DNA of 64,000 bases. It comes from Paramecium tetraurelia (Eukaryota; Ciliophora; Oligohymenophorea; Peniculida; Parameciidae). A program made the translations under genes and the position numbers. The first letter of the stretch is position 1; the number at the start of each line of letters is the position of its first letter. Location: assembly GCF_000165425.1 (NCBI RefSeq), contig NW_001799627.1, positions 2,701 through 66,700 of the forward strand. Reading direction: 5' to 3'. This document shows, in pieces, positions 1 to 64,000 of the stretch. The notes beneath the pieces are model-generated. The model ran no database searches and had not been told where the DNA came from. It saw only the letters and a list, made by a program, of their open reading frames with translations.

Positions 1-860
1 TTTTTAATACATACATTATAATTATAATTTGATGGTTTTTTCTATATTTTTATAATTTTCAGTTTTCAAATACAATATAATCAAAATTTTATGCATAGAT
101 TGGAATTTGATAATAATATGACTTTGTTTCTTAAATACAATTTAATTATAACTTAAAACATAGACTATAATTTGATATTTTAATGTAGATTTAGATAATT
201 ATAAGTAATTTATAGACAAATTAAATAATAATTGAATACATAGATTGTAATTTCTAAATTGAATCTATATTTATGTAATTTTAATAATTCAAATTTTTTT
301 TAATTGTAATTTAATACATAGATTATAATTTGATAGTTTAATGTAGATTTAGATGATTATAATATTTCATATACAATTTAATCATAATTTAATACATATA
401 TATATTATATTTTGATATTTTAATTAAGATTTAGATGATTTTAAGTATTTCATATACAATTTAATCATAATTTTATTATAATTTTAATAATTCATATACA
501 CTTTAATAGTAATTTAATGTAGAGATTATAATTTGATATTTTAATGTAGATTTAGATGATTTTATGTATTTTATATACAAATTAAATAATAATTTAATTC
601 ATAGATTGAAATTTCTAAATTGAATCTATATTTTTGTAATTTTAGTATATCATATACAAATATTCTTAATTTAATGCATAGATTATATTTCATAATTTAA
701 TCTTTATTTTTATAATTTTCTATTTTTAAAATACAATTAATTCATAATTTAAAAATATAGATTGTAAATTGATAATTTAATCTTTATTCAAATAATTTAC
801 CTTTTTCAAAGACAATTTAATCATAATTAAATACATAGATAGAAATTTGAGTATTTAATA
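1..860. repeat. Degenerate ~78-bp tandem repeat, about 11 copies
   Basis: A core of the form acatagattataatttgata, followed by a 'taatgtagatttagatgatt' stretch and a 'tatacaatttaatcataatt' stretch, recurs at about 8, 92, 159, 238, 316, 394, 521, 599, 676, 755 and 833. Most steps are 77-79 bp, with one irregular unit around 440-520. Copies are diverged and extremely AT-rich, and no reading frame is conserved between them. In context (gene-free, next to a reverse transcriptase remnant) this looks like a subtelomeric or chromosome-end minisatellite. No telomeric GGGGTT/GGGTTT array is present, so the end itself is not in the window. Confidence 0.8.
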
Positions 861-3224
861 TTTTCTTTTTTCAAAGATGCCTATATTTAATTTTTGAAAC
901 ATTGCATAATTTAATAGTTGAGCTTTAAGATTGTTTTACGATCCTATTTTGGTAAGTGACTTTTCAATTCTTTTCAAACATTCACAATTTGATTTGAATT
1001 GTGGACTAGATGGAGGTTTGTATATATGATAACTTATTTTAGGACCTCATTCTAAATTAAGAATTCCTTATTAGCTGATGCATTATTTAAGATAAGCATA
1101 TAATTCCTTAAACCATACTGTTTAATACATCATGAAATTTAATCTTATCAAAAAATTATTATTTCATTTTGAGTTCTCATTGCCTCTAACGCATTAATAC
1201 ATTTAAAATATCCTCTATTGCATCAATAATATTAATTCTTTATGTAACTTAAGCTTTGTCAAATTTTAAATGTAAATATTTTTGCTCCTTACTGTTAAAT
1301 TGTATTGTTCATTACCGATTCCTGATTCATTAATATACATTGGTTATCTAGACTCCCATATGTAATATAAAAATGATAATGCATAGAAGAATTGCTTACT
1401 TATATTCTCCTTGAAGAAGCTTTAAATTGATCTTATATGTATTCTTGTATGTGTATCCAAGCTCTTTAGTTAATTTTCTAAATCTTAAAGAGATACATTG
1501 TCAGTTTGCAATCTAAATGTTTAACGAAAATCATTTTATATATTTTTTAAACAACAAACCTCTTCTTGATTTTATTTATTTATATATTCATTCAACCAGG
1601 TTAAATGTTTTTCTTCGATAGTAAATAAGTAAACCATCTTAAATCACAATTTATTTTTTTGACATTCCAAAAATGGATGACGAAATAGATTGAGGATTAT
1701 GTTGTCTATGCATTTATCGTAAAATTTATTTAAATTTTAATGCAACCTAATTAGTTTTTGAAAAACAGGGTATTTGTTTGAATTTTTTATGATTTTCTTA
1801 TCAACTTTGTTATTTTTAATTTAATTATTTAGGCTAACATAATGGTTTAGATAATTTTAAGGATAGTATGTTGTGTCTACACATGATTTTTAAACTAATT
1901 TAAGGTGATTTATTTAGGAATTAATATGATCCTGTCCAACAAAATTTCTTAGCAAACTATTCTTTATATCTCCTCATCAAATTTTTTTCCTTTAGAAAAA
2001 AATTATTTTCAACATGCATAATTTATTTATAATTTAATTCTTATCAATCAATTAAATAATCCAATATTTTTGAATTATCAATTTCATAATCAAAAATTAA
2101 TATGCTAACTTAACTATGTATGCAGTTAGAATTAAATCTTCTATTACATAAAATGTAATGAATTTCGAATTTAAAAATAAAAGTTAAAATCAAAAAAAAA
2201 ATGTGTTGAATAATTGATAAATAGCAAATTCCAAGAAGAAAATTGAGATTATATCTGTATTTTTAAAACTTAAGAATAACATTTTATTAAAGTATCAATC
2301 AAGAATGTGATAGAGGAAAGAAGATTTTGTTGGAAGATATAAATCTTATTTTCCTCCCCAAAATCCATTACAATTAATTATTGAACTTAAACAGTTAGTT
2401 TTCATTTCAGTTATTACATATTTAATAAACAATTCTAAGTTGTAAAATTAAAAAACCTACTATTTATTTTAAAACTCAATCTATGTAGAGTACAAATTAT
2501 TTTTATGGTAAAATTGAACTTTCAACATCGTTTAGAAACCAAAAAATCAATTTTGATCATCAGTAAATATATTTTAGTTAAATTACAACATAGAAAAATT
2601 AATTTTTTAACTAAATAGCAAGTTATTGTTTGTAAGACTAGTTGGGAGGAAAGAGTTTTGCATCAGAAAAAATGTGATTTTAAAATATGCAATTAGGATA
2701 ATTCAGCTAAACAAGGTAGAGACATCTATTGAAGAAGTACTTTTTCCTATATTGTTTTGTGAAATTTTTAAGGCATGGAAAAATCAAAATAAGAAGTTAA
2801 TACATTACTTAAGAATAATACGTCAAAGTCAAAGTGAATGTAGAATACAAAATATGAATAAATGAAATGCTATTTTGCGAGAATATAAAATAGTTTAAAT
2901 AGAATATTTTGTTGAAATATTAGATTTTATTAACTATTAATTTGATTTCGAAAAAATGATATGAGGTTTAATTTTTTTAATAATAAAACGAATAAAGAGA
3001 ATAAGGAGAGAATAAAAATATTATATATAATGAAAATTCAAAGTATCAAGATTAAATGGAAATGTGTTGGGAAATTTATTAGATTTAAGAAAATATTAAA
3101 ATATAAATGAATTTTACATTTTCATTTAACACAAAAGTAAAAGAAAAATCAATTGTATGAAAAATAACAGAATTAATAAAATCTGAATAGAAACAAGCCA
3201 ACTTAAAAAGAAAAAATCAAAATA
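861..3224. other. AT-rich region without a convincing gene
   Basis: No TGA-delimited reading frame here gives a protein I recognise, and codon use looks random. One stretch on the + strand, about 2557-2866, is open without TGA for about 100 codons (basic, with hydrophobic runs) but has no ATG. It could be a decayed coding fragment. I see nothing else in this stretch. Confidence 0.5.
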
Positions 3225-3400
3225 AAAATTAATTTGATTATAATTTAATACATAAATATTAATTTGAATTGTTAATGTATATATTTGAATAATTTTCTTA
3301 ATACAATATCATAATTTAATATATTGATTGTAATATATTATTTTAATTATATATTTTAAAATTTACACATTTCAATTAAAATTTAATCAAATTTAACATT
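3225..3400. repeat. Two stray copies of the ~78-bp repeat
   Basis: Around 3240 and 3320 the same 'aatttaatacata...aatttgaa...ttaatgta' pattern returns, about 78 bp apart, 2.4 kb from the main array and just upstream of the reverse transcriptase remnant. The copies are more diverged than those at 1-860. Confidence 0.55.
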
Positions 3401-3699
3401 TTTAATGCATTTATACAATTCTATAGAATTTATCTGAAGCATATATGCAAGAAAGAATAATTACTGCTTTTGAATAAAGCTAAAGCATATATATGTCAGA
3501 GAAATGCAAACAATTGTTATTAGGTAACATAAATCAATTTTATAATCTTATTAAAGGGCTAGCTATTATTATGAACTAACAAAGAAGAAAGGGATATTTA
3601 ACTATTACGTAGATGATGACTATAAATTACATATTAGGAAGAATGCATTTACAAATATATTCTAAGTAAATATTCTAAATTAAATATGAACTCACTCCT

Positions 3700-5210
3700 A
3701 TTTCTTTTCTCAAAAAGCTAAGTTAAGGAAATACCTAAGAATTACAAAGGTTAATGGCTAACGACAAAGCCATCTTAAGTTGTGATAACACATTAATTAA
3801 TCGAAGATTTTTAGTGGAAACTGCTATAAAATTTATGGAGGCCAGATACATTCCAAATAAACAAGAGATTAGGATGGGCAAGATTGCTACACCTAAATAT
3901 AAAGCATCTAAAAATATCTTAAAAAAAAATGACTAATTTAATCCACTATTAATATAAAGCCCTTTGTACAAATTTTTAGAATTAAGATTCCATTCTTAAT
4001 TAATAGAGTATCTCAATAATGATATATAAAAGCCTTAAACATAATTCATCGATAGGCTAATAACTTAATTAAACATATTTATGATACTTAACTGGAACAA
4101 AAACATCTTAGGCAAGGGTAATAGGATACTAATCTTCTTTGATTTCTCAAGTGCCTATAACACAATCTGCAGATCACTATAACACAATCTGGAGATCAAA
4201 TGGAATATTACAAAACAAAATATTTTGAAACAAAATGAAGTATAGTCTTTGAAAGGTCTAAATAGCGAATAGTATTTATTAATCAATATAACATTAGCGA
4301 AAAATTTTACTATTCAAAAGGAGTGCCCTAGTACTCTCCCCTGCTTTGTTTAACATTTAGCTCGATGAATATTTTAAAGACCTTTTTCAATCTAACCTCT
4401 TATAAAGTCATATTTCTGGGACATGCTGATGACTTAATACTAGAGACTGTATATGGAAATTTTAGTAAACCTAGTTGTCAATAAAAAGAAAAGTGGCATC
4501 GTGCCCATAAATTTTATTCTTTAAGAAGAGCATGCGAAGTATTTCCAATACTCTACTCATAGAAATATTTGGGAATCTAAATCAATAACAAAGGAGACGC
4601 TTATAAAATTATTAGAAAAATAAATTTCATAAACCTAAATTTACTGCAGCTGTCCTCTAAAATGAATTTCTAACAAAGACTAGCGCTCTATTAGGCATAC
4701 ATTGAGCCAAATTTTATACTGGCTTATTATGACAATCAATAGTTATCCAAATAACTAATCACTTTGAGGTAAAAGGACTTTAAATAGATTATGAGGTTAC
4801 CATTAAACACACTAGATAATTTCGTTAAATTGTAATGCATAGAATATGATAACTTAATAAAATTTATATACGAATTACAATCAACAAAATTTGATGAAGA
4901 GATCTAGAAAGCAAAGTATTAGATATACCAAAACTGATCGAACAATCTAAGATGAATCAGAACTTGAATGGATTTCTGATAATATCCATTTACTATTCAA
5001 GTTGTATGGGCTATATTTTAATAACACTAATAAGAATGACATATAAATATAACAGAAGTTCATATATCCCATACAATGGATGAATTGATTACATCTGAAA
5101 ATTCCTTAAAAATTAAAGTAGAAACAGAATTAGACAAATTAAATATAGTATTGATTGAACCTTAAAGAAAAGAAAGCAATCCTTAAACCAAGACAAACGA
5201 ATGAATGAGA
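3700..5210 (+). mobile_element. Degenerate LINE-type reverse transcriptase remnant
   Basis: With TAA/TAG read as Gln, the frame from 3754 runs about 550 nt through recognisable non-LTR reverse transcriptase blocks. These are an SPLYKFLE-RFHSQL segment, QTQFIDRLITQLNIF, and then motif A as ILIFFDFSSAYNTI near 4125-4165. After a frame change the motif B region (SPALFNIQLDEYF, about 4340-4378) and the catalytic motif C (GHADDLIL, about 4418-4441) appear, followed by the thumb-entry motif YLGIQI near 4567. The final part, to about 5210, resembles the basic tail of such proteins. No endonuclease domain is visible. Frame shifts between motifs and many substitutions show that it is dead. Non-LTR elements are normally removed from the Paramecium somatic genome, so an old remnant retained here is notable. 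It could be one diverged gene with unrecognised introns, but no intron joins the motif A and motif C frames. Confidence 0.75.
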
Positions 5211-5858
5211 TTTTGAATCTATTTTTTATCTTAATTTCGCTTATAAAAATATTATAATATTAAATTTTTTATAAAATTAATATTGATCGATCTTGCATTT
5301 TTTTAATGAATATTTTTTGTTCAAACATGAAATGAATCCAATTTTGTTTCAATTTAATTCGACTGTTCTAGCAATATCATCTTTAATTATATAGAATAAA
5401 ATTTAATAATTTTAATTATTTTTTTATTGTAGATGCTCTGCTTTACTATAAAGAGTAGTTTCTTCGTTTACTTTTGATGTGAACCTTGTGATTATCAGAT
5501 GCAATAAGAAAACGATAATGTCATTGGTTTCAAACTTCTTAATTATCAATTAAGTGCTTATTTGAACAAATATTTAAAATTTGCGTTAAAAATAAAATAA
5601 TAAGGATTGATAATTGCTAAAGGAAAGGTAAAGAATAATTTAATTACTTAATTTGAATTTCTTGACAAAAAAGTTAGAATTATGTTAAAAGTATATTTTC
5701 ATTTTCTTATAGTGATTTGATTTTGGATAAATTGAGTTATCAATACAGTGAACTAAAATTTCGAATGCAACTGAAATCAAATTGATAAGTGATTTAATAA
5801 ATTAATAGTTATTATTTATTAAATTGAATAATAAAATATGTTTTTAGATATAAATTGA
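5211..5858. other. Intergenic, AT-rich, no gene seen
   Basis: Runs of A and T with TGA scattered in all frames. This holds the presumed 3' flank of the LINE remnant and the 3' flank of the isocitrate dehydrogenase gene. Confidence 0.5.
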
Positions 5859-6979
5859 TCACAATTTATCAATTATAGCTTTGGTATAATCAGTAGTTGT
5901 ACTTTTACCACCAAGATCACCAGTCAAATATTTGGCTTCTTCTAAAACTGAGTATGTTGCATTTTCGATTCTTTGAGCATAATCATTTAACTTCGTTGCT
6001 TTTAACATCTACATCATTTATGAATGAATGTTACCATAATTCCTGATAATAGTAATGCCGTCGGATTTGCAAGATTTTTTCCTGCAATGTCAGGTGCAGT
6101 TCCATGAACAGCTTCATACACTTCACAATCTTTTCCAATATTTCCTGATGCAGTCAATCCCAATCCTCCAATTAAGCCTGCACAAAGATCAGAAACAATA
6201 TCGCCATAAAGATTGGGCATAACCATAACATCAATCCTAGTTGGATCATTTGCTAGTTTAAAAGCCATTGTATCAATTTATTCTTCATTAAATTAAATTT
6301 CTGGATAATTTTTTGCAACATCATCACAAACTTTCAAGAATACTCCATCCCCTTATTTCATAACACCTGCTTTATGACAAGCCACTACTTATTTTCTATC
6401 TACATTTAGTCTATATTATATACTATTTGCTCTTGCATATTCGAATGCGTATTAGGCAATATTCTAACAAGCATTATAGGAGACAATTTTGAGATTCTCA
6501 ACTACTCCAGGAACTACTTCATGTTCCAACCCACTATATTCCCTTCTGTATTTTCTCTTATAGTTACGACATCAACCCCTGGATAGGGAGTTTTAACTCC
6601 TTTGATGGATTTACAAGGCCTAACATTAGCAAATAATTATAATCTCTTTCTTAATGTCACATTTATTGATCTATATCCCTTTCCTATTGGAGTTTCGAAT
6701 GGTCCTGATGATACTTAAGGATAGAATACCTTTCAAAGCGTATTTCAAGGCTTTTACTTATTTAAGGGTTTCCTCTGTGATTAAATCGCCTGATTCAGTT
6801 ACTCTCTTTTTATGAATCTCATGAAATTCCCATTCAATTGGAACTTTTGCAGCATCAAATATATCGATAACAGCCTTAGATATTTCAGGGCCTATTCCAT
6901 CTCCCGGAAAGAGAATTACTTTTTAATAGTTGAATTAAGGTCTCAATATTGTAGTTTATGCTTTTCTTATAATATTCAT
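5859..6979 (-). CDS. IDH3: NAD-dependent isocitrate dehydrogenase subunit (1-nt frameshift)
   Basis: Mitochondrial TCA-cycle enzyme that oxidises isocitrate to 2-oxoglutarate with NAD. The translation starts MNIIRKAQTTILRPQ (a short basic, hydroxylated presequence), then shows the nucleotide-site block [10 protein letters not shown] and later the metal/substrate segment [19 protein letters not shown] and [12 protein letters not shown]. Two introns fit exactly: 25 nt at 6705-6729 and 26 nt at 6009-6034. The model gives about 356 residues, the usual IDH3 size, but only if one base is restored. In the [13 protein letters not shown] region the DNA reads GAAGGGAATATAG where the family needs GAAGG-GAATATAG plus one base (plus-strand ccc at about 6541-6543). 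Downstream, the new frame hits TGA. The cause could be a sequencing error in a G run, or the copy may be broken. Which IDH3 subunit (alpha or beta/gamma) is not decided. Confidence 0.9.
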
Positions 6980-7291
6980 CTTAAATAAATAATTTATTTT
7001 ATAAGATTTAATTAGTCTTTAATTACTTAAATTAGATATTCATATTTTTTTATAATAATTATTTTTATCAAATTACATTCATTATCTTTGTTATATAATT
7101 TATTAATTACATAAAATGTTAATTGTTTGCTATAAATTAATTAATCGCAGTGTTAAGAATTATTAAGTAATTAATGATAAAATATTAAAATTAAGTTTAT
7201 ATAGCAAAAATACAAAAAATAGATAAACGGAAATATTAGTAATAGGATATTTATTAATAAATGAAATAATTGTTTATATCTATCAAAGATA

Positions 7292-8435
7292 TCATCTTCC
7301 TGACCATGATGCAACTTATTTCTTGAACATTATGATTACTTCATCTAAAATGGCATTCTCTTCATTTCTTTTAGCTTTAGCTTCTTCATAATCAGCTCTT
7401 TTTGATTCCAAATCAGCTTGAGCCTAATCCAATGCATCTTATGATTCTTATAAAATGATCTTAGATTTAGCTTATTGAGCCAAAGCAGCTTAGATTTACT
7501 TTTAAAATAAAATTGAATAATTACAGTAGCAGTTCTATCAGCAAAGACTTATTTTCTTTCATATTCAACTTCCAAAGAAGCAATTTCAGCTTCAGATAAT
7601 GAAACCCAACCTGCTAATTCCCATGAGGCATTGATTTCATTTTATTTCAAATTTTCTAATGAGCCCTCTAATTCAGAATGTAATCCTTCCAAGACTGCTA
7701 ACACTTTTTCAGCCAATGTTGATCCATTTCCTGATGACTATTCCTTAATTTTATAAAACAAAGATTACCTATTATTCCTAAGCTAAGGCTAAGAAAGTTT
7801 TGATTTGATGTTCTTGGAACAAATTGCTGTATTACTTCAACTTTTCAGCTATACAGATTATGCTTTAACTTATGTGAATTCAAATGAATCTCCATTAATA
7901 ATATAGCCAGCAACATCTTGTTTCAAAAGCTTGATAACTTCAAGGGCTTCTTAATTATGTTTGATGGATTTGACGAATAATTAGTTGCTGAAACATTGGT
8001 TGTCTTAGAGTGTTTCAATTTTTGCAGCAATAGAGTCTCTTCTGGCTTCATTCCACGCCAAATAGCTTTTCGTTTGTTATAAAACATTTTCATATTCAGC
8101 TCTATTTTCAACTGCTTATTGGAATAACTTTTAGTTCAAAGACTTGATTTTAGTAAATTATTCAATTGTTCTAAGGAATTGGAATATATTATTACTATGC
8201 TCCAATCCATTCATCTGTTTCATTCTTTTAATCAGCAGCAAATTATGCATCGATGTTTGATTATTTCAAATCATTCAACAATCCAAAAACTGTGTCAATA
8301 GCATCGCTTGCTTTGGTTCCTGTCTAATTTATTAATTACACTATTTACTTATAATAAGGCTAAAATTTAGTCTTAAGTTTTTGAGGCTGAGCTTGTAGCT
8401 GTTAAGGCTAACAAAACAATCATGATGTATTTCAT
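7292..8435 (-). CDS. Trichocyst matrix protein (TMP family)
   Basis: Secretory-granule core protein of trichocysts, the exocytotic organelles of Paramecium. The 337-residue product begins with a signal peptide (MKYIMIVLLALTATSSA) and is then almost wholly helical and coiled-coil, rich in Ala, Glu, Gln and Lys. It contains the family-typical block around DNQCFSNQLFVKSIKH, and HNQEALEVIKLLKQDV follows. A second alpha-helical half ends KKQVASWSGR before TGA. Five introns of 25, 25, 29, 25 and 26 nt restore one continuous frame (1144 minus 130 = 338 codons). TMPs are made as proproteins, cleaved in the granule and encoded by a large multigene family. I cannot say which subfamily this belongs to. 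Confidence 0.88.
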
Positions 8436-9060
8436 TTCTGATAATCTTAATAATGAAAAACGATTTATATTAAAAACGACTTAATAGCATATTTATTATA
8501 ATTATGATTATTTCAATTGCAATTTATTTTTCTTTCATTTTGAGGAACAGCTCTTTTGTTTCACTAAAATTTGCTTTTCTATTTTGAATCCTTAAGATAA
8601 AAGACTTACTAAAAAATATTTAATTATTTACCAATTTGTAGATTATTTTATGAATACTCATTCCAAAATATTCACATTATTTAGTTTGATTGAACTTTCC
8701 AGTCCTATTTATCATTATTGAACTAAATTTTAGAGACATCCATTTCCAAAATTCCAAATCATTATAAATTCTATATAAAGTAACGATATCATTATAGGTT
8801 CTTACTACTATTTTATAAGTGCTTAAAATATTATTATATGTTTAAATTATGTTTATTAATCTATTGTGTTATTAATTTAAATTTATTGTATAATCAATTA
8901 ATATCTATCAGACTTTTATTTAATACTCTATCAATGAAACTATCTTTAGTATTAGTTCAAAAATAATTTAGGTAGATCTTTATTTTTATTTTAAAACTTT
9001 GTAAATAATCTAAAAAGAGTTTATATTTATTTTCTTAGAAATATTTTTGGATAATAATGA
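8436..9060. other. Intergenic stretch, no convincing gene
   Basis: Between two minus-strand genes. On the minus strand about 8480-8820 is TGA-free (reading KIVVRTYNDIVTLYRIYNDL and onward) but has no family signature and runs into the upstream flank of the trichocyst gene. It may be a decayed reading frame or chance in AT-rich DNA. It should also contain the trichocyst gene promoter. Confidence 0.4.
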
Positions 9061-10168
9061 TCAAATGTTAAATGTTAAGACAAATTATTTGGCAACCTTT
9101 CCCTTTTTCTATCTTAGAATATTTGTTATTTCATGTGGATAAGCTCTCTCATTGACATTTCCCTTTCTATAGAAAAATACATAATCGTGAGTAAAGGCAA
9201 TATCAGTTTTTGGACATCTCTCTACTTAAACAACAAGTCCTGATAACTAAGACTTAATTCCATTTTAGTCTATCAATGGATGTATTTTAGCCTATTCAGA
9301 TATTTGACATGAGTACTTTAATTAAAGACTAAAATCCAGGAGGATAGATATGATCCTTAAGCAATGAAACAATGGTTTATTGGATTTCTTGTTTTGTATT
9401 TGGTACTAGCAATCCTTTAATCTTCATATCTTAACCTAACCCAATCAAACAAATTCCACCATCACTATTCAACATTGCACATACAGTTTCTCCAAAGGCT
9501 CTTGGATTCTACTTTAAGTTATCTAATGTTGCATAATCGAATCCAGCGACCCTAGGAGATACTGTAATTGGCTATCCTACCTATGGCATCAAATCTAAGT
9601 GAACTTAAATTTTGTCATTTCCTCTTTGATGTTAATTAGCAACTTAAGCTATTGTAGTATTTGGAGGTAGCAGTTCAGCCTAAATTAACATATTTTAGGA
9701 ACCTTTCCAAATTAGTTTTTAGATTGACCAGGCTTGATCTTTAATCCTCTTACAGCATTATAATTTAATAATGCTTATGAGCAAGCATTTCTCACTAAAG
9801 TATCAACATATTGGTTATCATCTATTGTCACTGTTACGGGGAAATTATTAAATAATGGCCAAGCATTGACAACAAATTACACCTCTATTTTGATTACGTA
9901 ATATTTTACATCTCACTTATGGTTATGGATATCCGGTTTATGGAGGATATCCAGGTTATGGAGGATATCCAGTTTGTGGAGGGTATCCAGCTTAAGGAGG
10001 ATATCCTGGTTATGGTGGATATCCTGGTTAGGTAGGGTATCCTGGTTGTGGAGCATAGCCAGGTTATGGAGGGTAATTTGGTTAGGGAGGATATCCAGGT
10101 TGTGGAGGATAATTGGGTTATCCTTATTATCCTGGATAACCTGGAGGTGGATATGGAGGCTGATTCAT
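9061..10168 (-). CDS. PPGYP-repeat protein with AlbA_2/Schlafen-like domain
   Basis: A 344-residue protein after removal of three introns (25, 23 and 25 nt). Residues 1 to about 80 are a Pro/Gly/Tyr/Gln repeat, about ten copies of the type GYPPQP, seen in DNA as ggatatccaggttatgga units. A globular middle of ubiquitin-like length (WPLFNNFPVTVTIDD onward) follows. The C-terminal part, about residues 190-335, carries a pattern close to AlbA_2 (Schlafen) domains: NPRAFGETVCAMLNSDGG then ICLIGLGQDMKIKGL, later YVFFYRKGNVNERAYP. AlbA_2 domains occur in nucleic-acid-binding and ATPase proteins. The repeat tail is of the kind found in adhesive or phase-separating proteins. The domain call rests on motif pattern only and the combination is unusual. 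The alternative is an unrelated cytoplasmic protein. Confidence 0.7.
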
Positions 10169-11077
10169 TAATTAAATTAATTCATATAAAATATCTAATG
10201 TTATTAATACAAATTTTATTAATATAGAAAATCTTTAAAGTTTATAGACTAAAATAATTTGTTAACTTATTCTTAAAACAAACTTTTCCTTATTATGAAT
10301 ATTGAAATTTTTAATTTGGCAATTTCTAATTATCCCTTTCAAAGAATTTGAATTTCTTTTTTATTGGAATTCTTGTGAATTTCCAAGAACTTTATTTTCT
10401 TTAAAAATAGTTCTAACTTAAAATTCTACAATTCAATTTTTTCTCATAGAAAAATGTTTATGGGACCAAACTATTATATTTTAGTCAGGAAATACTATCT
10501 CAAAGCTTGATTTCCGCCTAACTGAGAAGTTCCTTTTTAGTTAATTTTCTATGAAGTATTAAAAATAAAATAGATATTTTGAATATTTAACAAAAATTAT
10601 ATCAAGAGGAGTAACCTGAGTCTGAAAGACAATATTGATATAAATCAATTGATGCAATTGTACAAGAAAATAAAAATATGCTAAGTACATAATAGTATTT
10701 AAAATATGGTCATAGATGTAGTTTATGAAATTCTATGTTATACTATGGCCTTAAAGTAACTGAAGAATACCTCTAAATTTCAGATATCTAATATTAGAAA
10801 ATAATTAAACATTGATATGCAATATATTAATAAGGTTTAATTTTTTAATTAGAGAGGGATGTAAAATCACTGAATTTAATTAATTTTTTATTCACTTTCA
10901 TTAACTAGAGGGTTAAAGTTTTGTAATAAAATGAGTTTTAAAGTTTAATAAATAATTTATTTTTAATTTTCTATCTTTCTAAACCCATATTTACTTGGGT
11001 TGATCGATTTTAAATGTAATAAAGAAAATTGGAAGATTTTAATATTTATTTTATAAAACAACTAAATCTTATATCTG
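10169..11077. other. Intergenic, with possible coding debris
   Basis: No intact gene. It separates the divergently transcribed AlbA_2-like and pseudokinase genes, so promoters for both should lie here. A small piece at 10600-10818 is described separately. Confidence 0.4.
10600..10818 (+). pseudogene. Short decayed reading frame
   Basis: The + frame from about 10600 reads YQEEQPESERQY, then TGA, then YKSIDAIVQENKNMLSTQQY and KYGHRCSL, TGA, then MLYYGLKVTEEYLQ. The composition is protein-like, but two in-frame TGAs and the lack of introns that would remove them suggest an eroded gene fragment. The family is not recognised. Confidence 0.3.
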
Positions 11078-12451
11078 ATGAATCAAAACGATTTATTTCT
11101 TATTGAAGGGATACAATTTTAGAGGAATAACAAATAAGAAATCTTTTTGATTCCTTATGGAAATGGATTAAAGATGATTGTAAGAATTTCATTAATTTAG
11201 AACACTCTCAATCATTCCTTATTATTAAACATAGATTTTTGTGATGAAGAAGTAATTTTTGATTGGAGTCTTTACAAAAGTAAAAAAGGTGATGAGAATC
11301 TGTATTTCATTATACATTTCCATGGATAGTTATTCAAAGTTTTTGGAACTCCAAATTAATTAGATTCAATGTATGAATTTTCTGCAGGAAAATTCATTTT
11401 CAAAAGGAACGATATTTATTCTTTAGATTGCATAAATGAGTCTATGTCCACATATCAAGTATATATAAGTTTTATACTAGTTATTGACAATAATTAATAG
11501 ACATAATGGTAAAAAATACATTGAAAAAAGAATTAATTAAATATATTCTTAATAAATATCCAATTCAAGTATCACGGATTTTGGATAAGAACAAATACCT
11601 GAAGAGATACGAGTCATCTAACTATTAAACATCCAACGTTGTCCTTACATCATGAAAATAGACTAACTCACTTACGATGGAGAATGCTATTCGATTATAT
11701 ATTAAAGTTCAAATTAAATATCTCTAAGATAAATATTGAAAAAATACAAGAATCCACCAATATCCTTTATAATTGAAATCCTAGAATAACTCCTATTAGG
11801 TATTAAGTAATCCTAAGTTTAGTGTTGAACATATTTGAAGAGCTAAAAATAATTCATAATGGAATTACATTGGACAATATCTGTTATTCTCAAGAATTCA
11901 ATTTAATATTTTTGTGTAATTTCTCATTTTCAATATTTGAAACTCAGAATCAATAACAAATGTATTATGAATCTAACTTTTAGAAAAGGTAACTCAATTG
12001 GGTTTGTTCCACCAGAGCAATATTAAATTAATTAGCGAATCTCCACTTCAGCCAACACATACTAATTAGGAGTTCTTCTATACTACATGTATGTATACCT
12101 TACTATATTAGGCTATTTAACGAAAACCCATTTGGAAAAGATTAAAAAAATATATTCTTTAATAATATTGCTGGAAAATATTAAATTCCAAATACAAAAT
12201 AGGATAAGAATATTATTGAAATAATGAAATCTATGCTTTAAAAGAATCCTTAGAAAAGAAAAGCCTCAAAGGAATATTTGACATCGAAGATTTTTATGCC
12301 ATCCTATCGATCTAAGATGTCAAAACATAGTTTCTTTACTTTTTTTTAGGAAAACTTTAAATAAAAAATTGATGAATATGAGGTTGGGGATGATCTTATC
12401 TATGCTTAAAGTGTGAAATCATTGTAAATAAGTAAAGGGATTAAGAAATGA
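11078..12451 (+). CDS. Divergent protein kinase, probably a pseudokinase
   Basis: A 427-residue product once four introns (22, 23, 22, 23 nt) are removed. The N-terminal ~125 residues contain a lipid/PH-like beta-rich region (IFLIPYGNGLKMIVRISL). Then comes a kinase fold: PEEIRVIQLLNIQRCPYIM (helix C and strand 4), and a catalytic loop written HNGITLDNI where active kinases have HRDxKxxN. No DFG is present (CNFSFSIFE instead). The P+1/APE region is GFVPPEQYQ, followed by TYQLGVLLYYMLFNENPFGK and a normal C-lobe ending NPQKRKASKEYL. Loss of the HRD Asp and DFG argues against phosphotransfer. The gene lies head-to-tail 110 bp upstream of an intact kinase, so the two may be old tandem relatives. 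Confidence 0.75.
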
Positions 12452-12562
12452 ATTGAATTATATTATGTGGTAGGATTATCATCATCATTCAATTTATTGT
12501 TATTTAGATATATAATCATAGATATTGAAAATTAGCTATTAATTTATAATATATATTTTATA

Positions 12563-14088
12563 ATGAAAATAAATAGAGATAAATAAATGAATGAAATGAG
12601 ATCCAAAATTAAGTAATCTCTATTTACTAAAAAAGAGATAATAAGCAAGAATGTAGAGAACTCTAAAATGGTTAAAAGATCAACAAGCAATACTTAATTA
12701 AATATATAATCCTCAGCTAAACCAAACTAAAAATAAAAGCCTTGTATTTAGAATCGTTTTCATGATATATACTAAATTGGTTCTATCATTGGCTAAGGCT
12801 CAAATGGAATTGTTAAAGTTTGTTACAAAAAAACATCATCAAGTCAACTCTTGAATTTTGGTCATATCCCAACCAAATATGCTGTCAAAATAATACCAAA
12901 TGCTGATGATCCTGAATTAATTAACACTATCACTTAAACTTTTATTATAAACAGAGAGCTAAATACTTTACCATAAATAATATAGGTTTTTGATCTATTT
13001 ATAGATGAAAATGAAAAAGTTGCATATTTAGTTATGGAATTTTGTGAATGGAAGAGTTTAGAATATTATCTTGAGAAAAACTAACTGACGATTAAATAAA
13101 TTAGAGAAATTATTAGAAATTTAGCAATTTCTCTTAAAGCTATACATAATAAAGGAATCTGTCATAGAGATATTAAACCAGATAACATTTTAGTGAAATT
13201 ATGTGATCAAACTGAAATTAAAATTATTGATTTTGGTGTATCTAAAAAGTTCTTTAAGAAGAATAAAAATGGTATAATCATACACGAGATGTGGACAAGG
13301 ACAGGCACCATTTTATTTTAAGCACCTGAAATCTTTCTATGTGGAATTTATAATGAAAAAAGTAAATAATTAATTAAATCATCATAGTTGATATATGGTC
13401 ATGTGGAATTATTTTGTATCAATTATTATGTCACAAATTTCCATTCTTGGCTGATACCATAATAGACACGATTGAAATTATTACTAATTCGAATTATAAT
13501 CCATGGAGATAATAAGAATTTTTAGATTTGCATTATTTACAATAAGATTTGTTAAAACGTACACTCACCAAGGATCCAAAAAATCGATTGTCAGCAGAAG
13601 AACTATTGTTACACCCATGGATTTCGATGAAAACAAATTAATATGATAAAACTATGGATGACACTTAAATTTCTAAAAAAAAATCTAAACTTCGTGATTT
13701 TAAAATTGCAACCTGTCTCTAGTTAAGTGATATTTTCAATCCTTATAAAAATTCAAGTCCATTATATTTAAATCCAATGCAAAATGGTAACACTATTAAT
13801 GACAACAATAACATGAATCATGTTTACTTTAACCATAACAATAATAAAAATAAATTAGACTACGGAAATTTTAAAATTAGCGATTTTATTGTTAGAAGTA
13901 AATAAATTTTGAGTGGGAAGAGCAGCTTTTTATTTGCAATAGAGAGTTCTTAAGATAATTCACCTAAAATGAATATCGAATAGTCTGAATTATACTTGGA
14001 TGATAAATAATCAGATGAAGTCTTGTAATACAGATTGGAATCTAGATTTTTAGATTATGATTGCTAACATAGAAAATTTTCGAAATGA
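12563..14088 (+). CDS. Serine/threonine protein kinase (CaMK-like)
   Basis: One 26-nt intron. The product has 499 residues from the ATG at 12563, or 491 from the in-frame ATG at 12587. The kinase domain spans about residues 65-355: glycine loop IGQGSNGIVKV, VAIK-type lysine in KYAVKIIP, gatekeeper region YLVMEFCEW, catalytic loop HRDIKPDNILV, IIDFGVSK, TGTILFQAPEI, DIWSCGIILYQLLCHKFPF and a C-terminal helix ending HPWIS. All catalytic residues are present, so it should be active. The last ~140 residues are Asn/Ser-rich and disordered. The N-terminal 60 residues are basic and Ser/Gln-rich, a typical regulatory tail. I see no EF-hands, so it is not a canonical CDPK. Confidence 0.88.
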
Positions 14089-14939
14089 GTCTGATAGTTT
14101 TGTTTATTTAATAAAGAAGTGAACTATTTATATAATTAATCAAATTATAAAATAAGTATTTAGTCAATTTTTTAGCTTTAACCTAATTGAGTAAATGCTA
14201 TTTTGATAGCTAAAAATTCAGTATTTTTATTTATATTTAAAAATTGTAAGGGTTATTTATTTTGGGAATTTGTGTGAGTGATAATTATCAAAATCTTAAT
14301 TAATAGAGTTATAAAAGAAGTGATTATAAATTTTAGTTCGATTGATTTATTTATTACAAAACAACAAATGACTATAGATTTTTATATAATTAGAATTAAA
14401 ACAATAATGAAGAAATGTGATGAAAAATAATTTAGAAATAGTATTTATAATTTTATTGAGAATATTTATTAGCAAACTACTTTCCAGTCATCTAAGATAC
14501 TCATGTATATTTTTAGGGGAAGGTTAAAACTAGCGATTATGAATCTCCATTTGATTCTTTTGGATTGAGGGGTTTAGGGTTGTTTATGAAATGGGCTTGA
14601 GAATAAAAGGCTGAAATGCTCTTATTTTTTGAATGACTATTAAAATGAGCCAATATTAGTTGAAGGAATAATATAGGAATGAGGCTATTTTTAGGGACTT
14701 AATAAATACATAATTTGTTGAATGTTAGTGCCATAAATTAGATCTTTGATATTTCCTTTTGTAATTCAATATTTTAGATATATTAATTGATCTCCTGATT
14801 GTTTCAATCATTTTATCTCTTATTTTCCTCCAAATTTCAACTACATGGCATCTTTAATACATATATTTATTATTCCTATAATCGATTCTAACCTGAATAA
14901 ATTAAGTTATTATAATTAAATTAATAATAATTAAATAAA
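14089..14939. other. Intergenic region with a G-rich patch
   Basis: No open frame of interest. At about 14510-14610 the base composition changes: G clusters (aggggaagg, gaggggtttagggttg, aaatgggcttgag) stand out in otherwise AT-rich DNA and are followed by a T run near 14620-14630. This could be an unannotated RNA gene or a remnant. It is not a telomeric repeat array. Confidence 0.35.
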
Positions 14940-16702
14940 ATGATAACAGCAACTAGATCATTAAATGTTAGATTGCCTTAATTAAGCATGAAAAATCTTG
15001 AAAAATCTCGAGAAAAGTCGAATAAACCTACAATTAGATCCATAAATAACGTTTATGATTATTCTAATTCCCCACCTAAAACAAGAACTGATAATATTTC
15101 AAGGGGTTCCCTTTCCACTCCTTTATAATATTGCAGATATTCCTGTTATAATATATGTAGAGTGGATTCCTCATTTAATGACTAAGAAATCTTTAGTGCA
15201 TAATAAAGAAGTGTTTAAAGAAATGAAAATAGTAAAAATACATATAGTGATTAAATTGAAAAATTGTCTTAAAGGATTAAAAACCTCAGCAAAACAAAAA
15301 AAAAAATGTAAGAATCTATTTCCACCAAATAATATAAAAAAACTGAACCTTATATTCAAAAATAATCTAATAAATATTAACCAAAAAGTCCCAAATTGAT
15401 TCTCAAAACGGAAGAAAAAAATGATGAAGTCAACTTTGAATAAAAATAATTAATCCAAGAGAAAATGTAAGAAATTTACGCATCAGTATAAGCCATACTG
15501 AAATCGCATAAAGGATATGTTAGATAAGTTGAAAAAAAAAATGTTTAGATTCAATTAGTCTAACTTAAAAAGGAATTTAAACTTGTTAATTAAGATTATA
15601 ATGAGTTTTATAATAATCATACTAACGAACAATTCAAATGTAATATATAATACGTCTATGATTAGTGGATTTTGAATTAGTCGATCGAATAGAATAATTA
15701 AAAAAGTTATTTGAAAATAAGAGACCAACTAAACGTAATTGTGGTAGTCTTTTTGATGGAATGGATATTTCAATTGTAATTCAAACAGAAGCAGATGAAA
15801 AACCTAATAATATTGATTTTAACGAAATTTCTGAAAAAGACTTTGAACAATCTTAAGATCAAATTGGACAATTTGCTGACTAAATAACAGACTGCTCGCC
15901 AGCCAACAGCACTGCAAGAAGAAGAACTACTAATTTAAATAAAAGAGCAACCAAATAATATTCTATTTAGCCAATCCAAATTTAGTAAGAAACGACCTAA
16001 TAAACCTAAATTAGTAGAAGAAAGAGCAGTGTAAAATCAATTAATACTCCACTTACACCTAAAACTCCTGATTCTCCATCTTCTATGACTTCTAGAAATA
16101 ACAAGTTCGCGGCATAATAAATTATTTAAGAAAAATTAAAATTGCCAGCTACACCACCTAAAAGGTAAGACTAATAATAATTCTAAGAAGATTAGACTAA
16201 TGTTCTAAAAAAAGAAATTTAAAAAAGATAATCAAAACTCATTTCACGTAAGGCTACATTAGAAATGTCTCAGTAACCAAAATAAAAGTCGAGATTAAAT
16301 TCAAGAAATAGTTTAGTAGAAGTAACTGAACATTCTGAATATGAATAAAAAATACTACCTAATAATAATACTACTAATTAATCTTAATCTTAAATTAATA
16401 TTGAAAATAATCCAGAAGTCAATTAAAATATACTAGATTAATTAGAAAATAACAAAGAATAAATAGCTAATTAAATTTAAACATAAAAATAATCATAAAA
16501 TTAAATTGTGCCTCAAAAAGAATAATAAAAGTAAAAAACAAAAAAATAAGAAATTAAGGAATCCAAAATCATTTAAGATTTGTATTAATCTGCATTTATA
16601 TATGATCAAGATATCTTGAATAAATATAGAAAAAATAAACACAAAAATGAATGGTCTTAAGATATATAATCAGTTATATCTAACTATTATTAATTTTTTT
16701 GA
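14940..16702 (+). CDS. Hypothetical coiled-coil, Gln/Ser-rich protein
   Basis: A 578-residue product with one 26-nt intron. The first half has short heptad-like helices (EKMQEIYASVQAILKSHKG, VQLVQLKKEFKLVNQDYNEF). A conserved-looking patch, KRNCGSLFDGMDISIVI, sits mid-protein. The second half is low-complexity (Gln, Asn, Ser, Pro; SP and TP motifs such as NTPLTPKTPDSPSS) and ends HKNEWSQDIQSVISNYYQFF. No domain is recognised. Its style is like ciliate cytoskeletal or ciliary scaffold proteins, but that is a guess. It converges on the next gene with only 48 bp between the two TGAs. Confidence 0.7.
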
Positions 16703-16750
16703 TTTATAAATTAATATGCTATTAGTTATATAATAAATATATTTCCAAAA

Positions 16751-18596
16751 TCAAAATCCGTAGTCAAAACAGTCTCTAGTTTATTATCCATTTTTTATAA
16801 TTTCCTACTTTTTACCTGCAAATGGTATCCTATGTAACCAATCTGCAGGTACACCTTTATAATTCTTTGGATTGAGTTCAATAGGATCCATTTATTACAA
16901 ATAGTTGGCTGGTGGATTTCTGATGATAATAAATAATGTTACTTATCATCAAAGGATTTAACTTCTTGCAAATCATTTGTTATTTATTTTTTTTACTCTT
17001 ATTTTGGTGATGATTTCAATAGAGAAGGATTAATTTCATTGACCTTACATGTAAGTCTGTTGGCTTTCTCCTTTTTCTGTTTCAATTCCTCAATAAATTT
17101 ATTATTTGCCTTATCTGGAATGGCTAATTAATCATCTACTTATAACTTAGATTCTGATTATATTTAAACTTTTTTGTCTTATTTCTTTTTGGATTCCTTT
17201 GTTTTCTAATCATTACTAATCTTCGATTTATTATCATCTTTATCCTTTTAAGATTTCTATGTACGATTATCAATAACAGACTAAGGTCTTTTGTCTCCTT
17301 TTTATTTTCTCTATTATTTCACTGGCTTGTCTTGCACCTGGGATTCCCCTTAAACACTGCCTGCTTCTGATGCAAATCGTAACGTATTTGTTAAGTCAGG
17401 CTTTTTAATATTAAATTCAGGAATGGTTGATTTGCCTTTTGATTCCAATTGCTTTTTCAATTCTGAATAAGGTTAAGGAGTCAATTGATTTCTTTGTTTT
17501 TAAGCCTCCACTTATTCAGGATTTAATCTATCTTCTTCTCTGCAATTTCTAGGAGGTTCAGGTTCTACATTTGCTACCGCGGCTCCTTTTCTTAATGCAT
17601 TCTAATAACTTTAGATATAAAAGGGATCATTTTTATTCCTGTGTGGTTAGACATTATGAGAAAGCATGTGTTAACCATATACTATACCTCCAACTGATGG
17701 ATTGATATTATTGAATCCATAAGGACCCCAAGCTGGCTTACCAAAATAAGTAGTAAATGCACTGTCAGCTATCCATCTGGTTTCTCCTTGAAATTTCTTA
17801 ATTCTATCTTTTCTCCTTTATAATTTTGCTGCATCTTCAGGATCATTAGGATCAAGAGTCTTAGCTTTCTTAATGAATTTAGTATTCATCTTTTTTTATT
17901 GATCATCTTCTTATTCATTTTCTAAATCGTCTTCTTCAGATGAGATGATATCTTCTTCCTCTTTTTTAGATTCTTCATAATAGAATCCACTAAATGGATG
18001 CTAAACTTTATATTCGCCTTTAAAATTTTTATTATTTTATTCTAACTAATACATTAATTCGTTTGTATCCTTGATATCTTTGATTAGATAGTTATCCCTA
18101 TAGGCAGTTTATAGTTTAGGGTTCCATTAAACAGGTAATTTATATTGGTTGTTTTGATCTTCTTATAATTGAATGGATGGATTAGGTTATTATTAAGGAT
18201 TACGGCAATCACAAGATTTCGCAATATTTTTAATTGTTTTTTCATCTAATTCTAATTAAAATTAAGAATGCTTATATACTTTATACAAGGATTTATGAAT
18301 CTTCTACTTTTAATTTTTCAATTTTTCTAAAATTATCTTTATTTTCAGTTAACCAAGGTTAATTCTCGTGATTTATTCTAGTTATTAACTTTTTAGTTTC
18401 AGGTTCTCTTTCAACTTATATTTTCTTTTTGAAATCCCATGGTTCATCTTACTCGACTGGCCATTTCATCATATCAAACATATTAGGTTCTTAGTTTCTT
18501 GGTTTATTTTTTTTTCCAAATACTTTATTTTCATCTTGATTAAAATTATAAATTACTTTCATAGACTTATTTTAAGACTTATTCTTTATTTTTCAT
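16751..18596 (-). CDS. Hypothetical charged protein with conserved core
   Basis: 590 residues after introns of 22, 28 and 23 nt. The N-terminus (MFDMMKWPVEQDEPWDFKKK) is followed by an acidic stretch (SSEEDDLENEQEDDQQ). A globular-looking core reads RWIADSAFTTYFGKPAWG and PYGFNNINPSVGGIVYGQHM. A long Lys/Gln/Ser-rich linker leads to a distinct tail, PIELNPKNYKGVPADWLHR. The core and tail, rich in Trp, Gly and Pro, look conserved and would be good search seeds. I do not recognise the family. Confidence 0.7.
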
Positions 18597-18671
18597 ATGG
18601 CTGTTAAGATGAGTAATAAATAAATTTAATTTTAATATTATTTTCAAAACTACTGTTAAAAGGAAAATATT

Positions 18672-19662
18672 TCATTTTTATTATTAATCAATATCATCAC
18701 TTTGTTCTTCTTAATATTACTTAACTTATCTTTCAATTTATGATTATATCTATTATTCAACAGATTCATCCTATCTAATAGTTTCAATTTAAGATTCCTC
18801 ATTTACTTATTGGATTTCTGATAATTGTTGTTTAATCTATTAGTCTTTTAATTACTCAGTTTCTTGTTATTATTCAACTTTGACTTTACTTTCCTTTAAT
18901 TTATCTAAATCACAAGCTTCAACAGATTTTACTTTATAACTATAATTAATTCAATACTAATGATTACTTAATAATAGGCTACAACTAAAATTATAACTAT
19001 TGTTTTTCTTTCTTTTTTGAAGATATTGAACTATTATTTGTAGAATCTCTATAAGAATATGTCATATTATTTCTTAATTTATAATTTGATTATTGTTACC
19101 TGATAATATTCATATAATTTTAACACTGCTGATATCGTTGTAATCTCATCATTAACCTCTTATTTTCTTTATAAGAATGTGAAAATTCTTCAATTTTCAA
19201 GACTGGTTCTTATTTCATTAGACGATCAGCTATTTTAATATTTTCATTTTGTATTTATTAAGCTTGATTCTTACGAAAGGTTAAGTTTAGATTATGAGGG
19301 TGATGTAAATTTTCATCTTCATATTTATAGTAATCTTATTACATGGGTCTATTGCAAATTTCTGTTATTTTTTAATACAATTGGCTATTGCCCTTGTTTA
19401 TGCGCTCAGATTATTCTATTCAAATAATGGATGCATTTGTACCATTTAAATCAAAACGTCTCCTTTGCTATCTCAAATTATTTCTTTTTTCTAGGATTTC
19501 CTAATGCTAGACTCTCTATTAAGATTATGTTTTTTTGCTTTTGATTTCATTCAACTTCTTCAAATGGAGATCATATGACCTATTTACTATGAATAGTTAC
19601 TTCTCTCTCTAAAATATTTAGTCTAATTTATAATTATAATTGTATTAATGATTAGATCTCAT
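18672..19662 (-). CDS. CFAP97-like ciliary protein (tentative)
   Basis: A 302-residue product with introns of 27, 27 and 28 nt. After a basic helical N-terminus, residues about 100-190 contain LHHPHNLNLTFRKNQAQQIQ, then ENIKIADRLMKQEP and SYKENKRLMMRLQRYQ. The spacing 'H..N....F....I..EN..I..R....' matches the short helical CFAP97/hemingway domain found in ciliary proteins across eukaryotes. The rest is a Gln/Glu-rich acidic tail ending SDDIDQQQK. The start lies 31 bp from the divergent gene at 19694, so the two probably share a promoter region. Confidence 0.55.
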
Positions 19663-19693
19663 ATTAATAAAATAAATAATATAATTAATAAGA

Positions 19694-20286
19694 ATGTCAC
19701 AACCGTCCGAAACTAAACAATCAATTTAAAGTGGCAGGATGGTCTTACATCCATCTCTAAAGTTAGATAAATCGGCTGCTTTTTTCAAAAACACAAGAGT
19801 TAGTTCATGCTCTTATGTAAGAATGAAATAAGGAAATCCAGAAGTAAGATGTCAGTTTTGATATAGCTAGGCTGTTCCCTTCTATGAAATAGCCAATAAA
19901 ACGCCTGCTGAACATGAAACAAAATCTACATATACAACTTCATCTTATGCGTAATTCAATATAGTAATAGAAAAGAGATGATTATAAAGTGAGACCTAAT
20001 TTACATGTTGGATCTACTAACAAATTATTAGAACCTTATAATACAGGATCATTTAGATCCAGATTACCTGAACCAGATGCTCCAATATTAACTAAAAATG
20101 CCTCTCAAATTGAATTAGGAGATAGACAGTAAATAAAAAATAAAGACTTTTAGTTTCAATGTAAAAAGACATTTCTTAAGCACTGCTCATAATGTCTATG
20201 GAAATTTCGGAAAACCAGGGAATATTACAAATCCAGGAATATTATCAGAGAAAACAAAATGGCACCATCATTTATAATAAAAATGA
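19694..20286 (+). CDS. Small hypothetical protein, axonemal-type composition
   Basis: 171 residues, with introns of 27, 25 and 25 nt. The translation has no transmembrane segment or repeat. It is basic, Pro/Asn/Tyr-containing and short-motif rich (YADDYKVRPNLHVGSTNKLL, FRSRLPEPDAPILTKNAS, HNVYGNFGKPGNITNPGI). Extended, loop-rich small proteins of this kind are typical of microtubule inner proteins of ciliates. I infer that only from composition and from the divergent CFAP97-like neighbour. Family unrecognised. Confidence 0.6.
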
Positions 20287-20310
20287 TAAATTCGAAGATA
20301 ATATATTATT

Positions 20311-21432
20311 TCATTAATCATCTTCATCATCTGTATCTTTTTTAGGGCGGCATTGTGGAATTAGAGAATTCACTTTAATATTGTCTAAATTTAACATAGG
20401 GTTTTTATCTTCATTTTCTGTTTTATTTTTAGTTCCATTCTCTTTTTGTGATTTATCTTTTTTATTAGTGAGATTTTGTTGTTGTAATTCTTACTCTTAT
20501 TTTTAATATTCTTTAATTAACTATTAAATCTTCTCATTCTTAGGATCATTATCTTATTCATTCTATTTTTTATTTTTTGTTTTTGGGTTCTATTTTTTAT
20601 TAGTATCTTATTGAGCATCTTTGCCGTTTTTCTTATTGGATTTATTTTGTTTTTTGGTTTCAGGTTCACCTTTATTAAAATTGAAAATTGCTGTTTTCAA
20701 TTTTTAAGCTTTCTTTTCTTTTTTATTAGCATTATTTGATGCCATATCTAAAGAATTTGGATCATGCTTTTTGTTTTCAATGGATTATTCTTCAGATGAT
20801 TATTTATTATTGAATTTTGTTTATGTTTTTGGTTTATTATTTTTTGTAATTTTATTTTCAATTTTTAAAAATTATTCATATTCTTCTTGATTATCATCAT
20901 CTGATTCTGAATCCAAAGTCCTTTTAGATTATTTCTTTTTTACAGCTGCAATTTATTTCGATTACTTCTTGGTTACAGTATAAATTTCTGAATTAGAATA
21001 AGAATCTGATTCAGAATCTGATTCAAATTCTTATTCAGATTCAGATTCTGAATTTAGTGTTTCTATTGGTCTCTTTTTTTTTTATTACTTTCTATTTCTA
21101 TTACTATTACTTTTCTATCTGGTATCAATGTTGTTTGAAGAATTCTTTTTATTTACTTAATGATTCAGATGAACATCACCTACGGGCAAATTCATAGTTC
21201 CAAAAACATCATCAAAATTCTAATCATAATTGTTAAGGAATTCGGTCATAGATTTTTTAACGATTGGTTTCTTGTTAAATTGTTTAATTTGCGAATCTAA
21301 GGCAGTGAACAAGGAGGTTTAAAATAAGGATTGGGATTAAGCGTTCAATGATTTTTTTAACGTTTCCTCTTATTCAGATTCGGAACAATTTTCAATGTTG
21401 GACTTTTGTTTAGTCTATTTTGAATGATTCAT
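20311..21432 (-). CDS. Hypothetical Lys/Gln/Glu-rich disordered protein
   Basis: 373 residues in one exon (1122 nt, no intron). It has an N-terminal region with SQSLFQTSLFTALDSQIKQF and a short conserved-looking box, FDDVFGTMNLPVGDVHLN. An acidic-serine block (SESESEQEFESDSESDSY) and long Lys/Gln/Asn tracts follow, with the end at KKDTDDEDDQ. The overall charge pattern resembles nuclear or chromatin-associated disordered proteins. No catalytic domain. Its stop lies 25 bp from the convergent gene's stop. Confidence 0.65.
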
Positions 21433-21528
21433 TTATTATTTTGGTGATAATCATTTTTAATTATATATTACAATATTTCAAAGGATTTTAATTTTAATTG
21501 GACCTCAATAATTATAATTATAATTTAA

Positions 21529-22134
21529 ATGATATTAGAAAATCCAAGTAAAATCAAATGGAAATAATAATACATAAAAAAGTACAGAGCCTTGTTGGGA
21601 ATTTCAAAGTATAAATATATCAAACATAGTCTCAAAGTAATACCTCCAGAACCTACAGAAAATAATATCACTCCATTGCATCTAGATTATATTAATAAGT
21701 AGAGATCAAAATCGTTAAAATAAAATGACGAGAGTATCTTACAAAGTTCAGATAGAAGATCTTTACATACAAAAATTTATACTGCATGTGAAATGAACTA
21801 AATTATTAATCATGCAAGAATTTGTGGATTATTGAATGATAAATAAAGTTTGAATTCTTAAAATAAATAAAATCAAAGTTTATTAGAATAAAATAGAAAA
21901 TACTTCTAAGATGTTCGAAATCTAGAAAACAGTTGGAATTACAAAAGAATACGTTAAGAAGAACAAAATAGGTTATTCAATTCCATACCTATGGAATAAC
22001 ATTATAAAATTAAACTGAAATAAAAAGAGACACATTTAAACATACAATAATTAATTTAAGAATAACGTACTTTGTTTTTAACTAATAACACGCAATAAAA
22101 TCATGATTTATCTGGTTCTAGCTCCCTAGAATGA
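21529..22134 (+). CDS. Hypothetical basic protein, 201 residues
   Basis: A single exon (606 nt) from ATG to TGA. The product is basic and Gln-rich, starting MILENPSKIKWKQQYIKKYR. It has a middle segment CEMNQIINHARICGLLND and helical stretches RNLENSWNYKRIRQEEQNRL. No signal peptide, membrane segment or known domain. Only 96 bp separate it from the divergent gene upstream. Confidence 0.6.
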
Positions 22135-22240
22135 AAACTTAGAATAATTTTGTTTATGATTTAATCACAATATAACTTATGTTAAACATTTATTGAAAAT
22201 GAAAATCCCAAATATTAAAATTTAGAATTATAAAATTAAA

Positions 22241-22780
22241 ATGGCAATCAGGAAAACTAACCTCTCCTCAATTACTAAGAATTTATTCAATAATGATTAT
22301 GATTAAGAGTCTTTATTCTCCTCTCCATTGAAATCACCTGATAAATCTAAGTCTAAAGTTTCCTCCAATCAGTCACCAATCAAATTAGACAGTATTGACA
22401 ACTTAATTGAAAGCTAAAATACTTTAAGAACTCATATACCATCAGAATTTAATCTTAGAAAAATGTTATCCAAAATGGATAATGTTGATATTATCCATCA
22501 AACATAATAACAATATAAAGCCTGTAGATTCAGAAAAAAAGAAAATTTTTAATCTCAACCTAACTTGAAAATAGAAGTGAAGAACGATGTTGAAGATTTT
22601 TTTAATAACAATACTCCAATTAATACTTAATTAAAATAAAATAAAGAGAGTAAGTAACATTAATTAATTACATTCACTGATTATGTTGAAAACATTTATG
22701 GCAAAGATTGGTTTACAATACCATAACGAAGATTTAGAAGATAAACTACAATCTAAGAATTCTTTAATATCATCGAATGA
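22241..22780 (+). CDS. Hypothetical protein, 179 residues
   Basis: Intronless 540-nt frame. The N-terminal half is Ser/Pro/Lys-rich (SSPLKSPDKSKSKVSSNQSP), with a helical middle (FNLRKMLSKMDNVDIIHQTQ) and an end of YVENIYGKDWFTIPQRR then FRRQTTIQEFFNIIE. It could be a small scaffold or kinase-substrate protein. No domain recognised. The next gene begins 69 bp downstream on the same strand. Confidence 0.55.
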
Positions 22781-22849
22781 CTTCTAATTAAACTATTGAT
22801 TATATCTTATCACATTTTTAATAATAAGAAATAAAATTTATATAAAATT

Positions 22850-23861
22850 ATGAAGAAGTACTCATCCTAAAGACTCTTATTAACTAATGAAGAACTTCTA
22901 CGCATTCAATTTCTAGCCAAAAACTCTTACAGACCCTCCTCCAAATAGAGAATCAAAGAAAAACCTCTTCTAGAAAAATATCAATTCAAACCTGAGGTAT
23001 TATCTCCATTTATTCTAGATTAATAAATAATCTGCAAATCTATAAAGATCTATAAATGATTTATTAAGGTGGAATTTAAATAAACAGATGAAAAGACAAC
23101 AGATCTACGATGATGAAGTACTCAACCCTCATTTATTTCTAGTCAAGAGAATTTCTCAACAATGCCAATAGATTAACTCATGAATTAACTAACAACTCTG
23201 TCTTTGATAGATTGTATTAGGTTCGAAAAAACAGTGAAAATGTTATATGTAATTACTCCATTCCCTATTTTTAGAACAATCTAAAAGGAACACTAGCAAT
23301 TTTGGACCTTATTATACTAAAAACATGACTAGTTCTATGTATTAAGAATATCAACGCTAATAGTAATTAGATCTATCTTCATTTAAAATCTAAAACAAAT
23401 GCTACTGATAGCAAATATGAATTATCACATCAATAAACTCCAAATCCTAAATTTGTAGATTCAGAACAATTTCCTATAGCTGTAAATGATGTAAATACTT
23501 ATACTTATAATTTAAAATAGCAAATCAAAACTTCATAAGTTGTACGTCAATACGTAGACTTAACTGAATAATTGAGCAATTCTATGAATGAGCCTGATTC
23601 CCCTGCGAAGTCGCCATTGCATTAGAAGGATATTGAAGTGATGGTTGAAAGGTATAAAATACTTGACTACCAAATAGATTAAATAATTGGTAGGCTAAGA
23701 AATAACAACAAGAACAATAAGGATAATAGGAGGATTAATATGTGAAATCCTAAATAAAACCTAATTTAATCAATCAAAATAGATAACCCTCGTTCGGTAG
23801 TCAATAATCTCAATCGAAATCATATTCGAATATGTTCCTTAATAACAATTAAATCAATTGA
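22850..23861 (+). CDS. Hypothetical Gln/Asn-rich protein, five introns
   Basis: 295 residues after removal of introns of 22, 25, 26, 25 and 26 nt, which together give an exact multiple of three. Dense splicing for a short protein supports a real gene. Features include a helical N-terminus (RLLLTNEELLRIQFLAKNS), a middle EFLNNANRLTHELTNNSVF, and a Gln-rich C-terminus with a possible coiled coil (WQAKKQQQEQQGQQEDQ). No family recognised. Confidence 0.6.
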
Positions 23862-24068
23862 TATTTAAGATATATTATTATTATACTAATAATTATCTTT
23901 TGCTTGAAATTGCCATTGAATAGATAAATATGTATTCTTACTTGCAAAAATTCGAAATTTCTCTTAAATTACACTTTTATATTATGATCCTTATATTGTT
24001 GTTTAACTTGCTCATAATTAATTAGTGTAATATATGAATATTTCATTTTTCAAACATTTTTAAATAAA

Positions 24069-27000
24069 ATGGTCATTAAAAAAGCTTTTCAGGATTTTTA
24101 CATTCAAAATTTCCTATAAATCAGAGACTCATTTAAGCGAAATAAATATTTGAGTTTTGGATTAGTACTATTCTAAACTCTTCAAATATAAGGAATATAT
24201 ATTAGTGGAAGCATTTTCGAATCAGATGAGAAGGGAAAAAAAAGAGGAATAATGGATGCGGTTATATGGATACTCTAATCTGCTAAGTACATTTTAATAT
24301 AGATAAAGAGTATTCCCCTTATTCTAATCTTCAACGAGCACAGATAAAATAATTTTTATTGACTTCAGCTTCATCATTTTATTAATCGTAATTTCTTTTA
24401 TCGGATTGCTAGCAATTTTAACAACAAGAAGTTAGAAATATATGAAAAATCATAAAATCAATGGGTTATATCAATTAGTTTTTACTGATTCTGCTACTCA
24501 AGTAAATTTCATATTTAATGATAGTTATAAACATAGTAAAATTTGTTAATGAAATTTATAAAATTTATAACCTACATAGTTTCCATCTTTTTGTAAACTT
24601 ACAAATACTTGTTTCATTGGAGCATCATTTATTGCTCACTAGACAATATTTATAAATTTATTAAGAATCCATCTGAAAATAATGGTAAAATTAATAATTG
24701 AATTAGATTGGATGCATACATTGGGAACAACAACATCAGTCATTGTACTTTTGTTTTTCTTATTGTTTGATAACTTTATGATGTTCCACTTTTTTGATTA
24801 TAAGTTCAAGAATCCAGACTTTTTGGGTTAAAAAGAATCCAATCTTGAACTCTTACTCAATTTATACATCTATTCAACAATTGCTATAGTGGTCTTCACA
24901 CAATAAGAATACCCAAATTTACAATTATTACTAGGATTGCTCTTCACAATTTATTCATTGTTTGTAAGCTCATTTCTATTTCTGAATCGTAAGTAAATGA
25001 TCAATTATTTCAAATCTTTAATACTTGGGTAATTTATATTTCTCTATATTGCTCAATTTTGTTATGTGAATGGAACATTTTCTAATGAATTCGTAAATCT
25101 AATAGTATTCATCGCATCTCCTATAATCATAAAAATACAAAATAAGATCTAAGAATTGCAAGTCAAACAATATCTTTAATTAGATGATAAACATTTTATA
25201 TTTTTTGAATCAAAACTAAGGAAAATCTTTGATTTAATTAAAATCACTTATTATAAGGAATGGAGAGCATTCAGATAACCAGTAATTAGATCTTATGTGT
25301 CTTTGTAATTACACAGTTTGGCTGCTAATCATCTAAGAAATTGTTCTGGAAATTAAATTGATATGAATTATTAGAATAATGTGGTTAAGAAATGCTTTTG
25401 CAAATAGTATTTTTAATACAATGAAGAAAAATCAGTGAATTTTTGGAAAAGAGAATTAGATGCTGAAACAGAAAATAAATACTTTGCATTCAAAAGTGAA
25501 AAACAATTTAAATAGTTTCTATTTGATTTAATTAAGGATAGTTTTGAAAGATATCTCAGTCAAAAATCAATATTAGAAACTAATGTATAGTTTTCATACA
25601 TCTATTTCTTATTTTAAATTCAAAAGAAACCAACCAAAGCATTCTACGAGGCTATGAATTTGAAATTTAAAATCAAAAAACTCTCCTAAAAGAAAATTAT
25701 GATAATTGAATAACTTATTCAAGACGCTAAGTTTAATTTCAACTTAATGATTGAGAAAAAAGATTTAAAAAATCAGAAATATAATTTCAAATAGGTTTTT
25801 GATTATGATTAGAATTTGGATACTACTAAGTTAAACTTTTAGATCATATTAACAAATTATAAGAAATGGTACAACCAATTATTGAATTAATAATTGTAAT
25901 TATAAATGATCATCAAAAAGGGAATTGAACTTCAACAATAAATATAATAATTAGAGTAATAAATATTCAGTTTATATTAATTGAATCCAGTTTCATCTGA
26001 ATTAGATACAATAGTTTATCTTTTTTATAAATACATACACTTTAACCTCAAAAGACCCAAATCAATTAGAAGAAATTCCTCATATGCAAATTAATTCATA
26101 TAGTCAATTAATCAATAAGTATTTGAAAAGGAATCTTGTATCATTTATATATCACTTATGAATTAGAGAGGATCCATACAAAATTATACCAAATCTTTTA
26201 AATCATTAATCTTAGGAAATGATTAAGACATCAAAAATTAGAATATCAAACATTTCATGCCTGATTCTATTGCCCAATACCATGACATGTATTTAGATAA
26301 TTTCATTGAATTGGGTAGGATGAATATAGTGATGGCTGAATAAAGATTTTTGATTCTTAAAAATAAGCAATAGTTTATAATCCCAGTATATGCAAAAGTC
26401 AGATTGGAGAACTATTCTAATAGCGATTTTGGATCATCTGCACTGATAACATAAATTAATCAATAGAATTATTACATTGTCATCAGTAGATATGGCATTT
26501 TGGAAGAAATGTCTTAGAATTTTTACTAAGAAATCATTCAAAAAACTCTGAACTGTTATCCATATTAATTAAAAAATTTGAATCTACTTAGACTAATGCC
26601 TTGCTTGTTGAAGGACTTGCAAAAGTTAGAATTGAATTAGTAAAATAGCAATGAAATAGATTTCGAATTTTCTTAGTAAAATAAAGATTAAATTAATTAT
26701 GACATTCTAATGGAAGGGCATATTTTAATTCCTAAACAATAGACTTTGATAGATTAGTTATAGATCTCAAATAAAAATATATTAAACGTCGATGTTGAAA
26801 ATTACTTTTTCGTTTAATAACAGAAAAATCATTTATTCTACCAAAATGTTTAACATCTATTTATTTTTTATGTTAAATACAAGATTCGATTAATGAAAAC
26901 CATTAATTCATTACATAGAATACTAGAAATTTAGACTTTGAAGATGATTAAATCTGAGCATCAATAGAAGGCTATAAGAATAGTCCAGAATATTTGCAAT

Positions 27001-29484
27001 ATTGAATAGTCTTCTATATTGAAGTTTTAATAGGCACCAAAAATACATTATTATTTGTAAGATTCAGATGGATATGATGTGTTTCAAAAGGAATAAATTG
27101 AGGCATTCAGGAAATCGTAATCTTCTGAATTGTTCGATAGAAAATCATATGATTTAGAAAACAACCTAATAATGGAAGAGGACAATATGATAAGTCAGAA
27201 ATAGAGAAATTTTGAGGAGCATTATTCAACTAGAAGAGATTTGATACAATAAACATTGTTAAATACATTGGATTCTCATGTGTATTAAAAAACTAAAGAA
27301 AATATTCAACTATTGTAGAATGAATCTGATACTTCAAAGTAATTAGTGAGAAAGAATAGTTTTAATATTTTAAGTAAGGGTTAGATTGATGACATGGAAT
27401 TATCAAATAAATAATCAAAAGATTCAATTGATTAGGATTCAGGTTCAAATTATAAAAATCGTTAAGCTACAATTCATTAGAATGATGGGAGTTCGATAGC
27501 TAGTTCCCAATAGTAGAATGATTACATTAGCAAAAGGAGAATGATAAGAGATGTCTTATTTTCAGATCATTAATTTTAAAATAATACTACAAAAACTAGC
27601 ATTCTGGTTTTCGGCTTAATTTTACTTATCATCTTATACTTAGTAAATCTAATCTTTATAGTTATAACACAAAAAGTATATATATTCTTTATATAAATTC
27701 TAGAAAGTAGAAGAGATTGAAGCCAACAAACACGTATCGATAAATATACAAAACTCTTTGAATCTATTTATCCTATCGAATCAGTTTGAACAAATTTAAA
27801 TATATCAAAATAATACATAGATTTGGTATTAACAACTTTAGAATCTTTCAATTATTAACTATCAAATATATCTAAGATAAATTTTAAACTCCCAGAACTC
27901 AATTATAGAATAATCAATGTTTAATCAATTAAGTAATTATTAATATATTAATCAAAAGAAATCATCTACTTTGAAGAAACAATTAAATATGAATTGGATT
28001 AACTTTTTATAATCAAATTAATAGGAGAATACATGATAGATTATATTAGTGACAAAGATACACACAAGGACGGAATAATATTTCTAATTCGTAATTTTTA
28101 GGTCATTGTTTAGGAGATGTTAGTCGAATTTAATAATACTACTTTTATTAATATTCAATAGTAAATTGACATGATAGATTCCTAAATAGAATTAACTATC
28201 ATTTTATCTGAAGTTACTTTAAGTTTAATAGTCATTATTCTTTTACCTGTATTTTTAATTATTAATCGATAAAAAAACACAATTTTGGAATTCTTTATGA
28301 CATTCCCTTAAAATGAACTTTAATAGTAATATGATATTTATTAGATTCTATTGGATAAGTTAGAAGAAACAAAATTTGCTTAACAGGAAACTAATCAATA
28401 TGATATTGAGAGTTCTCATATTAAATAATTTGTAAAATCTATTCGCTTAGTCAAAGATTCCAATTAAAGTAAATAATAATATGGAAAGTTAAAGAAAATG
28501 ATTGGATCTAGTATTTTAATATTTTATTCTAGATGCCACTCCTTTGATAATATTCAGTATCTTTTTAGTTTTACTCTTGTTTTCTATAGTTTCTGCTTAC
28601 TTTATAACCTCATTTATGATTAAATATCAATTTCTGAGTGATTACAAAAGAATTAACAAAGAAATCAAAATTTATGATTCTCTACAATGTGAAATATTAA
28701 AAGAAAATGCTATTTAAAATTTAATTCTCAATTAAATACTAAATCAGAATATAAGCGATGTAATTAAAAATACAGGTAATTTTAATACTATATAAATAGT
28801 GCACTAATTGTTTGAAATAGAAAAAGCAAGTCAATATCCCACAATATTGTATTATCAATAAGAACTTACCTAAAGATTTTCAGATTCAAGCAATGAAGTG
28901 TTTTATAATGTGTTATCAAATAATACATGTGATATATTCAACTCTGAATTAATTGACCACTTAGAATTGGAATAATTTTTAGATTTTTATAGTATCCAAG
29001 GATGTCAGACTATTGGTCAAGTTTAACAAGGAATTAGCATTTCTATAATTAATTTTGTAAATCAATTGAAATAATTATATTCGACATTGTAGTTTTATGA
29101 AAGTAACTATTTCAATATATTACAGGTAATAATGGTTATGAATACAAAACTCTGTATGATAGTATCATATTCCTAAAAGACTAAGAAATATAATAATCAT
29201 ATCTATATACTGCTTTTGCACTTTAAGTGATAACAAACTACCAAGATTAGTAGCTAAAGACCTTAGTCTAATAGCATTATTTAACTCAAATAATAGCCTT
29301 TGTTGTTGGTGCCAGCTTTATTAGTGTATTCACTCTTATAACAGAGAAGTGCTTCAAGAGTCTGATTTCGAATTAAATAAATTAATCCAAACTGCTACTT
29401 ACTTTAATCCCATTTGAAATCTTATAAACAAATGCTTATGTTATGACTTATGTATTGCAAGAATCGAAAAAAATATATTTATGA
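24069..29484 (+). CDS. Large tmcB-like multi-pass membrane protein with PAS-type region
   Basis: 1745 residues. Seven introns (34, 23, 22, 28, 26, 22, 23 nt) leave exactly 1746 codons. The N-terminal ~330 residues hold several membrane helices (IIFIDFSFIILLIVISFIG, TTTSVIVLLFFLLFDNF, LGLLFTIYSLFVSSFLFL). A Cys-containing helical repeat region follows (KYFAFKSEKQFKQFLFDLIK), then a block typical of tiny-macrocyst (TmcB/TmcC) proteins, MPDSIAQYHDMYLDNFIELG then EQRFLILKNKQQFIIPVYAK, which in that family lies in a PAS-like sensor fold. The C-terminal third has further membrane helices (ILVFGLILLIILYLVNLIF, LTIILSEVTLSLIVIILLPV, FVVGASFISVFTLIT). Ciliates carry large families of these proteins, presumed surface or ciliary sensors. 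The assignment is from motif resemblance. Confidence 0.72.
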
Positions 29485-29520
29485 TTTATATTAGTATATT
29501 TGAAATAATATTAATTATTA

Positions 29521-29760
29521 ATGTTACTCACCCTCAAATATTTGAATAAGATTAAACAGATTAATTTGGATAAAAGGGTAAATGTGCAATCTTTGCAAAT
29601 ACTTTTGGCATAATTATTTACTATCAAAAACAGAATAATAGGTTTGATTGATTAAGATGGTAACTATAATTGTTAATTATCAAGGCAACTTCTACGATTT
29701 ATCATAATTTATCTAATTATTGTAATAGACAAGATGTAATATGTACACTATTGTAAGTGA
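29521..29760 (+). CDS. Possible 79-residue ORF
   Basis: ATG to TGA with no intron needed: basic N-terminus (MLLTLKYLNKIKQINLDKR) and a hydrophobic end (LLRFIIIYLIIVIDKM). It lies 36 bp after the tmcB-like stop and 58 bp before the next ATG. It could be a small membrane protein, an alternative 3' exon of the upstream gene, or chance. I see no independent support. Confidence 0.3.
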
Positions 29761-29818
29761 AGAAAATTATAATTAAAAAGACAACAAATTATTATAAACA
29801 TCTCTCAAATATAGTTAG

Positions 29819-32800
29819 ATGTCAGATTACAACAATAGGCTTTCTTTTATTGATTTCATCTATGATTTGGAGGAATTCCAGTAGATTCTAGGTGGAGATC
29901 AATACACTTGTATTTACTTGATCGATGAAAAGGATTATCAAGGGTTAGATTTTCTATGTGCCCTAGAACCTTTGATAAATAACTTTAATAATTGGATCAA
30001 CTTTTTCTATTCCTTTAGTAACAGATTACAAGATTAAGCCAGGGAGAATGATTTGAATGTTAAATTACTGTGGATCTACAAAGGATCTAAGAAAATTGTT
30101 TCCTTTTAATTGAATAATGATAAAAAAATGAGATAAATGGATGAAATTATACAAAAATTAGTTTAAGCCAAATTACAAGGCACTAGCACAAGAACTTCGA
30201 ATATCAAACAGTAATCTCAAATCTCATCTCAACAATCTCCTAATAACAGAAGAAGCAAATCTATTCGTAAATTAGTTGAAGAATCTTAAACTTCTAATAA
30301 CAATTTGTATATGAATTCTAATTTTGGGCCTTCAAAATTAATCACTAGGGTTTAAGCCAAACTCATCCAAAGGGATCCCTCAAGAGGCAGTGAAAATTTT
30401 GAAGATTATCGATCTTAACAATAACATTCATCCTAATATCAATAATAAAGCAATATCTATCAAAACGAATCAATAATCAGTTAATAAGATATGCTTTTTG
30501 CTTTGGTAGGAGATTTAGAAGTAAAAGAAATATTAGATGTCACTATGGCAAGATTAGTAAAGCGTTTGTTAATAGAAGAAAACAAAGAAATTATACAAGT
30601 CTTGTAAATATATTTGTAGAATCATATCAACATACAATAATTATGTGAAAGATTGAATAAAATTATTGAGAATTGCACCTATCAAGAGAGACCAACATCT
30701 CCTTTCTAAACTCTTAAATAAACCAAACCTTAAATGAATTCTTAAGACTCTAATCGTTCTGCATAATAAGATTCACTTCAATCTCATTAGACTTAACTAT
30801 TAGAAGACATTAAAAATAAAGTTATTGAAAGAAACAATTACAATTATACTTCTGAGTAATTTGGAATTATGAATGTCTTATGGAATCAATAGGATCAAGT
30901 TTTATTACAATTATGTACAGATATTTATAACAAGATGCAAAAAGGCGAATAACCCTCTCTAAAACCATTATAGATTTATTCTGGTTCCAAATTTAATCAA
31001 TTATTGTAGTAAAATTTCAAATTATCAGAAATTACAATGATTCACGAATATAATAATAGTCATCAAGGGTCAATCTATGCAGTCCTACAATATTTTAGAT
31101 ACTAAACCAATATAGAATAGTTTATTAATGATTTAAGAAAAGCTATTAATTCAGTTTAAAGCTAAAATCAACATCTTAATTAACCTTAAAAATAGCAAAC
31201 CCAAGAATCTAAAGTAATCTTATTATTTAAATAAATTCCAAAAGCTCCATCGCCTTAGAGTGTGTTAATGCCCAATTTTTAATTATAAGAAAATACATTA
31301 ACTTAAGCTACTGCTACTACAATATAATAGTAATAATAATAGGAATAATAATAGGAACACTAGTAGGAATAATAGTAATAATTAAAAAAATAAAAAGAGA
31401 ATTAAATAATGGTTGTGCATTAGACATAACCTATTCCATAATAAATTGATAAAAAAATTGAAGAAGTATCAGTTATCTAAACATCAGTTTAAGAATAGCC
31501 AATCTTTAAAAAAAGTGATATTATGAGTAGATCTGAGTAAATTTCTCCGTAAAAGAGAATAAGTACACAAGAAGTTGCCGCTAATGTTATTTTTTTAAAT
31601 GAAGAAAATTTTATGTAAACCAAAAAAGAAAAAAGACTTGTCAATATGGGAAAGATCGATTAATTTTATTCAATTCAAGTAGAAAAAGAATTAGAACAAA
31701 TATTTAAAGATATGCTTTGGGATATGGATTTAGAGGAGCCAAAAGTAAGATAAGTAGAAATGTTATTTTCAGAACATAATCAGAATCTATATGAAATATT
31801 ATAAGGTTGGTAATCTTCTAGAAATATTAATGGTACAAGAACAAAACTTATGTATTATTTAGTTATATGATAGAAAATTATTATCTGAATAATAAGTTAA
31901 AAAAGATGATTATAGAAAAATAAAGATGTATAATTTATTTATGAATTAAGTGAGGTAATTTACATTGTAAAATCATCTATAAGATAATGCGAAAAACTTT
32001 TTATTAAAAATGTTTATGGATAATGATTTATAGGTTTTAGGAACTTTTGAAACTTATTTGTAGAATCAAGATGCTGAAGATATGTTAGAAAATTTAAAGT
32101 TGATAATCAAATAATATTCGAAATTCACAAATGTATAATATTATAATCATTATAAACAGATCAATTCACCTAATACAGATGTGGATCAATAACCTATTAT
32201 AGAGCCAATCAAGAATTAATTATCTGCAAAAGAGATTTTATTGCAAATTAGAAAATATTTTTCAGCAGAGGAAAAGAATAGATTAGAAAATACGCCAAAT
32301 GAAGAGAGAGATTTGAAAATTGTTTAATTATATTAAGACTATCTGTAAGATTAAGATTTAAATGGATTTATTTCTGCCGTCAGAAAATTAAGTCAATAAG
32401 ATTAAATAAAAAAATAATTTGAGGACTTATTATAAAAGTTACAAAAGGAAGGATAATTAAAGATAGATGATTACATGTTGTCTGTTGTTAATTAGAGAAG
32501 AAATGAATAAACAATAAAGGGCGTTTTTGAGTTATATCTATTTAATAAAAACATCGAAGATTTTGTAGAAAGTATAAAAAGCATTTCTAAAATATTATAA
32601 TAAGGTAAGACAGTTGAATTTTTAGTTTAGAATTGATTCTTTAGACCTTGAATTAATTTGAGAAAGAGAAGCTATTGGATGAAAGAAAGATAGCAATTTT
32701 GAAAGAGAAAGCATATGATTATCACAAGGATTATCCAAAATTACTGGGTGCATTTGCTTTATATTTTGAACAAGCTTCTATAGATTAAGAGGAAGCCAAA

Positions 32801-32839
32801 AAAGAAATATTAGAAACTTTAAGTCTTTTCAGTTCATGA
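29819..32839 (+). CDS. Large hypothetical Gln-rich protein, 988 residues
   Basis: Two introns (28 and 26 nt) give an exact frame. The N-terminal ~120 residues look like a compact alpha/beta domain (SFIDFIYDLEEFQQILGG, CIYLIDEKDYQGLDFLCALE, VKLLWIYKGSKKIVSFQLN). Long Ser/Gln-rich linkers include a poly-Gln run near 31320-31390. The last ~350 residues are helical, with one EF-hand-like loop (LQDQDLNGFISAVRKL, only partly matching the calcium-ligand pattern) and repeated helical pairs. No named family is recognised. The end domains plus disordered Q-rich linker suggest a scaffold. Confidence 0.65.
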
Positions 32840-32892
32840 ATGAATATATCATGTTTATTATGAATTTGGCAATAATATTTATTAATTAAATT

Positions 32893-33633
32893 ATGTTTAC
32901 GGCAATCTCAGTTTCTGTCTAAGAATTTAGGGGAATTCGAACTGCCTCAACCACTGGTACATCAAGTTATAGAGATTTCTAAAGATTGCCAGCAACTAAA
33001 ACTAATTACAAAAGATAATATTTGAAAGGGGCTTCGAATCGCGTAAAATCATTAAAAGAGGAATCTCACTTTGTTTAATTATGCAGTGACAGAAAAAGCA
33101 ATGAAAAATTATTTAAATTTAACAGATAAGACTAACTCTTAAACTATAGAAATCTTCATTTGAATAAGTTGTAGCCAATTTTAAATCAAGAACAAAATCT
33201 CGAAAATTAATTACATTAAGACTAGTAAAATAAATCATAGATAAACTCTCCAAATAATAATGTAAGAAGTTCTGGCATCTAATTAATTACTGATTAAAAG
33301 AATTAACTGATCGAACTAATTTACAACTCATAATCAGTGATATAGAAATAGAAGAAATCGTATTCTAATTAATAAAAGACTGAATGTTTGCAAAGCGGGA
33401 AAACACCTACTTAGATAACAGTTTCATCACCTTTAAAAAATCAACCTTAGATTATAGGTCAAATAATCGTTTCAAGTAGAAATAAAGGTGATCTTTTTGT
33501 AAAAAGTACTTAACTAACATCTTATGGTTCGCTTAAAATTACTACATAAGAAGAAAAATAAAGCATTACTCCAAAACCAAAGATACCAACTTCTTTGGAT
33601 GGGACTAAGAAATTCTTAAAATAATTTATTTGA
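32893..33633 (+). CDS. Hypothetical Gln/Asn/Ser-rich protein, 246 residues
   Basis: Single uninterrupted frame of 741 nt. The sequence is low-complexity, basic and Gln-rich (SNRVKSLKEESHFVQLCSD, GQIIVSSRNKGDLFVKS). A central segment repeats Asn/Gln/Leu patterns that look like intrinsic disorder. No domain, signal or membrane segment. It starts 53 bp after the preceding stop and ends 53 bp before the convergent Rab gene's stop. Confidence 0.6.
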
Positions 33634-33686
33634 ATCAAGCAATATTCATGTTAATTCTCTTTTTTAATAAATATTAATTTATAGAA

Positions 33687-34306
33687 TCAACAACAAAAAT
33701 TGGACTTGGCTTACTAGTGTGTTGAATCCAGTTTAATATTTTATACTTTTTCTTCTAATGACATGACATCTTTAATTTATTTTGAAATGCATTAGAAGGA
33801 ATCAATTATGTTTATGCCTTCTTTTGCAGATGTCTCAAAAAATTTAATGCCATAAGAATCTGCTAAATTTTTTCCTTATTCATATTGAACTGCTCTGTCA
33901 TTTAGATCAGATTTGTTGGCCACTAATAAAATAATTACACTTTCTGATGCATTCTGTCTTATTTAATTCATCCAATTTTAAATGTTTTGAAAACTTTCAA
34001 GATTATTTACAGCATAGACCAATATAATACCCATTGCTCCTTTGTAATATGTTGAAGTGATAGTTCTGAATCTCTCTTAACCAGCTGTGTCCCAAATTTA
34101 CAATCTCATTAGTTTTCCTTCGACTTCTAAATCTCTAAATTTGAAATCTATGCCTGTTCTAAATTTAAATTCATTAATCTACCAATAGTTGAAACAAAGC
34201 TTGGGGTGTATTAATTTTCACAGAATCTTTTTAAAATGTTTGTTTTGCCAACAGCCGAATCTCCAATTATCAGTAATTTTATTATTGGTTTATCACATGT
34301 ATTCAT
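33687..34306 (-). CDS. Rab-family small GTPase
   Basis: A 196-residue Ras-superfamily GTPase with all G motifs: P-loop [12 protein letters not shown], switch [15 protein letters not shown] (interrupted by a 29-nt intron inside the TIG-ID junction), [22 protein letters not shown] and ETSAKEG. It ends SNFCC, a double-cysteine geranylgeranylation signal, so it should cycle on membranes. The switch region [19 protein letters not shown] is of the Rab1/Rab8 exocytic type. The catalytic Gln of DTAGQ is present. Subfamily not assigned. Confidence 0.93.
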
Positions 34307-34642
34307 TATAATTTAATATAATAATTTATAATAACAGATATTAATTTTTATTCAATTTGTTCATTTTATGAATGGGATTGTTAGACTTAAAAAGTATTAT
34401 ATAAAATTTCATTTTCTGATATAAGCAATTCACAGGATGTTTATTATTAATCTAAATACTTATTAATGCAGTATGTAGTTATGAGTTATTTATATAATTA
34501 TTAATTGAATTGATATTTTATAATTTAATTCTGACTACTACGCCATTTGAATGAGTTATTTCGAAATAAAAAAGATATTTAATTTTACATCTAATTTTTT
34601 TTAAATCATCTTATGCTTCCTTTATTATATGCCCCATAGTAT

Positions 34643-35584
34643 ATGAATTATCCATAACTCAATCTTTAATAGTTCTATATGCTTCCAACTACCACGTATG
34701 CATTACAAACTCCTAAAAAAGAAACTTGTGATTAATCCTGCTAATTCCCAGAGCCTTGCTTAATAGAATCATAACTTTCATGTAACACTGAGAAATTCGA
34801 AGAAGCAGCCGAGAAAGAATTAACAATCCTCCTCAAATACTTATCCAAACATATTTCATTATTAAAAGACAGTGTATTTGATGAGTTTGTGTTTCAAAAT
34901 TTAAAAGTATTTCATCTTGTATAAACTCTAGACCTTGTCATCTTTGTCAAAAGACCTTCCTAACATGATTAAAAAACGATATATCTTGGTCAATAAAACA
35001 AAAGAGGAAATGACAAAGTTTATCATCAGAAGATGTTTTCTCTTCATCAAAAGCTAAATTGACTATGAAGAAAAAGAAGGAGTCTCTGCTGAAGAAAGAG
35101 ATAGAATGTTTTATAATTCTTTCTTTTCTGATGATAAAGAATTTATGAAATCTCTTCATAATCAATCCATTGATGATATGATCCCATTTAGAAAAGATTC
35201 TAAAGTAAAAACTATGAATGACAATTATTTAAAAAGACTATTTGAGTCAGAAAGATTCTCCAAACATTATTCTTTGTTTTTAAGTATTTATTCTTATAAT
35301 TAAATAGATCAATTCAAGGATATATGCTAAAATGAAAACGAAGAAAAGATAGACAACATGACCAAATAATTGATCAAAATCATCATGACTAGAGATTATG
35401 GAGTACTATTTAATACTAATTATTTTAGAAAATCAAAACTTATAGGAGATTTCCTTGGAAAGACCATGAATTGATCAAATGTGAAGAGAGAGCCAAGGAC
35501 TTATATTCCAAGTATTCAAGTTCTCGCATTAAAAGTATTTTATTCATTCAAGTTAGAACAAAATAAATATAGTTCAAAATGTGA
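34643..35584 (+). CDS. Hypothetical protein, 296 residues
   Basis: Two introns (25 and 26 nt) join three exons into a continuous frame. The start MNYPQLNLQQFYMLPTTTYA leads to a Cys-containing segment (ETCDQSCQFPEPCLIESQ). A long helical region follows (KFIIRRCFLFIKSQIDYEE, RMFYNSFFSDDKEFMKSL), then FESERFSKHYSLFLSIYSYN and KTYRRFPWKDHELIKCEERA. It looks like a soluble helical protein. I do not recognise the family. The C-terminal boundary is the first TGA in frame. Confidence 0.6.
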
Positions 35585-36179
35585 TTCGCATACGTCTGAT
35601 ATTTTGGAAAAGTACTCTGAATCTTAAAATTGATATTGCTATCATTAATATCATATTATCTTTGTTAAAACATATCAATTTTATAAATAAATTAAGATGA
35701 GTTTACTCATTGTATTTTCTATATTTCTAAACATACCTTCATGCAATCCATATACTTCAATTCTCCAATATTTTAAGCACAAATTTCATTCAAGATTATG
35801 TCTAAAATGTTTACATAATGAAGCATTCAGTAAATAATTAATTCATTATTTATAAAATATGAATTAGTGCAATTTTTAAATTATGAAAATTAATAAATAT
35901 AATAGTTTTATTAATTCTGAATTATAAAATAAATAGATAAATTATATTAAAATAATGATTATAATTTAATTGAACCATTAAATTGCTCATATAAGCTAAT
36001 TTAACAGAGATTCGTTTAATCCATAATCTTAATTCTATTTAAATATCAAAATATCTAACCACATACTATTAATCCTCTAATTGAATTGATTAATTATAGA
36101 TTTTTCTAAGAATATTAATAAATTTTGATAAATTAGGGGTGGTAATTCATATTTCTGCAGGGATTTATGAATTCCATAT
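35585..36179. other. Intergenic AT-rich DNA, no gene seen
   Basis: TGA in all frames at short intervals. No conserved-looking peptide, repeat or structured G/C patch. Confidence 0.5.
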
Positions 36180-36880
36180 ATGGGAAGTCAGTTATCATTA
36201 GAGGATTTACTTGATAAATCCAAATCATTTGAGATTAAGAAACCATTAATATAATAAAAAAGTAAATGAGAGGTATTATTCATCAGAATAGTAAAACATG
36301 AGAAAGTAAGTAGAATTTTGAATTGTTTACTAAAAGATCTAATTGGCAATACTATTCATAAAACAATAAATTAAATTATCTGTTTAAAACACTGATTTAA
36401 ATGTAGATATAATGTTTTAAATTTAAAGAGTACCATTGGCAAAAACAAAAAAGGATAAATGATAAACACAATAGTATTTAGGAAACTTATTGAATAATTT
36501 AATAGAATTAAACGAATCCTCCTAATTATACATAATTAATGATTTAAAAGAAAACCATTTGTTGCTAAATAATAATTTATACATTATAATCAACTATATA
36601 GTAATAATTTAACCTTTTCAAAAATGAATAAATCTAAGATAATTATATATTATTTATGCTACTGAAAAAGAGTCTCAATTGTGTTTACGATTAATAATAG
36701 TCTCACTAATTTTAGTAATTCAATATTTAAATACAAAATTGCCTTGAATTAGGGGATGTATTCGAAGAAATTACTGAAGGTGTTTTGAACAATTGTTGTA
36801 AAATATTGATTAGGATAAAAGTGGACTAATTTTGATTGTTTGTTTATAAATCGATGAATTAACGATCGTAAAAACTTGAA
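36180..36880 (+). pseudogene. Unresolved or decaying multi-exon gene
   Basis: The frame opens with a plausible start (MGSQLSLEDLLDKSKSFEIK) and a good 25-nt intron. Further protein-like stretches follow (IKLSVQNTDLNVDIMFQIQ, YLGNLLNNLIELNESSQ, then TEKESQLCLRLIIVSLILV and LGDVFEEITEGVLNN), but they are separated by in-frame TGAs that no intron of normal size removes. Either I have mis-modelled the splicing or the gene is inactivated. It lies just upstream of, and on the same strand as, the uracil phosphoribosyltransferase gene. Confidence 0.4.
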
Positions 36881-36922
36881 TATCTATTTAATTTAATTTT
36901 TGCTAAAATAAATAATAAATAA

Positions 36923-37783
36923 ATGTTTAAAAATTTACTAAGAATAGGTGTCAATCTTTCATTATTAAATACAACATATGTTTTATGTAAGTCAATTAAG
37001 GATGAAAAGCTTCCTCATTATCATTTTCTTAATGAATAGGATTTAAATAAACTATTAAAGAAACATTAGAATTTGTCAATAATTGACAGAAGTTACACTG
37101 AACACATATTATCTATAATAAGAGATGTAGAGACTGATACTGTGGTAATGTGATAAATAAAGGTTAGGAATTCCGAAAAAATTCAGATCGTTTAATTAGA
37201 ATACTTATTGAATAGGCAATTTCATAAATTGAAAAGAAAAAGCATATTAAGCAGTCTCCTTTAGGATATTATGATGCTCATGAGGTGAAATTTGAAGATG
37301 AAGAGTAAGTTTATTTCTAATATTAGAATATGTTTTGTGAGTATTTTAAGATCAGGAAATGCATTTCTATTTGAAGGATTGAAAGCAGTATCTGGAGCAT
37401 CGATAGGTTAAATACTGATATAGAGAAATGAAGACACAGCTTTACCATCATATTTATTTTAGAAATTACCCGCTAATATTAGGGATTAGCAGGTAATACT
37501 AATGGATCCAATGTTGGCTACAGGTAATAGTGCTACATTGGCTTTGAGGATCCTGAAAAATTAAGGAGTGAAATAGGAAAACATAACATTTTTAACTTTA
37601 GTTAGTTGTGAGTAGGGCATAGAGAAATTATTTAGAGAATTTCCAAAGATGAAAATAATCACAGCCCAAGTCGACCCAATATTGTTAAAAGATTTCAATT
37701 ATCTAGCACCAGGCATTGGAAATTTTGGTGATAGATACTTTGGAACGGTTAAAAAGAGCTAATAATTGGTATAGCAATAATGA
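36923..37783 (+). CDS. Uracil phosphoribosyltransferase
   Basis: Pyrimidine salvage: uracil + PRPP to UMP + PPi. The 271-residue product (introns of 23 and 22 nt) shows SILRSGNAFLFEGLKAV, the PRPP-binding loop ILMDPMLATGNSATLAL, and the UPRT-specific C-terminal uracil-binding segment PGIGNFGDRYFGT. It extends about 50 residues beyond bacterial Upp at the N-terminus (MFKNLLRIGVNLSLLNTTYV), which may be a targeting sequence. An acidic insert (EVKFEDEE) replaces the usual loop before the first conserved block. Catalytic features are complete. Confidence 0.9.
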
Positions 37784-37857
37784 TAAAACACCATTGCATT
37801 ATATCTTATTAATTAATTATATTAATTAAAAAAAACAAAATATATCAAATATATTAT

Positions 37858-38826
37858 TCAAAGCTATTACTACTACTAATGTTGTTGTAATTTATTATAA
37901 AATTTGAAAGCTGAGTTTTTTTTAAGTGGAGTAGTTTCAAATTTTAGTTTGCTCAAACTTAAATTATCTTTAAATTAAGAATGCTGAATAAAGCTTTTAT
38001 TTTCTGATTTGAGATTAGGTGTTTTCTTATTAGATTAATGCATAGCCTAATGTTTAGGAGTAAGTAGATTTAGTAATTTGGAGGGCGACTCAATTTGATG
38101 TTGGAAGTGATCATCATACTTTACTTCTAAGCAGAGATTGCTGGGACTGTTGGTATCATTGTTTGCATTGTTATTGTTATTATTATTACTATTATTATGT
38201 TGATGTGGATCAACCTTTTCTTTCAAGGGAGTTTTGAATTGATTCAGAGAAGGCAATTAATATTCATCACTATTATTGGTTTATTCATAAATTCTACTTA
38301 AATTCTTCGAAACTTGATTTGCGCTGTCCTACTTGTATTTATGCAAGTAATTATAGTAAAAGGAGGGTCTTTGTGATAAAAAGTCTTTAATAACTGAAAC
38401 AGTAAAAACGTCTTAACACATAATCCAAAAGTTTTTTATCCATCTGTCTACTTTTTCATCCTGGTCATATCCATGAGCACCTACTTTTTCTTGAATATAC
38501 TCGTATAAATTGTTTTAGATATCATCTACTTTGTCTTCATTCCAAAAAATGGAATCTGCAATTTTAGCGGTTTTCTTGAGCATTTTATTTTCCATATTAA
38601 AACTCTCAATTCCGTCAATTTTGATTTCATTCATCATTTTAGAAATATAAGAATTAACAGAGTTGGGATTTAAATAGTTTTATTGTTTATTGGTTCTTCT
38701 TCTAGGAATATTATTGGGGGAATAGGATCTAGGTGACATTTATCCATTCTATTAAGATGAGAGTAGTTTTTATAATAGTTATCTTTCAAGAGAAGTAAAA
38801 GAGTTCATTAATTCAGAATTGGACAT
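37858..38826 (-). CDS. Hypothetical Asn/Gln-rich protein, 322 residues
   Basis: Intronless (969 nt). The globular N-terminal half includes FNMENKMLKKTAKIADSIFW, NNLYEYIQEKVGAHGYDQDE and NFWIMCQDVFTVSVIKDFLS. The C-terminal half is disordered, with a poly-Asn run (about residues 210-220) and a poly-Gln end. Start choice: ATG at 38826, or the in-frame ATG at 38808. Either way the start overlaps the 3' end of the upstream MYB frame, unusual in a genome where genes rarely overlap on one strand. Family not recognised. Confidence 0.65.
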
Positions 38827-39493
38827 GCCTCAAAATTATTTATATCAATTTACCTCCTCTTTTGCGAATATCCTTCAATCTCTCCTCCATCTTCAGGGAT
38901 ACGTTTTTTCATAGCTGAATTCCAATGATTTTTAATGGAATTATCTGTTCGCCCAATTAATTATTTAGCCATTTCAGCCCATCTATTACCCATCACTCTA
39001 TGAGATAAGAAGAGAATCCATTCCTCATAATCACCCCAATGGGATTTTTTGATTTATGGATTCAAATGATTATGCCAACGCTCTCTGCATTATTTGCCAA
39101 TTCTTCCTGGTAAATGCTCAGCAATGAATGTCCATTTCTGTGGACCATGCATTTATACTAATTTGATAAGCAAATTATCCTCTTACTCTGACCAAGGTCT
39201 TTTTTTACCTTTAGACTATAAGATTAATAGGGAGGGATTACATGAAATAGAATATCTTCATCATCATCATAATCTCTCTCTTAAGCATATTTTGGTGTAA
39301 CTGTCAAGGCGAAATTGGTTAAGCTCTTTTATTTGGTCGCTGCAATATCTTATAAGAGATGCTATTTCTTTTTATCGGTGGGCTCTATGATTTCGCTGTA
39401 CTCATTCTTATTTCTTAACCTTCTTTTGATGATGGGAGGAGAAATGGATTAATGATTTTATGATTTCATTCTCAACCTCTAACTTCTATACAT
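38805..39493 (-). CDS. R2R3-type MYB transcription factor
   Basis: A 220-residue protein with one 26-nt intron. After a basic N-terminus (about 85 residues) come two adjacent MYB repeats. The first is PWSEQEDNLLIKLVQMHG then PQKWTFIAEHLPGRIGKQCR and ERWHNHLNP. The second is HWGDYEEWILFLSHRVMG then NRWAEMAKQLIGRTDNSIKN and HWNSAMKKR. Tryptophan spacing and the recognition-helix residues (KQCRERW, DNSIKNHWN) match DNA-binding R2R3 MYBs, so it should bind MYB elements in the nucleus. The annotated end reads past the domain to the first TGA at 38805 and overlaps the next gene by 22 bp. An alternative 25-nt terminal intron ending GAG would stop at 38813. Confidence 0.92.
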
Positions 39494-39556
39494 TTTATTA
39501 ATTAAAATAATATTTTTTGAATTTGAATTTCAAAATATAAATATATATTTTATGTC

Positions 39557-40537
39557 TCATTATGATAATAATAAAATAATTAAGAGTATATATAATCTGC
39601 TTGAGTTGATGCCCCAATAATCATCAGTATAAATCTTCTGAATGCATTCATCATTAAACATGATTTATGATTATAGTTCATAGAACTTTACAGCCTTCTG
39701 ATAATCGATATACTCGTCTAAATAAAGAGAAGAGCAAGGCCCATATCTCAAAATAGTATGACAATACTGATTGACCTGCAATAACCATTAGAATAATTCC
39801 AGTATCTTCAAATACTCAGGATCTCCTTCAGCCAAACTGCAATAAGAAAACCCGCCAGCATTGAATCCACACTGACATTCAGAATATCCATATAACTTCT
39901 CATTGCTATCCAATAAAATACAATCAGTGTCAGTTTCACATGGTTTACTCTTTGTTAAACTATGAGGTCCGTTTTGACAAGTTCCATTGGTTGGATTTAT
40001 ATATCCATAATAGCATGCCTTTGGGTTATCAGCTTTGATATTGTTTTCTAGAGAATAGTAATATGCGCATTTCCCCAAATTACACACACAATTGTTAGTG
40101 CATTAATAATCATTTGAACATGACTATTCGAATTGAACTTACTCTTTACAATATGTATCACAATAAAAACCCACATCACAAAATTGATGGCCTGAACATT
40201 ATTGATTCAATTTCAGTCCCAGACATATTCCACCTATACAACTATTCGATAAACAATCACTGTCCCCACTACATCCTTCTCCTGGAAGAATCTTATCTTT
40301 GGTTGGCCTGTCTGTACAAAATATAGGTTTTTAATAGGCAGCGTCTTGCCATAAACATGTTTTATCATCAGCACATGGTGATAATTCATGAACCTTACCT
40401 CTATATTCTGACACATTTACACAGACATTGTTCTGATTCTCTTCTCCACATTTGTATCTTTTACCTCCACATTTTGTATTTGCAAATGCGTATACCAAAA
40501 TGATAAAGTATAATAATAATAAAAGTTCTTTAATCAT
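39557..40537 (-). CDS. Secreted Cys-rich surface protein, probably GPI-anchored
   Basis: 326 residues, single exon. An N-terminal signal peptide (KELLLLLYFIILVYAFA) is followed by a cysteine-rich ectodomain with repeated Cys spacings (CSGDSDCLSNSCIGGICLG, CSNDYQCTNNCVCNLGKC, CETDTDCILLDSN, CQCGFNAGGFSYC). The C-terminus ends in Ser-Ser followed by a hydrophobic run (LYILLIILLLS), the usual GPI-attachment signal. It belongs in style to ciliate surface proteins with EGF/Dickkopf-like Cys patterns. No catalytic residues are visible. It is not obviously an immobilisation antigen, since the regular Cys periods of those are missing. Confidence 0.75.
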
Positions 40538-40902
40538 TAAAAATTATAATTAACTTTATTAATTTCTACTGATTAAAGATAGCAAAAATTGCTAAAGCTC
40601 TGTTTTCTCAAGTTTATAAAATCCATTATATTTTGGAGGTATTAGATACTTCACTTTTGCTGTTTAACTCTATTTTTTACTTAAAATGAGAAAAACAAAG
40701 AAATAGATAAGTTTTTAATTATGAACCAAATTTATTAAAAATGAGAAGGATATTTTCCCTTCAAATTAGAATTAATATCAAGAATGATAAATGGAAATTA
40801 GAGGTAAATTACTGCATTATGTTTATAGAAATATGTGTTATTTAATAAAGATAACATGATTAAATTAAGTGATATTTCTTTATATTCTTCAATTATTCTA
40901 TA
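40538..40902. other. Intergenic, no gene seen
   Basis: This lies between two minus-strand genes and should contain the promoter of the Cys-rich surface protein gene. AT-rich, without repeats or open frames of note. Confidence 0.5.
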
Positions 40903-41484
40903 TCAAACAGGTACAGATTACATGTCTTGGGATTTAACAAATTAATTTATGAGGAATAATTGAAATGAAATTATTACTATGAACAGCATTACTTTTATAA
41001 TATTTGAAATTGTCAATTATTTATACAGAGTTATTAAGTTTGTATTGATTGTTTATTCTCTATGATATGATTCCTTTTGGAGCATTTAAATCCATCTGAA
41101 ATCTGAATCGATTTAATTTAAATTCATCTTTGTTTATAACATATCATTCTTTGATGCATAATTTTTATCAATTCCTAAAATGTCAAAATCGAATTCAACC
41201 AAGGTTTTGCTTGATCCATTATTTTTAAAACAAATCCTATACTTTCCAGTGTAGAGCGCCTTGAGTTGTTGTTCATTACTCTCAAAATCATATTAAATAT
41301 TATAAGGATCAAAAAAAAATATCTAAACATCCTTTGGAACGCCATCAACCACTAAATATTTAATTGTTATATAATCATCTTTCTTAGCATTCATGTAAAC
41401 ACACTTAGGCTTCTTGTCTATCAACTCTATTCCTAAGCACTCAATTTATTCGATAAATAATGCTAAAATTAATATCAAATACAT
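40903..41484 (-). CDS. p24/emp24-family transmembrane protein
   Basis: COPII/COPI vesicle cargo receptor of the ER-Golgi pathway. 193 residues, no intron. It has a signal peptide (MYLILILALFIEQIECLG), then a GOLD domain with the conserved first and last cysteines (KPKCVYMNAKKDDYITIKYL; TGKYRICFKNNGSSKTL). The strand VEFDFDI is followed by a helical linker and one C-terminal membrane helix (IIKVMLFIVIISFQLFLINQF). The cytosolic tail (VKSQDMQSVPV) lacks the usual FF and KK/RR signals, so coat binding is uncertain. Confidence 0.82.
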
Positions 41485-41598
41485 TATAAATAATATTCAT
41501 AGTAAGCAATATATTTCTGATGAAAATGAATTAGTAAAATATAGAACTTTATTTGAATTGTGTAATATTTAGATTTAGTTTATATTTATTTTATAAAA

Positions 41599-42431
41599 AT
41601 GGCTTAAGTATTTAATTCAAAGGTCAGCATTATCACCAAATCGGAAATCAGATATGAAGGTACTATTTATTAAATTAATCCTCAATAACAAACTATTGCA
41701 TTGAAAGATGTACGTTCATTTGGAACGGAGGGAAGAAGACCTGGTATTATTTTTAAATAATTATTTAAGATCATGAAATACCCCCCAATTAATAAAGTTA
41801 CGATATTTTGGTGTTCAAGGCAGCTGAAATTAAAGGCTTCAAGACTTTGGAAGAGAACAAGCCTGAGGATATTAAATTAGAAAATGTCAAATAAGAAAAC
41901 CAATCCCAATAAGCATAGCATTTCCAACCACCTTAAAATATAGAATAAATAGAGCAGTAGCAAGAATAAAAAGGGTAATTTCAAAATAATTTCTCATAAA
42001 ATCAATAAATAAAATCTAATGGAACAAATCCCAGAGCTTTTAATTTTGAAGAAATGCTTCAAAAAGCGAATGAAATTGAGAAGATTAAAAAGTAAGAGGT
42101 GAAACCTAAGTATAATCCTACTTCATTTTTCGATTCTCTTTCAACCAGTACTCAAAAATAAGAGAGATAAACTCAATAAAGAAATCAAAATTAGATTGAC
42201 ACTGATACTTTTGGTAATTTTTATAAATAAAGATAACATAATAACAATAATAATAACAATGGATAAAGGAGAAATAACAACAACAATAATAATAACAATA
42301 ATTATGATAAAAATAATAATAAAAATTATAGAAGGAATAATAATGATTAATAAAGAGTTGTTTATGTAGAAAAACAATCTTTAGAATAATATTAGTAATA
42401 ATCATAATAACCACAATAATAATAGCAATGA
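41599..42431 (+). CDS. LSM14/Scd6/RAP55-like P-body protein
   Basis: Translational repressor or decapping activator. One 26-nt intron, 268 residues. The N-terminal LSm14 domain (SIITKSEIRYEGTIYQINPQ, ALKDVRSFGTEGRRP, YDILVFKAAEIKGF) is followed by a Gln-rich linker. The hallmark FFD box (YNPTSFFDSLSTS) and TFG-like box (DTDTFGNFYKQ) come next. The C-terminus, usually RGG-rich, is here a run of Asn-rich and Arg-containing repeats (RRNNNNNNNNNYDKNNNKN) and poly-Gln. It probably acts with Dhh1/EDC-type partners in cytoplasmic mRNP granules. A CCR4-NOT subunit lies in the same window. Confidence 0.92.
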
Positions 42432-42532
42432 ATATCAAATTTGTTATTATTTAAATAAAATATACAAATCAGTACTAAACTTTAAATTGCCTATAATTCT
42501 TTCATATTTTAATCAATATATAATTTAAATAA

Positions 42533-43528
42533 ATGGTAAAATATTGCTAAAGTTGTAATACATAGAAAGCCTTTATGGTAAGACCAAAGACTGGAAACCT
42601 TATTTGCCAAAATTGCTTTTTTTAAGCATTTGAGGATGAGATTCATCACACAATCATATCTACATAAATGTTTAAGCCTGGTGAAAAGATTGCCATAGCA
42701 GCTTCAGGAGGCAAAGATTCCACAGTCTTAGTTCACGTTATTACTCTACTAAATAAGAAGTATAATTATGGATTGCATTTATACTTATTATCAATTGATG
42801 AAGGAATTAAGGGATATAGAGATGATTCTCTAGAAACAGTTAAATAGAACTAAATCACCTATGATTTGGAATTAAAGATCTTATCCTATAAAGAACTCTT
42901 TAATTGGTCAATGGATGAAGTTGTAGCACAAATTGGTCTCAATAATAATTGCACATATTGTGGAGTTTTTAGGAGATAATCATTAGATAGAGGTGCAATA
43001 TAATTGGGAGTTGATAAAATTATAACTGGACACAATGCGGATGATATGGCAGAGACATTTCTAATGAATCTTTTAAGAGGTGATATCTTTCGATTGCCAA
43101 AATCTACTGCCATAATCACAGGTGATGATGGAGACAACGGAATTGCCACATTGCCTAGGTGCAAACCTTTCAAATACACTTATGAAAAAGAGATAGTAAT
43201 GTATGCACATTATAAAAAACTCATTTATTTCAGTACTGAATGCACTTACTCTCCTAATGCTTTTAGAGGACATGTTCGAGAATTAATTAAGAATTTAGAA
43301 GCCATAAGGTACATATTTTATTATATATTTTATAGACCTAGTGCAGTAATTGATTTAATTCACTCTTGCGAATAATTGGATGCTCCAAACCAAAACTAAA
43401 AATTACCTCAAAAACAATTGTGTTAAAAATGTAATTTACTATCATCGAATAAAATATGTAAGGCATGCACATTACTCGAATCATTAAATTAAGGAAGAGC
43501 TAAATAAATATTGTAAATTTAGGAGTGA
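42533..43528 (+). CDS. CTU1: Cytoplasmic tRNA 2-thiolation protein CTU1/NCS6
   Basis: Adenylates and thiolates U34 of tRNA-Lys/Glu/Gln together with CTU2 and URM1. The 322-residue product shows the N-terminal zinc pairs (CQSCNTQKAF, LICQNC), the PP-loop ATP motif [11 protein letters not shown] (about residue 55), [53 protein letters not shown] and a C-terminal CxxC zinc ribbon ([17 protein letters not shown]). All catalytic elements are intact. One intron of 27 nt lies before [13 protein letters not shown]. It is a multiple of three and has no in-frame TGA, so retained transcripts would code for nine extra residues. Confidence 0.95.
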
Positions 43529-43674
43529 CTCTATATATAAGTTTTCAATAGAGTTATTTTTATTCTTAGTTATAAACAAAAAAATATTATAATCTATCAA
43601 AATAATTCAAAAGTAATAAAAGCATTATTAATTTTAATCAAAAAATTTTGTATTTTGATAGAAAATCACTCAAG

Positions 43675-46416
43675 ATGGATAATTTTTAAGTATAAGATTT
43701 ATGCTATGATAACATTAAATGTCATGATTGGCAATGTTAGAAAAAACATCCTCGGTGCTTTGCAGGGATTTGTATTTAAGGTTTAAATGATGATGAAGAA
43801 TGTAATATTCAAAATTGTCAATTATTTCATGTGTCCTCCGATACACTTTCTAATGAAATTATGATAAATGGGTTTTATAGATACAATATATGTAAAAAAA
43901 AAAATTGTGAGGTCAACACTTGTAGGTATTTACATCCAACTTGGATTAAGGATTATTGTGTAGATTTTTTTTAGAATAAATGTAAATAAAATTGTAATAA
44001 TCATCTAAAATGGGCTTAGATGAAGAACTAAATATATGAAAAATATGAAATTTAAAATTTAAATCCAGATGTACTCTGCAAAAAAGATAAGTGTAAATGT
44101 TAAAAACATTTGGCAAATATCGATGATTTCTGCATAGATTATTTTTAAGGTATATGTCCTTTAATTGAATGCTCTAAAAAACATGTATTTTGGGAAGAAC
44201 TCAAATCGAATAGGAAATTATAATTTGAGGAACCAAAACTAAAGCCATGTAATAAAAAGAATGTCATACTTAATTAAGAAGGGATTGAGAATAACTCTTA
44301 AATTAAGGTTATGATTGATGAATAGGAATTAAAAAGAATGCATAAAGCATTATAACAATAAAATATTATCGATATTATATTTATAATGGATTGTACAAAA
44401 ACTATGGATCATTGGATTTAATAATGCCATTCACAAATGGCTAGTATAATTGAAAAGTTTCAAAATTAAAACAACAAATACATAACTCGAGTTGGGTTTG
44501 TCGGATATCGCGATATTATTATTAAAAAATAAAAGAGTATTATCTAGTTGGATAGAAAGAGTATGATTTCTTCAGAGGTGAATGATTAATTCAATTAAAA
44601 CGATTTTGAGATTGTTGATAAAAATCATGTTGTTTTTCATGACTTAACTGATAAAATTGATTCAATTAAAGAATTTATTAAGCAACAAAAGGCATATGGT
44701 GGGGGAGATGAAGCTGAAGATGTCGTAGCTGGAATAGAAAAAGCATCATAATTAAATATTTCCAAACATCAAGATACTGTATTGATAACATTTTTATTTG
44801 CTGACTCTCCTTGTCATGGTAAATAATATCATGATATTGACGATGATGATTTTATGGATAAAATTCCACTAGATACTTTAGAAGATGTAATGAGAAGATA
44901 CAGAAAAATTAAAACGAATAATTTTTTCTTTTGTTCAAGAATTTCATAAAAAACAGATAAAATGTTCACCATTATGAAATCTGTATTTCCAGAAGTTTCA
45001 ATAACTGATCATATTACCCCAGAGGATTTTCCTAATTTGATAAGTTTTTCATTATAAGATAGCTTTTCAAAAATAAGCAAGAGTCAACTATTCAAGCCAA
45101 TAGAAATCAAAGCATAATCCATAAAATCTAAGTATATTGAATATGATTGTAAAACAATTGAAGATAGGATAAAATTTTGGGGGAATTTTGTTCAGGTTTG
45201 TTAATCACAAGAGAGAGTTAATCACACAATTATAAAAATTAATTAAAATTAAGAATAAATATTAGAAAATGAAGACGGAGTTAATTCATATATATTTAAA
45301 GTATTTGATGTTATAAATAATCAAAATTTAGTCGCTAAAATTCCTAAAAAGATAATTCAGGAATATCAACAAAAAGAATAAATTTTGAAGTAAAGTAATT
45401 CAAATGAAAAAGTAAAATTGTCAGAAGAGTCAATATAAGAAGCTAAAAAGTTCGCATAATCAAGATTTATTTCATAAACTATAGCTAAGCAATTGGCAAA
45501 AATTTATAGGGAAAAAGTCTAAAATTTAGCTGGATCACCTCCCATCTTTTATGTATCACCCATGATATATGTTCTTTCCTCGCCCTTTTATGGTTTGGAC
45601 TATATTTATGCAGAATCCTATATCAATCTACCAAACATTTAATGGAAAAAATATTCAAATAACTTATAGTATATAAGCCCAGAGTATTATTACCTTTCTT
45701 CATTCAGTCATTTTACTTATGAAGAAACAGGTAAATAGTTTTTGATCGCAGATTTATAAGGGAAATTAAATATTTTTAGCGATCCATCAATTTAGAGTCT
45801 TGGAAACTATAATCAAAATTTAAATAACGATACAACTAATCTCAATCATGCAGGTATTGCCAATTTTATTCAGGCCCATGAAAAATGTAGCTTCATTTGT
45901 TAGAAATTGTAGTTAGAAAATACAGCTGCTATAACGTAATTTGATGAGACAAAATGGGAATTCAATGAGACCTAAGAATTATCAATTATATGTGAGACGT
46001 GTGATGAATATTAACAAATTAAGCTTATTGATTATGTCAATAATGGCCATAAAAAATGCTAATAATGCAAGGAACTCGAACAAGTTATACATGAAGTATA
46101 ATGCAGGTGTTGCTATGAAAATTTTAAAACTCCGATGAATCAGTAATTGAGAATAGGAACATTAGTAGGAAAATGTGAAGGTTGTAAGGTAAACTGTAGA
46201 TAACCAAATCTAATTTGTTGCTATTGTAAAATTCATTGCAAATTAAAGGTTTCATCTGAGAATATTGATGGCAAATAGATTTATTTATGCAAGGAAGGAA
46301 AGTAATATTTATCTTCATTAAAATGTAAAGTATGCAATTCTTTATATTCCTTTGACAAATTCCTAACTGAGACATATTATGAATAAGGTATATATAAGTG
46401 CCAAAAGTGTAATTGA
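43675..46416 (+). CDS. CCCH zinc finger - VWA - alpha-kinase - Cys-rich fusion
   Basis: 913 residues in one exon (2742 nt). Residues 1-190 carry Cys/His clusters of CCCH type (CHDWQCQKKHPRCFAGICI, CKKKNCEVNTCRYLHPTW, FFQNKCKQNCNNH, CIDYFQGICPLIECSKKH). Residues about 230-445 are a von Willebrand A domain of the vwkA type (IIFIMDCTKTMDHW with a partial MIDAS, GFVGYRDI, GGGDEAEDVVAGIEKA, LFADSPCHG). Residues about 495-745 form an atypical alpha-kinase domain (FIYKV-type entry, FYVSPMIYVLSS, YAESYI, YEETGKQFLIADLQGKLN, FSDPSIQS, LNHAGIANFIQAHEKCSFIC). Residues 770-913 hold another 20 or so cysteines in CxxC pairs. Known family members (Dictyostelium vwkA) lack the flanking zinc modules. The glycine-rich loop is poor (LGNYNQNLNN). 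Confidence 0.88.
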
Positions 46417-46769
46417 TGTTTTTTATAATCATTATAAAAAATTATGATTCTGAGTAAAATCTTATTATTATTCACATTTGTTTTAAACGACTTCTGAAAG
46501 GAATTACATGTCACACCAACAACATTTGCTCTATTGAAGGATTTAGTTGTTTCTAATTTGTAATTGAGTAATTGAGAGATCAATAGAAATGAATTTTACG
46601 ATTACATTGAATATTCTCAATTGAAAGGATGAAAATAGAGGATTGTCACAGATGATATATTCATCTGAATCATTCGAGTATTCCTTATTGTTTTATAGAA
46701 ACAGTAATGTGAAGTTGGGTTTGAGATTTATACTTTAAATAACACACTGTTATAAATATTATATATAAA
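46417..46769. other. Intergenic, no gene seen
   Basis: Between two co-directional genes. It holds the 3' flank of the alpha-kinase gene and presumably the promoter of the coiled-coil gene. No open frame or repeat of note. Confidence 0.5.
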
Positions 46770-48063
46770 ATGTCTTATTCATAAAAAAACTTTCTAAATT
46801 AACCATTCTACTCTCCAGCGAAATTTGAGAATGATTAAAAGGATTTGATGATTTCCTAATTGAAAGCCGAAAACTTTGAACTTAAGCAAAACGATAGGGA
46901 TTACTAAGAATTAGCTACTCATTTGAAATCGTTAGAACATAGGTGAAATCACATTTAATTTTAGATATAATATGTTACATGAAGAAAAGATGAGAAATGA
47001 AGTAGAATATCGAAATAGAAGTGATTAGACATTAAAGACTATTGCTAATTTGAGAAATGAAATTGATAATTTGAAATCCTAGTTAACTGAAAAGCATATA
47101 GAAAATTAGGAAATGAAAGCAGAGAATTTGGCATTTAAGGAGATAACAGAACATAGATCTTAAGAAAATCAGAGAGTGAAAAATGATATGGCTTTATTGT
47201 AAGAAAACAATAGAAAATTGTATGAAGAAAAGCTTAGATTAGAGACAGAATTATAAGCAGCAAAAGATGAAAGAAAGAGGTAAAGAATAAGAAGTATTAA
47301 ATGATAGACTGTTGCATGATAGAGAGTTATTGAATAATACATATGAAGATGTATTGGATAAATTGAATGAGAAGGAAAAGTAATTTTCTTAATTGTAAAC
47401 TGAATTTGATAATCTTGAAAAGCAAGCCCTTATTTATAAAGCAGATGTCGAAAATGTATTTTTTATTGGATTATCAAGATCAATAATGAGGTTAAATCTA
47501 AGAGTGAAAACCTCAAATATACAAGGATGCAATATTAAGAAGCTCAGAATTATATTTCGCAATTGCAAAATGACCTAGAGGAATTACATAAGCAGAAGGA
47601 GAAGTTTAAATAGGAGAGTTTGCTTTATCAAAAAAATTACTAGCAAGAGGCTGACACTTGCATGGAATTAAATGCCTAAGTGATTCAACTAGATCAAACA
47701 GTTAAACATCAAGAAAAGACAATAATCGATTAGAGGAATGAGATTGAGAGATTGAAGTCGATACATATGGAATGTCTGGAAACAACGGAAGAGTTGAGTC
47801 ATGAATTAGATTAAGCCAAAAGGATTAATGATTAATTGGAACATCAACATAGAGATGTATTTCATTGTACTTATGAATAGGTTATGGAGGAGTTGGATAA
47901 GTTGTCATTGACAGAGGAGTAAGCTGCAATGGCTAGGGCTAGCAAATACAAGGAATTGAAGACCAAATTGATAATGGGAACTAAGCAATTATAGTAGTTC
48001 TAATCTCCATTTAAGAGATTTTCTACAAACAAAAAACCTTTGCTGAAATAATATGATTTTTGA
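46770..48063 (+). CDS. Long coiled-coil protein
   Basis: 406 residues after introns of 22, 28 and 23 nt. Nearly the whole chain is predicted helix with heptad hydrophobics (LKTIANLRNEIDNLKSQLTE, EVKSKSENLKYTRMQYQEAQ, QRNEIERLKSIHMECLE). It ends in a short basic tail (QQFQSPFKRFSTNKKPLL). No head or catalytic domain. It is probably a basal-body, centriolar or cytoskeletal scaffold, inferred only from composition. Confidence 0.72.
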
Positions 48064-48110
48064 AAGCGATTAATTACTATAAATATTTTAATTTTTAACA
48101 GCTTTTGAAT

Positions 48111-49640
48111 ATGATTGAAATACGAAGACCACTCTCAGAAAAGAATTTGGGAAATAGATCAAGCAAAGACTTGTAAAGACCAAATTCATCCAATTCATAA
48201 TAAAAATAGAATTTGTAAACCATGAAAAGTTCAATATAATTACAAAAACAAAATCAAAACTTTTATTCCAAATATTTTAGTAGTAAGGATTAAAAAGAGA
48301 ATATGGAGATTCGTTCCAATGTCGAAAGAAATCCATCAGCCAAATCAAAATAGACACCTTAGGATTATAAAAAATTGTAAGATAAACTTCTCTATTTGGA
48401 AAATAAAATTTCATCAATCAAATCTCACATCGATAATAGTTAGAGACAATCAAAAAATAGTATAGCTTCTAAGTTTTTTTCATAAAACACACAAAATAAC
48501 CACAATTCCCAATCTGTCTAAAAGTGTGTGTAAATTGATTTCACCAATAGAGGATAGAAGGAACAGAGAGAATTCACTCCTCAATAATAAAATAAATTAA
48601 AATCAAGTACTCTAGTTAATAATAACAATGAATACAAAACTTCCATTGAAGGAACAATAATTAAAAAGCCAAGCCTATCAACATTTGTTACTTAAGTTAA
48701 AGCCCCATTGACTGACAATAAAACGAATTTTAAAAACTTAAAGCCAGATTCTGCCAAGGCTGGTAGTTCAATTAAGACCAATTTTAAAAGGAAGAACTCT
48801 CAAGAAAAAACAGTAGAGTCCTCATTTTTATATTATATCTCATCAATTATTAAAGGATATATGCAACCAGAGATAACAAGGCCAATTGAATTGATTAGAG
48901 AACATTTACTTTAAACAATGTAGGCATCCTTGTTTTAGAAATCTGTTAAAATAGTATCAAGTGTTGAAGATAAGAAAGTCAATTTACCCTCCACAAATAA
49001 GAAGACTATTGTTTTTGATTTAGATGAAACTCTCATCCATTGCAATGAATCAATTCAGGTTCCAGGCGATGTAATTCTACCAATTAAATTCCCCTCTGGA
49101 GAGATTATTGAAGTACAATATTTAATTGATTTTTAGGCTTCAATCAATATCAGACCTTATGCTTAACAAGTTCTATAGACTTTGCATAAACATTTTGAGA
49201 TCATAGTATTTACTGCATCGCATTCTTGCTATGCAAATGTAGTCATTGATTACTTGGACCCTCATAAAAATGTGATAGCTCATCGATTTTTCAGGGACAG
49301 TTGCATGCAAACTGAAGAAGGAGCATACATAAAGGATTTACGAGTAATTGGAAATAGATCATTGAGTGACATGGTTTTAGTGGATAATGCAGCCTATTCT
49401 TTTTGTCTTCAACAACTGAATGGCATCCCCATTATTAATTATTATGATAATAAAATGGATTAAGTATGTTTTTTGTAGTGATTGTAGGAATTACTATATT
49501 TACAAAACTATTTGATGTCGTTAAGAACAGTCAGAGATGTTAGATAATACAATAGTTAAAATCTTAAATTAGATAAATTTGCACAATTCAGCGATCCTAT
49601 TGATTTATTGCAATCTCTTCATAAGGATTATATCCCTTGA
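48111..49640 (+). CDS. SCP/FCP1-type CTD phosphatase (HAD fold)
   Basis: 493 residues. The first ~300 are Ser/Gln/Asn-rich and disordered (Lys/Arg-rich SP sites). The C-terminal catalytic domain has the HAD signature IVFDLDETLIHCNE (both catalytic aspartates), then INIRPYAQQVLQTLHKHFE, IIVFTASHSCYANVVIDYLD, CMQTEEGAYIKDLRVIGN and MVLVDNAAYSF (motif III-IV region). It ends with the typical DLLQSLHKDY segment. Substrate unknown; relatives dephosphorylate RNA polymerase II CTD, SMADs or lipin. Two introns of 24 nt: the first lacks an in-frame TGA, the second contains one. It starts 47 bp after the previous stop. Confidence 0.9.
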
Positions 49641-49925
49641 TTAATATTAAAAATATATAAATTTAATTAAAGATCTATGTAACTCGCAAATCGAATAACG
49701 TTTATCGTTAAAATGTGAATTGATGGGTCCTGGTGATAATTTTATTACAAATTAAAATTGTTGATTCAATCTTCAAAGTCTGTTTTGCACATTCAAATCG
49801 CTGGTCTCAATAATTGCAATTTGCATCAATAACCAGATGAATTGAGTGTGATCAAAAGGTATTCAGCCTTCAAGATCAAAATGATATGTTTATTGGATGT
49901 ATTATTAAAAATATTTATTGTAAAA

Positions 49926-51417
49926 ATGGAAGAGTTCGAGATATTAGATTTTAATGAACTTCAGAAGGAAGAGAAGGGAATAGACAAGGCAGCAAAATTT
50001 TTGTAGAAGAAGATATAGAATGGGTTTAAAATCAGTATAGTGATTAAAAAATAACATAATTTTGCATTGCCTCCTTTGCAATAAAAGAAAAATGATTTAT
50101 TCTCTAAGCAACACCAACCTATGGACATAGTATAATTTACCTTAATAATAGATTAGTTAAAGTTCTGAGCAAACCGAGAACATTGATAAATAAGGTTCTT
50201 CAACATCTTCGCATTCTAGTATCAAAATGAATAAAAAATTAACTGTTCCACCAACTTAACATGAAACACCCCAATAAGATTAAGATGAACAGAAAAGTGA
50301 AAAATCTGAAGATGACTAGATTTCCTTCTATTAGAACAAAAATAACAGTTTTGAACATTGTCTCAAGGATAATTTATTAACTCAAAAGATACAAACAGGA
50401 TTGTTATTCATGAGAGATGGTAATTCTAAATTAGCTCTGGAGAAGATGATGGATGTGTATAAAGAAGGAAATGAGTAATTAAAATAATGTTCGGATTAAT
50501 AATAAATCTCAGTATTAATAATAATTTGCATTTAATCTCTTTGCTATGCATCCCAAGTATTTAGGGAGTTGGGATAATTTAGTGAGGCATAAAAGTATTA
50601 ATTCATATTTGAATTCTAGATGTTTGGATAAATGTTTAAACTAATTTGAGATTAATGACTTTGATTTATTATGCTAAATATATATCGCAAAGGCACAATG
50701 TTGTTTGTTCAATAATTAATACTTATAATCCCTAGATTATTACACCAAAGCATTAATTCAATATGAATAAGTTAATTGGAAGTTGGAAATAGCAAAGTTA
50801 TTAGTTAAAATCTCTTTTGTGTATGCTTTGTTAAGTAAAGTTATATACTTATAAAATAGATGATTTTGCTGATGCAAAAAAGATTTGTTATGAAGGATTG
50901 TCCATTTTACAGGGGAAACTCTCAAATTCTGATCCAAACATATATGAAACATACTATACTCTGGGATGTATCTATTATCTTGAGAAGGAATACGACTTCG
51001 CCTTGGAATATTTAGATTAATCGAAAGAAGGACTTATTAAATTGTAACCTATTCAGACCTTATGTAGATATGGCGAAAAACATATAAGCATCATAAAGAT
51101 TCTCAATTTACAGGGTGTGATCAACCATTTGTAAGGAAACAGTAGTAATGCCATGGAACTCTATGAATAAATTGTTTGTTTATATGGGTACAATACATTC
51201 TAAAATGGATAGCGACTCCTAAAATGTTGGATTAGCATTAGTATTGAACAATCTAGCCTTGGCATATTTGGATAGAATGAAATTTAAAAGTGCGAAGTTG
51301 TCATTTGAAAAGGCAACAGCTATTTTGAAATTATATCTCAATGAATAGCATCCTACTTTTTAAAGAATCGAGAAGAACAAGAAACTCGTCGTTGCGGCTA
51401 CTTTATCTTATATATGA
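49926..51417 (+). CDS. TPR-repeat protein
   Basis: 464 residues, four introns (22, 25, 25, 25 nt) restoring a perfect frame. An acidic, Ser/Gln-rich N-terminus precedes at least five tetratricopeptide repeats from about residue 130. Examples are [18 protein letters not shown] with [40 protein letters not shown] then LEYLDQSKEGL, and [20 protein letters not shown] followed by [15 protein letters not shown]. Hydrophobic and Ala/Gly positions fit the TPR consensus. It is likely a protein-interaction scaffold, and ciliates use many TPR proteins in cilia and basal bodies. The stop lies 60 bp before eL8. Confidence 0.85.
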
Positions 51418-51477
51418 TTTTAATGATTCTAATTTCGTAATTTTTTCAAAAATTATATTAAAAGATTTCCATTACCT

Positions 51478-52368
51478 ATGGTATAAATATTCATCTATTA
51501 TACAAAAGCCAAAAGCTCCAAAAACCAATAAATCAAAGAAAATTTCCAAAAAGATTGCAGACAGAAAGAAGAATCCTCTCTTTGTTAAGGATGCTAAGAA
51601 TTTTAGAATTGGAAATGACGTTCAACCAAAGCGTGATTTATCAAGATATGTGAGATGGCCTCGTTACATCCTACTCCATAGATAAAAAAAGATTTTATTA
51701 TAAAGAATCAAAGTACCTGCAGCTATTCATTAATTCAGCAAAACTCTTGATAAAAACTAAAGTAAGCATAATATTCAATTTTAATGATAGGTTCCAAAAT
51801 TTACTTTTAGTTAAGAAAATATTCTCCAGAGACAAAAACTGAAAAAAAGCATAGATTAATCAAAGCAGCAGAATAAAAAACCTAAAATTAAAAACCTGAT
51901 AGCAAAAAAGTAAATGTTCTTAAATTTGGATTAAATCATGTGACAACTTTAGTCGAAACCAAAAAAGCTAAATTAGTTCTCATCGCCTATGATGTCGATC
52001 CAATTGAATTAGTAGTTTGGTTGCCACAATTATGCAGAAGGTAAGAAGTACCATTTGCATTTGTTAAAAGTGAAAATATATTTTTATATATTTTCTAGAT
52101 AAGGCTAGATTGGGCACTTTGGTTCATTAAAAAAGTGCCACTTGTGTTGCTTTGACTGAAGTGAGAAAAGAAGATTAAGCTGAATTTGATAACTTAGTAT
52201 AAGATTATATAATGTGTTAAGGCTAGAGACTTAAGATAACACTATAACGAGAATCATGAATTATTGAGAACTATAGGAGGTGGTCAAGTCGGAATCAAGT
52301 CTAGACATTAATAAGAGGCTTTGAAGAAGGCTTTCGAGATAGAGGAACTCAAAAAAACAAGCTAATGA
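51478..52368 (+). CDS. RPL7A: 60S ribosomal protein eL8 (L7A)
   Basis: 259 residues. The N-terminus [20 protein letters not shown], the segment [20 protein letters not shown], the L7Ae RNA-binding core [20 protein letters not shown] with [15 protein letters not shown], and [20 protein letters not shown] all match eL8. The C-terminus [20 protein letters not shown] fits too. Four introns (28, 29, 29, 25 nt) restore the frame. The first starts directly after the ATG, leaving a one-codon first exon. It binds 25S/5.8S rRNA in the large subunit and is expected to be highly expressed. The ATG lies 60 bp downstream of the TPR gene's stop on the same strand, so the promoter must be very short. Confidence 0.96.
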
Positions 52369-52412
52369 TGTTTATTATTAAAATATAGAAAAATAATTTA
52401 AATGTATAAATG

Positions 52413-52676
52413 TCATTGTTACTTTTTATCCCTTGTTACTTAGAGATCGTTGAGGTCTTCTGCAAAGTCATCAAATCTGCTCTCCTTAAAGAAATCTACA
52501 GGGATTTTTAATTTTTGTTATTTTAGACAATCTTAAACGAATGAATTAGTCATAAATGTCTGATCATATTGATGGAAGAATATTTCATCGTTGGTTTTTG
52601 GAGCATAATTTCTAAACAGTCTTGAATTCTTTAGTAAACCTTTGTGTATTATGCTCTTTAGGAGATGTTGTGGCAT
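52413..52676 (-). CDS. Small hypothetical protein, possibly mitochondrial
   Basis: 87 residues, no intron. The start MPQHLLKSIIHKGLLKNSRL is basic and amphipathic, as in mitochondrial presequences. The remainder is acidic and ends DLQVTRDKKQQ. Short, with no family recognised. It lies in the 390-bp gap between the eL8 and NOT-box stops, convergent to eL8. Confidence 0.5.
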
Positions 52677-52758
52677 ATCTATTTGTATTTGTTCAGAAAT
52701 AAAATAATTTATTTTTAATAGAAATGAATAGTTTATTCTTAAGATGACAAATCATAAC

Positions 52759-53733
52759 TCACTAAATTAATTCGTATTGTAATATGTGTTTTTTCTTAAA
52801 CTAAAAGTCAGGTTTTTTTTTCTGTTGCCATTTAGCCTCGCAGTCAAAATATATGAAAGGTCCTTTGATGACTTTCTCATTTTCCTCATCCTTCTAAAAT
52901 GTACACATTAAATTACATATTGATAATGCTTGTCCTTCTTCATCCATAATCCGTGTTTTGTGTTGTAGATCCACTGATTTTTAATTAATTCTCTTGCTGC
53001 CATTAATTATTCAGTTGGTTCTTTGGGGTAATAGAATACATAGAACAATGTATCGCAGCTTAATTAACTGAATACTGAATGAGGTAGCATTTTGTATTTA
53101 GGTAACAATCTATTTAAATTCAATTTTTCCTTAAAAGTTGGAGGCTAATAATAATCATTTTTCTAGGGCCTATCATTGTAGCTGAAGTCCATCATTTTGA
53201 TTTTATATGCAGCAGAATTTTAATCTACCAATTGAGCCTGTTGAGTTGCAGCTTTTTAATCAAAAGGCTCAATTATTGATCTATTGGATTATAAGATTCT
53301 ATCATTCCATGCAGTTTGCACAATTTTAGTTTAGTACAATTGGGGTATTAACTAATTAATGATAATTCCATGTACTTGATTGAATTCTTATTCATGATCT
53401 GGATTATCCAAGTTTGAGTACATGATTTCAAGGAGTGCTATCAATTTTAACCATTTCTATTCCTATAATAGAATTGGAAACTTGTAATTACATCAATGAC
53501 TAAGTGCTACAGATCTTCACTCAACTATTTCATTTTATCAATTTGATTTTGAAGAGTTTTTAATTTGATTTGTCTGTCCTGACTTCCTGGAGTTTTCCTT
53601 TTCTATTATTGGAATGTTTTTATACTTTCTTAATATCTTGATTGATTTCTTATGCTCTCTATTCAAGCATATTGATTTGATCTTTCAATTAAGTTTGTCG
53701 ACCTTGAAATGAGATGGCAGATTATTAAATCAT
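52759..53733 (-). CDS. CCR4-NOT subunit with NOT2/3/5 box
   Basis: 299 residues, three introns (23, 29, 23 nt). A coiled-coil N-terminus (LKDQINMLEQRAQEINQDIK, KTLQNQIDKMKQLSEDLQHL) is followed, from about residue 175, by the NOT2/NOT3/5 box: LPKYKMLPHSVFSQLSCDTL, FYVFYYPKEPTEQLMAAREL, NQWIYNTKHGLWMKKDKHY, FIYFDCEAKWQQKKK. This module joins the deadenylase complex that shortens mRNA poly(A) tails. Length and coiled coil leave NOT2 and NOT3/5 both possible. The coding start is 21 bp from the P5B ATPase stop on the same strand. Confidence 0.87.
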
Positions 53734-53753
53734 TAATAAATATTATGAATATA

Positions 53754-56700
53754 TCAGAATTGTATTGGATGCACTTTCTTTTTGACTACAAATTTTGGTA
53801 CAACCATCTTTTCATATAGAATTGTAAAAACAGCATTAATGATAGCTATGATTCCTAATAAAAAGGTCCAAGATTCAGGCATTATGTTTTGATCATCGTA
53901 ACTTTGAAATATAAACTAGTGGTTTTATAAATGCATAATTTACTCCCATGATATCATCTATATAATCAACCCTCAACATAAGAAACACAAGGGCAAGAAT
54001 GAACAGGAATATTGTACTACCTATGAAGTAGAAATTGGTGTAGAATGGCTTTCTGAAAGGTTTTCCATTTGAATATGCCAAGGCAATCATCAAGTACTAG
54101 AAATTACCAAAAACAAACAGGGTAGTATTTTCAAAACAAATCTTCATAGAATCATCGTTAAGATCCTCTTAATTCAGTTGTTCATTCGGAATAAACCACG
54201 ATTATTATAACAATAATAGATAGACTCCTAATTGAAAGACCAGTTGAATAATTGTTTATCCGATGACTGAACCCAATACAGTGAAACTTATTAATGAGGA
54301 TCCTGGCACGTATTTATTAATTTAAGCTGCTTACACCAATCCCATAGTCATACTTAAAGGGAATATTGTAAATAGATCGTTGTAAAGGTATTGATTATCA
54401 GTTAGATTTGATTATTTTAGATAGAGGATGGTTACTTAGATGAATTGAATCATTGAATACAATGCCATGAATTTGAAACAACAAAATGAAGTAGTTAAGG
54501 CTGCTCTGCCTTATGATAACAATATTGGAACACATGAAATGTCTTGGATTTGACTAGTGAATGGTGCAGCAATAGATGCTTCTGCTAATGACAATGAAAT
54601 TCCTGCATCAGCTGTTTTCAAGGCTCCACAATCATTAGCACCATCTCCACAGAATCCAACTAAATTTGCTGATTTATGTTTCTATAACTATAAAATTAGA
54701 TTTGCCTTTTCTTCTGGTCTCATTCTAGCATAAACAATTGTTTTTTCAAGGATATTATTAAGAGTTGCTTAGGATCCATATTTATTCAAATGCATAAATG
54801 CACCACCAGAAATAGCTAAAATGTAATTCTCATTTTCATTCCATGGTTGTTCTTCCATGAAATCTCCGTCAGTATAAATTTCACTAATGTTATCAAGTTA
54901 AACGTTAACAGGAGGCGGATCTTCCAGCAAAGATTTATTCTTAACTAAATTTTTAGAGAATGATCTCTAATTTAAATATTCGAAATCCTATTGAACATCT
55001 ACATCTTTTTCAATTTCATCAAGATTACTAATGATTTATTATTGTGGTTCCAAAGTGTCTTCATTCAATTCATTCTAATTGTATTCGAAATCTTTCCAAG
55101 ACACATAATATTTTCCATTGTATTTCTTCTCACTCAATTCTCCCAAATACACTCTTTAATTTTAAATTATCCACATTATCTTGCCACACTAATAGCAGTC
55201 AAAACATTGTAACTGTAACCATAATTGATCTGATGTGAGAATCCTTCAACTACTTGATAATCTTGGTAGTAATTGGTTTCAACTTGTTTTCCATGATAAT
55301 GAATCCAATGAAATTTAAATTTGACTCAACCTCATTTCGATCCAAATCTACTTATTAAACAGACTTCTATGCCATTCCTAGTACTCTAAATCCATTCAAA
55401 GCGTAGAAATCCAAAACTTAATGAAAATTAAAGGGTATTGACTTATTGTTACATAATTATCTTAACTTCTCAGGTGATCCCTTCATATATGCAATGTATT
55501 ATCCATTCTCTTTAACTATCACTGACATTCTCTGCAATTTAGAGGAGAACTCGAATCTCTTCATTATTTCCACATTGATTCTATCATTATTTCTAATTCT
55601 TATTCTACCATCCTTCTCTTCTATCAATTCGCAATTTGTAGATTCAAACATCTTCAATTCCAAAGGGTCACCCACTAACTTACCTTTTACCTACGATAAC
55701 CCATGACAAGTAGCCATTCCTTTGATAAAATTAACATCAGTATTTGCATCTATTGATGTTACAATCTTTGAAAATCTCTGATTCTCTATCATCCTAATAC
55801 CATACATATCTAATCCCTCTTCTGTTAGAGTTCCTGTCTTATCAAAACACATTATCGTCACCTTTCCACTTATGTTTACTTTTTAGGGTGATATACAAAA
55901 TATTTTAGAATTCTTCAATCTTGCCAATGCTATACTTACACCTATTTGTAAACAGGTTGGCAATGCTGGTGGCACTGTTATTGTAATCAAATCCAGACCT
56001 TCATTGATGAATTCCCAAGTTGATATTGAACCATCTAAGAGATAATCAATCTTATTGGGAACTGTTATTATGAACCCAATCACTGCTAAGATTGCCATTA
56101 TGCCTACGAATTTCATAGAATCAGCATAAAATTTAAATGAGTTCTAAACTGGAAACATTATCGATCTAATTAATTGTCCTTTTTGAGTATTAAAGGCTGT
56201 TTGAGTAACTAAAGCAATTACATCTTATCCTTTGGTTTCCATAGAAGTTGTCCCTGCAAAGAGTGTAAATTGTTTGCCTGAATCCAAGGGATCATAAATT
56301 TCTTTATTATTTGGGAGTTCTGTCTTTAATACTGGAATGGATTCTCCTGTTAACATTGCCTCATTAAATATAACCTAACCATTTAATAGAATCGCATCAC
56401 AAGGCATGATCATACCATCCTTTATGAACAACCTATCACCAGGCACTAAGCTTATTGATTCGATTTCCTTCACTTACCCTTCATCTAGTATTTGCACTGG
56501 AATGTTAAATTTGGACAATTATTATAAGCGATAGAAACTTTTTCTTTATTCATAGAGTGTTATAAATATTGAAATCAATGATGTAATTAAAATTACTGTT
56601 GCATATCGCTGATATGATGCCCAAAACCACAATAGCACAGAACAAAACTACAATTTCATGAATGCTTACTTGAAATATGTAAAATGGGCTTAGAACTTCT

Positions 56701-57221
56701 TCAATCAGAGTTTTTACAATTCCTTTGTCTGGTATTTCTGTATTGTTATATCCAAATGTGTCCAGCTGCTAGTTCCGATTTATTGACTACTGTCTGATAT
56801 CCATCTAGACCATGGTCTAATATTTTGTTTCTATTGGGTCGAAAGCATATTCGGTGTAATAGTACCTATATAATCTGTACTCGATAAAAAGATCTCCATC
56901 TTTGGAAAAATTCGATTTAACCAGAGTTTGGGATTTGTCTAAAATGAATTAACGAATGTTCTTACCTTGTCCTATTATTAAAAAGTGAGTGGCCGATTAA
57001 GGGACACACTTCTTGGCGCGGAAAAATAGGAAAATTCTTAAGTCCCACCTTGTAACTAAATAGAGTAAGCCACATGTAATTAAGGAGAGAAAGGCAAATA
57101 ATACGGTTTTGAAAAGTGAAATGCGACAAGATATTATTTCCGATATTAGACCTTCTTACTGGATGTTGATAGGATGCTTAAATTAAACCCTATAATTGTG
57201 ATTTATAAATGGTTATTTCAT
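53754..57221 (-). CDS. P5B-type ATPase (ATP13A2-like), damaged at the TGD motif
   Basis: Polyamine/cation-type transporter of the P5B family, about 1139 residues. The membrane helix-4 signature [20 protein letters not shown] is P5B-specific. Also present are MLTGESIP (actuator domain), [19 protein letters not shown] (phosphorylated Asp), [32 protein letters not shown] and a membrane C-terminus. Introns of 22 and 28 nt are clear. In the hinge, where all P-type ATPases have TGD, the DNA reads SIMVT, then is out of frame until [13 protein letters not shown], and shifts again before [14 protein letters not shown]. Either two single-base deletions (about 55212-55217 and 55150-55154) broke the copy, or a 25-nt GTTACA...TTAG intron removes [12 protein letters not shown]. 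In both readings the TGD is lost, so function is doubtful. Confidence 0.9.
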
Positions 57222-57384
57222 TTAATTAAAAATGTTTAACTTAAAATAACTTTTAATTGCACTACATCACATCACAATAATACTTTATTTTAATCGATTG
57301 CAATACTCAATTTAAGAAATCTTGCAAAATTAGAGTAACTACTCTTACAAACTCGTAAATGATTTTTCTGCTCAATCCATTAAA

Positions 57385-57780
57385 ATGGTTTACCAATCTA
57401 CTGGCATATCGTTGGCATTTTATATGATAGTTACAGCATCCTATGTTATCCAATTAATAGTGTTGTTTTTCAGAAGCAATAAAAACTTGAATCGATACAT
57501 ATATTAGCACATTTATTTATTAATACTCCTTTATAGTGTGGGCTAATTAGTATAAATTTATTATTACAATTTTTAAGAAGAATTGACTAAATTAACAGCT
57601 TATTAAAATGAGGAGAACAAACAAGATGCTTTAAAAGACTTGCAAGAAGAAGGTCAATTGGCATAAACTATATGGTAATTGTATTTCATGTGCACTGTGA
57701 TAATAATAGTGGTATTGAAGATATCTTATTTGTATTTTGGATTGCATCAATTTGCTAAATTCTTGAAGATCGAATTATGA
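57385..57780 (+). CDS. Small multi-pass membrane protein
   Basis: 131 residues, single exon. Three hydrophobic helices: ISLAFYMIVTASYVIQLIVL, YIYQHIYLLILLYSVGQLV and LYFMCTVIIIVVLKISYLY. They are separated by a charged helical loop (EEELTKLTAYQNEENKQDA). No family recognised. The initiator ATG (MVYQSTG) lies about 160 bp from the divergent P5B ATPase start, so the two may share a bidirectional promoter. Confidence 0.6.
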
Positions 57781-57896
57781 ATATATTTATATATAACACA
57801 TGATTATAAATAAGCTAACTTTAATAATATTCAATTATATCAACAATCTAAACAAGTCTGTAATAAATTACAATGTATTTAATATAGAATTATTAT

Positions 57897-59389
57897 TCAA
57901 TCATTAATTTTTCTCCAATCTTCACCTCTCCAACATGCCTCCACTTATTTTATTGTTCTTGGTACGTCATTAAGAATCTCTGGACCATTAGCTGTCAATA
58001 ATATATCATCTTCTAGTCTCACACCTCCAACATGCATGAATTCCTCAATTCTTTCTTTATTCAAATATTTCATCTTATTTGGGTCTTTATAAGCACCTTG
58101 TAAGATGAAATCAATGAAATAAATTCCAGGTTCATTAGTGAATACCATTCCTACATCCAAATCTCTACGAAACTATAATTAAGATAATTCTAATTAAATT
58201 AATAATATGATATTACCTGGTAATCTTGGAGGAGTACCTTTATTATATCCTCCGACATCATGAGTTCTTAACCCCAACATATGACCTAAGCCATGTGTGA
58301 AGAATAATCTACAAATACTATTTTTAATAAGATCTTCCATCGATCCCTTGATTAATCCTGCATTAAACAGATGTTTGGTGATGGTTCTTTCAGCCAATAA
58401 TTACATGTCTCCCCAATTGACTCCTACTTTTAAGGAGTTATGCACTTGTCTTTGAGTATCAAGAACAGCATTGTAAATAATAGCTTATTTTTATGTGAAT
58501 TTTCCATCACTAGGGAAGGTCACTGTAATGTCACTGCAATATCCATAGAACTTGCCTCCCATATCATTTAATATTAGTTCTTTTTCCTGAATAGTTTTTG
58601 AATTTTCTTCATAATGCAACACAGAACCATTTGTACCAGATGCACAGATACATTCATAAGGAGTAAAACGACAACCATGATTTATAAATGTATGATATTA
58701 ATAAAGAGCCTCCATTTAATATTCTTTGTTGCCTTTTCTTATGTTCTTAATAACCAATTCATGAGCTTCACTGCTAATTTTACAGATAAATCTCATGATA
58801 TCTTATTCTTAAGGTGTCTTTCTGACTCTACTTTCTGTAAGGATATAGTATAACTCATCATAATCGGAGTTATAATTTTGTAAGAATGGTTAGTCAGGTA
58901 TTGGTAGGGAGTGATGAGAATAATCATCAATTCCATAAAAATAATAAATTAATGATGGTTTTCGATTACTCAACCAAGATTCTATGTCATCATTATATAG
59001 CACTTCATCTAATTTAAATTTTTATTTAATTTCGTCATTGTTCAAAACAACATTCCACATCTTATAATTGGAGTCATATTAGGGGACAAATACAATTGAT
59101 TTCCCATTGTCTACATCTATTATTCCGTAACAATTGAGAAAGTCCACTCCAAACAGATAATGGAAATTACTCTCCTGTTCCACTCTATATTATTAATCTA
59201 CAATGTCACTATTGAGTTACCTTCATCATGCTTGTTCATTTTGACTGCTCCCATTAACATAATTAGGCTGTTCCTTGCTTTATCCCCCACAGTATAACGA
59301 AAGAAGTTTAGGAATCTGGTTCTAATGTTCTGATGAAAATCCTCAGGTATCGCGTATTCTCTGGGAAAGGGTATGGGATCAGAGTTCAT
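57897..59389 (-). CDS. PEPD: Xaa-Pro dipeptidase (prolidase, M24B)
   Basis: Releases proline from Xaa-Pro dipeptides; cytosolic metalloenzyme. 480 residues after introns of 23 and 27 nt. N-terminal domain: [37 protein letters not shown]. The pita-bread domain carries the metal ligands: [20 protein letters not shown] (two Asp), [19 protein letters not shown] (His), [10 protein letters not shown] (Glu) and [19 protein letters not shown] (Glu). All five dinuclear-metal ligands are present, so it should be active. The 27-nt intron lacks an in-frame TGA. It sits convergently 117 bp from the small membrane-protein gene. Confidence 0.94.
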
Positions 59390-59543
59390 TTGATAATTTA
59401 TATTATGTCATCCTCATTAATTAATTGTGTAATTTCAATTTCATATATAAATATCAGTGCATAACAAGTGTTTAGCATTCTTTAGTTCTCTCATTTCTAT
59501 TTAATTCTCACTCAGACAATTCTACTTTAATATTTTAAATTAT

Positions 59544-61576
59544 ATGAAATAAAGACCTACAACTGCCAAAGTTCCAGTAACCGTAGATACCAAGGATATC
59601 CATCAACTATATGAGCTTGATAGTAATTCACTTTGTCTCCAACTAGGTCGTTAATATTAATTAATTGGTAGTAATCTATCGCATTTCCTCATTTTGAACG
59701 AATTGGGCAAGGGTTCATTTGGCGTTGTCTATAAGGTCAAGTCCACCTATGATGGTCTCATCTATGTCCTAAAGAAGATCAACCTCACTCATCTCAAACC
59801 AAAATAACAAAGTATTACTATTTCAGATTTCTAAGCCGAAGCACTGAAGGAAGCTTAACTTCTACGTACTCTCAAACATCCAAATATTATCAGCTACTAT
59901 GTGAGTTTCATTGAATAGGACAATCTTTGCATAGTAATGGAATATGCTGAAGGAGGGGATCTCTAGAAAGTACATAACACTCTTAAATAGTTACTCAAAG
60001 ATTACAAGGAGAAAAGAAAATGCTTGAAAGAACCTACTATTTGGGAAATGAGTAGAGAATTGGCTTAAGCTATATAGCATTTGCATGAAAACAATATCAT
60101 TCATAGAGACATTAAGACTCTTAATGTGTTCCTTACCAAAGACAAGCATGTTAAATTGGGTGATTTGGGAGTTTCTAAAATATTTAATTCTGAAATTGCC
60201 TTAGATGGTACACGTGTTGGCACTCCTCTATATCTTGCCCCAGAGCTTGTCCAACATCAACCATATGACTACAAAGTCGACATATGGGCTCTGGGTTGCA
60301 TTGTATTTTAGTTGGCTACTCTGGAACCACCATTTTAAGGTGAAAATCTAATTACCTTGGGGTATAGCATCGTCAACCATTCACCTAAGCCTTTGCCATC
60401 ACAATATTCAAGCTGTAAATTTCTTAAAAATACTTTAAGAATTATCCTAATTTATTTCTAAATTATTAGAGAAAATTCCAGCATTAAGACCTAGTATATA
60501 ATAAATTAATAGTCAATTCTTTGAAAAGAAATGTCCCGAATTAAAAACCTTATTGTATTAAATATAAATAAAAAAGCCAAATTGAAGATCGTACTCTATC
60601 CAATCCAAATTAAAATTAGCATCATTATCAGAGACCTTAAACAGGCAATCTTAACAAATAAATTGCTCCCTCTATAGATATTGAAAAAGCCAATAAAATT
60701 AAAAAATCAATTTTATTAGTTGAAGGTAACTTGGATCAAATTCTAAATGGCGAGTCGAATTCAAAAGGGTAGAAATAGATTGAAGCTGATAAGATTATAA
60801 AATCGTAGCAATATTAATAGATGATAAGAGAGTAATCAGAAAAACTAGAAAAAGAGAAATTGGAAAAAGAAAGATTAGACAAGCAAAGAGAGGAGAGAAT
60901 GGAAAATGAGAAATAACTAAGATTAGAAAAATAACTATCCTCTTAACAAAAGGAGAAGTCAAATAGATTAGATAAGTTAATCCAATAAAATTAAATTCAA
61001 CTTGATTCTAATCACAACGAATACCAATTACAAAAACCGATATACAAAATACAAAATAATAAAGTCAGTCTTTACATTGAAGATTTTGATAATAAGTAAT
61101 CTTGTGATGATTAAAAGAGTGCATTCTCAGCAGAAAAACATCTTTAAATTAAATTCAAATACCAAAAGCCCATCAATACATATCAATCCAATATTCAAAT
61201 TAGACCCTTATCTGCTTAAGCAAGAAGCTCTTTTGTTAATATTTCTTCCAAATCAAAATTAATTCCAGTCTTACATCACAATTAATCAACCCAAGAACCT
61301 AAGAAATTTACAGTACTAGATTTGAATCCAGATTAGAATGAACATTCTTTTCATCAAGAAATACCTAAATTCTAACCATCTTTAATTAAATAACCTGATA
61401 CAAATGAATACCAACACATTAATAATAAAGAGATTTCACTCAATAAAACAAAGGAGAATATACGTATCAAAAGTGTATTTACTTTACAAAAAACAAATAA
61501 ACCATCTTAAAATAAATCCTAAGAACGAAATAATAAAATTATTAAACATTATACCTTAAAAGATTTGGAAGAGTGA
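59544..61576 (+). CDS. NEK-family protein kinase
   Basis: 661 residues, introns of 25 and 22 nt. The kinase domain, about residues 53-320, has ELGKGSFGVVYKVKST, the Lys in IYVLKKIN, LRTLKHPNIISYYVSF, the NEK-style EYAEGGDLQK, catalytic loop HRDIKTLNVFL, LGDLGVSKIF (DLG in place of DFG, as in many NEKs), GTPLYLAPELVQHQPY and DIWALGCIVFQLATLEPPF. It then has a charged coiled-coil segment (EKLEKEKLEKERLDKQREER) and a long basic Asn/Gln-rich tail. In ciliates NEKs govern cilia length and basal-body biology, which is the likely role here. Confidence 0.92.
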
Positions 61577-61758
61577 AGAAATGAATGTAATTTGTGTTAT
61601 TATTTCTTTAAAACCTACATTGTTGTAATATTTTAATCATTAATCCTCATATTAATAACCCAATCAACAAATGGTTACTTTTCTTAATCAAACTTTGGGA
61701 TTAATTGAAATACCCAAATAATTTACATATATATATTAATATTTATTATTATTGACTA

Positions 61759-62479
61759 ATGTCCAAATCATCTAAGTCCAGTCGTAATTTTATTATAACT
61801 ACTTCATAGGGAGCAGTCCATCCAAGAGTTAACATCAGAGCCCAAGTCCAAAATCGAAATCAAATTCACATCCAAATTAAGGTTAATCACACATCATATA
61901 TCAACATTCAAAATACCTCACTATCAACTACTTCAACATTATCAACATCTAGAAAAATTATGCCTCCATGTCTCCAATCTGTCCAAGAGAGTTACCGATG
62001 CCGAGTTGAAGGAAACCTTCGAGAAGTATGGCCAAATTGAATATGCCGCTGTCTGCATGGAGCCCCGAAGCAAGGGGTAGTAATTTCCCTATCTCTAATT
62101 TACCCTAGCCCTGGCAAAGTATCTAGAGGTTTCGGATTCGTTAAATTTGCCAAAAAGGAAAGTGTCCAAATAGCACTAGAGGCAATGCAAGACAAAGAAT
62201 TGCATGGATCGAAAATTAAAGTGGAAGTTTCGAAAAGAGCTGAGCCAAGAAGAAAGACCCCAGGTCGTTATGCTGGTTATGCCTATCGTCGCTCTCGATC
62301 TAGATCACATAGAAGAAGAAGATCTATATCATCTGACTCTTACTCAAGTAGTCGTAGAAGACACCATAGGCATTAAATTATTATATATTATCAGTCGTCG
62401 ACGACACTATAAAAGAAGATCACTTTCAAAATCCCCTTCAAGAAGTCCAAGTTAGAGTCACAGAAGGAGAAGAAGATGA
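61759..62479 (+). CDS. TRA2-like SR splicing factor with unusual introns
   Basis: 188 residues: a short Ser/Pro/Lys-rich N-terminus (SSPSKSQHQSPSPKSKSNS), one RRM (LCLHVSNLSKRVTDAELKET; RNP1 SRGFGFVKFAKKESVQ) with the TRA2-like ME-PRS loop (CMEPRSKGPGK), and an RS tail (RRSRSRSHRRRRSISSDSYS; KRRSLSKSPSRSPSQSHRR). It binds exonic enhancers to guide splicing. Four introns are needed for one frame: 26 nt (61784-61809), 71 nt (61882-61952), 32 nt (62077-62108) and 25 nt (62370-62394). The last begins GC, not GT, and its removal joins HH to SRRRHYKRRS. The 71-nt intron is far beyond the usual 20-34 nt. Frame arithmetic supports all four, but splicing of the 71-nt and GC-AG introns is inferred. Confidence 0.85.
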
Positions 62480-63488
62480 ACAATTAGATAATATTTCAAA
62501 TTATCACAAAATAATTTTATCTTTTATATTTGTACTCTTCTTCCGATATTTTATATATTTAGATGAGTTTATCAGTTCTATACTATCATTTTTGAACAAT
62601 CCTTAATTAGAAATATAAAAAGAAACTTTTCACTTTTCTTTTAATAATTAGACATTTTATAATTATTTTCCTATATAATCAAAATTCACTATAAACAAAA
62701 AAATTCAAATTAAATATTTAAAAATTTATTAATAATCTGTAATATGAAATCATTTAACATTATTCATAAACAAATACCCTTTATTCTTCATTTTTTATTA
62801 AAATTCTTGGATGTAAAACTTAGATGACAACAGAAAAGAAGCAATTCATGCATATTTTAGAATTTCGATAATATCTATGAGATCAAATTTAGAAACACGT
62901 TTGTTATGTAATTTTCATTGAGGATGGCCTTGATGAGTAGTGTATCATGTTAACATTCGCTTTTAATTCTAATATCAACACAATAAATAGTTTTTGTTTT
63001 AACAAAATATTAATAGTCTAAATTACCATATAAAATGAAATATAAAAATTATAATAAAAATTTTGAAAATATCTTGTTTATTTCTTGCTTGTTTTTGATT
63101 ATTTATAAAAAAAACTGGGTGGCTAGTTATGGTTGCATCTTGTAGAGCAGAGATTCAGTGATATTATAAAAAAAGTAGTCTTTTCAAAGGGATGGAGAGG
63201 GAAGGGTTTCGATCAACATACGACAACTAGTTTGGAGTTGCATATAGATTGTAAATATTGTCTTTTGAAGGTTTGGAAGTGGATTAAGGGGGGACTTGAA
63301 AAAAGGGAATAAATTTAAATATTATAAAATTTTTATAAAAAATAGTTAAATTTTATAACAAATTAGAGTAAAAGTGCATCATTTTTTAATGACACACTAT
63401 TTGTTTGTATTATGATATTTGAGTTTATGAGGTTTTATAATAATTAGCAATAAGATATATTTTTTTCAAATAAAACATTATAAAAAAA
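62480..63488. other. Intergenic, AT-rich, with an embedded G-rich island
   Basis: No coding frame of interest at 62480-63100 or 63320-63488. The centre (63105-63310) is described separately. Confidence 0.45.
63105..63310. ncRNA. Candidate non-coding RNA island
   Basis: About 200 bp of balanced base composition (ctgggtggctagttatgg, gggatggagagggaaggg, gaagtggattaagggggga) inside otherwise 80-90% AT DNA. On the minus strand its 3' edge is followed by a run of eight T's, the pattern of an RNA polymerase III terminator. No frame gives a convincing protein and no tRNA cloverleaf fits. I could not match it to U1, U2, U4, U5, U6 or SRP RNA by their signature sequences. Strand and identity are unknown. 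Confidence 0.3.
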
Positions 63489-64000
63489 ATGGAGTAACAA
63501 GATGCATCATCAATTGCATAAAATAACTTGACTGGACTGGCAACAGTGCATGGAGCAAACGAACAAAACAAACTACTTCATAAATTGAGTGATTAAAGCA
63601 GTCCAATGAAAACAGACCTCTAAATAAATGTCAATAAAGATATTTATTCAGAGGAGGAAATGAGGAACTTTACAAAAAGAGGAATAATTTCATTGATAGG
63701 AGGTGTAATTCTACACATAGAATTGGGAACATTTTATGTTTGGGGATCAATTAGTAATAAATTAAAAATAATTATTTTTAGGTCCATATGTTTGCGCTTG
63801 GATGAGAGAGAAAGACAAGGATGTCACACTAAATTTCATGGCAATCATATTTCCAATCCTAGGAATCATTACTATGTCAGTCCTTTCATTTGGTATAAAG
63901 ATTGCTGAAAAAATTGGATTTAAAGTTACAATAGGGATAGGATCATTCACTATTGCATTGGCTTTCTTGATTATATCATTTATCTAACACATAGGAGGAT
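63489..64000 (+). CDS. MFS transporter, 5' part (window ends inside the gene)
   Basis: N-terminal ~160 residues of a multi-pass transporter. A cytosolic Gln/Asn/Ser leader of about 55 residues precedes the first helix IISLIGGVILHIELGTFYVW. The GSISPYVCAWMRE loop, split by a 28-nt intron, follows. Helices 2-3 are LNFMAIIFPILGIITMSVLS and VTIGIGSFTIALAFLIISF. The pattern 'GG...H...G..Y.WG...PY' is that of the oxalate/formate-antiporter-like MFS subgroup common in protists. Substrate unknown. The 3' part lies beyond 64000. Confidence 0.72.

What the first reader, a model, noticed from the sequence alone, without database searches (positions are those of the whole stretch)
43675..46416. CCCH zinc finger + VWA + alpha-kinase + zinc-ribbon protein
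The intronless 913-residue protein fuses RNA-binding-type CCCH fingers to a vwkA-like VWA domain and an atypical alpha-kinase, with a further Cys-rich C-terminus. Known VWA alpha-kinases (for example Dictyostelium vwkA) act on contractile-vacuole and myosin biology and have no zinc modules. This layout would link an alpha-kinase to RNA or ubiquitin-like zinc functions. It is the best candidate in the window for an undescribed architecture.
Basis: partly seen in the sequence, partly recalled or inferred. Interest (0 to 1): 0.75.

Follow-up and report, generated by a model that had tools for sequence, protein, structure and literature searches.

The report
Paramecium kinase with RNA-binding-type zinc fingers
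A Paramecium gene encodes one protein that joins RNA-binding-type zinc fingers to a docking domain and an unusual protein kinase, and relatives in other ciliates and in a water mould show that this is a wider, apparently undescribed kinase family, enlarged in Paramecium.

Summary
ORF 43675-46416 (+, ciliate code) encodes 913 aa: CCCH-type fingers (about 10-170), VWA (230-470), alpha-kinase (480-752) and a Cys-rich tail (773-912). P. primaurelia (74%) and P. sonneborni (67%) orthologues align over 97-100%, and the same genome has seven more loci of this layout, one frameshifted, one cut by a contig end. The reading [quoted passage not shown] holds only in part: of 63 non-Paramecium alpha-kinase proteins found with one relative, 41 have a strict CCCH motif before the VWA (0.05 expected), 54 a CxxC tail, 39 both, Tetrahymena and Pythium among them. 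So this is a divergent branch of a wider family for which I found no description. Paramecium added fingers and tail cysteines and amplified the gene. Profiles of the last finger find Muscleblind RNA-binding fingers as best solved relatives (significant without Paramecium, weak with it); the first finger leans to Nab2, below threshold. Kinase, MIDAS-type and zinc residues are kept. Best reading: an RNA-tethered, probably active alpha-kinase; RNA binding and substrate are inferred. New variant of a known kind.

The parts
43675..46416 (+). coding sequence, 913 aa, table 6, TGA stop, no intron
   Evidence: orthologues P0002, P0003 and paralogues align along it
43702..43749 (+). CCCH finger 1 (C10 C16 C21 H25, CX5CX4CX3H, Nab2-like spacing)
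   Evidence: each Cys in 11 of 12 rows (P0002 starts late), His in 12 of 12; Nab2-zf4 matches 6 of 7 own-genome N-termini, best E 0.0063; here residues 8-26, E 0.034, 14.4 bits against a cut-off of 20
43771..43830 (+). CCCH finger 2 (C33 C43 C48 H52)
   Evidence: 11-12 of 12 rows; first spacer varies in length among paralogues
43891..43935 (+). CCCH finger 3 (C73 C78 C83 H87)
   Evidence: 12 of 12 rows
43957..44004 (+). irregular finger 4 (C95 C103 C107 H110)
   Evidence: C95 12, C103 11, C107 9, H110 9 of 12 rows
44077..44109 (+). irregular finger 5 (C135 C140 C142 H145)
   Evidence: 8, 8, 8 and 6 of 12 rows; may not be a finger
44131..44184 (+). CCCH finger 6 (C153 C161 C166 H170, CX7CX4CX3H), counterpart of the pre-VWA finger of other ciliates, Muscleblind-like
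   Evidence: 12 of 12 rows; hhalign prob 67.1, score 29.1 against 25 non-Paramecium rows, best of 40 Cys-kept shuffles 21.3; PDB profile matches
44362..45084 (+). VWA domain (230-470) with MIDAS-type residues D239 T241 T243, T325, D345, D377
44524..44619 (+). insert in the VWA (about 284-315) of this orthologue group
   Evidence: present in P0001-P0003, absent from the other 9 rows of the family alignment; pLDDT under 50 over 284-310
45112..45930 (+). alpha-kinase domain (480-752; Pfam 534-742): K555, E647, D693, Q695, D703 and zinc site H679 H735 C738 C742
45991..46068 (+). tail unit 1 (C773 C776 ... C795 C798)
   Evidence: the 8 Cys of units 1-2 are nearly invariant in 59 rows; best match is unit 1 of other ciliates, prob 72.9, score 21.9, highest of 20 Cys-kept shuffles 19.3
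46102..46185 (+). tail unit 2 (C810 C813 ... C834 C837)
   Evidence: best match is unit 2 of other ciliates, prob 88.5, score 25.0, highest of 20 shuffles 21.3; hairpin-helix pattern in both models
46195..46410 (+). tail extension seen only in the Paramecium rows of the alignments (C841, C848, C851, C855, C872, C884, C887, C909, C912)
   Evidence: 12 of 12 rows each, C909 in 11; homology of its last CxxC pairs to units 1-2 not supported; the long Cys-rich tails of P0082 and P0083 were not compared

Best explanation
The gene encodes a catalytically competent, RNA-tethered alpha-kinase. Shown here: one protein with the layout CCCH fingers, VWA, alpha-kinase, zinc tail, kept across Paramecium species and paralogues and, with fewer fingers and a shorter tail, in Tetrahymena, an oomycete and many environmental proteins; catalytic, MIDAS-type and zinc residues kept. 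Inferred: the fingers dock on RNA, the last one as a Muscleblind-type and the first as a Nab2-type finger; the VWA binds a partner through its metal site; the kinase phosphorylates a protein of the bound RNP or the translation machinery; the zinc tail behind the C-lobe holds or regulates the kinase. In Paramecium the finger array and the tail were enlarged and the gene amplified, which suggests diversified targets.
For: Alpha_kinase E 1.6e-30; fold matches to alpha-kinases and integrin-type VWA; K555, E647, D693, Q695, D703, H679, H735, C738, C742 present and kept in the family. CCCH pattern 0 of 20,000 shuffles. A profile of 7 own-genome N-termini has only three PDB matches up to E 10, two named Muscleblind-like 1 and 2e5s with nearly the same finger, all weak (E 0.3 to 0.81) and on finger 6. 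A separate profile of 10 fingers, hand-picked from the 25 non-Paramecium ones, has 22 matches up to E 10; 6 of its top 7 are Muscleblind-like chains, counting 2e5s, whose deposited name is a clone-type one (whole-chain E 4e-4 to 0.01; best single stretch 0.006). Nab2-zf4 is a sub-threshold match in 6 of 7 N-termini. Three relatives pass a Pfam CCCH cut-off along with VWA_4 and Alpha_kinase: P0030, P0071, P0051. 41 of 63 relatives carry a strict CCCH motif before the VWA, 0.05 expected.
Against: No zinc family matches the window protein in Pfam (sub-threshold Nab2-zf4 appears only when residues 1-200 are scanned alone). Of 15 motif-bearing relatives scanned, 3 pass a CCCH cut-off, 8 are below it and 4 (P0017, P0026, P0029, P0043) show no CCCH match. 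The fingers are modelled poorly both here (pLDDT blocks 47-76 over 1-180) and in Tetrahymena (blocks 36-51 over 11-50). Fingers 4 and 5 are irregular. The Paramecium profile's Muscleblind matches are not significant alone; finger 6 reads C-S-K-K-H where several ciliates and Muscleblind have C-K-Y-x-H. A viral glycoprotein sits among the top 7 (E 0.0055), so that E range is not clean. CCCH fingers can also bind proteins. No RNA, substrate or expression was tested.
Confidence: 0.5

Rival explanations
1. A vwkA-like kinase of the membrane or cytoskeleton: VWA and kinase act as in Dictyostelium VwkA (contractile vacuole, myosin), and the fingers and tail are protein-protein or structural modules.
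For: Same VWA-then-alpha-kinase core; VwkA binds calmodulin, affects myosin II and sits at the contractile vacuole system (PMC7079120 passages); Paramecium also has contractile vacuoles (general knowledge). CCCH fingers can bind proteins (general knowledge).
Against: Best solved relatives of the fingers are RNA-binding fingers, though the Paramecium match is weak. VWA alpha-kinases without either zinc module exist (P0010, P0018, P0021), so the modules are not needed for the core. The tree was rooted on P0018 by choice and is no evidence here.
Confidence: 0.25
2. A ubiquitin or redox device: the Cys-rich tail is an E3-like or zinc/redox-sensing module that controls the kinase, and the CCCH array is secondary.
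For: The tail is the more widespread zinc module: 54 of 63 relatives have at least 3 CxxC, against 41 with the finger, and its 8 core Cys are nearly invariant in 59 rows.
Against: No RING, UBP or other ubiquitin family in 6 tails scanned; weak sub-threshold hits go to varied zinc-ribbon or treble-clef models. This is inconclusive, not a refutation.
Confidence: 0.15
3. A gene-model or assembly artefact that joins two genes.
For: No transcript data were available.
Against: Alignment over 97-100% with orthologues in two other species and along five intact paralogues in the same genome; no in-frame TGA.
Confidence: 0.02

Closest known systems
VWA alpha-kinases (Dictyostelium VwkA type; PF25106 + PF02816)
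   Same: VWA domain upstream of an alpha-kinase, MIDAS-type motif, catalytic residues
   Different: The vwkA-like protein examined, Dendronephthya P0018, has no CCCH and no CxxC tail. The Dictyostelium protein itself was not fetched; PMC1420674 passages mention its VWA, and the word zinc does not occur in that main text.
CCCH-VWA-alpha-kinase proteins of Tetrahymena (P0060, P0062, P0063), Pythium oligandrum (P0070) and environmental eukaryotes (P0017, P0025 and most of P0026-P0058)
   Same: Same order of domains; the last finger and tail units 1-2 are counterparts by profile comparison
   Different: One to four fingers by my patterns and a two-unit tail with 6-11 Cys; Paramecium has four regular plus two irregular fingers and 18-25 tail Cys (P0006 shows 5 only because my pattern cut its tail)
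Muscleblind-like (MBNL) and Nab2 RNA-binding CCCH fingers
   Same: Spacing CX7CX4CX3H and CX5CX4CX3H; best sequence-profile matches
   Different: No kinase in those proteins (general knowledge); similarity limited to single fingers and partly below significance
EhAK1, eEF2 kinase, MHCK A, TRPM7 and ALPK1 kinase domains
   Different: About 20% identity; different accessory domains

Membership tests
Alpha-kinase (PF02816) | profile match above curated cut-off | tested here: met
   107.1 bits against 21.3, E 1.6e-30
Alpha-kinase (PF02816) | ATP lysine, metal/catalytic D-x-Q, catalytic D, zinc site H/H/C/C (roles recalled from known structures) | tested here: met
   K555, D693, Q695, D703, H679, H735, C738, C742; H679, C738 and C742 invariant and K555, D693, Q695 and D703 nearly invariant in 59 rows; H735 invariant in the 12 family rows
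Alpha-kinase (PF02816) | kinase activity | not testable with these tools
   needs an assay
VWA domain | profile and fold match | tested here: met
VWA domain | MIDAS DxSxS-type motif / T / D (motif recalled) | tested here: met
   D239-x-T241-x-T243, T325, D377; the other 9 family rows have DxTxS, T at the third place only in this orthologue group
CCCH zinc finger | C-x4-9-C-x3-5-C-x3-H pattern beyond chance and conserved | tested here: met
   four regular fingers, 0 of 20,000 shuffles, ligands in 11-12 of 12 rows
CCCH zinc finger | Pfam CCCH family above cut-off in this protein | tested here: not met
   none; Nab2-zf4 14.4 bits against 20 on residues 1-200. Over a cut-off only in relatives P0030, P0071, P0051 of 15 motif-bearing relatives scanned. 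In this protein CCCH is therefore assigned by motif, conservation and kinship, not by family model
Muscleblind-type RNA-binding finger | CX7CX4CX3H with significant sequence match | tested here: inconclusive
   whole-chain E 4e-4 to 0.01 for the finger profile without Paramecium, E 0.3 to 0.81 for the Paramecium profile
Muscleblind-type RNA-binding finger | binds RNA | not testable with these tools
   needs EMSA or CLIP
CCCH-VWA-alpha-kinase-CxxC-tail family (ciliates, oomycetes) | same domain order and homologous last finger and tail units 1-2 | tested here: met
RING / ubiquitin zinc domains | profile match in the tail | tested here: inconclusive
   no match in 6 tails scanned

The most novel reading that the evidence does not exclude
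Ciliates and oomycetes have an unrecognised class of RNA-sensing protein kinases built on the alpha-kinase fold: binding of RNA by the CCCH array switches the kinase, a counterpart by other means of PKR-type RNA-dependent kinases. Paramecium turned it into a multigene family with enlarged RNA-reading arrays, perhaps for translation control or for its developmental small-RNA and mRNP programmes.
Probability: 0.2. Interest if true: 0.8.

Novelty: new variant of a known kind. Interest (0 to 1): 0.47.

Why it matters
The roles of alpha-kinases (eEF2, myosin, channels, innate sensing; general knowledge) differ by their accessory domains. The accessory domains that one paper lists are channel, Ig, CaM, WD40 and ArfGAP (PMC4192601 passage). 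A conserved family that puts RNA-binding-type fingers before a VWA and an alpha-kinase would open a direct kinase-RNA link in ciliates and oomycetes, testable in Paramecium and Tetrahymena with standard tools. The Paramecium amplification gives natural variants of the finger array.

Tried and rejected
Two-gene or intron artefact: rejected. Architecture unique to this gene or to Paramecium: rejected. Third tail repeat: I expected the last CxxC pairs of the Paramecium tail to be a third copy of units 1-2; hhalign does not support it (u1-u3 score 14.2 with 9 of 20 Cys-kept shuffles as high, u2-u3 13.6 with 6 of 20, u3-t1 1 of 20, u3-t2 2 of 20; u1 against u2 is also no better than shuffles, 4 of 20). 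The crossed pairs u1-t2 (prob 42.0) and u2-t1 (56.4) also exceed their 20 shuffles, so the order of units rests on the higher scores of u1-t1 and u2-t2 alone. PDB search with the tail profile: one match at E 0.76, an MLL3-homologue construct, taken as chance.

Zinc modules in the other alpha-kinases of this genome: of 17 other loci scanned by motif, blind to introns, 7 show VWA motifs; CCCH-pattern hits occur in 2 (L035, L042), both judged spurious (one is a CQTC repeat, the other lies over 2 kb upstream of the kinase without a VWA motif). Limits of my patterns: one search's finger counts are low because of narrow spacing; with them the tree needs at least 6 changes of finger presence, so presence is patchy or patchily detected. 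P0006 entered the tail comparison as a fragment. In one search hhalign printed errors when writing merged alignments but returned the scores. The tree is a quick tree with long branches, so the place of the Paramecium clade in it is not used. One search scored only the 7993 candidates that share most words, so its counts are lower bounds.

Full report
What was checked. The window lies in a 69-Mb assembly (G000, contig C208) and the gene reads with ciliate code 6. Its closest named proteins are from Paramecium primaurelia and P. sonneborni, so I take it as a Paramecium of the aurelia group; the species is not known to me. The frame 43675-46416 gives 913 residues with no in-frame TGA. P. sonneborni P0003 aligns over 100% (67%) from its first Met. 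P. primaurelia P0002 aligns over 97% (74%); its deposited model lacks residues 2-24, that is the three Cys of finger 1.

Zinc modules. Residues 1-200 hold 20 Cys and 7 His. Four non-overlapping CCCH motifs occur against 0.077 expected, in 0 of 20,000 shuffles. Over 12 family rows N-terminal Cys keep 89% and residues other than Cys and His 37%; in the C-terminus 95% against 34%. Fingers 1, 2, 3 and 6 are regular; 4 and 5 are irregular and less conserved.

Family in this genome. A protein search of the own genome finds eight loci of this layout: the window's, five other intact ones of 886-903 aa on C58, C35, C138, C134 and C194, one on C11 with frame breaks at A-runs (real decay or sequence error, not decided), and one on C50 that runs into the contig end. 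One search lists 27 Alpha_kinase matches, which I group by hand into 24 loci; 7 of these 24 belong to this family (C50 gave no kinase match).

Family beyond Paramecium. A search with the 12-row alignment gave 18 proteins, including non-Paramecium P0017, which has a CCCH motif before its VWA. A search with P0017 gave 76 proteins, scoring only the best-sharing 7993 candidates. By precomputed Pfam 65 carry Alpha_kinase, 63 without the two Paramecium ones. Of these 63, 41 have a strict CX7-8CX4-5CX3H motif before the VWA (expected 0.05), 54 have at least three CxxC after the kinase, and 39 have both. The 22 without the motif may in part start late. Named members: Tetrahymena malaccensis P0060 and T. 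utriculariae P0062/P0063 (finger and tail), T. utriculariae P0068 (tail, no finger), Pythium oligandrum P0070 (finger and tail), Aphanomyces invadans P0075 (two fingers, no tail), a Litonotus sequence P0066 and Vitrella P0067 (tail, no finger). The fungal P0078 and P0081 and the green alga P0095 have neither by these tests. Most other relatives are unnamed metagenome proteins whose organisms I cannot state. Of 15 motif-bearing relatives scanned with Pfam, CCCH passes a cut-off in 3 (P0030, P0071, P0051), is below it in 8 (P0060 and P0070 by 0.1 bit) and is not listed in 4.

Homology of the zinc parts. Profile comparison of the Paramecium finger 6 region with 25 non-Paramecium rows gives probability 67.1 and score 29.1, against at most 21.3 in 40 shuffles that keep the Cys and His columns and 10.3 reversed. 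For the tails it gives 70.8 and 36.2 against at most 22.1 and 16.1. Tail units 1 and 2 match units 1 and 2 of 35 other proteins best (72.9 and 88.5, 0 of 20 shuffles each); crossed pairs are lower but also above their shuffles. The eight Cys of these units are nearly invariant in 59 rows. The rest of the Paramecium tail is an addition of unknown origin. In the tree of the VWA and kinase columns the branch to the 12 Paramecium rows has support 100; every row but Dendronephthya P0018 has CxxC pairs in the tail (2 to 9, P0006 one because my pattern cut its tail). The Tetrahymena model shows the two-unit tail with pLDDT blocks of 87-96, two hairpin-plus-helix units, but its finger at 36-51.

What the fingers resemble. 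A profile of seven own-genome N-termini has only three PDB matches up to E 10, all on finger 6: two chains named Muscleblind-like 1 and 2e5s, deposited under a clone-type name but with nearly the same finger (E 0.3 to 0.81). A separate profile of ten fingers, hand-picked from the 25 non-Paramecium rows, has 22 matches up to E 10; 6 of the top 7 are Muscleblind-like, 2e5s included (whole-chain E 4e-4 to 0.01; best single stretch 0.006). The other one of the seven is a viral glycoprotein at 0.0055, taken as chance; the rest are glycoproteins, ribosomal eL32 and a glycosidase. In Pfam, Nab2-zf4 is a sub-threshold match in 6 of 7 N-termini (best E 0.0063). Each alone is weak; together they point to RNA-binding CCCH types.

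How it most likely works. An RNA-docked alpha-kinase: fingers on RNA, VWA on a partner, kinase on a protein of that RNP or of translation. The domain layout is shown; kinase competence is strongly suggested; RNA binding is inferred; substrate and regulation are conjecture. Rivals are a vwkA-like cytoskeletal or vacuolar role with protein-binding fingers, and a tail-centred ubiquitin or redox role.

Literature. Ten searches of the open library. PMC3019232 (passages) states that P. tetraurelia has alpha-kinases, some with VWA; zinc finger and CCCH do not occur in its main text. PMC1420674 (passages) describes VwkA, WD40 alpha-kinases and one with ArfGAP. PMC4192601 (passages) lists channel, Ig, CaM, WD40 and ArfGAP. 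PMC7079120 (passages) gives VwkA's calmodulin binding and contractile-vacuole site. Alpha-type protein kinase with CCCH returned 0 papers. Alpha kinase with CCCH returned 34, of which 15 were listed; none of these by title or abstract start concerns such a protein, and none was read. Subscription papers and database annotations are not covered, so absence from print is likely, not proven.

Verdict. A real, conserved architecture and a new variant of a known kind, found to be a family rather than an oddity. Interest 0.47: the RNA-kinase link would surprise specialists but awaits a bench test.

Noticed in passing
window 42428-43528 (+): Upstream neighbour looks like a CTU1/NCS6-type tRNA thiolation protein: ATP_bind_3 E 1.5e-15 on 42536-43309 (the CTU1/NCS6 name is recalled), with a candidate 27-nt intron of Paramecium type at 43309-43335 that keeps the frame (seen, not tested).
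   Followed up: partly
window about 46600-48060 (+): Downstream neighbour reads by eye as long coiled coil spread over several frames, so probably one gene with short introns.
   Followed up: no
L014/L024 (G000:C11:11617-14288): A paralogue with the reading frame broken between three pieces, one break seen at a run of A; pseudogene or sequencing error not decided.
   Followed up: partly
L016 (G000:C50:238523-240245): A paralogue whose part after about residue 475 is garbled near the contig end; its closest relative P0016 of P. pentaurelia lacks an Alpha_kinase annotation, so this lineage may be losing its kinase.
   Followed up: partly
L032 (G000:C50:204881-205630): A weak extra match to residues 49-294 (23%, E 4.5e-6) with in-frame TGAs, possibly a relic of the family on the same contig.
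   Followed up: no
P0067 (Vitrella brassicaformis): An alpha-kinase with a CxxC tail but with a Tc5-transposase-type DNA-binding domain (E 8.8e-7, residues 190-242) upstream and no CCCH motif.
   Followed up: no
P0008, P0019, P0020: Environmental VWA alpha-kinases with a CxxC tail whose D-L-Q-G motif is degenerate, possibly pseudokinases.
   Followed up: no
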